Position numbers and translations under genes: made by a program. The notes beneath the pieces were generated by a model. That model ran no database searches. It worked only from the letters and a program-made list of their open reading frames with translations, and was not told where the DNA came from. Shown here piece after piece: positions 1 to 64,000 of a stretch of DNA of 64,000 nucleotides. Each line of letters begins with the position of its first letter. Within the stretch, counting starts at the first letter, position 1. The DNA is from an uncultured Pelagibacteraceae bacterium (GTDB lineage Bacteria; Pseudomonadota; Alphaproteobacteria; Pelagibacterales; Pelagibacteraceae), in NCBI GenBank assembly GCA_902604245.1, contig CACKXQ010000001.1:1-64000 (forward strand). Reading direction: 5' to 3'.

Positions 1-214
1 TGGAAAGACTATGGACTTTCTATTTCAGGAAAGCAGGTAAGTTTTAGTGTTTTTAAAAAATGCTGCTGAAAAAGCTATATATAAAATTTGTAAAAATTTT
101 AAGCCTTCAAACAAAAATCTTAAATATTTAATTACAGATACTAATGGTAAGATACTAAAAAATTCATATGATCTTAAGATACTCTTGAATAAAGTTGATT
201 GGAAAAAAATTTAA
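1..214 (+). pseudogene. Partial, apparently frameshifted unknown gene
   Basis: The window opens inside a rightward reading frame. Frame 1 reads WKDYGLSISGKQVSFSVFKK and hits a stop at 67-69. Frame 2 is open from position 41 to the TAA at 212-214 and ends in LLNKVDWKKI. Removing one A from the A6 run at 57-62 would join the two into one continuous, natural-looking protein end. It is therefore either a real frameshift or a homopolymer error. I do not recognise the family. A short separate gene starting at the GTG at 47 is the alternative. The 3' end lies 3 bases from the convergent BI-1 gene. Confidence 0.35.
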
Positions 215-217
215 TTT

Positions 218-976
218 TTATCTTCTTTGACCGAATAATCTTAAAAGCATTATAAATAAATTTATAAAATCTAAATATAAAGTTAGTGCTCCCATAACAG
301 CTTTTTTACCCATTAACTCACCACTATCAGAGGCAGCATACATGTTTTTAATTTTTTGTGTATCGTATGCCGTTAAGCCAACAAATACTAAAACACCAAT
401 TATTGATATTGCAAAATACATCATTGATGATTTTAAGAATATATTTACCACTGATGCAATTATAATTCCTATTAAACCCATCATTAAGAAAGATCCCATC
501 TTAGTTAAATCTCTTTTTGTTGTGTAACCATAAATACTCATTGCACCAAATGTTGCTGAAGAAATAAAGAATACTCTTGTTACACTTAAACCTGTGTAAA
601 CAAGTAATATTGATGAAAGAGATAATCCCATTAATGCAGCAAATACCCAAAATGTTGTTTGAGCTTTTGAAGCACTCATTTTATTAATTCCAAAACTCAT
701 GTAAAACACAATTCCTAATGGGGCTAACATTACAATCCATTTTAAACCTGATAAATAAATTGCATTCCCAAATTCTGTTAAGCCAACTATTGCTCCGTTT
801 GGATCTGTTACAACTGACATTTTAAATGATAAAAGTGCTATTATTCCAGTAAGCAAGACACCAGTTGCCATATAGTTATAAACTTTAAGCATGTAGGCTC
901 TTAAGCCTTCATCCATAACAACAGTTTGCTTAGCTGTTGACGCTTTATTTAAAATATTATCTTTATTGAATTCCAT
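218..976 (-). CDS. Bax inhibitor-1/YccA family membrane protein
   Basis: A 252-residue integral membrane protein with about seven hydrophobic segments starting near residue 35. It ends in the family signature LYLDFINLFIMLLRLFG just before the basic C-terminus. Family members are bacterial relatives of TMBIM/BI-1; E. coli YccA interacts with the FtsH protease, and others conduct calcium or protons. Which of these roles applies cannot be read from the sequence. The start at 976 precedes a hydrophilic N-terminal tail of about 25 residues, normal for the family. It is transcribed alone, convergent with the broken gene to its left and divergent from the aldo/keto reductase. Confidence 0.9.
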   Translation of the reverse strand: MEFNKDNILNKASTAKQTVVMDEGLRAYMLKVYNYMATGVLLTGIIALLSFKMSVVTDPNGAIVGLTEFGNAIYLSGLKWIVMLAPLGIVFYMSFGINKMSASKAQTTFWVFAALMGLSLSSILLVYTGLSVTRVFFISSATFGAMSIYGYTTKRDLTKMGSFLMMGLIGIIIASVVNIFLKSSMMYFAISIIGVLVFVGLTAYDTQKIKNMYAASDSGELMGKKAVMGALTLYLDFINLFIMLLRLFGQRR

Positions 977-1047
977 ATTATTTATATAAGATTTTTTTTT
1001 AAGATTTTCAAGTCGTCAAAATAAATGTAACAAATACTACATAAATT

Positions 1048-2082
1048 ATGAATTATAAAAAACTAGGAAATACTGAGCTAAATGTAAGTACAATTTGTCT
1101 TGGGACAATGACTTGGGGTGAACAAAATACCCAAAATGAGGCATTTGAACAAATGGATTACTCTTTAGATAATGGAGTAAATTTTTGGGATACAGCTGAA
1201 CTTTATGCAGTTCCACCAAAAGCTGAAACATATGGTCATACAGAAACTATAATTGGAAATTGGTTTGAAAAAACAAAAAAAAGAAAAGACGTAATACTCG
1301 CGTCCAAAGTGGGTGGTCCTAGTAGAAAATATATGAGAAATGGAGAAAATAGTTTTACTGGCAAAAACTTAGAAAATGCACTGCATGGAAGTCTAAAGAG
1401 ATTAAAAACTGATTATATTGATCTTTATCAATTACATTGGCCTGAAAGAAACGTAAATAACTTTGGAAGATTGGGCTATGAACATAAAGAGAATGACTGG
1501 AATAGATTTGAAGATGTTTTGGAAAATTTAAAAAAATTTATTGAGGAAGGCAAAATTAGGTATGTTGGTTTGTCAAATGAAACCCCATGGGGAGTTATGA
1601 ATTATCTTCAAATTGCTAAAGATAAAGATCTACCAAGAATGATGTCAATTCAAAATCCATACAGTTTATTAAATCGGTCTTATGAAGTTGGTTTAGCAGA
1701 AGTATCTATCAGAGAAAATATAGGGTGTTTATCATATTCACCTTTAGCCAGTGGTTATTTAACAGGCAAATATAGAAATAAACAATTTCCAAAAGGATCA
1801 AGGATGGAAAGAGATTTTGATTTTTGGACAAGGTATAGAAAACCAAATATGGAAGAGGCTGTTGAAGATTATTACAAAATTAGTCAAAAATTTGATCTAG
1901 ATATGAGTCAAATGTCTATAAAATTCTGTGAAGTTCAAGACTTTATGACTAGTGTAATTATTGGAGCAACAACTATGGAGCAGTTGAAAACTAACGTAGA
2001 AAGTGTAAAAGTGAATCTTGATAGTGACGTAATAAAAGAAATAAATAATGTACAAAAAAAATATCCTAATCCATGTCCGTAA
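1048..2082 (+). CDS. Aldo/keto reductase (Tas-like)
   Basis: A 344-residue NAD(P)H-dependent oxidoreductase with a TIM-barrel fold. The catalytic tetrad is visible as D48, Y53, K87 and H130 (FWDTAELY, ASKVGG, LYQLHW). The PPKAETYGHTE stretch after Y53 is typical of the Tas/YghZ-like subgroup that reduces aldehydes and ketones; the substrate here is unknown. The C-terminal IIGATTMEQLKTNV motif binds the cofactor phosphate in the family. Its last 10 bases overlap the IalB-like gene, so the two are probably co-translated. Confidence 0.92.
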   Translation: MNYKKLGNTELNVSTICLGTMTWGEQNTQNEAFEQMDYSLDNGVNFWDTAELYAVPPKAETYGHTETIIGNWFEKTKKRKDVILASKVGGPSRKYMRNGENSFTGKNLENALHGSLKRLKTDYIDLYQLHWPERNVNNFGRLGYEHKENDWNRFEDVLENLKKFIEEGKIRYVGLSNETPWGVMNYLQIAKDKDLPRMMSIQNPYSLLNRSYEVGLAEVSIRENIGCLSYSPLASGYLTGKYRNKQFPKGSRMERDFDFWTRYRKPNMEEAVEDYYKISQKFDLDMSQMSIKFCEVQDFMTSVIIGATTMEQLKTNVESVKVNLDSDVIKEINNVQKKYPNPCP

Positions 2083-2585
2083 TTAAAAAAATAATTGTAA
2101 AAACACTAATATTATCTGTATTATCAATAACCTTTGCTCAGTCTGAGGATTTAACAAAATTAGGTACATTCAAAGATTGGAATGCTGTTGCAGTTTTTAA
2201 TGAAACTGGAAAAATCTGTTTTGCTTATTCTGTTCCAGTTAGACAATCACCTAAAGCAAGTAATAGAGAAGCTAGATTATTTGTATCCTTTAGACCTGAG
2301 GATAAGATTTCTGATGAAGTAAGTATAACATCTGGTTACGATTTTAATCCTCAAAATGCAATATTAGCTACATCTGGAAAATCAAAATTTGAGTTTGACT
2401 TACCACAAAATAAATTTGCATGGATTTCAAGTGGAAAAACAGAGCAAAAAATTATTAAAAGAATGAAAAAGGCATCTAGACTAATGATAACTGCTTATAA
2501 ACAAAGTGGTACTCAAACTACTGATGACTATTCTTTAATGGGTTTTACAAAAGCTTATAACGCTGCAAAAAAAAGCTGCACTTAA
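2073..2585 (+). CDS. Invasion-associated locus B (IalB) family periplasmic protein
   Basis: A 170-residue protein with a signal peptide over about residues 1-23. It is followed by a compact domain resembling the IalB family, including GKICFAYS and the C-terminal SLMGFTKAYNAAKKSC. Two cysteines, C49 and C169, sit where the family has a conserved disulfide-like pair. IalB was named in Bartonella, but homologues are widespread in free-living alphaproteobacteria and have no settled function. The start overlaps the upstream reductase by 10 bases, and its stop abuts argG directly. Confidence 0.72.
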   Translation: MSVIKKIIVKTLILSVLSITFAQSEDLTKLGTFKDWNAVAVFNETGKICFAYSVPVRQSPKASNREARLFVSFRPEDKISDEVSITSGYDFNPQNAILATSGKSKFEFDLPQNKFAWISSGKTEQKIIKRMKKASRLMITAYKQSGTQTTDDYSLMGFTKAYNAAKKSCT

Positions 2586-3770
2586 ATGAAAATACAAAAG
2601 AAGATTGTACTCGCCTATTCAGGTGGTTTGGATACGTCTATCATTCTTAAATGGCTTCAAGAAAATTACGATGCTGAAGTTATAGCCTACACTGCTGATG
2701 TTGGGCAGGAAATAGACAAAAAAAAAATAATAAAGAATGCAAAAAAATTGGGAGTTAAAAAAATCATTATTCAAGATCTTAAAAATATTTTTGTTAAACA
2801 TTATGTTTACCCAATGATAAGAGGTCATGCTCTTTATGAGGGTGTTTATTTATTAGGAACATCTATTGCAAGACCACTGATTGCAAAAGATCAAATTAGA
2901 GTAGCTAAAAAATTTAATGCTTATGCTGTCTCACATGGTTCAACAGGAAAAGGAAATGATCAAGTAAGATTTGAATTAGGATATCATTACTTTGGTCCTA
3001 AAATTAAAATAATTGCACCATGGAGAATTTGGAAATTAAAATCAAGAACTGATCTTATTAATTATGCAAAAAAACATGGAATACCAATCCCTAAAGATAA
3101 AAAAGGAGCGCCGCCGTTCTCAGTGGATGATAATTTATTTCATACTTCTACAGAGGGGAAAGTTTTAGAAAATCCTAAAAATTCAGCACCTGAATTTATT
3201 TTTCAAAGAACAACCTCTCCTGAAAAGGCTCCAAATAAAGCAAGCTTTGTTACTATTAATTACAAAAACGGCGACCCTATTGGTATAAATGGAAAAAAAT
3301 TATCTCCAGCAAAAGTCTTGGATAAACTCAATCAATTAGCCGGTAAAAATGGAATAGGAAGAGTAGATTTAGTTGAAAATAGATTCATTGGAATAAAATC
3401 AAGAGGAGTTTACGAAACTCCAGGAGGAACATTATTACTTGTAGCACACAGAGCAATAGAGTCTGTAACTCTAGATAAAGATACAATGCATAAAAAAGAT
3501 GAGGTTATGCCAAGGTATGCAGAACTTGTTTATAATGGTTATTGGTATTCTAAGGAAAGATTTAAACTTCAAAAAATAGTTGATCTAAAAAGAAATAAAG
3601 TTAATGGATCTGTTAAACTAAAACTTTATAAAGGTAATATTACAATTCAATCCAGGCAAACCTCAAGTAATGCTTACTCAATGAAAAAGGTATCATTCGA
3701 GGAAAATAAAACTTTCAATAAATCAAATGTTGAAAGATTTATTAACTTTCATAAGAAAAAATTAAGATAA
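2586..3770 (+). CDS. argG: Argininosuccinate synthase
   Basis: A 394-residue enzyme that joins citrulline and aspartate with ATP to give argininosuccinate, the penultimate step of arginine synthesis. The ATP-binding SGGLDTS motif is at residues 12-18. Other family signatures include AYTADVGQE, VSHGSTGKGNDQVRFELGY and APWRIW. The length is normal for the short bacterial type I form. The start codon follows the IalB stop with no gap, and a photolyase-family gene follows 7 bases after its own stop. No other arginine gene is in the window. Confidence 0.97.
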   Translation: MKIQKKIVLAYSGGLDTSIILKWLQENYDAEVIAYTADVGQEIDKKKIIKNAKKLGVKKIIIQDLKNIFVKHYVYPMIRGHALYEGVYLLGTSIARPLIAKDQIRVAKKFNAYAVSHGSTGKGNDQVRFELGYHYFGPKIKIIAPWRIWKLKSRTDLINYAKKHGIPIPKDKKGAPPFSVDDNLFHTSTEGKVLENPKNSAPEFIFQRTTSPEKAPNKASFVTINYKNGDPIGINGKKLSPAKVLDKLNQLAGKNGIGRVDLVENRFIGIKSRGVYETPGGTLLLVAHRAIESVTLDKDTMHKKDEVMPRYAELVYNGYWYSKERFKLQKIVDLKRNKVNGSVKLKLYKGNITIQSRQTSSNAYSMKKVSFEENKTFNKSNVERFINFHKKKLR

Positions 3771-3777
3771 TAAAAAA

Positions 3778-4923
3778 ATGGAATTAAAAGCTACAAGAGC
3801 TGCAGCTATTGGAAATTTAGACAATTTTGTTGAAAATAATCTAGGTGAATATTCTACACTTAGAAATTTTGATTTTGGACCCAATAAAAGATCGAATACA
3901 TCTTGCCTATCACCATACATTACACATGGGGTGATTAATGAAAAAGAAGTAATAAAAAAATCATTAAATAAATATTCTTTTTCAAAAAATGAAAAATTTA
4001 TTCAAGAAGTTCTGTGGCGGACGTATTGGAAAGGTTGGTTGGAACTTAGATCAGGAGTATGGGATGACTACTTAATAGATTTGAAAAAAGTTAAAGAAGA
4101 ATTAAAAGATAATAAAAATTACTTAAATGCCATTGAGGGCAAAACATCAATTGAATGCTTTAATGAATGGGTAAATGAATTAAAGACCTTTAATTATTTG
4201 CATAATCATACAAGAATGTGGTTTGCGAGTATTTGGATATTTACACTAGAATTGCCTTGGCAACTAGGTGCAGAATTTTTTATGCAACACTTATATGATG
4301 GCGATACTGCATCTAATACTTTGGGCTGGCGTTGGGTTGCTGGTATTCAAACTCAAGGAAAACATTATCTTGCAAGTGAATGGAATATTAAAAAATTTAC
4401 AAATAATAGATTTGAAAATATAAAACTTAACGAAAATGCACCCCCGATAATAAATGATAAAAATTATACTATTCTTCATAAAACTTTTGAAAATCCAATA
4501 AATATTGAAGAAAAAAACTTACTAGTTTTTGAAAATAACTTAGCATTTGAAATCACTGACTTTGCAATTCAAAGATTCAAAAAAATTTTTCTTATTGATA
4601 ATAAAAATGAAAATAGAAATATTAAACTCACCGAAAATGTAGTGAATTTTAAGGCTAGTTTAGTTGAGGAACAAAAGAAAAGGTTAGAGGAAAAATCAAT
4701 TAATTGTGAGATTATAGATATAAACGAAATAAAAAATTTAGAAAGTGCCTATTGTCTTTATCCAACAGTTGGTGAAAATTTAGATTATATAAATCAAAGC
4801 TCTTTAAAAAATATTGAGTTTCTCTACAGAAGACTTGACCAAAACTCATGGAAATTCTGTAACAAAGGTTTTTTTAATTTTAAAAAATATATACCTAAAA
4901 TAGTTGAGGACCTTAAAAATTAA
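3778..4923 (+). CDS. DNA photolyase-family FAD-binding protein
   Basis: A 381-residue protein whose first 210 residues match the helical FAD-binding and catalytic domain of photolyases and cryptochromes: SCLSPYITHG, EVLWRTYWKGW, NYLHNHTRMWFAS, and DGDTASNTLGWRWVAGIQTQGKHYLAS. There is no antenna-cofactor domain in front of it. The last 150 residues form a separate alpha/beta-looking domain (LLVFENNLAFEITDFA onward). This layout fits an alphaproteobacterial photolyase-like subfamily. Light-driven repair of UV lesions is the likely role, but repair activity is not proven for the subfamily. The 3' end overlaps the convergent metallo-hydrolase gene by 11 bases. Confidence 0.82.
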   Translation: MELKATRAAAIGNLDNFVENNLGEYSTLRNFDFGPNKRSNTSCLSPYITHGVINEKEVIKKSLNKYSFSKNEKFIQEVLWRTYWKGWLELRSGVWDDYLIDLKKVKEELKDNKNYLNAIEGKTSIECFNEWVNELKTFNYLHNHTRMWFASIWIFTLELPWQLGAEFFMQHLYDGDTASNTLGWRWVAGIQTQGKHYLASEWNIKKFTNNRFENIKLNENAPPIINDKNYTILHKTFENPINIEEKNLLVFENNLAFEITDFAIQRFKKIFLIDNKNENRNIKLTENVVNFKASLVEEQKKRLEEKSINCEIIDINEIKNLESAYCLYPTVGENLDYINQSSLKNIEFLYRRLDQNSWKFCNKGFFNFKKYIPKIVEDLKN

Positions 4924-5914
4924 ATATATTTTTTAATGATTGGAATTCTCCAATTTTAAAAATAATTGCATCTTCTTTTTTAAAACCATATTTTTTTGCA
5001 TTATCTTTAAATCTAATTGGGGGTTCCATAATTGGCTCTAAAGATAAAACAAAAGTTCCCCAATGCATTCCTAATACTTTTTTGCTTTTTAGATCTCTTG
5101 CAATACTTAGAGCCTCTTCAGGATTAGTATGATAAGAAGATTTATCTTTATTTGGAGATAATGGATAAAAATTATAAGCACCAATATTAATAAAAGTTAA
5201 ATCAATAGGCCCATATTTTTCACCTAATTCTTTATAAATATTTCCAACACCAGTATCACATGCAAAAAGTATTTTTTTATTTTTATACTCAATTAAAAAA
5301 TTTCCCCACAATGTTTTGTTAGTATCTGTCAAACTTCTTTTTGACCAATGCACTGCAGGAACTAATGTTACTTTTAGATCCTCATTAATCTTAATTTCGT
5401 CATACCAATCCATTTCGTTCACATCTTTATATTTGTTTCTTGTAAAATATTTTCCAAGTCTTAAAGGAAGTAAAACTTTTGCATCTTTGAAAGGAAATTT
5501 TCTGATTGTTCTCATATCCTGGTGATCATAATGATTGTGTGTCAGAAGAAATAAATCAGTTTTCGGAAGTTCATTTAAGTTTAAGGCTGTTTTAGTAAAT
5601 CTTTTTGGACCAAAGATTAAAGGTCCAGCATTTTTTGAAAATACTGGATCAGTTATTATTGTTGTATTTCCAAGCTTAATTAAGAAGGTTGCATGTCCTA
5701 TCCAGCCAACATAATCGTCATTTTTTAGATTTTCTAAATCTGAAAGTACTTTTTGTTTTTCAATAGCGTGGTCTTCGGGAATAGCCATATCAAGTTTTTT
5801 TTTTTCCTTATTAAATATTTTAAATGACCACTTAAAATTTGAGTTTCGTTCTGTAGATCCTTCAGGATTTCTAAAACTACCGTCTGGTAAATGATGATAA
5901 GGCACTTTTTTCAT
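4913..5914 (-). CDS. MBL-fold metallo-hydrolase, NAPE-PLD/UlaG-like
   Basis: A 333-residue metallo-beta-lactamase-fold hydrolase. The binuclear metal motif is H126-N-H128-Y-D130-H131, preceded by GWIGHATFLIKLGNTTIITDP. Further metal ligands are supplied by VPAVHWS, FACDTGVG and the C-terminal GMHWGTF. The sequence resembles the N-acylphosphatidylethanolamine phospholipase D branch, so a phospholipid or other phosphodiester substrate is possible but unproven. It is cytoplasmic, with no signal peptide. It overlaps the photolyase gene tail-to-tail by 11 bases. Confidence 0.85.
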   Translation of the reverse strand: MKKVPYHHLPDGSFRNPEGSTERNSNFKWSFKIFNKEKKKLDMAIPEDHAIEKQKVLSDLENLKNDDYVGWIGHATFLIKLGNTTIITDPVFSKNAGPLIFGPKRFTKTALNLNELPKTDLFLLTHNHYDHQDMRTIRKFPFKDAKVLLPLRLGKYFTRNKYKDVNEMDWYDEIKINEDLKVTLVPAVHWSKRSLTDTNKTLWGNFLIEYKNKKILFACDTGVGNIYKELGEKYGPIDLTFINIGAYNFYPLSPNKDKSSYHTNPEEALSIARDLKSKKVLGMHWGTFVLSLEPIMEPPIRFKDNAKKYGFKKEDAIIFKIGEFQSLKNIFNF

Positions 5915-5980
5915 AGCTTATGTATAAGAATTATAAATAAAAAATATAACAATTAAAATTGTTAACTTTGGCAATAATCT

Positions 5981-6829
5981 TTATTTGTTTAAGGTTCTTT
6001 TGAAACACTCAATTGTATTTTTTAACAAACAGGCAATTGTCATTGGTCCAACTCCTCCTGGAACTGGAGTTAAAGCTTTTGCAACTTTTGAAACTTCTTG
6101 AAAATCAACATCACCTACTAAACCATTTTCTGTTTTGTTTATTCCAACATCAATAACTATTGCATTTTTTTTCACCCAATTACCTTTTATAAGTTCAGGA
6201 ATTCCAACAGCAGCAACGATAACATCTGCTTCTAGACATTCATGCTGAAGGTCTTTTGTTTTTGAGTGAGTTATTGTTACTGTACAATCTTCTTGAAGTA
6301 AAAGTTGTGCCATCGCTTTACCATTTAAGTTTGACCGCCCAATCATTACAGCTTTTTTTCCTGTTAAGTTAGGTTCTATTTTTTTTAATAAATAATAACA
6401 TCCAAGAGGTGTACATGGAATTGAACCTTGGTATCCAGATGAAAGATTACCAACATTCATAGGGTGCAAACCATCAACATCTTTATGTGGTGAAATAGTT
6501 TCTATAACGTGTTGTTTGTTAATATGTTTTGGAAGTGGCAATTGAACCAAAATACCTGAAACAGTTTCATCTTTATTAAGTTCTTCAATTTTATCTAAGA
6601 CTGTTTTTTCATCTACAGTATCTGGGTATTTAATAACTTCAGATTTTAAACCAACTTGTGTTGCTGATTTTTCTTTATTTCTTACATAAATCTGACTTGG
6701 TGCCAAATCTCCGATTAAGATTACTGTAAGACCTGGAACTTTGTTATATTTTTCTCTCAGGTCATCTACTTCTGTTTTTAATTCTTCTCTAAGTTCAGCC
6801 GATTGTTTTTTTCCGTCTATTAAAATCAT
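5981..6829 (-). CDS. folD: Methylenetetrahydrofolate dehydrogenase/cyclohydrolase
   Basis: A bifunctional enzyme of about 282 residues that interconverts 5,10-methylene-, methenyl- and 10-formyl-tetrahydrofolate with NADP. Signatures are SQIYVRNKEKSA (catalytic lysine region), GILVQLPLP, KDVDGLHPMNVG, PCTPLG, the cofactor-binding GRSNLNGKAMA and the C-terminal TPVPGGVGPMT. I place the start at 6829 (MILIDGKK). The frame is open to 6871, but that would add 14 poorly conserved residues and overlap yggT, whereas 6829 leaves a 5-base gap. It is the last gene of the leftward hemC-hemD-mscS-yggT-folD run. Confidence 0.95.
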   Translation of the reverse strand: MILIDGKKQSAELREELKTEVDDLREKYNKVPGLTVILIGDLAPSQIYVRNKEKSATQVGLKSEVIKYPDTVDEKTVLDKIEELNKDETVSGILVQLPLPKHINKQHVIETISPHKDVDGLHPMNVGNLSSGYQGSIPCTPLGCYYLLKKIEPNLTGKKAVMIGRSNLNGKAMAQLLLQEDCTVTITHSKTKDLQHECLEADVIVAAVGIPELIKGNWVKKNAIVIDVGINKTENGLVGDVDFQEVSKVAKALTPVPGGVGPMTIACLLKNTIECFKRTLNK

Positions 6830-6834
6830 GATTA

Positions 6835-7125
6835 TTAAAAAATAAGTGGTGCTATGTAGAGTTTCATACACATTTCTACAAACCAGATCAACAAAAGAAG
6901 AATGATAGGTGATATATCAAAAGCACCTAGACTAGGCAAAAAACCCCTTATTTTATTAAGTATTGGATCAGTAAGCTTATAAGTAAACTCTAATATTGAA
7001 TAAACAAATCTATTTGAAGTATTTAAGACATTAAAAGCTATTAACCAGCTTATAACAACGTTAGCGATTACTACATAAGAATACAATTTTAATAATTGTA
7101 AAGCTAAATAAAAAATAGCTATCAT
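6835..7125 (-). CDS. YggT family membrane protein
   Basis: A 96-residue inner-membrane protein with two hydrophobic hairpins separated by the family signature YKLTDPILNKIRGFLP, followed by LGAFDISPIILLL. YggT proteins are widespread and linked to membrane or division functions in some bacteria; the molecular role is unsettled. The start overlaps the upstream mscS stop by 4 bases (ATGA), implying translational coupling, and folD follows closely. A second YggT-like gene lies at 17905-18255. Confidence 0.88.
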   Translation of the reverse strand: MIAIFYLALQLLKLYSYVVIANVVISWLIAFNVLNTSNRFVYSILEFTYKLTDPILNKIRGFLPSLGAFDISPIILLLLIWFVEMCMKLYIAPLIF

Positions 7126-8207
7126 TTCTTTTCTACATATACAGAAGTGCTTGGGAAAGCAAAAGATGCCTTATTACCCTCAACAATTTCTTTAATTTTA
7201 ATTGCTAGTCTTTCTTTAACCAACAACATCTCACTCCAACTATTTGTTTTTGTATAACATCTTACATACATATCTATTGAACTATCAGCAAATTTATCAA
7301 CCCTTACAGAAACGCCAACTTTAGTATCGTAATCTTCTGAACTATTTATAAAATCTTCTATTTCATTTCGTATAGTTTTTAATTGTTCAACGGTAGAGTC
7401 ATACTGAAGTGTTATCGTCCAACTAATTCTCCAATTTGTAATTTGACTTTTATTAATTACAGCATTCTCTGCAAATTGGAAATTTGGAATAATTGCTAAA
7501 GACTTATCAAATTTTCGTATAACAGTTGATCTAAAACCTATTTTTTCAACCACACCCTCAATTATTCCTTCAACTTCAATCCAATCACCCATTTTAAATC
7601 TTTTTTCAACAAGTACTAAAATTCCTGATATTAAATTTTTGAATAAATCCTGCGCTCCTAAAGCAACTGCAACACCAAATAAACCAAGTCCAGCAATAAT
7701 TGGACCAATTTTAATTCCCCATAATTCTAAAACAGCTGCAGCTCCTAAGATTAAAATTAAAATTTTTAATGATTTGATAATCCAGCCAATTAGTTCTCTA
7801 GTTAAAATCTTATCAAATCCACTTAGTATGTAGGAAATTGGTTCAATAATTTGATGAATAATCCAAAAAAGTAAAATCGTAATCAACGTTCTGTTTACGT
7901 TATCTAAAAATAACCTCGTTTCTTCTGCAAAAGACATATAGTAACTTGCAAAAAATACTCCAAGAACAATTGGAAGAAATCTAGCTGGCCCCTCCATTGC
8001 CTTAACGAACGTATCATCAAGTTTATTTGTAGTTCTTTTAGTAATTAGTTCTAATTTTTTAATGATTAATTTGCTAATTAAACCTCTAAAAACTAAGAAT
8101 ATAAAGAATATTCCAAGACCTATTAAGATCTCAACAAAGTTTACGCCTAACATTCCCTTTTGCCATACAGACAAAAAAAGTCCTGAAAAATTCTCAAAAA
8201 CACCCAT
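7122..8207 (-). CDS. Mechanosensitive channel, MscS family
   Basis: A 361-residue channel. Several N-terminal membrane segments are followed by the pore helix and beta domain typical of MscS: GLGLFGVAVALGAQDLFKNLISG, then EKRFKMGDWIEVEGIIEGVVEKIGFRSTVIRKFD and IPNFQFAENAVINKS. MscS channels open under membrane tension and release solutes during hypo-osmotic shock. It has more membrane helices than minimal MscS. The gene sits 2 bases after hemD and overlaps yggT by 4 bases, so it belongs to the hem-folD transcript. Confidence 0.93.
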   Translation of the reverse strand: MGVFENFSGLFLSVWQKGMLGVNFVEILIGLGIFFIFLVFRGLISKLIIKKLELITKRTTNKLDDTFVKAMEGPARFLPIVLGVFFASYYMSFAEETRLFLDNVNRTLITILLFWIIHQIIEPISYILSGFDKILTRELIGWIIKSLKILILILGAAAVLELWGIKIGPIIAGLGLFGVAVALGAQDLFKNLISGILVLVEKRFKMGDWIEVEGIIEGVVEKIGFRSTVIRKFDKSLAIIPNFQFAENAVINKSQITNWRISWTITLQYDSTVEQLKTIRNEIEDFINSSEDYDTKVGVSVRVDKFADSSIDMYVRCYTKTNSWSEMLLVKERLAIKIKEIVEGNKASFAFPSTSVYVEKK

Positions 8208-8209
8208 GG

Positions 8210-8908
8210 CTAAATTTTATATAGCAAAAACTCTTCTTCACCAGAATTAAATAGAAAAATTTTTTTCCACTTGACCTCATTTAAAATTGCTGATGCTTTT
8301 TCACCCATGCACATCAAATTGGTATCCATCCAACAGTCTAAAAGATCATATTTTTTGAGTAAATTTAATAAACTTTTAGCGCTATTTTCTGAGTAAACAT
8401 AAATTATATCAGGGATTGAGGCTTTTAATTGTGCTCTAAATTCCTCTTTTATTTCTAGAGTTGATAAAACCGTATAGTTAATCACTCTCTTTAAAGAATA
8501 ACCTTCAGAAATTAGATCTTTATCTAACCTGCTAGAAACTATTTCACCACTTACGTAAAGAAGTGATCCATTCTTTGGTTCAAAGTTTTGTAATATTAAT
8601 TCTTTTAAATTATTTACATTTCCTTCTGCAGAAATAATATTTAGAAAACCATTTACCTTTGCAACTTTTTCTGTTGCAGAACCAACACAATAACATTCAA
8701 TTTTTTTATCAACTCTATTTAAATCTAAATTCTTAATCGCATTTGAACTTGTAAATATTATTCCCTTAAATTGACTATAGTCAGGTTCATCATATTTAAT
8801 TGGTTCAACTTTTATTACAGGTAAATGAGAAACTTTATGTCCTAAAGAACTAAATTTTAAAATTAATTCTTTACTATCCTCTAATGGTCTTGTAAATAAA
8901 ATATGCAT
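8210..8908 (-). CDS. hemD: Uroporphyrinogen-III synthase
   Basis: A 232-residue protein with the loose two-lobe pattern of HemD: an N-terminal ILFTRPLEDSKEL, then GIIFTSSNAIKNL, CVGSATEKVAKVNGF, and a later YVYSENSAKSLLNLL. HemD closes and inverts ring D of hydroxymethylbilane to give uroporphyrinogen III. The family is weakly conserved, so the call leans on the position one base after hemC. Together with hemE, hemH and hemJ elsewhere in the window it supports an intact haem route. Confidence 0.88.
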   Translation of the reverse strand: MHILFTRPLEDSKELILKFSSLGHKVSHLPVIKVEPIKYDEPDYSQFKGIIFTSSNAIKNLDLNRVDKKIECYCVGSATEKVAKVNGFLNIISAEGNVNNLKELILQNFEPKNGSLLYVSGEIVSSRLDKDLISEGYSLKRVINYTVLSTLEIKEEFRAQLKASIPDIIYVYSENSAKSLLNLLKKYDLLDCWMDTNLMCMGEKASAILNEVKWKKIFLFNSGEEEFLLYKI

Positions 8909-8909
8909 T

Positions 8910-9821
8910 TTACCTTTTATAAGATCCCTTTGACTCTGATTTTAATTTTTCTCCGATCTTAATACTTAAATCTTTAACCATTTTTTTATTTTCACTTTCT
9001 TCAACAAAAAATCTTAGTTTGCCATCCACTGAAAAAAGTTCAGCTTTTATATTTACAAGATCTTTATCAATCTTTGCATACACACCAACTGCTGTATCGC
9101 AGTCACCCTCAAGTATTTGTAAGATTTTTCTTTCAGCATTTGCAATTATTCTCGACTGATCATCATTAATTTTTTCTAGGATATTTATTATTTCCTGATC
9201 ATTTTCTCTACATTGTATTGCAATAATACCTTGTCCAGCACATGGTATTAATTCTTCAGTATTAAATTCATGTGTAATTTTATTTGTGAAACCTAAAGCT
9301 TCAATGCCAGCTTTGGAAAGTAAAATTCCATCGTAATCTCCACTTTCTAATTTCTTTATCCTAGTATCCACATTTCCTCTAATTAATTTATAATTCAAAT
9401 CCGACCTAATACTTTTTAGTTGGTATTCCCTTCTGTAAGAAGAAGTGCCTATTATTGAATTAGGTTTAAGTTCTAGAAAATTTATATTAGCATTACTAAT
9501 AAAAATTTCATTGGGCGAATTTCTTTTTAAATAAAAATTTGTTATTAGCCCCTCTGTTTCAATTGATGGCATATCTTTTAAAGCATGAACAGCCATATCA
9601 ATGTTATTCTTAATTAATTCTATTTCAATTTTTTTTGAAAATAATCCTTTTCCTCCGATGTTTGATAGCCTATCCTTTTGGTTTTCATCTCCACTTGTGA
9701 CTATTTTTTTTATTTCTATTTGGGTCGATGAAACTTTTTTAAGATGGTTTATCACTTTTTCGGTATAAATTTGAGCTAACTGACTTCCTCGAGTACCAAT
9801 AATAAATTTATCCCTTTTCAT
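8910..9821 (-). CDS. hemC: Hydroxymethylbilane synthase (porphobilinogen deaminase)
   Basis: A 303-residue enzyme that polymerises four porphobilinogens into hydroxymethylbilane. The N-terminal IIGTRGSQLAQIYT, the catalytic aspartate in HALKDMPS (D83), and the dipyrromethane-cofactor cysteine C241 (LEGDCDTAVGVYA) are all present. Length is normal. It is the first gene of the hemC-hemD-mscS-yggT-folD run and is divergent from tsaD across a 54-base gap that should hold both promoters. Confidence 0.97.
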   Translation of the reverse strand: MKRDKFIIGTRGSQLAQIYTEKVINHLKKVSSTQIEIKKIVTSGDENQKDRLSNIGGKGLFSKKIEIELIKNNIDMAVHALKDMPSIETEGLITNFYLKRNSPNEIFISNANINFLELKPNSIIGTSSYRREYQLKSIRSDLNYKLIRGNVDTRIKKLESGDYDGILLSKAGIEALGFTNKITHEFNTEELIPCAGQGIIAIQCRENDQEIINILEKINDDQSRIIANAERKILQILEGDCDTAVGVYAKIDKDLVNIKAELFSVDGKLRFFVEESENKKMVKDLSIKIGEKLKSESKGSYKR

Positions 9822-9875
9822 AATTCTAATTTTTATTACATTCTTATAGTTTAATTGTATTATTTATAAATATTT

Positions 9876-10949
9876 ATGAATGAAAAAAAAATAATCCTTG
9901 GAATTGAGACAAGTTGCGATGAAACTGCAGTATCAATTATAGAAGAAGATCAAAACGATAAGATAAAAATATTATCTAACGTAGTTTCAAGTCAATTTGA
10001 TATTCACAAAGAATTTGGAGGTGTAGTTCCTGAGCTTGCAGCACGATCTCATGTTGAAAAAATTGATTTAATTGCAAAAAAAGCAATTAATGAGAGTGGT
10101 GTGAATTTAAAAGATGTTTCTGCAATTGCTTCAACATCTGGTCCAGGCTTAATTGTTTGCCTTACTGTTGGTTTAAATTTTGGCAAAGCATTATCTGCAA
10201 GTTTAAATGTACCTTTTATTGGCGTAAACCATCTTGAAGGACATGCGTTAAGTCCAAAGCTTAATACAAGCTTAGATTTTCCGTATTTATTGTTATTAAT
10301 TTCAGGAGGGCATACACAATATCTTAGTGTGAATGGACTTGGAAAATATAAAAGATTAGGAACAACAATTGATGATGCTTTAGGAGAAGCATTTGACAAA
10401 ACTGCAAAACTTTTAGGTATTGAATTTCCAGGAGGACCAAAGTTAGAAAGTTTTGCAAAGCATGGAGATGCGAATAAATTTAAACTTCCTAAACCTATTA
10501 TAAATAAAGGGGGATGTAATTTATCATTTGCAGGTCTTAAAACTGCGATTTTAAGAATTTCAAGCACTTTAAAATCTAAACAAGAAAAGTATGATCTTGC
10601 GGCATCTTTTCAAAAAACAATTGAAGAAATTTTAGAAGTAAAAACACAAATAGCATTTGATGAATTCAAAAAGAATAATAATAAAGAAAATAAAACTTTT
10701 GTAATCGCTGGAGGCGTAGCTGCTAATAAAGGTATTAGAAAAAAATTAATAAAAGTATGCAAGAAGAATAATTTTAAACCAATTTTTCCTGAAACAAAAT
10801 TATGTGGGGATAATGCAGCCATGATTGCACTTGTTGGTCTTGAAAAGTATAAAATCAAAAAATTTGATAATTTGAATCTTCCTGCAAGTCCAAGACTGCC
10901 ACTTGACGAAAATGCAAATTCTTTAAAAGGAGCTGGAGTTATATTGTAA
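9876..10949 (+). CDS. tsaD: tRNA N6-adenosine threonylcarbamoyltransferase
   Basis: A 357-residue ASKHA-fold enzyme that transfers threonylcarbamoyl to A37 of ANN-decoding tRNAs (t6A). The N-terminal GIETSCDETAVSI, the metal-binding histidines H119 and H123 in NHLEGH, SGGHTQYL, DDALGEAFDKTAKLLG and the C-terminal GGVAANKGIR are all present. It is divergent from hemC, an arrangement common in alphaproteobacteria. Its stop codon abuts the ATG of a 40-residue basic protein. Confidence 0.97.
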   Translation: MNEKKIILGIETSCDETAVSIIEEDQNDKIKILSNVVSSQFDIHKEFGGVVPELAARSHVEKIDLIAKKAINESGVNLKDVSAIASTSGPGLIVCLTVGLNFGKALSASLNVPFIGVNHLEGHALSPKLNTSLDFPYLLLLISGGHTQYLSVNGLGKYKRLGTTIDDALGEAFDKTAKLLGIEFPGGPKLESFAKHGDANKFKLPKPIINKGGCNLSFAGLKTAILRISSTLKSKQEKYDLAASFQKTIEEILEVKTQIAFDEFKKNNNKENKTFVIAGGVAANKGIRKKLIKVCKKNNFKPIFPETKLCGDNAAMIALVGLEKYKIKKFDNLNLPASPRLPLDENANSLKGAGVIL

Positions 10950-11072
10950 ATGTCAAAAAGATATAGTGGTAAATCATTTAAAGATGCAAGCGTAATGAAA
11001 CAAGCCAAACTTTCTTTAAAGGAAAAAAGAAAACTTAAAAAAGAAAAGAAAAAAATAAAAAATAGAAAATAA
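10950..11072 (+). CDS. Small highly basic protein (40 aa), function unknown
   Basis: A 40-residue frame beginning MSKRYSGKSFKDASVMKQAK and ending in a very lysine/arginine-rich tail (KEKRKLKKEKKKIKNRK). The ATG follows the tsaD TAA with no gap, and the next gene starts one base after its stop, so it fills an otherwise unexplained slot of exactly gene length. The composition suggests nucleic-acid or ribosome binding, but that is inference. I do not recognise a family. The main alternative is chance coding in an A-rich spacer. Confidence 0.55.
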   Translation: MSKRYSGKSFKDASVMKQAKLSLKEKRKLKKEKKKIKNRK

Positions 11073-11073
11073 A

Positions 11074-12618
11074 ATGAGAATACAAAATAATGCAGAGGTT
11101 ATTATCAATAAGTTTAAAGAAAAAAATTATAACTTTGTAATAGAAAAAACAAATTTTTTATTAGAAAAAGAAAATAACAATGATTTACTATGGACACTCA
11201 GAGGCTTAAGCTATCTTAATAAAAATAATAAAATTGATTCATTTAAATGTTTAAATATGGCGGTGAAGATAAATCCAAAAAATATTGACGCCAAAAACTA
11301 CTTAGGCATTTTATATAATAATTCAGGTAAACTAAAGCAGGCAGAAAAATGTTTTAAAGAGTGTATACAATTAAAACCAGATTATATTAGTTCAATATTC
11401 AATTTAGCAAACTTAAAAATAAAAACTAATAATTTTGAAGAAGCTATATCACTTTATATTAAAGCATTAAAGATTAACGAGAATATTGAGAAAATTTATA
11501 TTAATTTAGGGTTCGCATATCAGAGCACAAAACAGTCTCAAAAAGCTAAATTAATTCTTGAAAAATGTTTAAATAAATTTCCATCATCAACTGAAGCAGA
11601 TAAATTATTAAGTTCACAAACTAATTTTAAAAATGATGAAAATCATCTAATGGATATGGTGAAAAAACTAAATACAAAACAGCTCAATGATGACAAGAAA
11701 ATCAACCTATTATTTGCAATAGGCAAGGGTTTTGAAGATAAAGGTGATTATAAAAAATCCTTTAATTATTATTCTAAAGGAAACCATCTAAAAAAAAACA
11801 ATTTGAAATCTGATATAAATCAAAAAATAGAACTTTTTGAAATTATTGAGACTTTTTTTTCGAATTTTACATTTAAAAATGACATTATTGATAATAAAAA
11901 AAAGATTGTTTTCATATTTGGTCTGCCAAGATCAGGTACAACATTGGTTGAAAGTATACTATCAAGCCATGACAAAGTTTCGAGTGTTGGTGAAATAAAT
12001 TTTCTAAGTAATTTCTTAAAATCAAATTTTTTTAAAGATAACAAAATTTTAGTAGATGATCTTCGCAAGTTTTCAAGTTTAAATTTAAAAAAAGAATATT
12101 TTAATTATCTAGAATCATTCAATATTAAAAATGATGTAATCACAGATAAAAGCTTAGAGACCTATTTTTATCTTGGTTTTGTAAAATATTTTTTTCCAAG
12201 CTCTAAATTGATACACTGCCAAAGGAACGCAAAAGATAATTGTTTATCAATTTATAAAAATTTGTTTACTGATAATGAAGCTTGGAAGTATGATGAAAAT
12301 GAATTAGTTAAATATTATTCTTTGTATAAAAGAATAATGAATTTTTGGAATAAAAAGATTGGCAAAGATATCCTGAACATAAATTATGAGGATTTAGTTA
12401 AAAAAAATGAAACTACAGTTAAAAAAATTATTAATCATTGTCAATTAAAGTGGGATGAAAAATGCTTAAATCACCATAATTATGTCGCTCCAATTAAAAC
12501 ATTAAGTTTAAATCAAGCAAATAAACCTGTGTATTCCTCATCAATAGGGTCCTCGAACAATTATAATATTTATTTGAAAAAAATGTTTGATGATTTAGAT
12601 TTAAAATTAAGCAAATGA
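11074..12618 (+). CDS. TPR-repeat sulfotransferase-family protein
   Basis: A 514-residue protein. Residues 1 to about 175 are tetratricopeptide repeats (for example NIDAKNYLGILYNNSGKLKQ and ISSIFNLANLKIKTNNFEEA). Residues of about 270-500 form a sulfotransferase domain with the 5'-PAPS loop GLPRSGTT at 283-290 and a later LIHCQRNAKDNCLSIY motif for the 3'-phosphate. The acceptor is unknown; a protein tyrosine or glycan is plausible. It lies one base after the basic 40-residue gene. A related protein is encoded at 24946-26589. Confidence 0.87.
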   Translation: MRIQNNAEVIINKFKEKNYNFVIEKTNFLLEKENNNDLLWTLRGLSYLNKNNKIDSFKCLNMAVKINPKNIDAKNYLGILYNNSGKLKQAEKCFKECIQLKPDYISSIFNLANLKIKTNNFEEAISLYIKALKINENIEKIYINLGFAYQSTKQSQKAKLILEKCLNKFPSSTEADKLLSSQTNFKNDENHLMDMVKKLNTKQLNDDKKINLLFAIGKGFEDKGDYKKSFNYYSKGNHLKKNNLKSDINQKIELFEIIETFFSNFTFKNDIIDNKKKIVFIFGLPRSGTTLVESILSSHDKVSSVGEINFLSNFLKSNFFKDNKILVDDLRKFSSLNLKKEYFNYLESFNIKNDVITDKSLETYFYLGFVKYFFPSSKLIHCQRNAKDNCLSIYKNLFTDNEAWKYDENELVKYYSLYKRIMNFWNKKIGKDILNINYEDLVKKNETTVKKIINHCQLKWDEKCLNHHNYVAPIKTLSLNQANKPVYSSSIGSSNNYNIYLKKMFDDLDLKLSK

Positions 12619-12622
12619 AACC

Positions 12623-13039
12623 ATGAACTACTGGTTACTTAAATCTGAACCGGATGTGTGGTCAATTGACCAACAAATCAATGCTGGAAAAAAAGGAGCT
12701 GACTGGGATGGTGTTAGAAATTATCAAGCAGCAAACAACTTAAGAAAAATGAAAAAGGGAGATCTTTGTTTTTTTTATCATTCCAATATAGGTAAAGAGA
12801 TAGTCGGTATAGTCGAAGTTATTAAAGTGGCATTCATTGATCCAACAGATAGGGAAAATAAATTTGTTGCTGTTAAAGTGAAATTTAAAAGTAAACTTCA
12901 AATTCCTGTAACACTTGAAAACATCAAAAAAACTAAGGGTTTGGAGAAAATATCTCTAATTAGACAAAGTAGACTGTCTGTCATGCCCATTGATACTAAA
13001 AGCTGGAAAATAATTTTGAAGATGGGTAGAATTAATTAA
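12623..13039 (+). CDS. EVE domain-containing protein
   Basis: A 138-residue single-domain protein opening NYWLLKSEPDVWSIDQQ and continuing DWDGVRNYQAANNLRKMKKGDLCFFYHS, which is the EVE (thymocyte nuclear protein 1-like) signature. EVE domains belong to the PUA-like fold and bind modified bases in DNA or RNA; some act in restriction systems, but stand-alone bacterial copies like this one are housekeeping proteins of unclear role. It lies between the TPR-sulfotransferase (4-base gap) and acs (9-base gap). Confidence 0.9.
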   Translation: MNYWLLKSEPDVWSIDQQINAGKKGADWDGVRNYQAANNLRKMKKGDLCFFYHSNIGKEIVGIVEVIKVAFIDPTDRENKFVAVKVKFKSKLQIPVTLENIKKTKGLEKISLIRQSRLSVMPIDTKSWKIILKMGRIN

Positions 13040-13048
13040 TAAAAATTA

Positions 13049-15031
13049 ATGATTAAAAAAAAAAAAGTAAAGAAAATAATCTCCAAAAAATCTAAAGAGA
13101 CTATTTATAAAACTAAGAAAGAATGGATAAGTAAAGCTACAGTAAATAAATCTCAATATACAAAAAAATATAACGAATCGATTAAAGACAACGATGGATT
13201 TTGGAAAAAAGAAGGAAAAAGAATTGATTGGATTAAACGTTATAAAAAAATTAAAGATGTAAAATATAGTAAAGATGATGTTCATATCAAATGGTTCTAT
13301 GATGGTACTTTAAATGCATCAGCAAATTGCATTGATAGGCACCTTAAAAAGAATTCTAGTAAGACTGCAATTATATGGGTAGGAGACGATCCTAAAGTTC
13401 AAAAAAAAATTACATACAAAGAACTTCATAAAGAAGTTTCAAAGGCAGCAAATGGATTAAAAAATCTGGGAGTTCAAAAAGGTGATAGGGTAACAATTTA
13501 TCTTACAATGATACCAGAACTTGCCTACACAATGCTTGCATGTGCTAGAATAGGTGCAGTTCACTCTATAATATTTGGAGGTTTTTCACCAGATAGTATT
13601 TCAGGTAGAATTAATGATTGTGATTCTGATTATGTTATAACTGCAGATGAGGGTGTAAGAGGTGGCAAAACAATCCCTTTAAAGTCTATTACAGATGAAG
13701 CTTTACAAAGTTGTCCCAATGTAAAGAAATGTATCGTAGTAAAGAGAACAGGTACTAAAAAAATTGATTGGTACAATGATCGTGATGTTTGGTATCACAA
13801 AATGACAAGTAAAGTCTCAGGAAAATGTGAGCCTGAAGAAATGAATGCTGAAGATCCATTATTTATTCTTTACACATCTGGTTCAACTGGAAAACCTAAA
13901 GGTGTGCTGCATACAACCGGCGGATATATGGTTTATGCATCAATGACTCACCAATATATTTTTAATTATAAACCTAAAGATATATACTGGTGTACAGCTG
14001 ATATAGGCTGGGTTACAGGACACAGTTATATTATTTATGGTCCACTTGCTAATGGAGCAACTACAATTATGTTTGAAGGAATACCTACTTATCCTGATAC
14101 ATCTAGGTGGTGGCAAATAGTTGATAAATATAAAGTAAATATTTTCTACACGGCTCCGACAGCAATCAGAGCTTTGATGAGAGAAGGTGATAAACCTGTA
14201 AAGAAAACATCTAGAAAAACTCTAAAACTCCTAGGCACTGTTGGTGAACCAATTAATCCTGAAGCCTGGGAATGGTATTATAAAACTGTTGGTGATAGCA
14301 GATGCCCAATCGTTGATACTTGGTGGCAAACAGAAACAGGTGGAATTTTAATCAGTCCTCAAACTGGAGCGATAGATTTAAAACCAGGATCTGCAACCAA
14401 ACCATTTTATGGAATTAAACCAGAGATCTTGGATAAAGATGGCAAGGTTTTAAAAGGAGAAGCACAAGGTAGACTTTGTATTTCACAATCATGGCCTGGA
14501 CAAATGAGAAGTGTCTATGGTGATCATCAAAGATTTATAGATACTTATTTTTCACAATTTGATGGGAAATATTTTACAGGTGATGGCTGCAGAAGAGATA
14601 AAGATGGTTATTATTGGATTACAGGAAGAGTAGATGATGTAATTATTGTTTCTGGTCATAATTTAGGTACTGCAGAGATTGAAAGTGCGTTTGTAGCGCA
14701 TCCAAAAGTGGCTGAAGCAGCAGTGGTTGGTTACCCACATGATATAAAAGGAAACGGTCTGTACTGTTATGTAACTTTAAATGCTGGAGAAAAAAGTACT
14801 CTTGATTTAGAGAGAGATTTAAAACTTTGGGTAAGGAAACAAATTGGTCCAATAGCAACTCCTGACTTAATTCAATTTGCTCCAGGACTACCAAAAACAA
14901 GATCGGGTAAAATAATGAGAAGAATTCTAAGAAAAATTGCTGCAAATGAACATGGTCAATTAGGAGATACAACCACTTTAGCTGATCCCTCTGTTGTTGA
15001 AAGCTTGGTAGATAATAGAAAAAATATCTAG
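13049..15031 (+). CDS. acs: Acetyl-CoA synthetase
   Basis: A 660-residue AMP-forming ligase converting acetate, ATP and CoA to acetyl-CoA. It has the adenylation motif [23 protein letters not shown], the hinge region [12 protein letters not shown], and the C-terminal [11 protein letters not shown], whose K621 is the lysine that protein acetylases modify in the family. The first 40 residues are unusually lysine-rich. The 3' end overlaps the convergent 208-residue unknown gene by 4 bases. A DUF4212/sodium symporter pair lies 0.75 kb downstream, suggesting a local acetate-uptake and activation block. Confidence 0.97.
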
Positions 15032-15654
15032 ATCTTTATTAGTTTAGAAAACTCTTCCTTAATATTATCCCATTTCAAAATCATAGAATTAAGGACTATC
15101 TTTCTATCTATAGATTTTAGTTCATTAGCTACTGGGGCCCAATTATATAATGCAAGTGCACTTTCATTGAATGGCCAAGACTTATAATAGTCATCCCATT
15201 TAATTTGATCTAATCTTTTCTGAAAACTTGCCTTTGCTTCATCAACAATTTCCCTAGGCATACCATTCTCTAATTCTTTTTCCAAAATATTATTATAAAT
15301 TTCAGAAACTTTATTAGTTTCTCGGAAATTATAAAAAACATTTAAATATGAAATTGTGTAAAAGGATAAATCCTGTAGCGAAATTACATATATATTCCAT
15401 TTGGCTGTGTTAATTGATTTTAAAAATGTTTCATCATCAAAGTGGAGAACCCATTTAGTGCCCATTCTTGTTTTTAAATAATTATATAAAGTAACTTGTG
15501 ATACCCATGCTGATTTTTGCTGAATAAATTCTTTCAAATCATCAACATTTTTAATTTTCTTCTTTGGCAAAATACCTTTAAACATTGCAACTAAATAAAC
15601 TTTGAAATCTTCAAGTTTTATATCTTTCAAGTTGAATCTGTATTTAAGGGCCAT
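15028..15654 (-). CDS. Conserved-looking protein of unknown function (208 aa)
   Basis: A 208-residue soluble protein with no signal peptide or clear membrane segment and an aromatic-rich composition ([23 protein letters not shown]). I do not recognise a domain. It is transcribed towards acs, overlaps it tail-to-tail by 4 bases, and faces away from the symporter operon. Its full length without internal stops and the compact overlap argue that it is real. Any link to acetate metabolism is only by position. Confidence 0.7.
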
Positions 15655-15774
15655 TTATCTACCTAATATGTTGATTTATAATGTAAAAATGACACAATAT
15701 CGAGTGTTTTTAGGGGTTTAAATAAATTTGATTATCGGTATGGTTCTTTATTTAACCTATAGGAGAGAGAAAAA

Positions 15775-16041
15775 ATGTCAAAACAAGAACAACACTGGGA
15801 AAAAACTAGGAATTTGCTCTTTATCACATTAGCAATTTGGTTTGTTTTCTCAATTGGCATCTTTCTTTTCGGAGCCGAAATGCAAGAATCAAGCATTAGA
15901 CCATTTGGATATCCTTTAACGTATTGGTTTACATGTCAGGGATCACTTGCAATCTTCGTCATTCTAATTTTCTGGTTTGCCGGTCGACAAGAGAAAATAG
16001 ATGATGAATTCGGATTTACTGAAAGAGAGGGTGATCAATGA
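15775..16041 (+). CDS. DUF4212 small membrane subunit of a sodium/solute symporter
   Basis: An 88-residue protein with two membrane segments (about residues 14-34 and 50-72). It matches DUF4212, the small partner encoded just before VC_2705-type sodium:solute symporters: EQHWEKTRNLL, FGAEMQ, FGYPLTYWFTCQGSLAIFV. The start is fixed by a strong Shine-Dalgarno sequence (GGAGAGAG) 6 bases before the ATG. It overlaps the symporter start by 4 bases, so the two are coupled. A 120-base upstream gap should contain the promoter. Confidence 0.92.
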   Translation: MSKQEQHWEKTRNLLFITLAIWFVFSIGIFLFGAEMQESSIRPFGYPLTYWFTCQGSLAIFVILIFWFAGRQEKIDDEFGFTEREGDQ

Positions 16042-17852
16042 TAAAAGGTAAATTTATAGATAACTTACCTAAAGTCTATGGGATATATACTGGGGGTTTT
16101 TTAGTATTTATCATCATAATGGCAATAGCTGAACAAGCTGGAATGACAGCAAAGATGATTGGTATCTTTTTTGTATCATTTACAGTTTTGATTTATGCTT
16201 TAATTGGTTGGTTATCAAGAACACTTCAAACAGACGCTTATTACGTAGCTGGAAGACAGGTACCTACTGTATTTAATGGAATGGCAACTGCAGCAGACTG
16301 GATGTCTGGTGCATCATTTGTAGCCATGGCAGGTGGTATTTACTTTAAAGGCTATGGTTATATGGCACTGCTTGTTGGATGGACTGGTGGATATGTACTA
16401 GTTGCTTCTTTATTAGCACCATATCTTAGAAAATTTGGATGTTATACTGTTCCAGATTTTATAGGAACTCGGTACGGTGGTAACTTAGCAAGATTTAGTG
16501 CAGTTATAGTCTTAACTGTTGCATCATTCACTTACGTGACAGCTCAAATTAACGCTACAGGAACAATTGCTTCTGTTGCATTGGATATTCCTTTTGAAAT
16601 AGCAGTTTACGTTGGACTAGCTAGTATTTTGATGTGCTCAATGCTTGGTGGAATGAGGGCAGTAACTTGGACACAAGTTGCTCAATATATTGTGCTAATT
16701 ATTGCTTATTTACTTCCAGTATTCTGGATAAGTAACAATATTGGTGCAGGTTTCTTCCCACACTTCATGTTAGCTGACGAAGTAGCAAGAATTGCAGAGC
16801 TTGAAGGTCAATTTGGATTTGTTAAAAATTCAGCTGCAGATTTAGCTACAGTTCCAAAAGGATTGTCTGCAATTACTAAAGCACACTCATCAGTTAATGC
16901 AACACCTTGGGCATTTATTTCATTAGCGGTTTGTATGATGGCAGGAACAGCTTCATTACCTCACGTTATGATGAGATACTTTACTACTCCAAGTGTAAGA
17001 ACAGCAAGAAGATCAGTAGGTTGGTCGTTATTCTTTATATTCCTACTTTATTCTTCTGCTCCAATGTTAGCTACTCTATCAAAAATTTCATTGATGGATC
17101 CTAACTTGGCTACTGGAATTATTGGTAAATCGATAACTGAAGTTCAAGCTCTTGACTGGTATCAAAACTGGAACCAAGCGAAGTTGATGTTTGTAAGTGA
17201 CTTTAACGGCAATGGAACTCTAGAACTTAATGAGTTCTTCATGAAAGGTAGTGCTGTTGTATTAGCAACACCTGAGATTGCTGGATTACCTTATGTAATA
17301 TCTGGACTAGTTGCTGCTGGAGGTATGGCTGCTGCCATGTCAACTGCGGATGGATTAGTTTTAGCTATTTCAAATGCGTTATCACATGATGTTTACTACA
17401 AAATCATTAATCCAAAAGCTGAAACTGCAAAAAGATTAATTGTTGCAAGGGTATTACTTGTATTGATTGGTTTTGCAGGAGCTACAATTGCTGCACTAGA
17501 AATACAAGGTATTCTAGGTTCGGTAATTTGGGCTTTTGACTTTGCGATGTCTGGACTATTCTTCCCACTTGTACTTGGTGTATGGTGGAAGAGGGCTAAT
17601 GCACCAGGCGCTGTTGCAGGAATGCTATTAGGACTAATCTCAGGAACTGCTTATCTAGTTTGGGTACGAAGCGGTGGATCTGGGTTCTTAGGCATAACAC
17701 AACTTACTTTTGGAATAGTTGGAGCAGCTGTAAGTTTAGTTTCTATGATTGTTGTCAGTTTAATAACTGCAGCACCAGACGCAGCTACTCAGAAGATGGT
17801 TGATGATGTGCGTGTACCAAGTGGTAAAACCATACTTGGAAAACAACATTAA
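16038..17852 (+). CDS. Sodium:solute symporter, VC_2705/ActP-like
   Basis: A 604-residue SSS-family transporter with about 13 membrane segments. It probably imports a small carboxylate such as acetate with sodium, inferred from family and from acs nearby. Family motifs include YYVAGRQVPTVFNGMATAADWMSGASF and LPHVMMRYFTTPSVRTARRS. A hydrophilic loop carries an EF-hand-like sequence, D388-FNGNGTLEL-NE399, with acidic or amide residues at positions 1, 3, 5, 9 and 12. It is paired with DUF4212 and followed by a GC-rich hairpin. Confidence 0.93.
   Translation: MIKGKFIDNLPKVYGIYTGGFLVFIIIMAIAEQAGMTAKMIGIFFVSFTVLIYALIGWLSRTLQTDAYYVAGRQVPTVFNGMATAADWMSGASFVAMAGGIYFKGYGYMALLVGWTGGYVLVASLLAPYLRKFGCYTVPDFIGTRYGGNLARFSAVIVLTVASFTYVTAQINATGTIASVALDIPFEIAVYVGLASILMCSMLGGMRAVTWTQVAQYIVLIIAYLLPVFWISNNIGAGFFPHFMLADEVARIAELEGQFGFVKNSAADLATVPKGLSAITKAHSSVNATPWAFISLAVCMMAGTASLPHVMMRYFTTPSVRTARRSVGWSLFFIFLLYSSAPMLATLSKISLMDPNLATGIIGKSITEVQALDWYQNWNQAKLMFVSDFNGNGTLELNEFFMKGSAVVLATPEIAGLPYVISGLVAAGGMAAAMSTADGLVLAISNALSHDVYYKIINPKAETAKRLIVARVLLVLIGFAGATIAALEIQGILGSVIWAFDFAMSGLFFPLVLGVWWKRANAPGAVAGMLLGLISGTAYLVWVRSGGSGFLGITQLTFGIVGAAVSLVSMIVVSLITAAPDAATQKMVDDVRVPSGKTILGKQH
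17199..17234 (+). other. EF-hand-like loop within the symporter
   Basis: Twelve codons (residues 388-399) read DFNGNGTLELNE, matching the canonical calcium-loop spacing: D, N, N, G, L and E at positions 1, 3, 5, 6, 8 and 12. The loop lies in a hydrophilic insert just before the conserved LATPEIAGLPYVI segment. Only the DNA-encoded pattern is seen; calcium binding is inference. Confidence 0.55.
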
Positions 17853-17868
17853 TTAAAATGTATTATTT

Positions 17869-17891
17869 TAGGGGCGAAATTTTCGCCCCTA
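17869..17891 (+). terminator. GC-rich inverted repeat after the symporter
   Basis: An 11-bp arm (TAGGGGCGAAA) is followed after one base by its perfect complement, ending 13 bases before the next ATG. It is one of the most GC-rich structures in this AT-rich window. No T-run follows on the + strand, so it is more likely an RNA 3'-end stabiliser or attenuator between the symporter and the YggT-like gene than a textbook terminator. Confidence 0.55.
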
Positions 17892-17904
17892 GATAAGATC
17901 AAAA

Positions 17905-18255
17905 ATGTCAGCAAACTTTCATCCCTTAGTTTATGTAATTGATTATATCCTTGGAGTTATAATGTGGACTCTAATTGGACGAGTTGCGATGAATATATTT
18001 CAGAAGGAGGATTCACAATTTTTCTTTATGAAAGTATTTGTAAAACTTACAAATCCACTTATAAAAATATTTAAACCAATTACTCCAAGCTTCATTATAG
18101 GACCTTTAGTGCCACTTTATGTGGCTTGGTTCTTTTATATGGGTCGTTTCTATTTAATGCCTTATTTACTTGGATATTCAGTTATGGGCATGCTTTCGTT
18201 CCCTCTTGAAAGTGAAATTGCCAGAGAAATATATAGGATATTTAGCAAAAACTAA
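17905..18255 (+). CDS. YggT-like membrane protein
   Basis: A 116-residue membrane protein. Hydrophobic segments flank the motif FVKLTNPLIKIFKPITPSFI, which matches the loop that defines YggT proteins, so I assign it to that family with moderate confidence. The C-terminal part (LGYSVMGMLSFPLESEIAREIY) is longer than usual. It lies downstream of the symporter, beyond the hairpin, and 43 bases before rpe. It could modulate the symporter or be unrelated. Confidence 0.65.
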   Translation: MSANFHPLVYVIDYILGVIMWTLIGRVAMNIFQKEDSQFFFMKVFVKLTNPLIKIFKPITPSFIIGPLVPLYVAWFFYMGRFYLMPYLLGYSVMGMLSFPLESEIAREIYRIFSKN

Positions 18256-18298
18256 TTCAAATAGAACAAAAAATTGATACTAATATTTTTAGTATCAA

Positions 18299-18958
18299 AT
18301 GAAAAAAATTCAAATTTCTCCATCTATATTATCTGGTGACTTCAGTCAGCTTGGTAGTGAAATTAAGAGGCTAGAACAAGGTGGAGCTGACTTAATTCAT
18401 GTCGACGTAATGGACGGTCACTTTGTTCCAAATTTAACAATAGGGCCACCAGTAATAAAAAATCTAAGAAAATATACCAAACTTCCGTTTGATGTCCATT
18501 TGATGATCTCACCAGTACATAAATATATTGAAGATTATGCAGAAGCTGGTGCTGATATAATAACTATTCATCCTGAGGCAACTGATAACTTGAGAAAATC
18601 TATAAATTTAATAAAAAAATTAGGTAAAAAAGTTGGTGTGTCTTTAAACCCAAAAACTAAAATAAAAACTTTAACAGATGAAATAGAAAATATTGATTTA
18701 GTTTTAGTTATGAGTGTTAATCCTGGTTTTGGTGGGCAAAAATTTATGCCTGAAGTATTAGATAAAATAAAAAAATTAAAAAAAATAAAGGATAAAGGTA
18801 AATATCACTTCGATATTGAGGTAGATGGAGGAATTAATTTTAGTAATTCAAAAAAAGTCTTAGAAGCTGGAGCTGATATTTTGGTATCTGGAACCACAGT
18901 TTTTAAAGAGAACGATGGGGATATTAAAACTAATATTGAAAAACTAAAATCAATGTAA
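18299..18958 (+). CDS. rpe: Ribulose-phosphate 3-epimerase
   Basis: A 219-residue TIM-barrel enzyme interconverting ribulose-5-phosphate and xylulose-5-phosphate in the pentose phosphate pathway. Signatures: ISPSILSGDFSQLG, HVDVMDGHFVPNLTIGP, FDVHLMI, VLVMSVNPGFGGQKF and EVDGGINFSN. Metal-binding histidines and catalytic aspartates are in place. It is followed after 1 base by the heparinase-like gene and then purH, a neighbourhood conserved in many alphaproteobacteria. Confidence 0.97.
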   Translation: MKKIQISPSILSGDFSQLGSEIKRLEQGGADLIHVDVMDGHFVPNLTIGPPVIKNLRKYTKLPFDVHLMISPVHKYIEDYAEAGADIITIHPEATDNLRKSINLIKKLGKKVGVSLNPKTKIKTLTDEIENIDLVLVMSVNPGFGGQKFMPEVLDKIKKLKKIKDKGKYHFDIEVDGGINFSNSKKVLEAGADILVSGTTVFKENDGDIKTNIEKLKSM

Positions 18959-18959
18959 A

Positions 18960-20588
18960 ATGTTTTTAAAAAGTTCTTTTAATTATATCAATGAATTTTA
19001 TTTTATTTTTAAAAATCAAGTAAGAAAAATTTATTTAAATTCATCTATTTATAATAAAAAAATTTCAAGAGTTGACGAAAATGTTTTAGTTTATCAACCA
19101 AGTCTTAATATACTAAGTTCATTAATAAAATATGAAAAACAAAAAAACAAGATTGAAGATTTTAATGTTCAATCAATATGGGAAAATAAACTTTTAAAAT
19201 ATAATGATTTTAAAAAACTTCATAGTTTTTATTGGCTATTTTCAATTGATCTTAAATCTTCAAATGAAGTTACTCAATCAATTATTGAAAATTGGATTAA
19301 AAGGAATCAAAACTATGAAACAAAAAGTTGGGAAACAGATATTCTTGCTAAAAGGGTAATAGCTTGGATATCAAATTCAAAAATAACTTATAATGAGTCT
19401 ACAAGTAACTATAAAAATAGTTTTAACGAAATAATTAGTAAGCAAGTAAATCATCTAATGAATGAAATTGACAGATCATCTGATTTAAACGACAAAATGA
19501 TTGGGTGCACAGCGATAACTCTCACCGGGATAGCATACAAAAGCAATAGGTTTTTGGAGTATGGGTTAGATTTACTCAAAAAGATTATTAACACATCTTT
19601 TGATAATAACTATTTTCCAAAATCAAGGAATATAAGACAGATGGTTTTTTATTTAAAATATTTTATTTTGATAAGAGAACTATTAAAAGACTCTTTAAAT
19701 GATATTCCAGAATATTTAAATGAGATAATTCATTATCTTGGTAAATCTTATGATTTTATTTGGGGATCATTAAAGCAGAGTTTATTATTTAACGGAAATA
19801 ATAATTCCAATAATAAAGACTTTGACGAATATTTATCTCTTTTTAGATACAAGTTTAAGAGTGATAAATTTGATGTATCTGGCTATAAAATATTAAAAAA
19901 TAAAGATACAGTCCTTGCTATGGATACAGGAAGTAATCCAGTAAGAAATTACTCCGAAAATTATCAAAGTGGACCATTATCATTTGAATTTTTTTTTAGA
20001 GGTAAAAAACTAATTACTAACTCTGGTTATTTTCAAGATCATAACCATCAACTAAATTCAATTTCAAAATCAACTGCAGCTCATTCGACATTAATTTTAG
20101 ATAACTCTTCAATTTGTAAATTTAAAAAAAAAAGTAAAGGTCCTAGTATAGTAAGCAAAGGATTTAAAACGTTTGATGATGAAGTGACATATGAAAAAAA
20201 TTATTGGAGTATTAAATGTTCGCATGATGGATATTTATCAAGGTATGGAGTAGTTCATCAACGAAGAATAGAATTTGATATAAATAAAAATATACTTTTT
20301 GGAAAAGAAACACTTATTAAAAAAAAAAACTTTAAAGATACAAACTTTGAAATAAGGTTTCATCTATTGCCAAACATTAAGGTAACAAAGCTTCAAGACA
20401 ATAAATCTATATTGATTGAGTTGGAGAATTCTGGTTGGAGGTTCTTTTCAAATGATGGATTGATAGGTGTTGAAACTGGGCTATATTTTGGTAATAAAAA
20501 TAATTATATTGAGAACCAGAATATTTTTATATCTGGTGTTACACAAAGTAATGAGCAATTAATTGAATGGCAAATTAGCAAGATATGA
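18960..20588 (+). CDS. Heparinase II/III-like family protein
   Basis: A 542-residue protein with an N-terminal helical region (WLFSIDLKSSNE, WETDILAKRVIAWI) and a C-terminal beta-rich heparinase II/III-type domain (GPLSFEFFFRGKKLITNSGY, STAAHSTLILDNSS, HDGYLSRYGVVHQRRIEFD). The family contains polysaccharide lyases, but this alphaproteobacterial branch next to purH has no demonstrated substrate. No signal peptide is evident. It overlaps purH by 4 bases, so the two are translationally coupled. Confidence 0.85.
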   Translation: MFLKSSFNYINEFYFIFKNQVRKIYLNSSIYNKKISRVDENVLVYQPSLNILSSLIKYEKQKNKIEDFNVQSIWENKLLKYNDFKKLHSFYWLFSIDLKSSNEVTQSIIENWIKRNQNYETKSWETDILAKRVIAWISNSKITYNESTSNYKNSFNEIISKQVNHLMNEIDRSSDLNDKMIGCTAITLTGIAYKSNRFLEYGLDLLKKIINTSFDNNYFPKSRNIRQMVFYLKYFILIRELLKDSLNDIPEYLNEIIHYLGKSYDFIWGSLKQSLLFNGNNNSNNKDFDEYLSLFRYKFKSDKFDVSGYKILKNKDTVLAMDTGSNPVRNYSENYQSGPLSFEFFFRGKKLITNSGYFQDHNHQLNSISKSTAAHSTLILDNSSICKFKKKSKGPSIVSKGFKTFDDEVTYEKNYWSIKCSHDGYLSRYGVVHQRRIEFDINKNILFGKETLIKKKNFKDTNFEIRFHLLPNIKVTKLQDNKSILIELENSGWRFFSNDGLIGVETGLYFGNKNNYIENQNIFISGVTQSNEQLIEWQISKI

Positions 20589-22129
20589 GTAAAAAAATTA
20601 AAAAAGCAATTATATCTCTCTCGGATAAATCAGAAATTAAATTAATTTTAAACACACTTAAAAAATATAAAGTTAATCTCATAAGCTCAGGGGGTACATC
20701 AAAAAAAATTAGGAAATTAGGCTACAAATGCACTGAGGTATCAGATTATACAAATGCAGATGAGATTTTAGATGGTAGGGTTAAAACACTTCATCCAAAG
20801 CTGTATGCAGGTATTTTAAGTAAAAGAGAAAATAAAATTCATAAAAAACAACTAAAAAAAAATAATTATAAAGAAATAGATCTAGTTGTAGTTAATTTTT
20901 ATCCATTTGAAGAAACATTAAAAATTACAAAAGACCAAAATAAACTTATTGAAAACATCGATATTGGGGGTCCAACTCTTGTAAGAGCAGCAGCAAAAAA
21001 TTATCAATATACAACTGTTCTAACCTCTCCACTTCAGTACAAAGAATTCATTTTAGATATAGAAAAAAATAACGGTGCTACAAGCCTAGAGTTAAGAAAA
21101 AAACTATCTCAAGAAGCCTTTAATTTGACAGCATACTACGACTCAGTAATTTCAGAATATTTAAATGTAAAAAATAATGTTAATTTTCCTCAAAAGAAAA
21201 CTATTCATGGAAATTTGATAGGTGTTTTAAGATATGGTGAAAACCCTCATCAACAATCAGCAATTTATAGTAGATATAATGATTTAGGCATATCACAATT
21301 GAATGGAAAAAAATTAAGTTATAATAATTATAATGATATTTATGCCGCATTAAATATTTCACAAACACTTCCAAAAAATATTGGAACTGTAATTGTAAAA
21401 CATGCAAACCCCTGTGGTGTATCAGTGAATAATAGTAAAATTAAGAGTTATAAAGAGGCTCTAGCTTGCGATCCAATAAGTGCCTTTGGAGGAATTGTCT
21501 CTTGTAATTTTAAAGTAAATCGAAATATAGCTTTAGAATTAAATAAAATATTTTTAGAAGTAATTATTGGACTCGGTTTTGATAAGGATTCTCTGAAAAT
21601 CCTAAAAAAGAAAAAAAATTTAAGACTGATTGATGCATCAAAATTGGGTAGACAAAATTCAGCTAATATTAATAGCAACTTTGACTCTTTATTAATTCAA
21701 AGTTTTGATAACAAAGTTTTTACACAAAATAATTTTAAGGTTGTCTCTAAAACTAAACCAACAAAAAAAATTTTTAATGATCTATTGTTTGCTTTCAATG
21801 TATGTAGAAACGTAAAATCTAACGCAATTGTTTTAACGAAAAAAAGTTCAACTGTTGGTATTGGTTCAGGTCAACCAAGTAGGCTGGATAGTTGTAAAAT
21901 AGCAATTGATAAAATGAAAAAATTCCAAAAAATTAATGAGAATGATATAATATTAGCAGCCTCAGATGCTTTCTTCCCTTTCATAGATGGAATTGAAACT
22001 CTAGTACAAAACGGTGTAAGTGCTATTATTCAGCCCTCAGGTTCTATTCGTGATAAAGAAATTATTAAATTTGCTGATAAATTAGGAATAATATTAGTTT
22101 TTTCAAAAACTAGGCATTTTAAACATTAA
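20585..22129 (+). CDS. purH: Bifunctional AICAR transformylase/IMP cyclohydrolase
   Basis: A 514-residue enzyme performing the last two steps of IMP synthesis. The N-terminal cyclohydrolase domain shows SLSDKSEI, SSGGTSKKIR, VSDYTNADEILDGRVKTLHPK and ENIDIGGPTLVRAAAKN. The transformylase domain shows RYGENPHQQSA, VKHANPCGVS, DPISAFGGI and the C-terminal SDAFFPFIDGIE, IQPSGSIRDKE. The length is normal for the family. Its stop is 3 bases from the convergent pterin dehydratase gene. Confidence 0.97.
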   Translation: MSKKIKKAIISLSDKSEIKLILNTLKKYKVNLISSGGTSKKIRKLGYKCTEVSDYTNADEILDGRVKTLHPKLYAGILSKRENKIHKKQLKKNNYKEIDLVVVNFYPFEETLKITKDQNKLIENIDIGGPTLVRAAAKNYQYTTVLTSPLQYKEFILDIEKNNGATSLELRKKLSQEAFNLTAYYDSVISEYLNVKNNVNFPQKKTIHGNLIGVLRYGENPHQQSAIYSRYNDLGISQLNGKKLSYNNYNDIYAALNISQTLPKNIGTVIVKHANPCGVSVNNSKIKSYKEALACDPISAFGGIVSCNFKVNRNIALELNKIFLEVIIGLGFDKDSLKILKKKKNLRLIDASKLGRQNSANINSNFDSLLIQSFDNKVFTQNNFKVVSKTKPTKKIFNDLLFAFNVCRNVKSNAIVLTKKSSTVGIGSGQPSRLDSCKIAIDKMKKFQKINENDIILAASDAFFPFIDGIETLVQNGVSAIIQPSGSIRDKEIIKFADKLGIILVFSKTRHFKH

Positions 22130-22132
22130 AAT

Positions 22133-22471
22133 TTAATTGATTTTATCAATTTTTGCAGCAAGCACAAAATCGCTTTCATGCAATCCATTAATTGCATGTG
22201 TTTGTATTTTAATTTTTGCATATCCCCAACCAAACCATATGTCAGGGTGATGGCCCTCTTGCTCAGCAATTTCTCCAACTTGATTTACAAAAGATTGGCT
22301 TTCTAAAAAATTGTTAAATTTGAAATTTTTAATAATATAGTAATCTTTTTTATCTAGAGACTCTACATCCCATCCATCAACTTTCTTAAGGTATTTATGA
22401 ATTTCCTCTAAGTTAAAACTTGGAATTCCTCCCTCACAAGGAATACATTTTTTATCGGCTAAATCAGACAT
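22133..22471 (-). CDS. Pterin-4a-carbinolamine dehydratase
   Basis: A 112-residue PCD/DCoH-family enzyme that dehydrates 4a-hydroxytetrahydropterin. The catalytic histidine set is visible as H74, H75 (EQEGHHPDIWFGWGYAKI) and H92 (THAINGLHESDF). It normally recycles the cofactor of phenylalanine hydroxylase, but no such hydroxylase is in this window; many bacteria keep PCD without one, possibly for molybdopterin or folate-related repair. It is convergent with purH. Confidence 0.93.
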   Translation of the reverse strand: MSDLADKKCIPCEGGIPSFNLEEIHKYLKKVDGWDVESLDKKDYYIIKNFKFNNFLESQSFVNQVGEIAEQEGHHPDIWFGWGYAKIKIQTHAINGLHESDFVLAAKIDKIN

Positions 22472-22529
22472 ATAGACTAATTATAAATATTTGACTTAAT
22501 AATTGCAAGCGGCAGATGGTCTTTATATT

Positions 22530-23654
22530 TTAGATTGATATTTTTTGATCTTTAAACCAATTGTTTATAATGAGAAATTCATGCAATGAAATTCCTTTTT
22601 GAGTATCGTGAACAAATATTTGATCTTTAATGCCTTCCTTATTGTTTTCTAAGTCAAATTTCCTTTCATTATTTGACCATTTCTTTGGGAAACTCATCAA
22701 TTCAGATTCTTTTTTATAAATTTTCTTATATTCTGGATATTTTATTGAATATTCATGGCAACCACGTTTACTTTCAACAGTAAAATTATCTAATAAAGTC
22801 TTAAAAACTTTTTTTGTTTTTTTCTCAACATCAAGAACTTGTTGTAAACTTGTACAATATATTATACTTTTAAATACGTCTTCATTTGTTCTTTTGTCAA
22901 TCATATTTTTTCTATTAAAATTATTAAAAAATTCAATTTTATCAAAAATTAAAGAAACTTTTAATAAATCAAAAAAATTTTTAGTCTCCACAACTACTTT
23001 AAAACATCCAAAGCAATATTCAGGAATTGTATTGTATTTAAAAAAGATTGATTTATGTCTTTCGCAATTAAGAAAAATAGATTTTTTTCGAAAAATTTGT
23101 ACCTTATTGTACGTTAAATCAGCTAAGTTTTTCGAAACAATTTTTTTGCACTTTTTAAAATAGTCTATTATATGACTGTCTGATATTTTTTTAGTAAAAT
23201 CTATTTTACAAGGGATATTAAATATTTTTTTGTTCAAATCAAATATTTCATTTTCCTTGTAATTATCAGGTTTGTAGTAAGATAATAATTCAATAATTTT
23301 ATCCCTAGCAAGTTTATAATCTTTTTTAATGTTTAAAGCTTTTACAAAACAATCATAGGATTTTTTTAAATCTTTAGTGTTAAAATAAACTAGACCTAAA
23401 TTGTAATATGCTGTTTGGTAATTAGGATTAATTTTAATGGCAGTTTCAAAATCAAAAATTGCCTGTTTCAAGTCATTCAACCTAAAGTTAATTAATCCAA
23501 TAATATTATGGAATTGTGGCATATTACTTAAATTAGGTGCCTTTGATCTGTTATAATTAGCTTCCAGTAATGCTTCTTTTAGTGATTTTGTATTATAACT
23601 AATTATAATTTTATTTAATTGATCTTGGTCATTTTTATCTGTTGAAAAACTCAT
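22530..23654 (-). CDS. TPR protein with a Cys/His-containing C-terminal domain
   Basis: A 374-residue protein. Residues of about 45-120 are tetratricopeptide repeats (FHNIIGLINFRLNDLKQAIF, YQTAYYNLGLVYFNTKDLKKS). The C-terminal 220 residues form a domain with a possible metal cluster, C197-x2-H200 and C214-x2-C217 (NCERH, EYCFGCFKV), and later C267 and C299-H300. I have a sense of similar TPR proteins in marine bacteria but cannot name a function. It sits just left of the tRNA-Gly insertion. Confidence 0.75.
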   Translation of the reverse strand: MSFSTDKNDQDQLNKIIISYNTKSLKEALLEANYNRSKAPNLSNMPQFHNIIGLINFRLNDLKQAIFDFETAIKINPNYQTAYYNLGLVYFNTKDLKKSYDCFVKALNIKKDYKLARDKIIELLSYYKPDNYKENEIFDLNKKIFNIPCKIDFTKKISDSHIIDYFKKCKKIVSKNLADLTYNKVQIFRKKSIFLNCERHKSIFFKYNTIPEYCFGCFKVVVETKNFFDLLKVSLIFDKIEFFNNFNRKNMIDKRTNEDVFKSIIYCTSLQQVLDVEKKTKKVFKTLLDNFTVESKRGCHEYSIKYPEYKKIYKKESELMSFPKKWSNNERKFDLENNKEGIKDQIFVHDTQKGISLHEFLIINNWFKDQKISI

Positions 23655-23717
23655 ACTGTGATCAGCCGATTAATTATAAAATATTGTTCAGTTATCACAA
23701 AAAACATAGGCTTAAAT

Positions 23718-23792
23718 TGGAGCGGGCAATGGGACTCGAACCCACGACCTTCTCGTTGGCAACGAGACGCTCTACCACTGAGCTATGCCCGC
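23718..23792 (-). tRNA. tRNA-Gly(GCC)
   Basis: The minus strand folds as a complete cloverleaf. The 7-bp acceptor is GCGGGCA/TGCCCGC; the D stem is GCTC/GAGC; the anticodon stem TCTCG/CGAGA encloses loop TTGCCAA with anticodon GCC; the T arm has the TTCGAGT loop; the discriminator is T, and CCA is encoded. Its 5' half (41 bp, 23752-23792) is repeated exactly at 24850-24890. No convincing promoter lies immediately upstream, so it may be read from the island side. Confidence 0.97.
23752..23792 (-). repeat. 41-bp direct repeat, copy 1 (core within intact tRNA-Gly)
   Basis: This is the 5' half of tRNA-Gly, from the acceptor to the 3' strand of the anticodon stem. It matches 24850-24890 perfectly in the same orientation. 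Its boundary at the anticodon stem-loop is a typical crossover point for tyrosine recombinases in tRNA genes. I read it as the core of a left attachment junction. Confidence 0.8.
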
Positions 23793-23865
23793 TTGTTCTA
23801 TAAGTGTTGAAACTATTAGCTTTTTAAAAATTAAGCAAGAGGCAAAATGATTAGAATTGGAGATT

Positions 23866-23891
23866 AACTGTGGCCGTAAGTGTGGCCGAAA
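23866..23891 (+). repeat. 26-bp direct repeat with two TGTGGCCG boxes, copy A
   Basis: Contains TGTGGCCG at 23869-23876 and 23881-23888, a 12-bp period, within a 26-bp block that recurs at 24770-24795 with one mismatch. It lies 73 bases inside the tRNA core. The GC-rich boxes stand out in this AT-rich background. The layout resembles integrase arm-type sites, but that role is inferred. Confidence 0.75.
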
Positions 23892-23903
23892 TCTTTTTAG
23901 TTA

Positions 23904-24092
23904 TTAGTTCAGTGATCTTTTTGTAATTACTATTTCAACAACTTTACAACTATCTTCTGAATAATATTTGATATCTATATCGTCTTTCTCTTGCAAATTT
24001 TGAGGGTCTCCTAAAATATCAATCTCAAAATATTTGATCTCTTCATAAGGTGTGGTGGGACTAAATTTTTTAATATATTTATATTTCATCAA
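23904..24092 (-). CDS. Hypothetical protein (62 aa), island cargo
   Basis: A 62-residue soluble protein rich in charged and aromatic residues (KYFEIDILGDP, EDSCKVVEIVITKRSLN). I recognise no domain. Its start overlaps the upstream 124-residue gene by 4 bases, which supports it as a real, translationally coupled gene. It is the last cargo gene before the inner repeat and tRNA-Gly. Confidence 0.5.
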   Translation of the reverse strand: MMKYKYIKKFSPTTPYEEIKYFEIDILGDPQNLQEKDDIDIKYYSEDSCKVVEIVITKRSLN

Positions 24093-24463
24093 TTATGAAG
24101 TTTAATTAAATCAAGCTCATCTATAATTCCTAGTTCACATTTATAAGTAAATTTTTGCACTACATCCGCCTGTTGACGCTCTTTAGTCATCACATAAGTG
24201 TTTCTATTAAGTTTCCACGTTTCAAAACCTGCAAACCAAATCATGTAATTTTCATTTACTTTTATTCTTTCTTTTGGTATTTCAAAAGCCCAAGATTTCC
24301 ATTTTATTGAATAAAATTTTAAAGAATTATTTTTTAGTTCCCATATTTCATCATATCCATTTTTATTATCTATACTTTTACAATGTAGTATATTTATATT
24401 TTCTGATTTCGCTAAGTTTTGTAACAGTACTAAAATTATTATTAAAAATAATAGTTTGTTCAT
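24089..24463 (-). CDS. Secreted hypothetical protein (124 aa), island cargo
   Basis: A 124-residue protein with a signal peptide over about residues 1-20 (KLLFLIIILVLLQNLAKS). A small beta-rich mature domain follows (ILHCKSIDNKNGYDEIWELKNNSLKFYSI) with two cysteines, in HCKS and KCEL, that could form a disulfide. It is probably periplasmic or surface exposed. No family is recognised. It lies one base after the 87-residue gene and overlaps the 62-residue gene, so the three read as one operon. Confidence 0.6.
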   Translation of the reverse strand: MNKLLFLIIILVLLQNLAKSENINILHCKSIDNKNGYDEIWELKNNSLKFYSIKWKSWAFEIPKERIKVNENYMIWFAGFETWKLNRNTYVMTKERQQADVVQKFTYKCELGIIDELDLIKLHN

Positions 24464-24464
24464 C

Positions 24465-24728
24465 TTAATTAGTCACATTATAACATATATGCCCATCAGC
24501 AAACATTGCATCAAGCTCTACTACACATGACACAATTTTAGTATTTTTAGTAAATGTATATAACATTATTCTTGGGCCTTCGCTTTCAATAGGAATCACA
24601 TTGTGAAGCTTGTAACCTTCATTTACTAAATCTTTCGGTTGAATATTGGGTAGCTTGTATTTTTCATCTATCGCATTAGAGGTAGTGAGTAAAAAGTTAG
24701 TCATAAAAACTATAAGTAAAATTCGCAT
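24465..24728 (-). CDS. Secreted hypothetical protein (87 aa), island cargo
   Basis: An 87-residue protein with a signal peptide over residues 1-19 (RILLIVFMTNFLLTTSNA). A short mature part has two cysteines (VSCVVELDAMFADGHICYNV), suggesting a disulfide in the periplasm. No family is recognised. It is the first cargo gene in transcription order and could be read from the canonical promoter at 24902-24930 through the tRNA fragment. Confidence 0.58.
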   Translation of the reverse strand: MRILLIVFMTNFLLTTSNAIDEKYKLPNIQPKDLVNEGYKLHNVIPIESEGPRIMLYTFTKNTKIVSCVVELDAMFADGHICYNVTN

Positions 24729-24769
24729 GCTTAAATTTATTAATTTGTTGTGTTAAAAATATGATTATC

Positions 24770-24795
24770 AACTGTGGCCGTCAGTGTGGCCGAAA
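24770..24795 (+). repeat. 26-bp direct repeat with two TGTGGCCG boxes, copy B
   Basis: The second copy of the 26-bp block, identical to 23866-23891 except for A to C in the 4-base spacer. The boxes are at 24773-24780 and 24785-24792. It lies 54 bases inside the right tRNA-Gly fragment and in the same orientation as copy A. Confidence 0.75.
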
Positions 24796-24849
24796 ACATT
24801 TACATGTCGAATAAGGATTGATTAGTCTTGCAAAAGGAACGTGGACTAC

Positions 24850-24890
24850 CTCGTTGGCAACGAGACGCTCTACCACTGAGCTATGCCCGC
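24850..24890 (-). repeat. tRNA-Gly 5'-half fragment (41-bp repeat, copy 2)
   Basis: An exact copy of the first 41 bases of tRNA-Gly on the minus strand, ending in the anticodon stem. The sequence beyond it does not form a T arm or acceptor strand, so it cannot be a functional tRNA. Weak resemblance of the next 20 bases to the tRNA variable region and T arm leaves open a decayed full copy. It is the right-hand core junction of the putative element. Confidence 0.85.
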
Positions 24891-24901
24891 CTAATAGACT
24901 T

Positions 24902-24930
24902 ATTATAATTAGCGTGTTTTTGAATTGCAA
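24902..24930 (-). promoter_or_regulatory. Canonical promoter in front of the tRNA-Gly fragment
   Basis: On the minus strand, TTGCAA (24925-24930) and a perfect TATAAT (24902-24907) are separated by 17 bases. The -10 lies 11 bases before the tRNA fragment, which is ideal for tRNA transcription. It is probably the original tRNA-Gly promoter, now separated from the intact gene by the insertion. Confidence 0.7.
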
Positions 24931-24945
24931 GAAGTATTAAAAAAT

Positions 24946-26589
24946 TTAAAATTTAATCTGATTATTTTTCAAAATATTTTGCATAGGCTTAAGGTAATCA
25001 CTATATTTTTCCCATTGTTTTGATGTATTTTTTTTAATTTTATCTCTAACCTGATTAAAAGATGCAGTTTTAACTACTCTATGAGTCTTTTCATAATTTC
25101 TTAACTCATCTTCCCAATCTAAGTTCAATTTTAATAGAATATTTTTTGTTTGTAATTCGAAATCTTGTACAAAATCTTCATAATTTATATTTATGATTTG
25201 ATTTTTAAATTTTTTAAACCAAAATTTCATTAAGTCGTTATACAAAATAAAATATTTAGCCATATCTTCTTGGCTTAAACTAAAATCAAGTCCATTATCA
25301 ACAAATAATGTCTTATAATTTGACCAACAAACTGCCATAGGATTTCTATCTATATGAATGATTTTCGCTTCTGGAAAAGCATTAACAATATAACCTATCC
25401 ATCTACAATTAAGTGGAGTCTTGTCAATTATGTATGGTTTTTCGGAAATTTTTGATAAATTTTTATAATAATAATTTCTAATTTCAGTAAAGTAATATTT
25501 TGTATCTTTTGGTTTTATTAAACCCAACTGATTTATAATTTTCTCTAGATAATTTAGCTCTCCAGCTCCATGAATTTTTGAATGTGTTGATAAAATTTGC
25601 TCCAATAAAGAGGTTCCTGACCTTGGCATACCAAGTATAAAAATTGGTTTACTTTTAATTCCATCGCTAAATTTTAAATTAAAATTGGCAGTATTCTCAA
25701 AAAAATCTTTGATATTTTTATATTTGTCTTGTTGTTTTAAGAGGGAGAATTTTGTAATTTCTTTTTTTATTAAATTTACTTTTACTAAATAGTTAAAACC
25801 TAAGTCATTATTTTTTTGATCAAAATAACATTTACTTAAAGCATCAAAAATTAGAATTTTTTCATGATTATTTAATTTATCGAAATTTAAATTTTGAAAA
25901 TGTTTAAATAACTTATCGTTCTTATCTATTTTAGTTACACTGACATAATTTCTAAAACTTGGGATATTTGATTGATCTAATTTTAACACTTTTTCAAAGT
26001 AATTTTTTCCCTCTGATATATTTCCTAAAAATAGATAGGCTGATCCTAGATTGTAAAGAGTTTTGATATGATTCTTATCAAACTGTAATAATTTTTTATA
26101 TATTTTAATTAAATCCTCAAATTTATTATTTTCTTGATATATTGATGCGAGGTTAAAGAGTGCTTCTATATTATTATCTTTTAACTTGATGGCCATTTTA
26201 AAACATTCAATTGCCTTATCTGGTTTATTTAAAGATTTTTTTATATTACCTAAATTATTAAATGCCTCTGAAAAATTTGGATTTAATTCAATTGCTTTTT
26301 CAAATGAAGCAGATGCTTCAGAATATTTTTTTAAATTTTTGAGTACGTTTCCATAAATATAATATATTTCGTGTGTTTTTTTTAAAGTTAATAATTTCTC
26401 AAAGTATTTTTCTGCATTCAAAAATTTTTGAAGATTTATAGAGCTTAAACCTAATAAATAAATTAGTTGAGTATCATTAGATTTTTTTTTAATTAACTTT
26501 TCTCCAAATTTAATTACATCTTGATACTTTTTTTTGTTATATAACTCTAAAATTTTCTGTTTTTTTTTATCAAAAAAATTTGAAATCAT
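24946..26589 (-). CDS. TPR-repeat sulfotransferase-family protein
   Basis: A 547-residue protein. Residues of about 40-270 carry tandem tetratricopeptide repeats (SEAFNNLGNIKKSLNKPDKA, IEALFNLASIYQENNKFEDL). A sulfotransferase domain follows, with the PAPS loop GMPRSGTS at 320-327, GELNYLEKI, and IIHIDRNPMAVCWSNYK for 3'-phosphate binding. It is a paralogue of the 514-residue protein at 11074. It flanks the right side of the tRNA-Gly insertion and starts close to the divergent Lon-N gene. The acceptor substrate is unknown. Confidence 0.88.
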   Translation of the reverse strand: MISNFFDKKKQKILELYNKKKYQDVIKFGEKLIKKKSNDTQLIYLLGLSSINLQKFLNAEKYFEKLLTLKKTHEIYYIYGNVLKNLKKYSEASASFEKAIELNPNFSEAFNNLGNIKKSLNKPDKAIECFKMAIKLKDNNIEALFNLASIYQENNKFEDLIKIYKKLLQFDKNHIKTLYNLGSAYLFLGNISEGKNYFEKVLKLDQSNIPSFRNYVSVTKIDKNDKLFKHFQNLNFDKLNNHEKILIFDALSKCYFDQKNNDLGFNYLVKVNLIKKEITKFSLLKQQDKYKNIKDFFENTANFNLKFSDGIKSKPIFILGMPRSGTSLLEQILSTHSKIHGAGELNYLEKIINQLGLIKPKDTKYYFTEIRNYYYKNLSKISEKPYIIDKTPLNCRWIGYIVNAFPEAKIIHIDRNPMAVCWSNYKTLFVDNGLDFSLSQEDMAKYFILYNDLMKFWFKKFKNQIININYEDFVQDFELQTKNILLKLNLDWEDELRNYEKTHRVVKTASFNQVRDKIKKNTSKQWEKYSDYLKPMQNILKNNQIKF

Positions 26590-26615
26590 TTATTAATTGT
26601 TATATTTTAAATGCT

Positions 26616-27257
26616 ATGAAAAAAGAAGATCTTCCAAATATATTGCCTGTCTTTCCATTATCTAATTTTATTATATTTCCGCGTACAACTGTTCCATTAA
26701 ATATTTTTGAACCAAGGTATATCAAAATGATCGATAAAAGTATGAAAAGCAATAGAATTATAGGTATGATACAGCCAAAAAAGACAGGTGACCTAAAGAA
26801 ACCTGATTTACATGAAGTTGGATGTGCGGGAAAAATTACAAGTTTTAATGAAACTGATGATGGTAGATATTTAATAGTTTTAAGTGGAATTTGCAGATTT
26901 AAGATTTTAAATGAAGTAAATAATGATAATTTATATAGAGAATGTTCAGTAAAATACGACGAATTTTCTACAGATCTATCAGAAAAATCCCATGAAATGA
27001 AATTTTCAGATTTAGAGCTAATATTTAAGAATTTGAAAGGTCTATTCCAAAAACAAGGGTATGAGATTAATTGGAAAGAAATTGAAAAACAGAGTTTAGA
27101 TCAAACTATTAATACTCTTTCAATGGCGTCACCATTTTCATTAGAGGAAAAACAAGTTTTACTTGAGAGTAAAGATTTAAACTTAAGAAAAGAAAAATTA
27201 GAGGAAATTCTAAATACTTATATTTTAGATAATTTTAATAATAAAACTTTGCAATAA
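26616..27257 (+). CDS. Lon N-terminal-domain (substrate-binding) protein
   Basis: A protein of about 213 residues consisting only of the Lon protease N-terminal substrate-binding domain: LPVFPLSNFIIFPRTTVPLNIFEPRYIKM, then GCAGKITSFNETDDGRYLIVLSGICRFKI. There is no AAA or protease domain. Such stand-alone proteins are common in alphaproteobacteria and of unknown role. I place the start at 26616 (MKKEDLPN); the upstream start at 26580 would overlap the divergent TPR-sulfotransferase gene and add a non-conserved leader. Confidence 0.88.
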   Translation: MKKEDLPNILPVFPLSNFIIFPRTTVPLNIFEPRYIKMIDKSMKSNRIIGMIQPKKTGDLKKPDLHEVGCAGKITSFNETDDGRYLIVLSGICRFKILNEVNNDNLYRECSVKYDEFSTDLSEKSHEMKFSDLELIFKNLKGLFQKQGYEINWKEIEKQSLDQTINTLSMASPFSLEEKQVLLESKDLNLRKEKLEEILNTYILDNFNNKTLQ

Positions 27258-27273
27258 TTTTTTAAAAGAAAAA

Positions 27274-28335
27274 TTAATTTGATAAAAATGTTGCATAATT
27301 ATTCAGAAATTTATTACCTTTCAAAATTTTAAATATAGGCTCTGATAAAGCATTATTTAGCTTACTATCAAGTTTAAAAAAAGAATTTATAGTATCTATT
27401 CCTAATCCATACATAAAATTAAGATGTTTATTATTTTCCTCAAATTTTTTCGCAATTAGTCCACCATCATTTATTCCTAATCTAATATTTTCATCCAAAA
27501 TATTTAAAAGAGATCTAATATCTCTAATGGTAATATTAAATCCTTGTCCTGCTAGAGGGTGGACCTTGTGTATCAAATCTCCAAAAGCTAAGACATTTCT
27601 AAAAATATAATTTCTTAATACTAGAAACTTAATATTAAAAGTTTCAATTTCACTTATATTCTTTATTTCATATTTTAAATTATATTTTTTAATAATTTCC
27701 ATGAATTCTTTTTTGTTAATTAATTTATCAGAATTATAAGAAAGGACGGTTGATGTTTGATTATTAGATAAAGGGAGAAATGCTAAAGGTCCTTTGCTAG
27801 TAAAAATTTGTACAGCAACTTTGTTTACAATTTTTTTATGATTTATTATTGCAGTGTGAGCTAAAGCTTTATATTTTTTTTCTATTTTTCGCTGAAAGTA
27901 TTTTTTTGTAATTGTATTATTTTGTTCTGAGTTAATGACTAAGTCAAAATTATTTTTTTTTAAATTTTCAAAATTTAAATTTTTAAGTTTTCTAAATTTT
28001 ATAGATTTATTTTTTTTTAATAAATTATATAATTCAATGTATTTCAATAAATGAAAATTACTGTTGCTTTTATTTTTAAATTCAAATAACTCCGAGGAAA
28101 TATTTTTATCTGAATAAATTTTAATTTTTTCAGTAGGCCATCCTAAAATACTAAGCCCTTTTATATTTTCTTTTAAAAATTTATAATTTTCATTAGAAAT
28201 AGCTATAGTTCTGTTGGTATTTTTTGATAGTGATTTTTCAGATTGACAAATAATTTTAACATTAATCTTTTTCTTAAGTAATATATTGGCTAAAACAAGA
28301 TTAGTTAAATTATTTCCTAATAGACAAATGTTCAT
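27274..28335 (-). CDS. UbiH/Coq6-like FAD monooxygenase, divergent
   Basis: A protein of about 353 residues related to the flavoprotein hydroxylases of ubiquinone synthesis. The third FAD motif is well preserved (FGDLIHKVHPLAGQGFNITIRD). The N-terminal dinucleotide motif is degenerate (CLLGNNLTNLVLANIL instead of GxGxxG), and the second motif reads DLVINSEQNNT, lacking the usual DG. It may be a diverged enzyme or have lost catalysis. Start at 28335 (MNICLLGN) is preferred over 28359. It is divergent from ftsK. Confidence 0.75.
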   Translation of the reverse strand: MNICLLGNNLTNLVLANILLKKKINVKIICQSEKSLSKNTNRTIAISNENYKFLKENIKGLSILGWPTEKIKIYSDKNISSELFEFKNKSNSNFHLLKYIELYNLLKKNKSIKFRKLKNLNFENLKKNNFDLVINSEQNNTITKKYFQRKIEKKYKALAHTAIINHKKIVNKVAVQIFTSKGPLAFLPLSNNQTSTVLSYNSDKLINKKEFMEIIKKYNLKYEIKNISEIETFNIKFLVLRNYIFRNVLAFGDLIHKVHPLAGQGFNITIRDIRSLLNILDENIRLGINDGGLIAKKFEENNKHLNFMYGLGIDTINSFFKLDSKLNNALSEPIFKILKGNKFLNNYATFLSN

Positions 28336-28398
28336 AATATTATTTAATTTTACCAGCAAAAATTAAATGATACAAAGTGACAAATCATTAATAACAAA

Positions 28399-30486
28399 AT
28401 GAAAATTAAAATTCTCTTAGATAAAGCAACTAGTTTTCTTGTTAAAAGACTTTCAGAACTAATGGGTATAATTTTACTGGGTTTTTCAGTATTGTTATTA
28501 ATATCACTCCTCAGTTACTCACCAGAGGACCCCAACTTTATATTCCCAGACAATGCTGAAATTAAAAATTTATTAGGAATAAAAGGAAGTTATGCTTCAG
28601 ATATATTTTATCAATCTATTGGATTAATTTCTTTACTAGTTCCAATTTCACTATTTTTTATATCCTTTTCTGTAATAATTAATAAAAAGATTTTGCATAT
28701 TATTGAAAGCTTATTTTTCACAATCGTGTATGTAGTTTTAGGAACGTTATTTTTTACTATTTTCCATACCGATACATTTTGGTTAACAATTAATGGGAAT
28801 AATGGATTTATAGGAAATTTATTTGAAGATACTTTTATTACAAATTTAATAAAACTAAATCATAAAATAAGTTATGTATTTTTAATAATTTTAATTTTTC
28901 TTTTTTTTCTTTTAAGTATAAACTTCAAATTTAAATCAATTAGATATATTAGTTCAATTTTTTTTAAATCAAAAAAAATTCCTGTCAGAAATATTGCTGA
29001 AAATTACGATGAAAATTTAATAAACAACAATGACTATATTAACAGTGAAACTAGAATCCAAGAAAATTTTTCTTTTGAAAAAGATATATCACCATCAAAT
29101 AAAAAAATGATAAAATATAGATTACCTTCCTTAGATTTTTTAGAGGCTTCCTCAAAAAAAGATAAAAATTCTTCAGAAAATAGAATTGATGAAAAAACTT
29201 TAGAAAAAATTTTATTGGATTTTGGTGTTGAAGGTGAAATTAAAAAAGTAAGTCAAGGACCTGTAGTTACATTGTATGAATTTGAACCAGCACCTGGTGT
29301 CAAAGTATCAAAAATAATTAATCTTTCTGAAGATATTGCAAGAAACACTAGCTCGGAGTCTGCAAGAATTGCAACTATACCTGGAAGTAATACTATAGGA
29401 ATAGAATTACCTAAACCAATGAGGGAAAATGTTTACTTAAGGGAAATAATTTCTGACTCTAATTATAAAAAAAAGGATATCAAATTACCAATTGCACTTG
29501 GAAAAAGTATTTCGGGATTACCGATAACAGGTGATTTGAGCACCATGCCTCATTTACTTATAGCTGGCACAACAGGTTCGGGTAAATCAGTTTGTATTAA
29601 TACAATTATCTTGTCCCTTTTATATAAACACTCACCAGAAAAATGTAAGTTTATATTGATTGATCCAAAAATGTTGGAACTTTCTACATATGAAGGAATT
29701 CCACATTTGCTATGTCCTGTAATTACTGAAGCAAAAAAAGCTGCCTCTGTCTTAGGATGGGTAGTGAAAGAAATGGAAAATCGATACAAATTAATGACAA
29801 AAGTAGGAGTAAGAAATATTGATGGATATAACGAAAAACATAGAATTTCTATGCCTTATATTGTTGTAATTGTTGACGAAATGTCAGATTTAATGCTTGT
29901 TGCTGGAAAAGATATAGAGAATTACATTCAAAAGTTATCACAAATGGCAAGAGCTGCAGGAATACATATTATAATGGCTACTCAAAGACCAAGTGTTGAC
30001 GTCATAACTGGAACAATTAAAGCTAACTTTCCAACCAGAATATCATTTCAAGTTACTTCCAAAATAGATAGTAGAACAATCCTTGGTGAGCAAGGTGCTG
30101 AACAATTACTTGGAAAAGGAGATATGCTTTATATGACTTCTGCAAACAGAATGACTAGAATTCACGCACCATTTGTATCAGAGCGAGAAATAGAGAAAAT
30201 AAATAATTTTTTAAGAAATCAAGCTGAACCAGATTATGTTGATGAAATTCTAAATTTCGCAGATGAAAAAGAAAGTAATAATGATTCGAAAGATAATGAA
30301 AATCTAGATGAATTATACAATACGGCACTTGAAATAGTCAAATCTGAGAGAAAAGCATCAACATCTTTTTTGCAAAGAAAATTACAAATTGGTTATAATA
30401 GGGCAGCAAGAATTGTTGATCAAATGGAGGCAAATGGGGAAGTAAGCCAAGCAAATCATGTTGGCAAAAGAGAAGTGCTTAAATGA
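28399..30486 (+). CDS. ftsK: DNA translocase FtsK
   Basis: A 695-residue divisome ATPase that pumps chromosome termini and aids dimer resolution. About four N-terminal membrane segments lie within residues 20-175. A short linker, the alpha/beta motor with Walker A GTTGSGKS at 390-397 and Walker B IVVIVDEMSDLM, and the C-terminal gamma winged helix that reads KOPS (SFLQRKLQIGYNRAARIVDQM) follow. The linker is short, as expected in a streamlined genome. It overlaps the lolA-like gene by 4 bases. Confidence 0.96.
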   Translation: MKIKILLDKATSFLVKRLSELMGIILLGFSVLLLISLLSYSPEDPNFIFPDNAEIKNLLGIKGSYASDIFYQSIGLISLLVPISLFFISFSVIINKKILHIIESLFFTIVYVVLGTLFFTIFHTDTFWLTINGNNGFIGNLFEDTFITNLIKLNHKISYVFLIILIFLFFLLSINFKFKSIRYISSIFFKSKKIPVRNIAENYDENLINNNDYINSETRIQENFSFEKDISPSNKKMIKYRLPSLDFLEASSKKDKNSSENRIDEKTLEKILLDFGVEGEIKKVSQGPVVTLYEFEPAPGVKVSKIINLSEDIARNTSSESARIATIPGSNTIGIELPKPMRENVYLREIISDSNYKKKDIKLPIALGKSISGLPITGDLSTMPHLLIAGTTGSGKSVCINTIILSLLYKHSPEKCKFILIDPKMLELSTYEGIPHLLCPVITEAKKAASVLGWVVKEMENRYKLMTKVGVRNIDGYNEKHRISMPYIVVIVDEMSDLMLVAGKDIENYIQKLSQMARAAGIHIIMATQRPSVDVITGTIKANFPTRISFQVTSKIDSRTILGEQGAEQLLGKGDMLYMTSANRMTRIHAPFVSEREIEKINNFLRNQAEPDYVDEILNFADEKESNNDSKDNENLDELYNTALEIVKSERKASTSFLQRKLQIGYNRAARIVDQMEANGEVSQANHVGKREVLK

Positions 30487-31043
30487 AAAAATACCTAGGC
30501 TTTTTTTTGATTTTTTTTTTTAATTTAAATGCTCACAGTTCTTCAAATCAAAAAATCATAAATCACTTAGAAAATATAAATACTTTGCAATTCAAATTTA
30601 TTCAGAAGATAGATAATAATAATATAGAGAAAGGAGAATGTATTATTTTATACCCTAAGAAAATTTTTTGTGAATATTATGATATTTATAATAAAATACT
30701 CGTTTCAAATGGTAAATCCCTGGTTATCAATTCTGATAAAATCACAAATTACTATAGATATCCACTAGATAAAACACCTTTAAATTTTATTCTAGATAAA
30801 GAATTTTTAATTTCAAAAATGACCGAGGTAGAAGATGATAAGGATTATCCTTTTTATTATGTCTTTAATTTTGAATACGAAAATAATTCGATTAAGGTTT
30901 TTTTTCATAAAGAAAGTTTAGATTTAATGGGTTGGGAAACTAAAGATATATATCAAAATCTAATACAAACTTTTTTAAGTGATATTAATATTAATATTAA
31001 AGTTGAAGAAAAAATATTTTCTTTACAAAAGTATATTAATTAA
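30483..31043 (+). CDS. lolA: LolA-like outer-membrane lipoprotein carrier
   Basis: A 186-residue protein with a signal peptide (about residues 1-18, LGFFLIFFFNLNAHS) and a LolA-type beta domain: INHLENINTLQFKFIQKI, GECIILYPKKIFCEYY, LVSNGKSLVINS. LolA ferries lipoproteins across the periplasm from LolCDE to the outer membrane. The ftsK-lolA pairing is conserved in alphaproteobacteria and strengthens the call. The 3' end overlaps the convergent GNAT gene by 8 bases. Confidence 0.88.
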   Translation: MKKYLGFFLIFFFNLNAHSSSNQKIINHLENINTLQFKFIQKIDNNNIEKGECIILYPKKIFCEYYDIYNKILVSNGKSLVINSDKITNYYRYPLDKTPLNFILDKEFLISKMTEVEDDKDYPFYYVFNFEYENNSIKVFFHKESLDLMGWETKDIYQNLIQTFLSDININIKVEEKIFSLQKYIN

Positions 31044-31548
31044 CCTCAACATTTATTTTTTCAGATTTAAATACTTGCATTCCTCTGGCTAAATAATTTT
31101 TAATTGCATTTTCATGATCCAGTGAACAAGTATGTAGCCAAACTCTTGATATTCCTTCCTCAAATAATTTATGAATAGCCTGTGTAAGAAGATAGCCTCC
31201 ACATTTCTTTCCAAAATATTCCTCTAAAATACCAAAATATGCGATTTCAGAATGATTATGTTCGAGATCACGGATAGTTTCATAATATCCAGCAAGGTTA
31301 TTATTATCCTTTAAAATAAAGGTTTTTATTCTTGGATTTTCTACATACTCAATCCATTTTTTATCGCCCCAAGTTAATCTATCTGTCCATCTATGTTTTC
31401 TTCCAATTTGCTTATAGAAAAATTTGTTAAGATGGAAATCTGGTGGATCTACTTCACTAATTTTAAAGTTTGAACCTGGACTTTTTGAACGGTTTAGATC
31501 ACTTATTGAATTTATTTCTAAAAAACTTCTGTCTACATTAATTTTCAC
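31036..31548 (-). CDS. GNAT-family N-acetyltransferase
   Basis: A 170-residue acetyltransferase-fold protein. The acetyl-CoA-binding region is visible as IAYFGILEEYFGKKCGGYLLTQAI, followed by RVWLHTCSLDHENAIKNYLARGM, the usual C-terminal strand-helix pattern. The substrate is unknown. It overlaps the HIT gene start by 4 bases and is the last gene of the long leftward run from hisB. Confidence 0.87.
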   Translation of the reverse strand: MKINVDRSFLEINSISDLNRSKSPGSNFKISEVDPPDFHLNKFFYKQIGRKHRWTDRLTWGDKKWIEYVENPRIKTFILKDNNNLAGYYETIRDLEHNHSEIAYFGILEEYFGKKCGGYLLTQAIHKLFEEGISRVWLHTCSLDHENAIKNYLARGMQVFKSEKINVEVN

Positions 31549-31910
31549 GAGACCATTTTACCAATTTTCTCTCCACCAAACAAATGGAAATGTAGATGTG
31601 GCACTTCTTGTCCTCCGTCTTCACTTATGTTTGCTAATGCTCTATATCCTTTGCCTGTATCAACAGATATATTTAATTTCTTTGCTACAATATTTATACC
31701 TTTTAATAATCCGACCATTTCTTCAGGAGATGCGTTTTGACTAAAATCATCTAAGTCAATATATTTTCCTTTTGGAATTACCAAAGCGTGAATTTTTTTT
31801 TGAGGATTTATATCATGAAAGGATAAAACAAATTCGTCCTCATAAATTTTGTTACAAGGTATCTCATTTCTTAATATTTTTGCAAATATATTATTATCAT
31901 CGTAACTCAT
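31545..31910 (-). CDS. HIT-family nucleotide hydrolase/transferase
   Basis: A 121-residue HinT-like protein. The histidine triad is H105-L-H107-F-H109 (EVPHLHFHLFGG), preceded by IFAKILRNEIPCNKIYEDE and HALVIPKGKY. HinT enzymes hydrolyse AMP-lysine and related phosphoramidates. It lies 2 bases after the ligase alpha-subunit gene and overlaps the GNAT gene by 4 bases. Confidence 0.93.
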   Translation of the reverse strand: MSYDDNNIFAKILRNEIPCNKIYEDEFVLSFHDINPQKKIHALVIPKGKYIDLDDFSQNASPEEMVGLLKGINIVAKKLNISVDTGKGYRALANISEDGGQEVPHLHFHLFGGEKIGKMVS

Positions 31911-31912
31911 TA

Positions 31913-32800
31913 TTACATTTTCTCTAAAACTGATTTAACTGTATCCCCCATAACAGATGGATTTTTAGAAATTGTAATTCCGCATTCTTTTAAAATCTCG
32001 ACTTTTTCAATTGCACTCTCTCCATATGCTGAAACTATTGCACCTGCATGACCCATTACTCTTCCTTTTGGAGCAGTCAATCCAGCAATATATGCTATTA
32101 CTGGTTTCTTCATGTTTTCTTTTGCAAATTCTCCAGCTGCCACCTCTTGTGGTCCTCCAATTTCGCCAATCATTAAAATTGCATCTGTTTCATCATCTGT
32201 TTCAAACTTTTCTATAATATCTCTAAATGAACTTCCGTTTATTGGATCACCCCCGATACCTACACTTGTTGAAACACCTATATTCAAATTTTTAAGTTGC
32301 TGAGCTGCTTCATAACCTAATGTTCCTGATCTACTAATAATTCCAACTCTTCCTTCTTTATAAATATGACCTGGCATAATTCCTAACATTGATTTTCCAG
32401 GGCTAATAATTCCAGCGCAGTTTGGTCCTACTAAAGTCATTTTAGAACTTTTGATATATCTTCTCATATACCTTTTTATTCTGATCATATCGTGAGAAGG
32501 TATCCCATCAACAATTGCTACACATATTTTAATTCCAGCATCAGCCGCTTCCATTGCGGAGTCTGCTGCGAAAGCTGGGGGTACAAATAAAATCGAAGCG
32601 TCAGCTCCTGTTTCATTAACAGCATCTTTCACTGTATTAAAAACTGGTAAATTTAAATGTTTTGAGCCTCCTTTTCCTGGAGTTACTCCACCAACAACAT
32701 TAGAGCCATATTTTATCATCTCATCTGCATGAAAAGAGCCCATTTTACCTGTAAAACCTTGAATAATTATCTTACTATTTTTATCTACAAGCACAGTCAT
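31913..32800 (-). CDS. mtkB: Malate-CoA ligase (or succinyl-CoA synthetase) alpha subunit
   Basis: A 295-residue CoA-binding and phosphohistidine subunit of the SucD family. The active-site histidine is H251 (GRVMGHAGAIVSA). Several positions follow malate thiokinase MtkB rather than SucD: PSHDMIRIKRYMRRY, GPNCAGIISPGKSMLGIMPGHIY (SucD has NCPG). With the malyl-CoA lyase gene two genes upstream, malate to malyl-CoA is the more likely reaction, but automated labels will say sucD and dual use is possible. A 3-base gap separates it from the beta-subunit gene. Confidence 0.8.
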   Translation of the reverse strand: MTVLVDKNSKIIIQGFTGKMGSFHADEMIKYGSNVVGGVTPGKGGSKHLNLPVFNTVKDAVNETGADASILFVPPAFAADSAMEAADAGIKICVAIVDGIPSHDMIRIKRYMRRYIKSSKMTLVGPNCAGIISPGKSMLGIMPGHIYKEGRVGIISRSGTLGYEAAQQLKNLNIGVSTSVGIGGDPINGSSFRDIIEKFETDDETDAILMIGEIGGPQEVAAGEFAKENMKKPVIAYIAGLTAPKGRVMGHAGAIVSAYGESAIEKVEILKECGITISKNPSVMGDTVKSVLEKM

Positions 32801-32803
32801 GAT

Positions 32804-33967
32804 TTATTTATTTAGTGCTGCAACTGCTTTATTAGCTGCATCCTCTAAAGTATTTGCTTCAATATAATTTATCTTGCTCTCTTTTAAGATTTTATTTCCT
32901 TTTTCTACATTAGTACCCGCTAAACGAATGACTAATGGAACTTTAATCTCAATTTTTTTAAGGGCATCTACAATTCCTTCTGCAACCCAATCACATCTAT
33001 TGATACCAGCAAAAATATTTACGAGAATTACTTTAACTTTTTCATCCATTGTAACTAATTTGAAGGCTTTAACTATTTTTTCTGGTGTTGCTCCACCTCC
33101 TACATCTAAAAAGTTTGCAGGAGCTCCTCCAGCTAATTTAATCATATCCATTGATGCCATTGCAAGACCAGCACCATTAATGATGTTGCCTATATTTCCA
33201 TCTAAACTAACATAATTTAAACCTCTATCAGATGCAAAAATTTCTTTTGAATCTTCTTGTGTTTTATCTCTAAGTTCTGAAACTTGGCTTCTTCTAAACA
33301 TAGCATTGTTATCAAAACTCATTTTACAATCTAAAGCTAAAATTTGTTTTTGTTTTGAAATTACCAATGGATTAACTTCAACCATTGTCGCATCTAATTC
33401 ACTAAAAGCTTTATAACATCCAATTATAGTATCAGAAGCTCTTCTAATTAAGTCTGGCTCTATTCCAAGACCAAATGCTAATTCTCTAGCTTGAAAATTT
33501 TGCATTCCAACTGCAACTTCAATTTTAGATCTAATAATTGTTTCTGGTTTTTCCTTTGAAATTTCTTCTACACTCATTCCACCTTCTGTCGATGCAACAA
33601 CCATAATGCTTTCTGAGCTTCTATCAAAAACTAATCCTAAATATAACTCCTTTTCAATATCTGTAGCTTCTTCAATATAAATTCTGTTTACAATTTTTCC
33701 TTCAGGTCCTGTTTGATTTGTAACTAATTTTTTTCCTAATAATTTATCTGTTGCTTGAGCAACTTCTAACGGGGTATTACAAACAATTATCCCTCCTGCT
33801 TTTCCTCTAGCACCAGAATGAATTTGTGCTTTTACTACCCATCTTGATCCACCAATTTCTCTAGCTTTATTCTCAGCATTCTCAGGGCTGTAAACAATTC
33901 CACCTCTGGGAATTGTTACTCCAAAGTTTGAAAGTATTTTCTTTGCCTGATATTCGTGAATGTCCAT
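32804..33967 (-). CDS. mtkA: Malate-CoA ligase (or succinyl-CoA synthetase) beta subunit
   Basis: A 387-residue ATP-grasp subunit of the SucC family: MDIHEYQAKKILSNFGV, VVKAQIHSGARGKAGGI, LDVGGGATPEKI and VNIFAGINRCDWVA. The segments KKLVTNQTGPEGKIVNRIYIE and KMSFDNNAMFRRSQV resemble malate thiokinase MtkA of serine-cycle methylotrophs as I remember it. The name sucC would be the conservative label. It lies 8 bases after the malyl-CoA lyase gene, giving the order lyase-beta-alpha. Confidence 0.8.
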   Translation of the reverse strand: MDIHEYQAKKILSNFGVTIPRGGIVYSPENAENKAREIGGSRWVVKAQIHSGARGKAGGIIVCNTPLEVAQATDKLLGKKLVTNQTGPEGKIVNRIYIEEATDIEKELYLGLVFDRSSESIMVVASTEGGMSVEEISKEKPETIIRSKIEVAVGMQNFQARELAFGLGIEPDLIRRASDTIIGCYKAFSELDATMVEVNPLVISKQKQILALDCKMSFDNNAMFRRSQVSELRDKTQEDSKEIFASDRGLNYVSLDGNIGNIINGAGLAMASMDMIKLAGGAPANFLDVGGGATPEKIVKAFKLVTMDEKVKVILVNIFAGINRCDWVAEGIVDALKKIEIKVPLVIRLAGTNVEKGNKILKESKINYIEANTLEDAANKAVAALNK

Positions 33968-33975
33968 AATTTTAT

Positions 33976-34914
33976 TTATTTATTATGGATTAACTTGTCA
34001 ATATTTACAATGTTTTCGGCCATTCTAGCTGATGCAGCATCTATCATCCTGCCATCAAGCTGAGCAGCTCCTTTTCCCTCTTGAGCCGCTTTTTCTAGCT
34101 CCTCTAAGATTCTTTTAGCCTTAGTAACCTCTGTTTCTGGCGGAGAGAATACACTATTTGCTAGTTCAATTTGTGAAGGATGTATAGCCCATTTACCCTC
34201 GATACCAATTGCAGCACCCCTTTTAGCAGCTGAAGTATAAGCATCTGGATCATTGAAATCTCCAAAAGGTCCGTCAATTGCTCTTATTCCATATGCTCTA
34301 CAAGTCATTACTAACTCTGATAGCCCATGATGCCATTGGTCTCCTGGATAATTTTCATTAAGCCCACCTATAACAGTAGTTCGCGCTCTTAAACTAGCAG
34401 CATAGTCTGCAACACCAAAATGCAACGCCTCTAATCTTTCACTTGAAGTTGCAATTTCTTTAATATTAGACATTCCTAAAGCAGTTTCAATTAAACACTC
34501 AATTCCAATTTTATTTTTTAATTTTTTATTCTTTTCAATTTGAGTTAATAAACAATCAACCATATAAACATCGCTTGCTGTTCCTGCTTTTGGAACTAAA
34601 ATTGTATCTACATTTTCTCCAGCTTGTTCGACGATCTCGATTAAATCTGAATACATATAATGAGTATCTAGACTATTTATTCGTACAGAAACAGTTTTAC
34701 CACTTCCTCTCCAATCCATTTCATTCAAAGCTTTAATAACATTTGCTCTTGCAGTAATTTTATCATTTGGTGAAACAGAGTCCTCAAGATCTAAAAAAAC
34801 ATAATCTGCTGCTGAACTAAGAGCTTTCTCAAACATTTTAGAAGATGATCCCGGTACAGCTAATTCACTTCTTTGTAATCTTGATCTTGCGGGTTTATAA
34901 AATTTATGGCTCAT
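33976..34914 (-). CDS. Malyl-CoA lyase (HpcH/HpaI-CitE superfamily)
   Basis: A 312-residue CoA-ester lyase: RSELAVPGSSSKMFEKALSSAADYVFLDLEDSV, SVRINSLDT, VPKAGTASDVY, IECLIETALGM and AIDGPFGDFNDPDAY. This pattern matches L-malyl-CoA/beta-methylmalyl-CoA lyases (Mcl), which split malyl-CoA into acetyl-CoA and glyoxylate or run in reverse. Metal-binding acidic residues are in ETALG and GVADYAAS. It overlaps hisE by 4 bases and precedes the ligase pair. A role in supplying glyoxylate for glycine is an attractive inference. Confidence 0.88.
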   Translation of the reverse strand: MSHKFYKPARSRLQRSELAVPGSSSKMFEKALSSAADYVFLDLEDSVSPNDKITARANVIKALNEMDWRGSGKTVSVRINSLDTHYMYSDLIEIVEQAGENVDTILVPKAGTASDVYMVDCLLTQIEKNKKLKNKIGIECLIETALGMSNIKEIATSSERLEALHFGVADYAASLRARTTVIGGLNENYPGDQWHHGLSELVMTCRAYGIRAIDGPFGDFNDPDAYTSAAKRGAAIGIEGKWAIHPSQIELANSVFSPPETEVTKAKRILEELEKAAQEGKGAAQLDGRMIDAASARMAENIVNIDKLIHNK

Positions 34915-35183
34915 TTTTTTCTTTTATCTAATTCTCTCATCACATCTTCAATTTTAATATTATTGGCCTCGAGGTACATGACAAGATGATAAAACACATC
35001 TGCAGCTTCATGAATTTTGTTTGTATCTTCTTCTACTGCCTGTATCAATTCATTTATTTCTTCTTTTACTTTTGCTTTACTCAAAGATTTATTACTAAGA
35101 AGTTTATTGGTATAAGTACCATCAACTGGTGAAGATTTTCTTTCTCTTGCAAGTTTAAATAGGCTCTCAAGGGTATTTAGCAT
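34911..35183 (-). CDS. hisE: Phosphoribosyl-ATP diphosphatase
   Basis: A 90-residue enzyme hydrolysing PR-ATP to PR-AMP in histidine synthesis. The MazG-like metal site is seen in KVKEEINELIQAV and IHEAADVFYHLVMYL. I place the start at 35183 (MLNTLESLFKLARERK), one base after the hisF stop; a longer frame to 35252 would run into hisF. It is a stand-alone HisE without a HisI domain; no hisI is in the window. It overlaps the malyl-CoA lyase gene by 4 bases. Confidence 0.93.
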   Translation of the reverse strand: MLNTLESLFKLARERKSSPVDGTYTNKLLSNKSLSKAKVKEEINELIQAVEEDTNKIHEAADVFYHLVMYLEANNIKIEDVMRELDKRKK

Positions 35184-35184
35184 C

Positions 35185-35940
35185 TCAAATCCTAACAGGT
35201 ATTCCTTTTGAGTCCAAATATTCTTTAGCTTCTTTGACAGAATATTTACCATAGTGAAATATAGATGCTGCTAAAACCGCGCTAGCATTGCCTAATTTGA
35301 TACCATCGACTAAATGATCAAGATCACCTACTCCTCCTGATGCTATTGTGGGTATGTTCACCATTGAAGAAATTTTAGACATAAGATCAATGTCATAACC
35401 AACCTGAGTACCGTCTCTATCCATTGAAGTCACTAATAACTCACCTGCTCCACTCTCTTCCATCTTTTTTGCAAATTCTAAAGCATCAATTCCACTATTA
35501 TTTCTACCTCCGTGGGTAAAAACTTCCCATCTATCTTCATTTTTTTTAGCATCAATTGCAACGACGATACATTGAGATCCAAATTTTTTTGAACTTCGAA
35601 CTACAACATCAGCATTTTGTACTGCAGCTGTATTAATTGAAACTTTATCAGCCCCACAGTTTAAAAGTTTACTAATATCATCAACACTTCTAACTCCACC
35701 ACCTACTGTCAAAGGTACAAAACATTTTTTAGAAGTATCTTTCACTACTTCATAAATGGTATCTCTATTTTCATTTGAAGCAGTGATGTCTAAAAAACAA
35801 ATTTCATCTGCACCACCATCACTATAAATTTTAGCTTGCTCTACTGGGTCTCCTGCATCTTGTAAATCAACAAAATTTATACCTTTTACAACTCTTCCGT
35901 TTTTTACATCTAAACAAGGTATAATTCTATTTTTAAGCAT
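35185..35940 (-). CDS. hisF: Imidazole glycerol phosphate synthase, cyclase subunit
   Basis: A 251-residue TIM barrel that uses ammonia from HisH to form imidazole glycerol phosphate. Signatures: [52 protein letters not shown] and IASGGVG. The catalytic aspartates (D11 and the D in MDRDG) are present. It overlaps hisA by 8 bases. It works with HisH, encoded three genes upstream. Confidence 0.97.
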
Positions 35941-36661
35941 CTATTTCTTTTGCAAGTTCATCTAATTTAATATCTGCATCATATATAGCTTTACCAACAA
36001 TAATTCCTTCAATATTTTTATTTCCTAATTCTTTAGCTTTTTTAATATCATCTATTGAAGAAACACCACCTGAAATTATAACAGGACAATTTGAATTATT
36101 AGCGACGTTTTCTGTTTCGTCAAAATTTGGGCTCATCTTCATTCCATCTCTATTAATATCTGTATAAATTAATCTCGTAGCTCCATAATTATTTACATCT
36201 TTTAAAAATTCTAAAGTTTTTAAATTAGAATTTTCTTTCCAACCAGAGACAGATAAATATCCATCTTTAGCATCTAATCCTAGAGCAATTTGATTTGGAA
36301 ATTTATCACATGCTTCTTTTAAAAAATTTTTATTTTTTATTGCAGCACTACCTAAAATAACTTTCTCAACTCCAGCGTCAGTATATTTTTGAATACTATC
36401 AAAGTTTCTTACACCGCCACCTATTTCAATTTTAAGATTAAATTTGCTCACAATTTCCTCAATAATATCAATGTTTACAGTCTCCCCGGTTAGTGCTCCA
36501 TCCAAATCAACAATATGTAAATTTTTAAAACCATGGTCCTTATATTTGCCAGCTTGATCAATTGGCGACATGTCATATTCAATTTTATTTTTAAAGTCTC
36601 CTTTAATTAATCGAACACATTTTCTATCTTTAATATCTATAGCTGGAAATATCTTCATCAA
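35933..36661 (-). CDS. hisA: ProFAR isomerase (HisA)
   Basis: A 242-residue TIM barrel performing the Amadori isomerisation of ProFAR in histidine synthesis. Signatures: [57 protein letters not shown] and IISGGVSS. It overlaps hisF downstream (8 bases) and the FkbM methyltransferase upstream (4 bases). Confidence 0.97.
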
Positions 36662-37512
36662 TTTAGTTTAAAGTGACTATTATTATAAAAAATTTCATCT
36701 TGTCCAACTCTATCAAAAAAAGAAAAGTTTTTACTTATAAAAAAAGAATTAAAATTAAATTTATCCGGAAGATTATTTTCAACTGAAACTACCTTAATAG
36801 TATACTTTTCAAAATCAATTGTCTCTAATACACTTAATTCACCACCTTCGATATCTATGGATAGGTAGTCAATTTCTTGATCACTTGATATCTCTTGATC
36901 AAAGGTTGTTGTAATGATTTTAGAAATCTCTGTTTTGCTTTGGCCATTTTTTTTTATAATTTTTTCAGCAGTATAGTTTTCGTTTTTAATTCCACTCATC
37001 TGAGTAAGCCCTTCGATAACCTCAACAAAGTCAACCTCTACGATAGAATTGCTCATAGCTTTATTCAAAATTTTACAATTTCTATTATTTTTAAGTTTTT
37101 CGTATTGGACTTTTGAAGGTTCAAATGCAATTCCATTCCAGTTGAGAAATTTTTCAAAATGAAAACAATTACTCCCTTCAATACCATCATATGCGCCAAT
37201 TTCTAAAAAAAATCCATTTTTTTTATTTGGAAAGAAATGGTTTTTTATAACTTTATCTTGTCCAGCCTGTGAAAAAAATTTTTCATTCCAAAAAAATATT
37301 CTTTCATTATTCCAGATTTTTTCTCTCAATATTCCTCTCAAAACATGAAACTTAGATTCTGAATATTCGTTTGGTATTTGATCAAGCAAAAAGTTATAAA
37401 TTTTATGTGCATGAATTTTACCTTCTAAATTTTTTTCTGAAAGTTCTTGTGCTTCTTTAAGAGCGATAGAAATATCTTTTCCAACTAAATGATTTAAATC
37501 TATATTTTTCAT
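36658..37512 (-). CDS. FkbM-family methyltransferase
   Basis: A 284-residue protein. A SAM-binding FkbM domain spans about residues 95-260: GFFLEIGAYDGIEGSNCFHFEK, WNGIAFEPSKVQYEKLKNN, ILNKAMSN and YLSIDIEGGELSVLETI. These enzymes usually O-methylate sugars or other small molecules. It is embedded in the histidine operon, 2 bases after hisH and overlapping hisA by 4 bases, so it must share their transcript, although no link to histidine is known. Confidence 0.87.
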   Translation of the reverse strand: MKNIDLNHLVGKDISIALKEAQELSEKNLEGKIHAHKIYNFLLDQIPNEYSESKFHVLRGILREKIWNNERIFFWNEKFFSQAGQDKVIKNHFFPNKKNGFFLEIGAYDGIEGSNCFHFEKFLNWNGIAFEPSKVQYEKLKNNRNCKILNKAMSNSIVEVDFVEVIEGLTQMSGIKNENYTAEKIIKKNGQSKTEISKIITTTFDQEISSDQEIDYLSIDIEGGELSVLETIDFEKYTIKVVSVENNLPDKFNFNSFFISKNFSFFDRVGQDEIFYNNSHFKLN

Positions 37513-37514
37513 AT

Positions 37515-38141
37515 TTATAAATTAATAAAGTTATTTATTATTTTTAATCCTATTTTATCACTCTTTTCAGGGTGAAATTGAGTACCAAATATATTCTCCT
37601 TTTCAGCAGCACAAACAATATTAGATGAGTAATCAGTTATAGCTGAAATAACCGATTTATCTTTAGGTATAAACTCATAACTGTGTACAAAGTACATGTG
37701 AGAATTATTTTCTATACCTTTAAAAATCTTACTATCTTTCATTATATTAATTTCATTCCAACCTATGTGTGGAAGTTTAAATTTACCACCTTGGTTATCA
37801 ATTTTAGATACTTTTCCTGAAATCCAACCTAAACCTTTAGTCTCAACTTCCTCATAACCGATGTCGGCGAACATTTGAAGGCCCACACAAATTCCAAGAA
37901 TTGGTTTCTTACTTTCAATTGCAAATTGATTAAGAGTATCAATCAAACCATTAATACTTTTAAGCCCATCAATACAACTTTTAAAAGACCCTTGACCTGG
38001 TAATACAACTTTATCGCTAGTTTTTATTGTTGTGAGATCTGATGTTACTCTAATATTTACCTTATCCTTTACAACTTCTTTGAACGAATTAATTACAGAA
38101 CTTATGTTTCCTGAATTGTAGTCAACAATTGTGACATTCAT
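37515..38141 (-). CDS. hisH: Imidazole glycerol phosphate synthase, glutamine amidotransferase subunit
   Basis: A 208-residue class I glutaminase that feeds ammonia to HisF. The triad is C85 (ILGICVGLQMF), H190 and E192 (GTQFHPEKS). The N-terminal IVDYNSGNISSV and VLPGQGSFKSC are typical. It lies 5 bases after hisB. Confidence 0.97.
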   Translation of the reverse strand: MNVTIVDYNSGNISSVINSFKEVVKDKVNIRVTSDLTTIKTSDKVVLPGQGSFKSCIDGLKSINGLIDTLNQFAIESKKPILGICVGLQMFADIGYEEVETKGLGWISGKVSKIDNQGGKFKLPHIGWNEINIMKDSKIFKGIENNSHMYFVHSYEFIPKDKSVISAITDYSSNIVCAAEKENIFGTQFHPEKSDKIGLKIINNFINL

Positions 38142-38146
38142 TAAAT

Positions 38147-38737
38147 TTATAAAGAACCTTTTGTAGAAGGTATTGTAGTTTTATTTCTTGGATCCATTTC
38201 TAAAGCAGTGCGTAGTGATCTTGCCAATCCTTTAAAACAGGATTCAATTATGTGGTGACTGTTATCACCATAAATATTTTCAACATGCAAAGTTACACCT
38301 GCAGCTTGTGAAAAAGCTTGGAACCATTCCTTAAATAATTCTGTGTCCATTTCACCTAATTTCTCTACTTTCAATTTTACTTTCCAAATTAAATAAGGTC
38401 TGTTTGAAACATCAATTGCAACTCTAGTTAATGTTTCATCCATTGGTATCATTGCATGCGCATATCTTTTTATACCAACAAACTTTTTAGAAGCTTTTTT
38501 CAAACATTCACCAATTGCAATTCCAGTATCTTCAGTTGTGTGGTGAAGATCAATGTGCGTATCACCTTTAGCTTTAATATTCATATCCATTGATGAATGT
38601 TTTGATAACTGCTCAAGCATATGATCTAAAAATCCTATGCCTGTGTCAACTTTGTACTTACCCTTGCCATCAATATTTAAATCAACACTAATGTTAGTCT
38701 CTTTTGTTTTTCTACTTATTTTAGCTTTACGTTTCAT
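38147..38737 (-). CDS. hisB: Imidazoleglycerol-phosphate dehydratase
   Basis: A 196-residue monofunctional dehydratase (no histidinol-phosphatase domain). Metal-binding motifs [49 protein letters not shown] and [15 protein letters not shown] are present. It is the first gene of the leftward his run and is divergent from hslV across 91 bases. Confidence 0.97.
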
Positions 38738-38828
38738 AATCTGAAAAAGGTATATATCTATTATTCAATTATGGCAATAATTCTAGCCCTGGTCTTGAAC
38801 TATAGAATTTAGTATCCATGTATATTCC

Positions 38829-39344
38829 ATGACAACAATAGTATTAGTAAGAAAAAACAATGAAGTAGTAGTTGCTGGCGATGGCCAAGTTAGTATGGGA
38901 AATACAGTCATAAAGAAAACAGCTAACAAAGTTCGAAAGATTGAGAAAAGAAATGTGATCGCAGGATTTGCAGGTTCTACTGCAGATGCATTGACATTAT
39001 TTGAAAGATTAGAATCTAAGCTAGAAAAACATGCTGGAAATCTTGCAAGGGCAGCTGTTGAATTAGCAAAAGATTGGCGAACTGACAAATATTTAAGAAG
39101 ATTAGAAGCCTTAATGGCAGTTGGCGATAAAGAAAATAGTTTTATTATTTCGGGAACTGGTGATGTTTTAGAACCTGAAGGTGATGTAATTGGAATAGGA
39201 TCTGGTGGAAATTATGCACTAGCTTCTGCAAAAGTATTAATGGATACAGATTTATCAGCAGAAGAAATTGCAAAGAAAGCAATTAAGGTTGCTTCAGAAA
39301 TATGTGTATTCACTAATGATAATTTAAACGTAGAGAAAATTTAA
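38829..39344 (+). CDS. hslV: ATP-dependent protease subunit HslV
   Basis: A 171-residue proteasome-like peptidase. Removal of Met1 would expose the catalytic Thr2 ([26 protein letters not shown]). [25 protein letters not shown] and [16 protein letters not shown] are family signatures. The start is fixed by the requirement for T2. It forms the HslUV complex with the product of the next gene, 1 base away. Confidence 0.97.
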
Positions 39345-39345
39345 T

Positions 39346-40716
39346 ATGGAAAAATCAAATGTTACAACACTTCCAAACGCTAAAGTCAAAAAAGAAAAAA
39401 GTAATATTCAAAACTCATTAACACCAAGAGAAATAGTCTCCGAATTAGATAGATTTGTCGTTGGACAAAATAATGCGAAGAGAGCAGTTGCAATTGCTTT
39501 AAGAAATAGATGGAGAAGACAAGCTTTAGAAGGTGATATGAAAGATGAAGTTCTTCCGAAAAATATTCTTATGATGGGTCCAACAGGAGTTGGTAAAACA
39601 GAAATATCTAGAAGATTGTCAAAATTAGCTGAAGCACCATTTGTGAAAGTTGAAGCAACAAGATTTACAGAAGTAGGTTATGTTGGAAGAGATGTTGAAC
39701 AAATAATAAGAGATCTTTTAGAAATTGCTATTGCAATGGAAAAAGTGAAAAAAAGAAAGGAAGTTCATTCAAAAGCACAAAAATTAGCAGAGGATAGAGT
39801 TCTTGATGCGATTGTAGGTAATAAAGCAAGTGTTGCAACACGAGAAAGTTTTAGAAAGAGATTAAGAGATGGTGATTTAGACGATAATGAGATTGAAATA
39901 GCTGTAACTGAAAGTGGAGGGGGAATGCCATCTTTTGAAATTCCTGGTATGCCTGGTGCAAATGTTGGAATGATTAATATCTCAGACATGCTTGGAAAAT
40001 CTATGGGCCAAAAGGCTAAAAAGAAAAAAATGTCAGTAAAAGAATCTCATGAAATTTTACTTAATGAAGAAGCTGATAAATTAATTGAACAAGATAAAAT
40101 CATTAAATCAGCAAAAAATACAACAGAAAACAATGGTATCGTATTTTTGGACGAGATAGATAAAATTTCAGCAAGAACCGATAGAGTTGGAGGAGATGTT
40201 TCAAGAGAAGGTGTTCAAAGAGACTTACTTCCTCTAATTGAGGGAACAACTGTCAGTACTAAGTACGGTCCTATTAAAACAGATCATATATTATTTATTG
40301 CATCTGGAGCATTCCAATTAGCAAAGCCGTCAGATCTTTTGCCTGAGCTTCAGGGAAGATTGCCAATCAGAGTTGAGCTGGATGCCCTGAATAGTGAGGA
40401 TTTTAAAAGAATTTTGAAAGAACCAGACAATAGTTTGATTAAACAATATAAAGCTTTACTTAAAACTGAAAATGTTGATTTAGAATTTACTGAAGATGGA
40501 ATAAATACAATTGCAACAATTGCAAGCGAAGTAAATACAACTGTTGAAAACATAGGTGCTAGAAGACTGCATACAATTATTGAAAGAGTTTTAGATGAAA
40601 TTAGTTTTACAGCAACAGATAAAGCTGGTGAAAAAGTTAGTATAGACTCGAATTATATTAAGAAAAATATAGGTGAACTTGTTAAAGACGCAGATTTGTC
40701 GAAGTTTATTTTGTAA
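39346..40716 (+). CDS. hslU: ATP-dependent protease ATPase subunit HslU
   Basis: A 456-residue AAA+ unfoldase partnered with HslV. Walker A is GPTGVGKT at 78-85; Walker B is [32 protein letters not shown] and the C-terminal [21 protein letters not shown] follow. The N-terminal region ([34 protein letters not shown]) is typical. It is convergent with smr, with a 3-base gap. Confidence 0.97.
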
Positions 40717-40719
40717 ATA

Positions 40720-41136
40720 TTATTTTTTTTTTCTTAAAAAAATATCAAAATTTCCAGCTGATGGATTTTCAACAGCCTCAAAATCAATACTTATAATCTT
40801 GTTCATTAAATGATCATTACTTTTAATAAAATTAGGTACTGAGTATTTTAATATACTTAAATTACTAGATTGATAAGGGTCATTTAAATTTTGAGATCTT
40901 AAACCTTTTCCTGTGATGACATTAATTTTATCAACTCCATTAATAAAACACTCTTCAATATAAGAATTCATCTTTTGATTTGCTTGCTCTAGGGTATAAC
41001 CATGCAAATCAATGGATCTTTCAATGTATCTTTTGGGTATTGAAGAAATTTTTTGATCTTTGTTTTCTAATTTATCATTACTATTTAAAAAATCTTGCCA
41101 ATCTTGTCTATCTTTATCTGATATTTTTTTATTCAA
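40720..41136 (-). CDS. Smr/MutS2-type domain protein
   Basis: A 138-residue protein ending in an Smr domain: SIDLHGYTLEQANQKMNSYI (the DLHG motif), then NVITGKGLRS. Smr domains cut or bind nucleic acid; stand-alone bacterial forms have been linked to RNA or DNA processing. The N-terminal 45 residues are charged and probably flexible. Next to timA, this is the usual alphaproteobacterial neighbourhood, though no mltA-type gene is seen between them. Confidence 0.9.
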   Translation of the reverse strand: MNKKISDKDRQDWQDFLNSNDKLENKDQKISSIPKRYIERSIDLHGYTLEQANQKMNSYIEECFINGVDKINVITGKGLRSQNLNDPYQSSNLSILKYSVPNFIKSNDHLMNKIISIDFEAVENPSAGNFDIFLRKKK

Positions 41137-41727
41137 CTAGGCCTGAGTATCTACTATTAACCAATTAGGATTTTTTGAAGTACTATCTTTTGTAAATTTC
41201 CATGTATCGAGTACCTTTCTAATTTTTTGAGCATCACCTGATACAATTTTATTATCTTTATCTTTGATGCAAGATATAATTTCACTTACAAATTCAACTG
41301 TTACCTCTAGCATATTTTTATTTTGATTATGCTCTTTTATTTCTGCAGAATTAATACCAATAAATGTAGTTTCAGAAGTTACATTTCTTGCTTTTTTATC
41401 TTTTATAGCTTCATCAAATTGATCATATACATTTTTTGCAAGTAGATTTTTTATCGATTTTAAATCTCCCTTAGAAAAACTAGTAATAATGCTTTCGTAA
41501 GCTATTTTAGCACCATTCAAGAAGTCTTTCTTTGCTGCATCATCAAAAGTTTCAGAGTTTAAAACGGGTGAGGTTTTAGTTTCTGGAACTTCTTCATGAG
41601 GGAAACTTGAGTTGATATTTTCCTCAAATCCTGTTTTTTTTCCTAAAATTCCTCTTAATCTAAGGAAAATAAAACCAGCAATCATGGCTAGCAATATTAT
41701 ATCGATGTACTCGAAGCTATAACTCAT
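41137..41727 (-). CDS. Tim44-like membrane-anchored protein (TimA)
   Basis: A 196-residue protein with one N-terminal membrane anchor (YIDIILLAMIAGFIFLRLRGILG). A linker precedes a C-terminal Tim44-like domain of about residues 65-190 (FLNGAKIAYESIITSFSKGDLKSIKNLL, IGINSAEIKEHNQNKNMLEVTVEF, WKFTKDSTSKNPNWLI). Bacterial TimA is the presumed ancestor of mitochondrial Tim44 and lies in the inner membrane. It abuts smr and is divergent from fxsA. Confidence 0.88.
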   Translation of the reverse strand: MSYSFEYIDIILLAMIAGFIFLRLRGILGKKTGFEENINSSFPHEEVPETKTSPVLNSETFDDAAKKDFLNGAKIAYESIITSFSKGDLKSIKNLLAKNVYDQFDEAIKDKKARNVTSETTFIGINSAEIKEHNQNKNMLEVTVEFVSEIISCIKDKDNKIVSGDAQKIRKVLDTWKFTKDSTSKNPNWLIVDTQA

Positions 41728-41785
41728 ATACTAATAATATTTACTATGTTGATTAATTTCAACCTGCAATTTACATTATAGACAA

Positions 41786-42211
41786 ATGAACACAGCAATA
41801 ATTCTTTTTTTAGGGATACCTCTTATTGAAATCTACTTATTTATAAAAATTGGGTCACAGATAGGTGCTCTAAATACGGTTTTATTGATAATGGTCACTG
41901 CAGTTGCTGGAATTTGGTATGCAAAATATGAGGGTTTTAATACTTTAAGATCAGGAATGTCTCAATTAGTCAAAAATGAAATGCCTCTTTATGAAATAGT
42001 TTCGGGAGCAGCTATCGCTTTTGCTGCTTTACTTTTAATAATACCAGGTTTTGCTACAGACATAATTGGAATTCTTTTAGTTTTCCCAATTACAAGAAAA
42101 ATAATTCTTAGAAGATACTCAAAAAGTCAATCTTCAAAAAGCAAAGATAAACATAAAAAAAATTTTATTGAGGGTGAATATGAGGATATAGAAGATAAAG
42201 ATGGAAAATAA
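41786..42211 (+). CDS. FxsA-family membrane protein
   Basis: A 141-residue inner-membrane protein with three to four hydrophobic segments: LGIPLIEIYLFIKIGSQIGALNTVLLIM and AFAALLLIIPGFATDIIGILLVFP are the FxsA signatures. A charged C-terminal tail follows. FxsA was first noted for relieving phage T7 exclusion in E. coli; its normal role is unknown. It overlaps the SecB-like gene by 11 bases. Confidence 0.92.
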   Translation: MNTAIILFLGIPLIEIYLFIKIGSQIGALNTVLLIMVTAVAGIWYAKYEGFNTLRSGMSQLVKNEMPLYEIVSGAAIAFAALLLIIPGFATDIIGILLVFPITRKIILRRYSKSQSSKSKDKHKKNFIEGEYEDIEDKDGK

Positions 42212-42623
42212 ATATAAAATTATTGTTAGTTACATTCAAGATTTATCAATTGAGATACCAAATCCTGAAACTTTGATTACTATTAGAAATACTATTCCTG
42301 AATATAAAATGAAAGTTGATATAATATCTAAACCACTAAAAAGAAAAATAATAGAAGTTCTTACAACCTTAACTTATGAAAATCCAAACAAGAAAAAAGA
42401 AAGGGGTTTTTTTCAAATTAAATATGCAACCGCAATCGACATATTAGATTTACAAATTAAAAAAACAGAGTTAGAAAAAATAATATTGAGTGACCTACAA
42501 GTAAAAATTTATCCAGAATTGGAAGAAAAGTTTTTAACTATTTTGAGAAACTCAGGATTACCTGATTTAAAATTTGGTTCAAAAATAGATTTTGAAAAAT
42601 TATATAATGAGAGATTAAATTAA
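42201..42623 (+). CDS. secB: Divergent SecB-like protein-export chaperone
   Basis: A 140-residue protein with the SecB beta-sheet pattern: IIVSYIQDLSIEIPNPE (SecB has YIKDLSFENP), then FFQIKYATAIDIL. The typical C-terminal zinc-binding SecA tail is missing. The identification rests on the N-terminal motif and on the conserved timA-fxsA-secB-dnaQ order of alphaproteobacteria. SecB holds preproteins unfolded for SecA. It overlaps dnaQ tail-to-tail by 4 bases. Confidence 0.7.
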   Translation: MENKYKIIVSYIQDLSIEIPNPETLITIRNTIPEYKMKVDIISKPLKRKIIEVLTTLTYENPNKKKERGFFQIKYATAIDILDLQIKKTELEKIILSDLQVKIYPELEEKFLTILRNSGLPDLKFGSKIDFEKLYNERLN

Positions 42624-43285
42624 AAAAAATTTTTTTTTAAATTTTTTTTTAAAAATTCCTGGTGTTGAGAAAGTTCCTTTTGACTTGGGGTTATAACTTT
42701 TTTGTAATAGTCAATCTTACCTTGAGTAGATGAAGCCTTACCATGAATTTCTTCAACTAAATTTAATTTTGGTTCTTTTTGGTCAATTAAATTAATGTAA
42801 ACTTTTGTAAGTAATTCACAATCTATTAGGGCTGTGTGTTTTTCTCTTTTAGAATTATCAATTCTAAATCTTTTACACAAAGCGTCCAAGCTAATGCCTG
42901 AACCTGGAAATTTATTTCTTGCTAACTCTAACGTATCAATAACACTTGATTTATTTATTTTTTGCTTTCCTGCTATAGATAATTCATTATTTAAATGACC
43001 AATATCAAACTCTGCATTGTGAATAATAATTTTTTTGTTGTTTATAAAATCGAGAAAATCATCAGCTATTTCTGCAAATTTTTGTTTAGTTGACAGAAAA
43101 TCATCTGAATATCCATGAACTTCAAATGCTTTCTCTGATACTTTTCTTTCGGGGTTTAAATAAAAATGGAATATATTTTTTGTTGGTACTAAATCATCTA
43201 ACTCTATACAACCAATTTCAACAATTCTATGACCATCTCTAACAGATAGGCCTGTTGTCTCAGTATCTAGAACTATTTCTTTCAT
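42620..43285 (-). CDS. dnaQ: DNA polymerase III epsilon subunit
   Basis: A 221-residue 3'-5' proofreading exonuclease. Exo I is VLDTETTGLSVRDGHRIVEIGC; Exo II is IIHNAEFDIGHLNNEL; Exo III is KREKHTALIDCELLTKVY with the catalytic histidine and aspartate. The C-terminal tail probably binds the alpha subunit. It overlaps coaE by 26 bases. Confidence 0.95.
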   Translation of the reverse strand: MKEIVLDTETTGLSVRDGHRIVEIGCIELDDLVPTKNIFHFYLNPERKVSEKAFEVHGYSDDFLSTKQKFAEIADDFLDFINNKKIIIHNAEFDIGHLNNELSIAGKQKINKSSVIDTLELARNKFPGSGISLDALCKRFRIDNSKREKHTALIDCELLTKVYINLIDQKEPKLNLVEEIHGKASSTQGKIDYYKKVITPSQKELSQHQEFLKKNLKKNFF

Positions 43286-43853
43286 TTAAAATTTCTTTTT
43301 TAATTAGTTTAACTTTTTTTTTCATCACATTTACTGAAAAATTATTATTAATTACATAGTCAGCTAATTTTATTTTTTTAGATAAGATAACCTGATTTTC
43401 TTTAAGATTCCTAATCAATTTTTCATCAAAGTTAGGTCTCTTTTTTAATCTCTTTAAGACTTTGGATTTGTTTGATTTAACAAATATAATTATATCTTTT
43501 TTTTTATTAAGTTTATTTTCTATTAATAAAGGGATATCAAAAATAATCATTTCACTCTTTCTATTTCTTATTATAAATTTTCTCATATTTTTTCTTACAA
43601 ATGGATGGACAACGGAAGATATAATTTTAAGATTTTTCTTATTTGAGTTTATGGACGATATGAGCTCCTTTTTTTTAATAGGAAATGTTTTTATAAATTT
43701 TGGTAATTTTTTTTTTAATTTGTTAAAGCAATCTTTATTTTTTTTATAGATATATTTTACCTCATTGTCTGCATTAAATACTGGATATTCAAAAAGTTTT
43801 GAAATAAATGATTTTCCTGAGCCTATACCACCAATTATCCCAACTCTAATCAT
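43260..43853 (-). CDS. coaE: Dephospho-CoA kinase
   Basis: A protein of about 197 residues performing the last step of CoA synthesis. The P-loop is VGIIGGIGSGKSFISKLF near the N-terminus; PVFNADNEVKYIY, VHPFVRKNMRKFI and IIFDIPLLIE match the family. I place the start at 43853 (MIRVGIIGG); the longer frame to 43880 adds nine residues and overlaps aroE by 4 bases, so it is also possible. The 3' end overlaps dnaQ by 26 bases. Confidence 0.92.
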   Translation of the reverse strand: MIRVGIIGGIGSGKSFISKLFEYPVFNADNEVKYIYKKNKDCFNKLKKKLPKFIKTFPIKKKELISSINSNKKNLKIISSVVHPFVRKNMRKFIIRNRKSEMIIFDIPLLIENKLNKKKDIIIFVKSNKSKVLKRLKKRPNFDEKLIRNLKENQVILSKKIKLADYVINNNFSVNVMKKKVKLIKKEILNERNSSRY

Positions 43854-43876
43854 GTTTAATTTTAAATCTCGTAGTT

Positions 43877-44671
43877 TCATTTTTTTAGAAATTCAATTAA
43901 TTCTTTGTTAATTTCTGGTTCAACATTATGCCAAATATTAAAGGCTTGCTGGCCTTGAAATAAGAACATATTTAAACCATTTTCAATTACATTACCTATA
44001 GTATTACCTGCCTCAGAGAATTCTGTTTGAAATGGAGAGTATATAACATCATAAAAAAGCTTGTTGTTACTAATCTTTGAAAAGTCTAAACCAAACTTAT
44101 CATCTTTATTTAAACCTAAAGTAGTTGCATTAATTATCATATCAAAATCAGGTAAATCACCCCAGTCTATAATATTAATATCTTTGAAAAACTTCTTTAA
44201 ATTATTAGCTTTTTCTTTAGTTCTATTACTCAAAAGTATTTTTGATGCTTTCATCCTTAATAGCGAAAAAATAATTGATGGTACAACACCACCAGCACCT
44301 AATATCAGAACTGTTTTGTCACTAACATCATAATTCAATTTTCTTATACTTAATTCAAACCCATTTATATCAGTGTTATCTCCAATTAAATGGCCTTGAT
44401 TTAACGAGATAGTATTTACAGATTGTGTCCTTAATGCATTACTACTTAAGATATCTAGGTGAGGTATTATTGATTTTTTAAAAGGGACAGTAACATTTAA
44501 ACCCTCCAAATCTCCATTTTTAATAGATTTACATAGTTCAGACAAATCATTATCATAAGTTTCCAATTTTCCATAAATTGCATCTAAATTATTTTTTTTT
44601 ATCCAATAATTATGTAACTTTGGAGATAAAGAATGTTCAATTGGATTGCCTATTACTAAAAATTTTTTCAT
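43877..44671 (-). CDS. aroE: Shikimate dehydrogenase
   Basis: A 264-residue NADP-dependent enzyme of the shikimate pathway. Substrate-binding VIGNPIEHSLSPKLHN and LNVTVPFKKSI (catalytic lysine) are present, as are the cofactor-binding ILGAGGVVPSIIFSL and SNRTKEKA. The C-terminal NGLNMFLFQGQQAFNIW is typical. It overlaps maf by 4 bases. Confidence 0.96.
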   Translation of the reverse strand: MKKFLVIGNPIEHSLSPKLHNYWIKKNNLDAIYGKLETYDNDLSELCKSIKNGDLEGLNVTVPFKKSIIPHLDILSSNALRTQSVNTISLNQGHLIGDNTDINGFELSIRKLNYDVSDKTVLILGAGGVVPSIIFSLLRMKASKILLSNRTKEKANNLKKFFKDINIIDWGDLPDFDMIINATTLGLNKDDKFGLDFSKISNNKLFYDVIYSPFQTEFSEAGNTIGNVIENGLNMFLFQGQQAFNIWHNVEPEINKELIEFLKK

Positions 44672-45252
44672 TTTTGTAGTTCCAAGTATTCCTTAATTTT
44701 TTTGATAGGCAAGCCCATTATAGTATCTTCATCTCCATCAATATTTGAGAATAAGGCTCTTCCTTCTCCTTCAATTTGATAAACATTATAAGCATATAAA
44801 GCTTCATCGCTTATTTTATTTAGATAAGTAATTAATTCATCTTCAGAAAAATCTTTCATGGTCAAGTAAGCTTTGTCAGTATAGTTCCAAACCATAGATC
44901 CATTTTTAGATATACAAACTGAACTGATCAAGGAATGTTTTTTTCCATTAAGTTTCTTTAAAATATTTAAAGCCTCTTCCCTACTTTCTGGTTTTGATAT
45001 TAATTCTCCAATTAAATCGATGACGCTATCTGCTCCTAATACTAAAGTATTATTAAATTTTTGACTTACCTTATTTGCTTTTAATTCTGCTAGATTTTTA
45101 GAAATAATTTCTGGTGAAGCTCCCTCCTTTAATAAACCTTCTTTTATTGGATCCTCATCCACATTTGATACTTCAACATTGCAATTGATATTATGATTAT
45201 CTAATATTTTTTTTCTGACTTTGCTTTTTGAAGCTAAAATTATGTTAGGCAT
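44668..45252 (-). CDS. Maf-family nucleotide pyrophosphatase
   Basis: A 194-residue house-cleaning enzyme that hydrolyses non-canonical or modified NTPs. ILASKSKVRKKILD, VLGADSVIDL, SKPESREEALNILKKLNGKKHSLIS and YNVYQIEGEGRALF, DGDEDTIMGLPI are the Maf signatures. It overlaps ppsR by 8 bases and aroE by 4 bases in a leftward run. Confidence 0.94.
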   Translation of the reverse strand: MPNIILASKSKVRKKILDNHNINCNVEVSNVDEDPIKEGLLKEGASPEIISKNLAELKANKVSQKFNNTLVLGADSVIDLIGELISKPESREEALNILKKLNGKKHSLISSVCISKNGSMVWNYTDKAYLTMKDFSEDELITYLNKISDEALYAYNVYQIEGEGRALFSNIDGDEDTIMGLPIKKIKEYLELQK

Positions 45253-46072
45253 TTTTTTTGTTCTTTATCTCAAAAATTTTTATTATTGATGCAGCTGTTT
45301 CCTCAACTGATTTTCTTGTTACGTCTATCGTTGGCCAATTGTTTTCTTTGAATAATTTTCTAGCACTATTTAATTCATCTTTGATCTTATCAATATTTAC
45401 ATATTCACTATTTTGGTCTTCTTTTAACGAATTCAATCTATTTTTTCTTAAATCATATAATCTTTCTGCCTCCGTAACTAAGCCAACAACGCACGGTTTA
45501 AAATTTTTTTCAGTAACTTTAAATGGTATTGAATTTTTATTTACTAGTGGAATATTTGAAGTTTTGAAACCTCTATTGGCCAGATAAATGGAGGTAGGTG
45601 TTTTACTGGTTCTGCTTACTCCTAAAAGAATAATATCAGATTTATCTATATCATCCGTTTGATTACCATCATCATGGTTCATAGTAAACTGAATTGCTTC
45701 GATTCTATCATAGTAGTCTTCATTTAGGATATGTTGGCCGCTTGGTTGATGGGATGCTTTTTGATTTAGAACTTTTGAAAAATTTAATATTAAATCTCCA
45801 AGAACACCAAAACAGGGTATCTTCCTCTCATAAGCTTTTTCTGTAAGATATTTTGCAAGTTTACTATTTACTATAGTATATAAAATTATTGAATTTTTAT
45901 CCTTTTTAGCTTGTTTTAAAATGCTTAAAGTTTGACTTTCAGTACGAGTAAAAGAAAAATGATTAGTTTCATATTCAAAATTAGGAAATTGAGCTTTTAA
46001 AGCTAGAAATATCCTATCCAATGTCTCACCTGTAGAGTCCGATATTAAATAAATTTGGTATAAGTTTTTCAT
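45245..46072 (-). CDS. ppsR: Pyruvate, phosphate/water dikinase regulatory protein
   Basis: A 275-residue DUF299 bifunctional kinase/pyrophosphorylase that switches PEP synthase or pyruvate phosphate dikinase. The P-loop-like ILLGVSRTSKTPTSIYLANRG and the N-terminal IYLISDSTGETLDRI are diagnostic; which dikinase it controls is not shown here. It is the first gene of the leftward maf-aroE-coaE-dnaQ run and borders the putative replication origin, the place of the RP001 homologue in Caulobacter and Rickettsia. Confidence 0.94.
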   Translation of the reverse strand: MKNLYQIYLISDSTGETLDRIFLALKAQFPNFEYETNHFSFTRTESQTLSILKQAKKDKNSIILYTIVNSKLAKYLTEKAYERKIPCFGVLGDLILNFSKVLNQKASHQPSGQHILNEDYYDRIEAIQFTMNHDDGNQTDDIDKSDIILLGVSRTSKTPTSIYLANRGFKTSNIPLVNKNSIPFKVTEKNFKPCVVGLVTEAERLYDLRKNRLNSLKEDQNSEYVNIDKIKDELNSARKLFKENNWPTIDVTRKSVEETAASIIKIFEIKNKKNA

Positions 46073-46356
46073 GTATAAGATGTTTATAAACTATTAGTAA
46101 AATAAGAAAAATGCAGATTTATTCTTTTAAAGTATAGAGTTTTATTTTTTTCTTATAAAATTAACCAAATTATAAAATGTGGTTATAGTTATTCAAAATA
46201 TATAAAAAATGTGAAAATCCTTTATTTATTCTTTAAAAATGTCATTAATTAATGGTTAGAATTGTTAATAATAAATGTATTAAGTGTGGAAATTGACTAA
46301 TTTACGTTATTCACAATACATAATACTAATAAAGTAAATAATATATATCTAATTGT
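46073..46356. other. Putative chromosomal replication origin (oriC)
   Basis: A 284-base, very AT-rich, gene-free gap between divergent ppsR and hemE. It contains a perfect DnaA box TTATTCACA (46307-46315), one-mismatch boxes at 46189-46197 (TTATTCAAA) and 46081-46089 (complement TTATAAACA), and weaker TGTGG-type matches near 46178 and 46284. In Caulobacter the origin lies in the same gap, between hemE and the RP001 homologue. parA, parB and parS are about 9 kb away. It should also contain the hemE and ppsR promoters. Confidence 0.65.
46307..46315 (+). promoter_or_regulatory. DnaA box (perfect)
   Basis: TTATTCACA, an exact match to TTATNCACA, 42 bases before the hemE start. It is the best DnaA site in the ppsR-hemE gap and supports an origin there. 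Confidence 0.65.
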
Positions 46357-47358
46357 ATGAGTCCCATAACTAACTGTATTAAACAACAAGATACCAAATC
46401 TAATCCTATATGGTTAATGAGACAGGCAGGAAGGTATCTTCCGGAATTTAGGGAAATAAGAAAACAAAACCAGGACTTTATAAAACTTTGTCTTAATAGT
46501 GATTTAGCATCTGAAATCACTCTACAACCTATTAAAAGATTTGGATTTGATGGCGCCGTAATATTTTCTGATATTTTAATGTTACCTTATGGACTTAATC
46601 AGAAAGTAGAATTTGAGAAAAATTTTGGACCTAAACTAGGAGATATAAATTTAGCAGAGATAAAAGATACCGACGAGATAAATTTTACTAAAAAAGTTTA
46701 TAAAGTTTATAAAGCAATCACCAAAACATCAGAAGACCCTTTAATGAATAATAGAGACATGATTGGATTTGTTGGAGCGCCATGGACAATTCTAGTTTAC
46801 ATGATCAATAAATCTTCACCCAAAAAAGGTTTATCAAATGATTTTTTTAAAGATGAATTTTTAATTAACAGATTATTAGGAATAATTGAGAAATTTTTAA
46901 AACTTCATATTAAAAATCAAGTTGAAGCAGGAGCTCAAGTAATACAAATTTTTGATAGTTGGGCTGGTTTGTTAGAAGAAAAAATTCCAGAGTATATTTA
47001 TATACCCACACTAAATATTGTAGAGTATGTGAAGAAATTAGATATTCCAGTTATTTGTTTTCCTAGAGGTATTAAAGATTATAAAAATTTTTGTGAAATT
47101 GTAAAACCTGATGCTATAAATATAGATTACGATGTTGATCCAAAAAAAATTGTTAACGAAATCAAAATACCAATACAAGGTGGTCTTGATCCAAAAATAT
47201 TATTAACTGATCAAAAAACTCTTAAAATAGAAGCTGAAAAATATCTTAATATTTTTAAAGATCACCCATATATTTTTAATTTAGGTCATGGAATACTACC
47301 TGAGACCGAAATCGAAATGGTTGAAGAATTAATAAAGATTGTAAGAAATTTTAAATGA
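46357..47358 (+). CDS. hemE: Uroporphyrinogen decarboxylase
   Basis: A 333-residue enzyme converting uroporphyrinogen III to coproporphyrinogen III. PIWLMRQAGRYLPEFREIR, GFDGAVIFSDILMLPYGL, GFVGAPWTILVYMI, QIFDSWAGLL and NLGHGILPET are family signatures. It overlaps hemH by 4 bases. Next to the putative origin, it is the first gene of the hemE-hemH-hemJ-rho run. Confidence 0.97.
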   Translation: MSPITNCIKQQDTKSNPIWLMRQAGRYLPEFREIRKQNQDFIKLCLNSDLASEITLQPIKRFGFDGAVIFSDILMLPYGLNQKVEFEKNFGPKLGDINLAEIKDTDEINFTKKVYKVYKAITKTSEDPLMNNRDMIGFVGAPWTILVYMINKSSPKKGLSNDFFKDEFLINRLLGIIEKFLKLHIKNQVEAGAQVIQIFDSWAGLLEEKIPEYIYIPTLNIVEYVKKLDIPVICFPRGIKDYKNFCEIVKPDAINIDYDVDPKKIVNEIKIPIQGGLDPKILLTDQKTLKIEAEKYLNIFKDHPYIFNLGHGILPETEIEMVEELIKIVRNFK

Positions 47359-48347
47359 CACCAGATCATCCAAAAATTAATTATGGCAAGACAGGTATTT
47401 TAATTGTAAATCTTGGCACACCTGATTCAACAAGCTGGTTAGATATAAGAAAATATTTAAGAGAATTTCTGTCAGACAGACGAGTAATTGAAGTAAATCC
47501 TTTAATTTGGCAGGTAATACTTAATCTGTTTATACTCACTTTTAGACCCTCTAAAACAGCAAAAGCCTATAAAGAGATATGGATGAAAGACAAAAATATG
47601 TCTCCACTTAGATATTATACTGAGAGTCAAGCAAAAAAATTATCTAAACAAATTAACAAGGAAAATTTAATTGTTGATTTCGCAATGAGGTATGGAAATC
47701 CAAGTATTAAAAGTAAAATCAATGACCTTCAAGAAAAAGGTTGTGAAAATTTAATTATTCTACCTCTTTACCCCCAATATGCAGCAGCAACAACAGCAAC
47801 AGTTTGTGACGAAGTTTATAGAAGTTTGATGAAAATGAGGTGGCAACCAAACTTAAAAATTATTCCACACTACGAGTCAGAACCTCTTTATATAGAAGCT
47901 ATTAAAAATAGCATTGAAAAAAAAATCAGTGAAATTAGTTGGAAACCGGATTTAATAGTAGCATCTTATCACGGAATACCTAAAAAATATTTTGATAAAG
48001 GCGATCCCTATCATTGTTACTGTCATAAAACTACTAGACTAATTTCTGAAAAATACTCAGATATTGAAATCAAAACTACATTCCAATCAAGATTTGGTCC
48101 TCAAGAGTGGTTACAGCCCTATACAGATAAAACATTCGAAGCTCTTCCAAAAGAAGGAAAAAAAAATATCTTAGTTGTATGCCCGGGATTCTCATCAGAT
48201 TGTGTAGAAACTTTAGAGGAAATATCTATTCAAGGAAAAGAAAGCTTTATTAAATCTGGTGGTGAAAATTTTGAAATGGTTCCGTGTTTAAATGATAGTG
48301 ATGATCATATTTTTTTATTTAAACATTTAATTTCAAAAAATATTTAA
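47355..48347 (+). CDS. hemH: Ferrochelatase
   Basis: A 330-residue enzyme inserting ferrous iron into protoporphyrin IX. GILIVNLGTPDS, LSDRRVIEVNPLIWQ, MRYGNPSI, VASYHGIPKKYFDKGDPYHCYC (catalytic histidine) and CPGFSSDCVETLEEI (catalytic glutamate) are present. It lies between hemE and hemJ. Confidence 0.97.
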   Translation: MTPDHPKINYGKTGILIVNLGTPDSTSWLDIRKYLREFLSDRRVIEVNPLIWQVILNLFILTFRPSKTAKAYKEIWMKDKNMSPLRYYTESQAKKLSKQINKENLIVDFAMRYGNPSIKSKINDLQEKGCENLIILPLYPQYAAATTATVCDEVYRSLMKMRWQPNLKIIPHYESEPLYIEAIKNSIEKKISEISWKPDLIVASYHGIPKKYFDKGDPYHCYCHKTTRLISEKYSDIEIKTTFQSRFGPQEWLQPYTDKTFEALPKEGKKNILVVCPGFSSDCVETLEEISIQGKESFIKSGGENFEMVPCLNDSDDHIFLFKHLISKNI

Positions 48348-48350
48348 TTT

Positions 48351-48785
48351 ATGAATGGATATCTTTTATTTAAATCTTTACACATAATTGCAGTAATATC
48401 TTGGATGGCAGGTCTTTTATATCTTCCAAGAATTTTTGTATACCATGTTGAAAATTTTGAAAAAGAGCAAACAACCAAAATTTTTGAAACAATGGAAAGA
48501 AAACTTTATAATTATATAATGCGACCAGCCATGATTTTATCTTGGCTTTTTGGTATTATATTAATTTGGATAAATGGAATTGAGAGTTTCGCATACCTTT
48601 GGTTACAACTTAAAGTTCTATTAGTAGTGATTTTAACGATTTATCATGAATATCTTGGTAGATGCATGCGTTTATTAAAGTCAAAAGAAAACATTAAATC
48701 ATCTAAATTTTTTAGGATAATTAACGAAATACCAACGATTTTACTCATTTTTATTGTATTTATAGTAGTTTTTAAACCTATCTAG
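48351..48785 (+). CDS. hemJ: HemJ-type protoporphyrinogen IX oxidase
   Basis: A 144-residue membrane protein with four segments: FKSLHIIAVISWMAGLLYLPRIFVYH (H11 is the conserved haem-ligating histidine), MRPAMILSWLFGIILI, WLQLKVLLVVILTIYHEYLGRCMR and the C-terminal hydrophobic tail. HemJ oxidises protoporphyrinogen to protoporphyrin in many alphaproteobacteria that lack HemG and HemY. Its position after hemH, the next step, fits. Confidence 0.93.
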   Translation: MNGYLLFKSLHIIAVISWMAGLLYLPRIFVYHVENFEKEQTTKIFETMERKLYNYIMRPAMILSWLFGIILIWINGIESFAYLWLQLKVLLVVILTIYHEYLGRCMRLLKSKENIKSSKFFRIINEIPTILLIFIVFIVVFKPI

Positions 48786-48843
48786 GGTTGAAATTTTAGA
48801 ATCAGCATATATATCTATAGCATCTTAAACAAAACTCCCACAA

Positions 48844-50115
48844 ATGAACATTCAAGAATTAAAAGAAAAAAGCTCTGAAAAACTTATTACCGAGGCAGAA
48901 AAACTAGGTATAGAAAACGCTAGTACACTCCGAAGACAGGAAATTTATTTTGCAATTCTAAAAAAACTTGCTGAAAAAGGAGAAGAGATTACTGGTGGTG
49001 GAGTTTTGCAATTACTCCAAGATGGTTTTGGATTTCTTAGAGCTATGGAGTCAAACTATTTGCCAGGAGCAGATGATATATATGTAAGTCCAAGCCAAAT
49101 TAGAAGATTTGGTTTAAGAACAGGCGATACTGTAGAAGGTCCTATTAGATCTCCAAAAGAAGGTGAAAGATATTTTGCTCTTCTACAAGTTAGTAAAATA
49201 AATTTTGAAGAGCCAGACAAATTTAAGCATAAAATTGCTTTTGATAACTTAACTCCACTTTATCCAAATAAACAATTAGGAATGGAAGTTGAGACAAATA
49301 AGATTGAAAAAAAACCTGACTTAACTCCGAGACTAATTGATTTAGTTAGTCCTATTGGTAAGGGACAAAGATCGTTGATTATATCACCCCCTAAGGCAGG
49401 AAAAACAATGATTTTACAAAGTATAGCCAACTCTATAACAGCAAACCATCCTGAGTGTTATCTTATGGTTTTACTAATTGATGAAAGACCTGAAGAAGTT
49501 ACGGATATGCAAAGAACTGTAAATGGCGAAGTCATTAGTTCAACTTTTGATGAACCAGCTCAACGTCATGTAGCTGTTGCTGAAATGGTCATTGAAAAAG
49601 CTAAAAGACTTACAGAACATAAAAAAGATGTTGTAATACTTTTAGACTCCATAACAAGATTAGGAAGAGCTTATAACGCTGTTGTCCCAAGTTCAGGAAA
49701 AGTTTTAACAGGTGGTGTAGATGCTAATGCTCTACAGAGACCTAAAAGGTTTTTTGGGGCTGCTAGAAATATTGAAGAAGGTGGATCATTAACAATCATA
49801 GCCACCGCCCTCATAGATACAGGCAGTAGAATGGATGAAGTAATTTTTGAGGAGTTTAAGGGAACTGGAAATAGTGAAACAATTTTAGATAGAAAAATAT
49901 CAGAGAAAAGAATTTTCCCTGCAATAGATATTACAAAATCAGGTACAAGGCGAGAAGAACTAATTTTTGATAAAAATGATCTTCAAAAAATGAATGTTCT
50001 GAGAAGAATAATTGCTCCAATGGGATCTATGGATGCGATCGATTTTATTAACTCTAAATTAAAGACAACTAAAAATAATGCTGAGTTCTTTAATTCAATG
50101 AACAAACCCTCATAA
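48844..50115 (+). CDS. rho: Transcription termination factor Rho
   Basis: A 423-residue hexameric RNA helicase. The N-terminal RNA-binding domain has GFGFLR at 61-66; Walker A is SPPKAGKT at 181-188; Walker B is [16 protein letters not shown]; the secondary RNA loop and [20 protein letters not shown] follow. The length is compact. It lies in the conserved hemE-hemH-hemJ-rho-mnmE block. Confidence 0.98.
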
Positions 50116-50210
50116 ATATACAAAATAAAACATTAATATTGAGTATTAATTTAATTTTTATTATTTAAAAAATAATAAATCTATTTAATCTAAGTTCTAA
50201 AACTAAAGTC

Positions 50211-51908
50211 ATGCTTGATCAAAATCTACAAAATAAGATTAAAGAATTGTTTGAAAAAAAAGAATATCAAAAAATTATAAGTGAAGTAGAAAATTTTACT
50301 AAAATTGAAAACAGACCTGGTGGATTATCTTCACTTGTTGGAGTTTGCAAAATGTTAATTCCAAATTATACAAAAGAAGATGTTATTTCTGCTCTTTCAG
50401 ATTTTGAGGACGCATTTAGAAAATTTCAAAATAGTCCTGGTAGTATTGAGGTATTAAGTAATTATACAACCGCTTGTATAAAAAATTCTCAAAAATTTAT
50501 CGAAATAGTTGATTATTTTATTAAAGCTAAAATACTATTTGAAGAAGCAGAAAAAAATTTTGGATACAATGAAAAATTATACTTATGTGGCATAGATATT
50601 CATAGGTACTTAATTGATACCAAAAAAGTATTACAATTATCAAAACAAGTTTGGGAAAATAATCCAAAATTAAAAGTGAATGCCTGTACGTACGGTGTTG
50701 TAAATAATTATTTTTATGATTGGGGCATTGAGGATTATTTTAAATATTCAAAAAAATTTAAAACAATTTTTCCAAAACTTGAAGTTAAAAATATTAAAGA
50801 AATAAACTATTCTTTGAATAAAAAAATTAAAATAGGATTTGTGTCATGTGATTTTATAGGAAATCATTCTGTTACATATTTTGTTAAAAACACGATTAAA
50901 AATATTGATAAAGTTAAATTTGAAATTTCAGTCTATCAAGTAGGAAAAAATTCTGTTTTAGAAGAATCCTCTAAAGAACTAAAAAATAATGCAGACAATT
51001 GGCATGATCTTACAAACTTCTCGAACCAAGAAATAATAAATAAAATACAGGACGATAAAATTGAGATTTTATTTGATATTATGGGTCTTACAAATGTAAA
51101 TCGAATAGAAATATTTAATAATAGAGTTTCCCCTACTCAAATTTCATGGTTAGCATTCTGCAATACTGTAGGTTTTGACGATATCGATTACTTGGTTGCA
51201 GATAAAAATTTAATTTATGATAATGAAGACAAATATTATTCAGAGAAGATCATTAAACTTAATAAAATATGGAATTGTCACTCTGGTTTTTCCTACAAAA
51301 GAATAAAACCAAACTTACCATATAAAAGAAATAAATATATTACATTTGGTTCATTTAATAATTTTCTTAAAATATCAGATGAAGTTGTTAGAACTTGGAG
51401 TAAGATTTTAAAAAGTGTAAAAAATTCTAAGTTAATTTTAAAATCATCCTTTAGTTATCAAACCAAAAATATTATTTCAAAGTTTAAAAGTTATGGTGTC
51501 GAAAAACAAATTCGTTTTTTTGATAGGCAGTATTATTTAGATATTGAGGATCATTTAAAATTATACAATGAAGTTGATATAGCTTTGGACACATTTCCAT
51601 ACAATGGAGTTACAACAACTTTCGAGGCATTATGGTCTGGGGTTCCAGTACTTGTTATGAAAGGGTATAATTTTAATTCAAGGTGTGGAGAAAGTATAGT
51701 TATAAATGGAAATTTAGATTATTTTATTGCAAAAAATGAGGACGAATATTTTAAAAAAGCTGTATATCTGTCAAAAAATATAGATAAGTTAATTTTTTAT
51801 AGGAACCATATTTTTGATAATATTCTAAACACTCCATTATATGACTCAGCTGCATTTTCAAAAGATTTAGAAAATGAACTTTTAAAACTTTGTAAGAAAA
51901 AACTTTAA
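50211..51908 (+). CDS. O-GlcNAc transferase (SPINDLY)-like glycosyltransferase
   Basis: A 565-residue protein. Helical repeats occupy the first 200 residues. The OGT/SPINDLY-type GT41 catalytic region follows: KIKIGFVSCDFIGNHSVTYFV, ILFDIMGLTN, RVSPTQISWLAFCNTVG, YITFGSFNNFLKISDEVVRTW, and VDIALDTFPYNGVTTTFEALWSGVPVL. It may glycosylate proteins, but the donor and target are unknown. It sits alone between rho and mnmE, where most alphaproteobacteria have nothing. Confidence 0.88.
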   Translation: MLDQNLQNKIKELFEKKEYQKIISEVENFTKIENRPGGLSSLVGVCKMLIPNYTKEDVISALSDFEDAFRKFQNSPGSIEVLSNYTTACIKNSQKFIEIVDYFIKAKILFEEAEKNFGYNEKLYLCGIDIHRYLIDTKKVLQLSKQVWENNPKLKVNACTYGVVNNYFYDWGIEDYFKYSKKFKTIFPKLEVKNIKEINYSLNKKIKIGFVSCDFIGNHSVTYFVKNTIKNIDKVKFEISVYQVGKNSVLEESSKELKNNADNWHDLTNFSNQEIINKIQDDKIEILFDIMGLTNVNRIEIFNNRVSPTQISWLAFCNTVGFDDIDYLVADKNLIYDNEDKYYSEKIIKLNKIWNCHSGFSYKRIKPNLPYKRNKYITFGSFNNFLKISDEVVRTWSKILKSVKNSKLILKSSFSYQTKNIISKFKSYGVEKQIRFFDRQYYLDIEDHLKLYNEVDIALDTFPYNGVTTTFEALWSGVPVLVMKGYNFNSRCGESIVINGNLDYFIAKNEDEYFKKAVYLSKNIDKLIFYRNHIFDNILNTPLYDSAAFSKDLENELLKLCKKKL

Positions 51909-51969
51909 ATACCAAATTATTTCTGAGAGAATTAATTAATTATATTAAATATAAAACTATAATGCCATC

Positions 51970-53301
51970 ATGACTATATATGCACTTTCTTCAGGTCCTG
52001 GAGTTTCTGGAATTGCAGTGATTAGGTTATCAGGAAGTGGGACAAAGAATATAATAAATAAACTAATTACAGGTGAATTGCCGAAAGCTAGAATCGCTAC
52101 AATCAAGAAGTTCAATAAAATCAATAATTCTGAGCTTATAGATGAAGGCATATTATTGTGGTTTCCAGCCCCAGAGAGCTACACAGGCGAGGATATGGTG
52201 GAAATACATGTTCATGGTAGTATTGCAGTAGTAAGGGCAGTTTTAGATCAATTATCAAAAATTGAAAATTGCCGATTAGCTGAGCCTGGTGAATTTACAA
52301 AAATTGCTTTTCAAAATGGCAAAATAAATCTTCTTAAAGCAGAGAGTATTTCTGATCTTATTTCTGCAGAAACTGAAATTCAAAGACAACAAGCAGTCAA
52401 AATAATGAGCGGAAGAAGTTCTGAAAAATTTAATTCACTTAGAGAAAAACTTTTAAAAATTTTGTCAAACGTTGAGGCTAAAATAGATTTTCCTGAGGAG
52501 GACCTTCCAGAAGATGTAATAAAAAATATTAAAACAGATTCCGAAAAAATAAGAAATGAAATTGAAACAATTTTAAATGATCAAAAAGTTGGAGAAAGAA
52601 TTAGGGAAGGTTTTAAAATTGCGATTCTTGGACCTACGAATGCAGGAAAATCTTCTTTACTAAATTATCTATCCAATCGAGATGTGGCTATTGTTTCAGA
52701 AATTGCAGGAACAACAAGAGATGTTATTGAAGCCCATTTAAATTTAGATGGATATCCAGTTGTTATCTCTGATACTGCAGGCATTAGAGAGTCTAAAGAC
52801 GAGATAGAAAAAAAAGGAATCAAATTAGCACTTAAGAGAGCTGAAGATGCTGATCTTAATATTATAGTAATAGAGCCAAAAAGTATTGATTTTACTGGTT
52901 TTATGAACGATTTAGTAAATGAAAAAGCTATAATTGTAATCAATAAAATAGACCTTGGTTATAAAAATATTAATCATCAAATTGAAAAATTTAATCCAAT
53001 TTTTTTATCAATTAAAAATGAAACTAACTTAGATGAATTAATAAATCGAATTAAAGATAAATTAAAAAATAAATTTGTAAGTTCAAATGAAACTTTAATC
53101 ACTAGAGAAAGACATAGACAAAGTTTAGAAGCTTGTGTTTATAATTTAAAAAATTTTGAAGTAAAAAATTCTAAAGAGGAATTTGATAAAGCTGCGGAGG
53201 ATTTAAGATTAGCAACTAGACATCTAGGTATGATTGTTGGAAAAGTAGATGTTGAAGAAATACTGGGTTCTATTTTTAGTGATTTTTGTATAGGTAAATA
53301 A
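51970..53301 (+). CDS. mnmE: tRNA uridine-5-carboxymethylaminomethyl modification GTPase
   Basis: A 443-residue GTPase that, with MnmG, modifies U34 of certain tRNAs. The N-terminal folate-binding domain (IYALSSGPGVSGIAVIRLSG, GEFTKIAFQNGKINL) precedes the G domain (GPTNAGKS at 221-228, EIAGTTRD, DTAGIRE), and the C-terminus is the catalytic FCIGK. It is followed 76 bases later by mnmG, its partner. Confidence 0.97.
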   Translation: MTIYALSSGPGVSGIAVIRLSGSGTKNIINKLITGELPKARIATIKKFNKINNSELIDEGILLWFPAPESYTGEDMVEIHVHGSIAVVRAVLDQLSKIENCRLAEPGEFTKIAFQNGKINLLKAESISDLISAETEIQRQQAVKIMSGRSSEKFNSLREKLLKILSNVEAKIDFPEEDLPEDVIKNIKTDSEKIRNEIETILNDQKVGERIREGFKIAILGPTNAGKSSLLNYLSNRDVAIVSEIAGTTRDVIEAHLNLDGYPVVISDTAGIRESKDEIEKKGIKLALKRAEDADLNIIVIEPKSIDFTGFMNDLVNEKAIIVINKIDLGYKNINHQIEKFNPIFLSIKNETNLDELINRIKDKLKNKFVSSNETLITRERHRQSLEACVYNLKNFEVKNSKEEFDKAAEDLRLATRHLGMIVGKVDVEEILGSIFSDFCIGK

Positions 53302-53377
53302 ACGTTGAATTTGCTTATTTTTAAGTCATTTGTAAGTGTTTTCTTGTAAATTTTAAGATCAATAATAAATTACAGGT

Positions 53378-55249
53378 ATGAAAAATGACACTTCTTTTGA
53401 TGTAGTTATAATTGGTGGTGGTCACGCTGGCTGCGAAGCAGCTGCAGCATCTGCTAGATTGGGCGTAAATACTGCCTTATTTACACATAAATTTGATACT
53501 ATTGGTGAGATGTCATGTAATCCAGCTATTGGTGGATTAGGTAAAGGTCATCTTGTTCGAGAGATAGACGCACTTGATGGTGTAATGGGTGAAGTTGCAG
53601 ATAAATCAGGAATACAATTTCGATTATTAAATAGAAGTAGAGGCCCTGCAGTGCGGGGACCACGAACCCAAAGTGATAGATCATTATATAAGAAATATAT
53701 GCAGGAAAAACTTGTAAAATATTGTAATTTAAGCATTTTTTCAGATCCTGTAATAGAGTTTATTTTTGAAAAAAACAATATAATTGGTTTTTTTACACAA
53801 GAAGGTAAAAAAGTACTTTCATCAAAAGTAATTCTAACAACTGGAACTTTTTTAAATGGTTTAATTCACATTGGTGAAGAAAAAACACCTGCAGGAAGAT
53901 TTAATGAAAAACCATCAACAGGTTTAAGTGAACAATTAGAAAAATATAATTTTAAAATTGGAAGATTAAAAACAGGGACACCCCCAAGATTGGATGCAAC
54001 AACAATTAATTTCGAAAAACTCGAGGAGCAGCATGCAGATGAAGATCCATATTTTTTTTCTTTCCTGACAAAAAAAAATATCAATAGACAAATTTCATGC
54101 AGGATGACTTATACCAATCGAAAAGTTCATGAGATCATATCTAAAAATATAAAAAGCAGTGCTATGTACTCAGGAAGCATCCAGGGAGTTGGTCCTAGAT
54201 ACTGTCCATCAATAGAAGATAAAATTGTAAAGTTTGCTGATAAGCAAAAACATCAAATATTTTTAGAGCCAGAAGGTTTAAACGACAAAACAATCTACCC
54301 TAATGGAATTTCAACCTCACTTCCTGCTGAAATACAGCAAGAAATATGCAATAATATCAATGGTTTAGAAAACGTTAAGATTTTAAGGCCGGGATACGCA
54401 ATAGAATATGATTTTGTGGACCCAAGGGAGCTATTCCTTACTTTAGAGACAAAAAAAATTAAAAATCTTTACCTTGCAGGACAAATAAATGGAACAACAG
54501 GATATGAGGAGGCAGCAGCGCAAGGATTGATAGCTGGAGTAAATGCTGCTCTGTCTATTAAAGGTAAAGAGCCATTTATACTTGATAGATCTGAGGCATA
54601 CATAGGTGTTATGATAGATGATTTAGTTACAAAAGGAGTTGCTGAGCCTTATAGAATGTTCACATCAAGGGCAGAATATAGGCTATCTTTGAGATCTGAC
54701 AATGCTGATCTTAGACTAACTCAAAAAGGAATTGATATCGGACTTATACTAGATGAGAGAAAAATATTATATAAAGATAAAGCATCTAAACTGCAAAAAA
54801 GTCTAAATAAAATGGAAAACTCTTTAATTTCACCTTCACAAGCATCTAAATTTAGAATTAATATTGCTAAAGACGGGGTAAAAAGAAATGCATTAGAAAT
54901 ACTGAGCCAAAAGTCAGTAAATATGAGTAAAATTAGGGAAATTTGGCCAGAAATTCAATATGTTTCACGTGAAATCGATGAACAAATTGAGATAAAGGCT
55001 CATTATAAAGGTTATTTAAAGAAACAAAATGCAGATATTTTAGCATTTAAAAGAGATGAAAATCTTAAAATACCAGAAAATCTTGATTATGATCAATTTT
55101 CAGGATTATCAAATGAAGTCAAATCAAAATTTAAGCAAATTAAACCAAAAACACTTGGTCAAGCACTTAGAATAGATGGGATAACTCCAGCTGCAGTTTA
55201 TATTTTGTTGTCTCACGTCAAAAGAAAGTCTATTAAGCATATAGCTTGA
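53378..55249 (+). CDS. mnmG: tRNA modification FAD protein MnmG
   Basis: A 623-residue FAD-dependent partner of MnmE. The dinucleotide motif [20 protein letters not shown] opens the protein; [46 protein letters not shown] and [20 protein letters not shown] follow. The C-terminal helical domain binds MnmE. A parS-like site lies in its coding sequence at 54961-54976. It overlaps rsmG by 4 bases. Confidence 0.97.
54961..54976. other. parS-like site (14/16)
   Basis: TGTTTCACGTGAAATC differs from the consensus parS palindrome TGTTTCACGTGAAACA only in the last two bases. It lies inside mnmG, where it encodes the VSRE stretch, and 332 bases before a perfect site. It is a probable secondary ParB-binding site. 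Confidence 0.7.
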
Positions 55250-55890
55250 TTGATTCTAAAATAATAAAAACAGATAAAATTCACATCCCAAATGTTTCAC
55301 GTGAAACAATCGGGGAGCTTGAGGAATATTCACAGTCAATTTTAATCACAAACAAGAAAATAAATTTAATAAGTTCAAGGACGGAAAACACAATAAATAC
55401 AAGGCATATTTATGATAGCGCACAAACCATTGAATTTATTAATAAAAATGATATAAACGTTTGTACTGACCTGGGCTCTGGAGCGGGGCTACCTAGTATA
55501 GTTTTAGGTATTTTGATGAAACCCAAAAAGCAAGGTTTTAAGCTAATTTTTTATGAAAAGAGCTATCATAAGAGCAATTTCTTAAAAGAGATGGTAAAAA
55601 AGTTTAAATTAGAGGCAAAGATTTACCAAAAAAATATTTTTGAACAAAAAAATTTAGTTACAGATGTAATAATTTGTCGGGCATTCAAACCTTTGCCAAC
55701 CATTTTTGAAATAGCAACAAAAAATTTTAAAAATTTTAAATACATAGTCATGTATTTAGGAAAGAGTGGAAAAAAAATTTTGGAAGATGTTTCTAAAAAA
55801 TGGAAATTTGATATAGAGGAAATGAAAAGTCTAACAAGTGAAGAGTCATCGGTAGTAAAAATTTCAAATTTAAAAAAAAAATATGAATAG
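55246..55890 (+). CDS. rsmG: 16S rRNA (guanine-527-N7)-methyltransferase
   Basis: A 214-residue SAM-dependent rRNA methyltransferase (GidB). The SAM loop LGSGAGLP is at 76-83; [33 protein letters not shown] and [15 protein letters not shown] match the family. The start is unusual: a TTG overlapping the mnmG stop as TTGA. No in-frame ATG precedes the conserved region, so TTG is favoured. A perfect parS at 55293-55308 encodes the NVSRET segment. Confidence 0.93.
55293..55308. other. parS centromere site (perfect)
   Basis: TGTTTCACGTGAAACA, the full 16-bp ParB-binding palindrome, lies within the rsmG coding sequence and about 1.4 kb upstream of parB. ParB loads here and ParA then segregates the origin region. 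Confidence 0.93.
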
Positions 55891-56683
55891 AAAAATTATT
55901 TCAATCATAAACCAAAAAGGTGGAGTGGGTAAGACCACCACTGTCATTAATCTTGCTGCCGGGTTAACAATGAAAGGAAAAAAAATTCTTGTAATTGATC
56001 TTGACCCACAAGGAAATGCCACAACAGGTCTCGGACTATCCAATACAACAAGTTCTGATCAAACAATTTATAATGTATTGAATGGAAATAAAAATATTTC
56101 AGATGTAATTCAGACTACAAAGTTTGAAAATTTAGATTTGATATCATCAAATGTTGATTTGTCTGGACTAGAGGTTGAGACAGCAGGTGATAGCCGAAGA
56201 GCTTTTAAATTAAAGGATGAATTAGCACTGATTTTAAACAATTCTGAGCTATCTTATGATTATATCATAATTGACTGCCCACCATCTTTAAGCCTCCTTA
56301 CAATTATGGCATTGGTAGCTTCTAATGAGCTTGTGGTACCACTTCAGACGGAATTCTTTGCTTTAGAGGGGCTCACACAGCTGATGAAAACGATTGAGAG
56401 GATAAAATCGAACTTAAATCCATCTTTAGACATAAGAGGAATACTCCTGACAATGTATGATAAGAGAAATAAATTATCTGGAGAGGTTGAGACTGAGGCG
56501 AGAAACTATTTTAAGGATAAAGTTTATAACACTGCAGTTCCAAGAAATGTTAGATTATCAGAAGCACCCTCACACGGTGTTCCAGTTCTGATTTATGACA
56601 AAGCTTGCCTAGGCAGCAGAGCATACTTTAGTTTTACAGTGGAATTTTTAAACCAAGATAAACTAGTGGAGAGTGCAGCATGA
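55883..56683 (+). CDS. parA: Chromosome-partitioning ATPase ParA
   Basis: A 266-residue deviant Walker-A ATPase. NQKGGVGKTTTVINLAAGL at residues 10-28 holds the signature lysine; LVIDLDPQGNATTGLG and YIIIDCPPSLSLLT follow. It moves ParB-parS complexes along the nucleoid. It overlaps rsmG (8 bases) and parB (4 bases). Confidence 0.97.
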   Translation: MNRKIISIINQKGGVGKTTTVINLAAGLTMKGKKILVIDLDPQGNATTGLGLSNTTSSDQTIYNVLNGNKNISDVIQTTKFENLDLISSNVDLSGLEVETAGDSRRAFKLKDELALILNNSELSYDYIIIDCPPSLSLLTIMALVASNELVVPLQTEFFALEGLTQLMKTIERIKSNLNPSLDIRGILLTMYDKRNKLSGEVETEARNYFKDKVYNTAVPRNVRLSEAPSHGVPVLIYDKACLGSRAYFSFTVEFLNQDKLVESAA

Positions 56684-57531
56684 TTAATCCGTTTAAATCA
56701 AAAAAAGGACTTGGAAGAGGATTATCTTCTTTAATAGGGGATAGCGAAAAAGTTGATAATAAAAAAAGTGTCTCCATAGGCTCACTAATTAGAAATAAGT
56801 ATCAACCCAGGAAAAAATTTGATGAAGTGAGTCTAGAGGAATTAACTAACTCCATAAGAGAGCGAGGTATTATCCAACCAATCATTGTAAGACCATCTAC
56901 TGATCAAGAAGATAAATTTGAAATAATAGCTGGAGAAAGAAGATGGCAGGCAGCCCAATATGCAGGGCTTCATGAAGTTCCAGTAGTTGTAATTAATGTA
57001 GATAATCTTAAATCATTAGAATTTGCGATTGTTGAAAATGTTCAAAGAAAAGATTTAAATCCAATTGAGGAAGCCGAAGGTTATAAAAGATTAATAGATG
57101 AATTTAGTTACGATCAGGATAAGGTATCAAAATTCATTGGTAAGAGCAGAGCACATGTATCGAATTGCCTAAGACTGCTATCTCTTCCACAAGAGTTGAT
57201 AGAATTAGTAATTGAGGAGAAATTATCACAAGGCCACGCAAAAATCTTAGTTGGATTAGATAATGCAATTTTTTTAGCAAAAAAAATTATTTCAAAAAAA
57301 TTATCAGTAAGACAAGCTGAAAGTTTAGTGCGTATTTTGAAATCAAATTCTAATAGTCCTTCACAGAAAAAAGATCCAAATATCACAAATCTCGAAGAAG
57401 AGTTAACAACTAAAATTGGAATGCGGGTATTTGTTAAGAATAAAAGAAATAACTCTGGAACAATTAGCTTAGAGTATAAAGGAGCTGACCAGCTTGATAG
57501 GTTGGTAGAAATTATTAAACAACATTATTAG
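56680..57531 (+). CDS. parB: Chromosome-partitioning protein ParB
   Basis: A 283-residue CTP-dependent DNA clamp. The N-terminal KGLGRGLSSLIG contacts ParA; the CTPase motif GERRWQAAQYAG and the ENVQRKDLNPIEEAEGY segment precede the helix-turn-helix SKFIGKSRAHVSNCLRLL. The C-terminal dimer domain ends the protein. Its parS target lies upstream in rsmG. It overlaps holA tail-to-tail by 4 bases. Confidence 0.97.
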   Translation: MINPFKSKKGLGRGLSSLIGDSEKVDNKKSVSIGSLIRNKYQPRKKFDEVSLEELTNSIRERGIIQPIIVRPSTDQEDKFEIIAGERRWQAAQYAGLHEVPVVVINVDNLKSLEFAIVENVQRKDLNPIEEAEGYKRLIDEFSYDQDKVSKFIGKSRAHVSNCLRLLSLPQELIELVIEEKLSQGHAKILVGLDNAIFLAKKIISKKLSVRQAESLVRILKSNSNSPSQKKDPNITNLEEELTTKIGMRVFVKNKRNNSGTISLEYKGADQLDRLVEIIKQHY

Positions 57532-58505
57532 TAATTGCTTACAAAATTGGAGACAAAAAGCATTGAATTTGATGCATTTTTCTTAATTAAAGCTTCTAAG
57601 TCATTTATTTTAAATATTATTTCTTTCACCTCATTAGTCGACCATGATTGAGCTTGTTTCTTTACAATATCCTTCTCTTTCCAAAATATAGGAGGCTTGA
57701 AGCTAGATATAACTTGATCAATGTTTAAATTATTATCTATTTCGGTTTTTATTTTTAAAAGTCTTTTTGATTTATTTAATATTGTTCTTATTATTAACAT
57801 ACAGTCTTCTGAAGAATAATTATTTTCATTTAGAATTTTTGAAACTTTCTTTGAATTTTTAGCTAAATAATTATCTGATAATTCAAAAACACTGTAATTT
57901 TCGGTAAGATTAGAAAGTTTTAATACATCCTCAATACTTAATTTTTTTCTACTGATTGATAGGTTTTTTAATTTAGATAGTTCATTCTTTAAATTTATTC
58001 GGTCACCATTTGATCGTTCAATAAGAATATTTTTAATTTCTTGAGAGAGGTTCAATTTATTATCTTTTAAAAAATTATTTATAATAAAATTTAATGATCG
58101 GGAGTCATCTTCATAAACAGGTGTACAAATTAGCTGTTTTTCCTTTTCAAATAAATTTCTTAATTTTGATTTTTTTTCTAAGTTTGAGCATTTAATTATT
58201 ATTTTAGACTCAATTTCTTTTCCTTCTAACAATTCAATAATAATATTGCATAATTTATCTGTACCTCGTGAAATAATAATTAATTTCTCACTCTCGAAAA
58301 GAGATTTGGTTAGCAAACTTGATATAAATTCATCTTTTTGATTTAATATTTCCTGTTCATCATATTTTAACACCTCGCCTTTATAATTTTTTGTATAAAA
58401 ATTACTTATTATATCTTGTTTGATACCCTCATTGTTCCCGTATATTAAATGTATATTTAACTTTGAGATAACTAATTTTTCTAACTCGAAACTTTTAATT
58501 ATCAT
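57528..58505 (-). CDS. holA: DNA polymerase III delta subunit
   Basis: A 325-residue clamp-loader subunit. The N-terminal HLIYGNNEGIKQDIISNFY has the P-loop-like position without a full Walker motif, as normal for HolA. Weak similarity continues through EILLERSNGDR-type segments (ILIERSNGDRINLKNELSKL). The identification is helped by the conserved leuS-lptE-holA-parB order. It overlaps lptE by 11 bases. Confidence 0.88.
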   Translation of the reverse strand: MIIKSFELEKLVISKLNIHLIYGNNEGIKQDIISNFYTKNYKGEVLKYDEQEILNQKDEFISSLLTKSLFESEKLIIISRGTDKLCNIIIELLEGKEIESKIIIKCSNLEKKSKLRNLFEKEKQLICTPVYEDDSRSLNFIINNFLKDNKLNLSQEIKNILIERSNGDRINLKNELSKLKNLSISRKKLSIEDVLKLSNLTENYSVFELSDNYLAKNSKKVSKILNENNYSSEDCMLIIRTILNKSKRLLKIKTEIDNNLNIDQVISSFKPPIFWKEKDIVKKQAQSWSTNEVKEIIFKINDLEALIKKNASNSMLFVSNFVSNY

Positions 58506-58971
58506 CTAAGTTAATTATAGATGAAATAATATTATCACTTATATTTCCAGATATATTTTCAATAATAATTTTTTCATTCTGTTCTAGTTTGAATAAATCG
58601 GAGTCATAATTGTATATATTATTTTTTTCTATTGTTTTTTTCAAAAGTAAACTTTCATTAAAATTAATCTCAAATTCAACTGTAATTATAAGTTCAAATT
58701 TAAGTGGGTCTCCCTTGGAGTTTTTGGAAACAATATTTCTCTCTTTTTTTGAATAAATATAAAGCTTATATACATCTTTACCTAAATTTTGATTATTACC
58801 TATACGATTAAATTTTTCTCTTAAAATTTTATTTATATCCTTTTCTCCTTTGAAAACTATTTCACTAATTTCAAAATTATAATTTTTTTCTGAAAAAATT
58901 GGACTATAAGAACAAGATGTTAATCCAAGTATTATAAAAACTGATACAATTTTAGTTAGGGTTTTATTCAT
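58495..58971 (-). CDS. lptE: LPS-assembly lipoprotein LptE
   Basis: A 158-residue lipoprotein. The lipobox is GLTSC with the acylated cysteine at C20, after a short hydrophobic signal. The mature part has the LptE-like pattern [18 protein letters not shown]. LptE plugs the LptD barrel that inserts lipopolysaccharide. The family is poorly conserved, so the position between leuS and holA carries much of the weight. Confidence 0.83.
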
Positions 58972-61516
58972 TTATTAAAATGTTTATTAATCTATTTTTC
59001 ACATAAATAATTTTATCAATAGATTTATTTTTTACATATTTTTCTGATAATTTATTTGACTTTATTATGTTTAAAAGACTTTCTTGATCCATATCTCTAC
59101 TTTCATTTAAAATAGCCCTTTTTTTTCCGTTAATTTGGACAACATAATCAACTTTTTCTTCTTGTAGTAATTTTTTATCTAGTGTTGGCCATTTAATTAA
59201 TTCTTCATATCCTAAATCATTTAAACACTCTGAAGCAAAATGTGGTATTGCAGGTGAAAATAATATTATTATATCTTTGTAATTTTTTTTAAGCGTCTCA
59301 CTATCTAAATTGCTTTCTATTACTTTATTAAAAAAATTGTAGGTTTCATATATATTTGCGATAATCACGTTATAATTAAAACCCTCAAGATTACTTGTAA
59401 TTTTATTTATCATTTGATTAGTAAATTTTTCTAAACTTAAATTTTGTTCTTTAATTTTTATGTTATTGTTAATTTTATTTTTAATCTTTTTGTGAAGCAC
59501 CCATAGTTTTTGTAAAAATTTATAAGAAGCAGCCATTCCTTGCTCTGACCACTGAACATCCTTTTCTGGAGGACTATCCGATAATATAAACAATCTTACA
59601 GCATCCGCCCCATAATTATTAATTATATTTTCTGGATCAATAACGTTTTTTTTAGATTTTGACATAGACTCTGAAGGACCAACTGTTATCTTTTGGCTAG
59701 GATTATTCTTTTTTTGAAACTTATTTCCAACAAATTCTATTTCATCTGGACTGATCCAATTATTATTTTCATCTTTATAAGTCTCATGACAAACCATACC
59801 TTGTGTAAATAATCCCTTAAATGGTTCAGTAAATTTAAAACTGTCATTTTTATAGCCTAGGGCTTTCATAAAAAAACGTGAATAAAGTAAATGAAGAATT
59901 GCGTGTTCTACCCCACCTATGTATTGATCAACAGGCATCCAGTAATCAATATCTTCTTTTTTGAATCCATACTCCTGATTTGTTGGTGAACAAAATCTTA
60001 GATAATACCAAGAAGAACATACGAATGTGTCTAAAGTGTCAGTTTCTCGTAAATATTGTTTCCCATCTATATTTATTTTTTTCCAATCATTCTTTGCATC
60101 AAGTGGATTACCCTTGAAATTCAAATCTATATTTTCCGGAAGCCTTACTGGTAAATCTTTTTTTGGAATTTTGGTTACATTTCCATTTTCATCATAAGCT
60201 ATTGGTATCGGACATCCCCAGTACCTTTGCCTTGAAACACCCCAATCTTTTAATCTAAAATTAATCTGTTTTTTTCCAATATTTCTTTCCTCTAAAATAT
60301 CAATCGTTTTGATAATAGACTCTTCTGGAGCCTTTAGATTGTTAAGGAACTCAGAATTTATTAATACACCAGGACCTGAGTATGCTTCATCTTTAACTTC
60401 GTACTCATTACCTTCACTATCTGGTTTAACAACTGTTTTAATATCTAAATTATATTTCTTTGCAAAATCGAAATCTCTTTGATCATGAGCAGGACAACCA
60501 AATACTGCACCAAAGCCATAATCCATTAAGACAAAATTAGCAAAGAAAACAGGGACTTTTTGGCTTGGATTTAGTGGATTTATTGCTATCAAATTTGTTT
60601 TAAAGCCAATTTTTTCACCTATTGCAATGGCCTCCTCAGTCGTACCAGTTTTGGAACACTCCTTTTTAAATTCTTGGAATTTTTTATCTTTCTCAAAAAA
60701 TTTTGAAATTTCATGGTCTATTGAAAGAGCTAAAAACGAAAATCCAAATAAAGTATCTGGTCTTGTAGTGAAACATTTTATTTCTTTAACAGGTAAATCT
60801 CCTTCAATCTTAAAACCAATTTCACATCCAAATGACTTGCCAATCCAATTTTTTTGCATGACTTTTACTTTATTTGGCCATTGATTTAAATTACCCAATC
60901 CATCAAGTAATTCTTGAGAAAATTTTGAGATATTAAAAAACCATTGGTTTAATTTTTTACGCTCAACTACAGCCCCAGATCGCCAACCTTTACCATCAAT
61001 TACTTGCTCATTTGCTAGAACTGTTTGATCAACTGGATCCCAGTTTACATAATTTTTTTTCCTGTAAACAAGACCTTTGTCGTAAAGTTCCAAAAAAAAT
61101 AGTTGCTGATGTTTGTAGTAGTCTTCTGAGCAAGTTGAAATTTCACGATCCCAGTCAATTGAAAGTCCAAGTTTTTTAAGTTGATCTCTCATTGTTGAGA
61201 TATTTTTATTTGTCCATTCTTTTGGATTTAATTTATGTTCTCTTGCAGCATTTTCAGCAGGCATCCCAAAAGCGTCCCAACCCATTGGGTGCAAAACGTT
61301 AAAACCTTTTAAGGCTTTGTACCTGGATAATACATCTCCAATTGTGTAATTTCTGACGTGACCCATATGAATCTTGCCAGATGGGTAAGGAAACATTTCT
61401 AAACAATAAAATTTTTCTTTTGATTTATCAATTTTTGATGCAAAAAACTTTGATTTTAGCCACTTTTGTTGCCACTTTTGTTCAACTATTTTAAAATTGT
61501 ATCTCTCGGAATTCAC
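58964..61516 (-). CDS. leuS: Leucyl-tRNA synthetase
   Basis: An 850-residue class I synthetase. HIGH appears as HMGH at 50-53 and KMSKS as SMSKS ending near residue 621. The editing domain ([32 protein letters not shown]) and the [20 protein letters not shown] anticodon-binding boundary are complete. It overlaps lptE by 8 bases. Confidence 0.98.
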
Positions 61517-61535
61517 TTAATTTTTATTTACCTGT

Positions 61536-62102
61536 TTATTTAGAAAGTTTTTTTGAACCTTTGTACTCTTTAAAATTTTTATCTTTATTCTGTTTTTTAT
61601 AAATTGCTGCTTTTGCTAGAATTTCTTTTTTAAGTTCAGCAACAAGTGGACCAGTTTTTTGACTTACTTTACAATTAATTACTTGATTACATTTTTTATA
61701 AAATACTTTTATATCAAGTGCATCTGTCCTTACTTCATTTGTTAAAAAACGTATGGAAATTTTTACCGACTCGTCTAAATTATCTCCATCTGAATACCAA
61801 TCTGTTATGATAATTCCTCCACTGTAATTTACTGAGGATAATGGCATAAAGTCTATTGTATCAAGTGAAGCTCTCCAAAGTTCATTTGCACTTGCAAACA
61901 AAAAATCTCCACCTTTTCCCAATCCTTTAACAGCGCTATCTAATCTAAATCCTCTACCTTCCTCTAGATTTTTTTTAACTCTCAATTCTGGATTTGGAGG
62001 ATTTTCTCGGGCATCTCCTCCAGGCATGCCTTCACATGAAACCAGTGAAATTAAAACGAATCCTGAAATGACTAAATCTCTAACTTTTTTAAAATACGAC
62101 AT
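61536..62102 (-). CDS. DUF3576-family lipoprotein
   Basis: A protein of about 188 residues. Signal peptide and lipobox LVSC with C23, then the DUF3576 core: FLFASANELWRASLDTIDFMPLSSVNYSGGIIITDWYSD and SVKISIRFLTNEVRTDALDIKVFYKK. Such lipoproteins precede leuS in many alphaproteobacteria and have no known function. I start it at 62102 (MSYFKKV); the 62114 start adds four residues. It is the first gene of the leftward leuS run. Confidence 0.9.
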   Translation of the reverse strand: MSYFKKVRDLVISGFVLISLVSCEGMPGGDARENPPNPELRVKKNLEEGRGFRLDSAVKGLGKGGDFLFASANELWRASLDTIDFMPLSSVNYSGGIIITDWYSDGDNLDESVKISIRFLTNEVRTDALDIKVFYKKCNQVINCKVSQKTGPLVAELKKEILAKAAIYKKQNKDKNFKEYKGSKKLSK

Positions 62103-62207
62103 TATTCTTTCCATAAATTGGTTTTAGTTTAAAAAACTTAAAAATTAAAAGGATTTTTTCAAATATATCAAAAAAAACCAATAAAATGGTATTTTTTAGT
62201 GATGTAT

Positions 62208-62226
62208 TATTGCAACACTATTGCAA
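62208..62226 (+). promoter_or_regulatory. Helically phased TATTGCAA direct repeats upstream of the porin
   Basis: TATTGCAA at 62208-62215 and again at 62219-62226, spaced 11 bases, one helical turn, on the same face of DNA. They lie about 100 bases before the porin ATG in the 219-base gap shared with the DUF3576 gene. They look like a two-site operator for either promoter. Confidence 0.4.
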
Positions 62227-62286
62227 AATAAAGTCTTAAATTTAATTATTAAAATAAATTACTTAAATTAATTGTTAAACAAGTCG

Positions 62287-62302
62287 TGTTTAATATTAAA
62301 CA
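62287..62302 (+). promoter_or_regulatory. 16-bp palindrome in the porin leader
   Basis: TGTTTAATATTAAACA is a perfect 16-bp palindrome ending 19 bases before the porin ATG and just ahead of its Shine-Dalgarno. A related odd palindrome TTGTTAAACAA (62272-62282) precedes it. Either a repressor site or an mRNA hairpin controlling translation would fit. Confidence 0.45.
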
Positions 62303-62321
62303 ATTAACGAAAGGTAATAAT

Positions 62322-63254
62322 ATGAACAATCTAAAGAAAATAGGTTTGACTGCATTAGGTACTGCCTTAGTTGCATCTTCAGCTAACGCTGCAGATATTA
62401 CTATGTCAGCAACTAGCAAAATAACCTACACAGGAGCTGAAAACGGCGTTGGTGGTAATACATGGTCTATGTCAGACTCAATCTCTTTCTCTACAACTGG
62501 AGAGATGGATAATGGTATGACTATAACTCATGGTATTGAGTTAGATGGACCAGCAATTGATGCTAACAGTATTGCGATTAATACTGGTGATATGGGAACA
62601 TTAACATTTGTTGGTGGTGGAACTACTGGAGTAATTACTCAGTGGGATGATTTAACTCCAACTGCTAACGAAGAAGCACATGCTGCAGGACCATACAATG
62701 GTACTCCGTCTTCAGTACATGGTGGTGGAGCTCAAACGCATAACTTATTCATTTACGACTATACTGTAACTGATGGTTTAGCGCTTAAGGCATCTTATGC
62801 ACCTTCAGGATCAGCTTTCGTAGAAGGTTCAACTGAATACGGTGTAAAATACACTGGTATTGACGGTTTAACTGTTTACGCTGCAATGGGTGAAAACAAT
62901 GATGCGGCAGCAGGAATTGACAACGTAAACGTAGCAGCAATATACACTGCTGGAGCTATGTCAGTTGGTTTCCAAACTAACGATGTTGACCATGCAACTG
63001 CAAACTCAGATAGAGACTCAACAATGATTGGTATCTCTTACGCAGTAAGCGATGATCTATCTGTATCATTGAACACATCTACAGTTGAGCATGAAAGTTC
63101 AACATTAGATGACCAAGAAGCAACTGGTATTTCATTCTCATACACATCTGGTGGAATGACTATATCTGGATCATATGGTACAATGGATAACGTAGCTGGA
63201 ACAAGCACTGTTGATAACAATGCATACGAAATGAATGTGGCATTTGCATTCTAA
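62322..63254 (+). CDS. Outer-membrane porin (Porin_4-like)
   Basis: A protein of about 310 residues with a signal peptide cleaved after A23 (LVASSANA). The mature part is acidic, with alternating beta-strand pattern and repeated G/T/S-rich turns (GISYAVSDDLSVSLNTS, GISFSYTSGGMTISGSYG), ending in the terminal aromatic F of beta-barrel proteins (MNVAFAF). Codons are richer in C-ending and GCT forms than its neighbours, a sign of high expression. The start at 62322 is fixed by an AAAGG ribosome site; a GTG at 62286 is in frame but unlikely. It is monocistronic. Confidence 0.88.
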   Translation: MNNLKKIGLTALGTALVASSANAADITMSATSKITYTGAENGVGGNTWSMSDSISFSTTGEMDNGMTITHGIELDGPAIDANSIAINTGDMGTLTFVGGGTTGVITQWDDLTPTANEEAHAAGPYNGTPSSVHGGGAQTHNLFIYDYTVTDGLALKASYAPSGSAFVEGSTEYGVKYTGIDGLTVYAAMGENNDAAAGIDNVNVAAIYTAGAMSVGFQTNDVDHATANSDRDSTMIGISYAVSDDLSVSLNTSTVEHESSTLDDQEATGISFSYTSGGMTISGSYGTMDNVAGTSTVDNNAYEMNVAFAF

Positions 63255-63276
63255 TTGTATTGATTAAATACTATAT

Positions 63277-63308
63277 AAAAGGGCCCCTTTTTAGGGGCCT
63301 TTTTTTTT
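63277..63308 (+). terminator. Rho-independent terminator of the porin
   Basis: A stem of GGCCCC (63282-63287) and GGGGCC (63294-63299), extended by A:T pairs, is followed by nine T residues from 63300. It is the strongest intrinsic terminator seen in the window. Its A-rich left side would also terminate the convergent ThiE-like gene, whose stop codon (63291-63293) lies inside the loop. Confidence 0.93.
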
Positions 63309-63836
63309 GTTTTCAAAATAAGAAATACCCGCAATACCTTCAGCCCTTGTTAACTTAATTAGCTTTTCATTATTTTGTGATATTCCCCCAAGAGCTACAA
63401 TTGGGTTCTTTGAAAATTCTGAGACTAACTTAAACTTGTTAATACCTAAGAAATTTTTATTTTCTTTAAATATTGAAGATAAAAATATTAAATCTATTTT
63501 TTGAATTTCCTTTAACCTAATTTCTTTCAGATTATGAGCGGAACCAAAAAGTACAAAATTTTTTTTAAATTTATAACTTAGATGTTTAAAGCTAGAATTA
63601 AATGAAGGAATATAGGCTCCATCTAGATTTAATTTCATTGATAATTTTAAATTATTAGAAATCAAAAACCTGAATTTTTTCTTTTTACAATAGTTTTTTA
63701 AGTTAAGTATTTCTTTTAAATTATAATTTTTTTTATAATTTCTATAGATAATTGTGGTATTTTTAAGCTGTTTATCCAAGTTTCTTTTGTTAAATTTATC
63801 TATAAAGTAATACTTCTTAAGAAATTTTTTATGCAT
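63291..63836 (-). CDS. ThiE/TenI-like thiamine phosphate synthase family protein
   Basis: A 181-residue TIM-barrel-like protein: CKKKKFRFLISNNLKLSMKLNLDGAYIPSF, FVLFGSAHNLKEIRL and NPIVALGGISQNNEKLIKLTRAEGIAGISYF match the ThiE family, with the phosphate-binding GGI and GIAGIS motifs. It is shorter and more lysine-rich than standard ThiE, so it may be a TenI-type relative. Its ATG overlaps the divergent YggS-family start by 3 bases. Confidence 0.75.
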   Translation of the reverse strand: MHKKFLKKYYFIDKFNKRNLDKQLKNTTIIYRNYKKNYNLKEILNLKNYCKKKKFRFLISNNLKLSMKLNLDGAYIPSFNSSFKHLSYKFKKNFVLFGSAHNLKEIRLKEIQKIDLIFLSSIFKENKNFLGINKFKLVSEFSKNPIVALGGISQNNEKLIKLTRAEGIAGISYFENKKKGP

Positions 63837-64000
63837 CAGACTGTTAAAAATCTATTATCTATTCAATCCTCAATCAAATCAAAATTACTCGAATTAAATG
63901 AAAAAAAACAAATTCCTAAAATAATAGCTGTATCCAAAACTTTTAAAATTGATCATATTTTACCACTTATCGAATACGGCCATCAAGACTATGGTGAAAA
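63831..64000 (+). CDS. YggS/PROSC-family PLP-binding protein (partial)
   Basis: The first 56 residues of a protein that runs off the window: SIQSSIKSKLLELNEKKQIPKIIAVSKTFKIDHILPLIEYGHQDYGE. IIAVSKTF contains the PLP lysine and GHQDYGEN the family motif. YggS proteins hold and balance pyridoxal phosphate. Divergent from the ThiE-like gene, sharing the sequence ATGCAT for both starts. Confidence 0.92.
   Translation, partial: MHQTVKNLLSIQSSIKSKLLELNEKKQIPKIIAVSKTFKIDHILPLIEYGHQDYGE

Follow-up and report, generated by a model that had tools for sequence, protein, structure and literature searches.

Integrase-less cassettes at tRNA genes are already known outside the SAR11 bacteria considered here, and the form that targets the 5' half of the tRNA and replaces its promoter region is rare. 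CIMEs are described as integrase-less, cis-mobilizable islands with att repeats (PMC5704250), and Dehalococcoides as holding 15 ssrA islands without an integration module, whose repeats represent the 3' end of the gene (PMC3146451); in the available sections of both accounts, these are decayed elements or possible CIMEs moved together with adjacent islands. In streamlined aquatic bacteria, the tRNA cassettes or additive flexible islands of Actinomarinales (PMC7771536) and comparable elements of Methylophilaceae (PMC10872708) resemble the locus reported here in being small, bounded by partial tRNA repeats and present at several tRNA hot spots. They differ from it in that neither account, in the sections available, shows a helper, arm sites or a 5'-half target; the word integrase is absent from the main text on Actinomarinales, and the Methylophilaceae repeat is given as the last 20 bp of tRNA-Lys. 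Tycheposons, described as cargo elements with a tyrosine recombinase at a tRNA gene (PMC10872708), share the tRNA site with our locus, which has no related integrase; VEIME/tycheposons are named alongside phage satellites (PMC10803314). The target itself has a parallel in pTN3-like integrases, which differ in being archaeal and whose attB is the tRNA 5' half, so that the DNA upstream of the restored tRNA comes from the element; this mode is reported as unique to them in archaea and seldom met in bacteria, whose tRNAs retain their own promoter at integration with very few exceptions (PMC8371274).

The locus lies in a 64,000-nucleotide stretch of DNA from an uncultured Pelagibacteraceae bacterium, hereafter the window. 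An initial annotation had described an intact tRNA-Gly and three short genes, together with a perfect copy of the tRNA's 5' half, 41 bp long, 1.06 kb away and in the same orientation. All of this was recovered: ARAGORN and Rfam agree on the tRNA, three open reading frames (ORFs) follow on the minus strand, and the two repeat copies are identical at 41 of 41 positions, in the same orientation and 1098 bp apart from start to start. The identity had been placed as stopping in the anticodon stem, and it does end there, one base short of the end of the stem's 3' strand (stem assigned by hand). The features are as follows.

23718..23792, minus strand: intact tRNA-Gly(GCC) with encoded CCA (ARAGORN, sole tRNA in the window; Rfam agrees)
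23752..23792, minus strand: 41-bp attachment core inside the intact tRNA-Gly
23793..23848, minus strand: element-borne region that replaces the DNA upstream of the tRNA
23869..23888, minus strand: right-end arm-type repeat pair, CGGCCACACTTACGGCCACA
23904..24092, minus strand: cargo ORF of 62 aa (61 counted from ATG)
24089..24463, minus strand: cargo ORF of 124 aa, with a hydrophobic N-terminus by eye
24465..24728, minus strand: cargo ORF of 87 aa, with a hydrophobic N-terminus, signal-peptide-like by eye
24773..24792, minus strand: left-end arm-type repeat pair, CGGCCACACTGACGGCCACA
24774..24890, minus strand: left end, identical at 117 of 117 positions to an integrase-bearing element of cell AG-891-D20
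24850..24890, minus strand: far junction, with the 41-bp 5' half of the former tRNA gene, now displaced
24891..24932, minus strand: displaced original promoter-like region of tRNA-Gly (TTGCAA-17-TATAAT at 24930-24902)

The claim that the element unusually carries the 5' half, leaving the chromosomal promoter on the far side, proved both real and rare. The locus has the 5'-half target mode in its sequence: its attachment site corresponds to the 5' half of the gene, and DNA of the element precedes the tRNA once restored. The displaced promoter-like region has 10 of 12 consensus bases, in a scan that overall did not rise above shuffled sequences, and the same scan returned no match in the upstream region now carried by the element (23793..23848). 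The element's 55 bp before the intact tRNA are 95–96% identical to DNA upstream of the tRNA-Gly of genome G005 or of the fragment in AG-915-C03, indicating that the element carries a tRNA upstream region like those of other lineages. There is one full match to tRNA-Gly(GCC) in the window's incomplete genome and one match in the one-contig genome G012, and each insertion replaces the upstream region of what appears to be the sole tRNA-Gly(GCC) gene. By analogy with the sister cassettes described below, the element would have supplied the 5' half of the window's tRNA and the host its 3' half. Direct tRNA repeats form the junctions, which speaks against an integron gene cassette.

Just inside both ends of the element lies a direct repeat that the initial annotation had overlooked, TGTGGCCGT[A/C]AGTGTGGCCG (23869-23888 and 24773-24792; 0 in 100 shuffles), each copy of which consists of two 7-bp units 11 bp apart, a layout like that of integrase arm sites. 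We compared left and right ends as 20-mers in 19 elements, with 300 shuffles each. The window element's ends have 19 of 20 bp in common, equalled by none of its 300 shuffles, and in 14 of the 19 elements the best left/right 20-mer begins 53–62 bp from the core. Among the other 18 elements, the agreement was equalled by 0 or 1 of 300 shuffles in 10 and by 5 or 6 in two, with one of the former (G172) owing its best match to an inner repeat rather than to arms. Agreement was weak in G399 (15/20; 16/300 shuffles as good), G126 (61/300) and G400 (62/300), and absent in L192 (133/300), L111 (180/300) and the chimeric G120 (263/300). A CACA-N6-8-CACA pair was found in 12 left ends and 11 right ends, out of 16 each, versus one of 1006 control segments taken from element bodies and flanks.

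The arm letters vary by element type (GGCCACA, GACACA, GGCACA, GGGACGCA and GGGATGCA, by eye) with constant core and spacing, a pattern expected of integrases differing in arm specificity. The length of the core does vary at the margin: the final two bases of the G324 copy are different, and the G124 copy is 13 bases longer. The window element's left end agrees at 20 of 20 positions only with the AG-891-D20 element and the chimeric G120, and at 16 of 20 at most with the remaining 16 left ends; its arm pattern occurs in two of 399 genus genomes, its own and G120. As a pointer to helper phages, the motif matched 31 IMG/VR contigs, which we rejected as chance: 30 have a GC content of 0.52 or above and one of 0.41, and within the DNA compared an integrase relative was found in a single contig, at 28.5% identity and 8 kb away from the motif.

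In the single-cell genome AG-891-D20, a 6.8-kb element between the same repeats carries an integrase (PF00589) directly past its left end, plus a primase, and its left end is identical to that of the window element over 117 of 117 bp (the 41-bp core and 76 bp beyond), diverging where the second arm unit ends; the left end of the chimeric G120 diverges from both a few bases further on. The AG-891-D20 element is a candidate helper of the window's cassette. Among the loci compared, the best flank match to the window's site is AG-404-L13 (93% upstream, 89% downstream), in which an integrase-bearing element with a terminase small subunit (PF03592) occupies the same place. Three IMG/VR relatives (L111, L192 and L193) are contigs whose two ends are identical over 123, 99 and 55 bp, and they can be read as circles of 5875, 6071 and 5878 bp. 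Each holds an integrase and an AAA_25 protein of 601–618 aa; the terminase small subunit (PF03592) was confirmed in L111 and L193, and the putative one of L192 is split by the contig ends. In L111, the integrase frame continues across the join (317 aa) and the order is right end, 41-bp core, left arms, integrase, which is the attP form. The core of L192 and L193 is instead the 5' half of tRNA-Val(TAC) (anticodon by eye). The identical contig ends are compatible with, and no proof of, packaging in helper-phage particles.

An integrase and replication genes of their own are present in the partners G399, G400 and L111 and absent from the window element. The label 'satellite-like' given to it in the initial annotation suits an integrase-bearing partner; the element itself is better named a non-autonomous cassette. 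Known phages were considered as helpers and rejected, as the search of 50,697 phage records returned 94 matches to the integrase, all below 60% identity (best 32.4% among the matches listed), so that these records contain no near relative of it.

Searching the genus for the 41-bp half with up to 3 mismatches recovered it in 304 of 399 genomes, and twice in 17 including that of the window; a reversed-pattern control gave 0 in all rows. The 17 two-copy loci all have the fragment upstream and the full tRNA downstream, 0.86 to 8.4 kb apart. A related integrase is lacking in 15 of these elements, including the window's, which bears out its description as integrase-less, and adjoins the fragment in the other two (G180 and G124). 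In a contig set with one genome per species (84,980 species), the exact fragment junction was found at 27 loci, all titled Pelagibacteraceae or Pelagibacterales, which overlap the 17 two-copy genomes so that the counts are not additive. Four of them carry a related integrase (L119, L127, L129 and L137), which was not found in the compared DNA of the other 23; the compared DNA of L119, L125, L127, L129, L137 and L138 stops before the full tRNA. Integrase relatives are rare in chromosomes, occurring at E<=1e-30 in 13 of the 399 genus genomes, versus integrase-less tRNA-Gly cassettes in 15; three of the 13 are 62–74% identical (one partial) and the rest 30–49%. At the same threshold, no related integrase was found in the window's own genome, an assembly that is 76% complete.

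Empty sites and alternative cargo, which the initial annotation had proposed to look for, both exist. Twenty-six of 28 single-copy tRNA-Gly loci (a 29th was left out as half of a pair) have one 5' half, with 3 kb or less compared, and no arm-like pair in the upstream 130 bp by a pattern that misses some arm types. One such site, in a one-contig genome, has a LON-domain gene, the tRNA, a pterin dehydratase gene and purH in consecutive order. Among 75 other genomes, no unoccupied site was found beside DNA closely matching the window's flank; three of these genomes matched the flank, at 67–69%. Six types of cargo were recovered at tRNA-Gly, and the window's three genes occur together in no second genome (1/399). 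The outcome for empty sites and for cargo favours the inserted element of the initial annotation over the old fixed duplication that it had named as refutation. The stretch from the LON-domain gene to purH around tRNA-Gly is also a hot spot, with TPR and TPR-sulfotransferase genes in variable number (window 22530-23654 and 24946-26589; loci L172-L189); some of these TPR genes may be fixed former cargo. Two single-copy loci, L022 and L031, have right arms of the 1.65-kb type upstream of the tRNA and no fragment in the compared DNA, reflecting either a cut contig (L031) or a worn cassette.

The cargo differs between elements, yet the ends are conserved. The commonest cassette, of 1.65–1.69 kb, encodes a beta-propeller protein of the choice-of-anchor I type; others encode a prepilin-like protein (861 bp), a HATPase protein (2.3 kb), or a CII-like regulator accompanied by further genes (2.3 kb). 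The 3.9-kb cassette of AG-919-P14 encodes PhnD-, PhnC- and PhnE-like proteins and a methyltransferase, with PhnE above its NCBIfam cut-off, PhnC just under (265.6 vs 266.1 bits), and PhnD below the equivalog cut-off and above that of Pfam. For the window's cargo, homologues of the 87-aa ORF (70% aa identity, genome G197) and of the 62-aa ORF (66%, genome G352) in other genomes of the genus make it probable that these two are genuine; no homologue of the 124-aa ORF turned up in the loci of the genus genomes searched. None of the three ORFs had a Pfam match above cut-off, a PHROG match better than E 0.03 or a PADLOC match, and the 87-aa and 124-aa proteins had no relatives in the phage records or viral contigs. 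The predicted structure of the 124-aa protein, beta-rich at low confidence (pLDDT 64), was set aside. The 87-aa homologue in G197 (L177, 1864-6043) has neighbouring ORFs of phage-like appearance by eye (DNA methyltransferase-like, exonuclease-like), and the 6.5 kb compared there contain no tRNA. That of the 62-aa ORF lies in a cassette-like stretch without a related integrase at tRNA-Ser(GGA) (L178, 2990-4339), where a diverged tRNA copy ends in a 30-bp exact 3' repeat and the stretch has its own arm-like repeats, ACGACAAGATGACGACAACG; cargo is therefore common to different tRNA sites.

Evidence of recent spread comes from the sister cassette of 1.65–1.69 kb, found in 17 cells. Its copies are 90.1–99.9% identical (median 96.7; 136 pairs), versus a median of 72.2% (67.8–98.5) for the neighbouring downstream DNA in the 122 pairs with at least 300 bp aligned, and in all 122 the cassette is the more alike. 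In AG-916-P21 and AG-910-M23, for instance, the cassettes are 99.7% identical and the neighbouring DNA 67.8%. Upstream DNA was comparable in only 21 pairs, with a median of 77.4%. The tRNA 3' half follows the host, in three haplotypes of 11, 5 and 1 among the 17 loci; the 5' half, with the promoter-like DNA before it, travels with the cassette. A host-specific 3' half and a cassette-specific 5' half are what site-specific insertion at the 5' half is expected to leave. As far as sequence comparison can establish it, the sister cassette has spread recently.

The same arrangement recurs at tRNA-Val, whose 5' half was matched in 212 of 300 genomes and in two copies in eight. Four of the latter are integrase-less cassettes with arm pairs (G086, G097, G079 and G126). 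The rest were dropped from the cassette count: G038 and G241 hold tandem tRNA copies, G053 a second, inverted gene, and G096 a larger element with a different integrase. Together with the cores of L192 and L193, the four cassettes place the 5'-half mode at two tRNA genes. In all four (L207, L209, L211 and L214), AGAATCTCGTTAC stands directly past the left arms and resembles AAGAATCTTGATTTG, which follows the right arms of some satellites; this is perhaps an accessory-factor site. The G096 element (L208) is 8.8 kb long and without a related integrase, its other integrase combining PF00589 with Arm-DNA-bind_3, and its end repeats differ (TCTACGCA).

The anatomy of the window element, the shared ends, the alternative cargo, the empty sites, the spread of the sister cassette and the attP forms of the integrase-bearing elements, all read from sequence, would be accounted for most simply by an integrase acting in trans on a shared core and arms. 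We consider it likely that the window element is a non-autonomous, integrase-less cassette integrated in this way by a satellite-type integrase. Its circular form would have the 41-bp tRNA-Gly 5' half as attP core, with two arm-type sites on each side, and would also hold the tRNA upstream region and the three cargo genes. A tyrosine integrase encoded by a satellite-type element that shares this core and these arms, of the AG-891-D20 type, would bind them in trans and recombine the circle with the tRNA gene. The product would be an intact tRNA in which the cassette's 5' half and upstream region are joined to the host's 3' half, with the old 5' half and promoter remaining 1.06 kb upstream. Between cells, the cassette would perhaps travel joined to a satellite circle, with the satellite's terminase small subunit directing the joint DNA into phage particles. 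The exact three-gene cassette is confined to one of 399 genomes, so the case for its own mobility rests on its ends.

That rarity would suit an immobile relic, namely a complete satellite that lost its integrase by deletion and now persists as a fixed fossil keeping its ends. Fossils of this kind do seem to exist: worn right arms of the window's type lie upstream of a single tRNA-Gly in G392, G087, G054 and G302, and precede the fragment in G303. A sulfotransferase-TPR gene adjoins the worn arms in G392 (by Pfam) and in G303, G054 and G302 (by similarity), from which we infer cargo fixed through arm decay. The window element itself, however, has cores and a left end without a single difference from their counterparts, the latter in another cell's element, so that its insertion looks recent, and the near-identity of integrase-less sister cassettes across distant hosts makes a missing integrase no bar to spread. 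We regard the relic as an unlikely explanation.

Another possibility, that cassettes are exchanged by ordinary homologous recombination of imported DNA, with the tRNA offering a short stretch of shared sequence and the arms being incidental, would fit the variable flank genes around tRNA-Gly. It does not fit junctions that fall at the core with host-specific DNA on either side, arm pairs at a near-constant distance in most elements, or the use of the same junction by integrase-bearing elements, and we judge it distinctly improbable. An artefact of single-cell amplification or assembly comes to mind because the 27 related records are mostly single-cell assemblies by isolate name (some are labelled MAG), and it is very improbable, given that all 17 two-copy genomes have the pair on a single contig and strand and that independent assemblies contain the same cassette between differing flanks.

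Taking the window element as a non-autonomous cassette moved in trans, its relation to the described systems can be stated more closely. Like CIMEs and the Dehalococcoides islands, it has no integrase or transfer genes between its att sites, keeps attL and attR at a tRNA or tmRNA site, and may be mobilised by another element or together with one; its core and arms match in sequence those of a related element, that of AG-891-D20. Unlike them, SAR11 has near-identical one-gene cassettes in many species, inserted at the tRNA 5' half, with arms matching separate satellite-like elements, and these partners look like phage satellites, where a CIME derives by decay of an ICE or IME with conjugation genes. 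Some partners combine an integrase, a primase/helicase and a terminase small subunit in 5–7 kb, as phage satellites such as PICI and PICMI are described to do (PMC10803314), unlike the window element, which has none of these genes. In part of an account of GORG surface-ocean cells, phnCDEubiE are the only genes to satisfy a criterion for recent cross-order transfer, and in Pelagibacterales they have tyrosine recombinases and tRNA genes alongside (PMC12416821); the AG-919-P14 cassette, with a similar gene set at tRNA-Gly, is presumably the same operon. The available sections of two SAR11 papers (PMC2217521, PMC7318151) contain no such cassettes, and our literature search, which covered papers accessible without subscription, found no description of 5'-half cassettes in SAR11.

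For the genus as a whole, the balance stands about even on a broader proposal: satellite integrases of varied arm specificity would serve integrase-less cassettes of one to a few genes at tRNA 5' halves (Gly and Val), each insertion swapping the promoter and cargo becoming fixed on arm decay, with the phosphonate operon (PMC12416821) as one such cargo. More narrowly, the match between the cassette ends and those of integrase-bearing phage-satellite elements suggests a shared gene-swapping system in SAR11.

SAR11 are the most abundant bacteria in the sea and their gene exchange is high, and the vehicles of that exchange are, to our knowledge, poorly known. The cassette described here would provide a concrete small unit of exchange for SAR11, with defined ends, a fixed site and a candidate recombinase, and the state of the tRNA-Gly site (empty, occupied or excised) can be read in any metagenome. 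It adds a bacterial example to the rarely seen 5'-half mode of targeting. It also points to satellites as frequent vehicles for host genes and offers a mechanism for the recent, ecologically important transfer of the phosphonate uptake operon.
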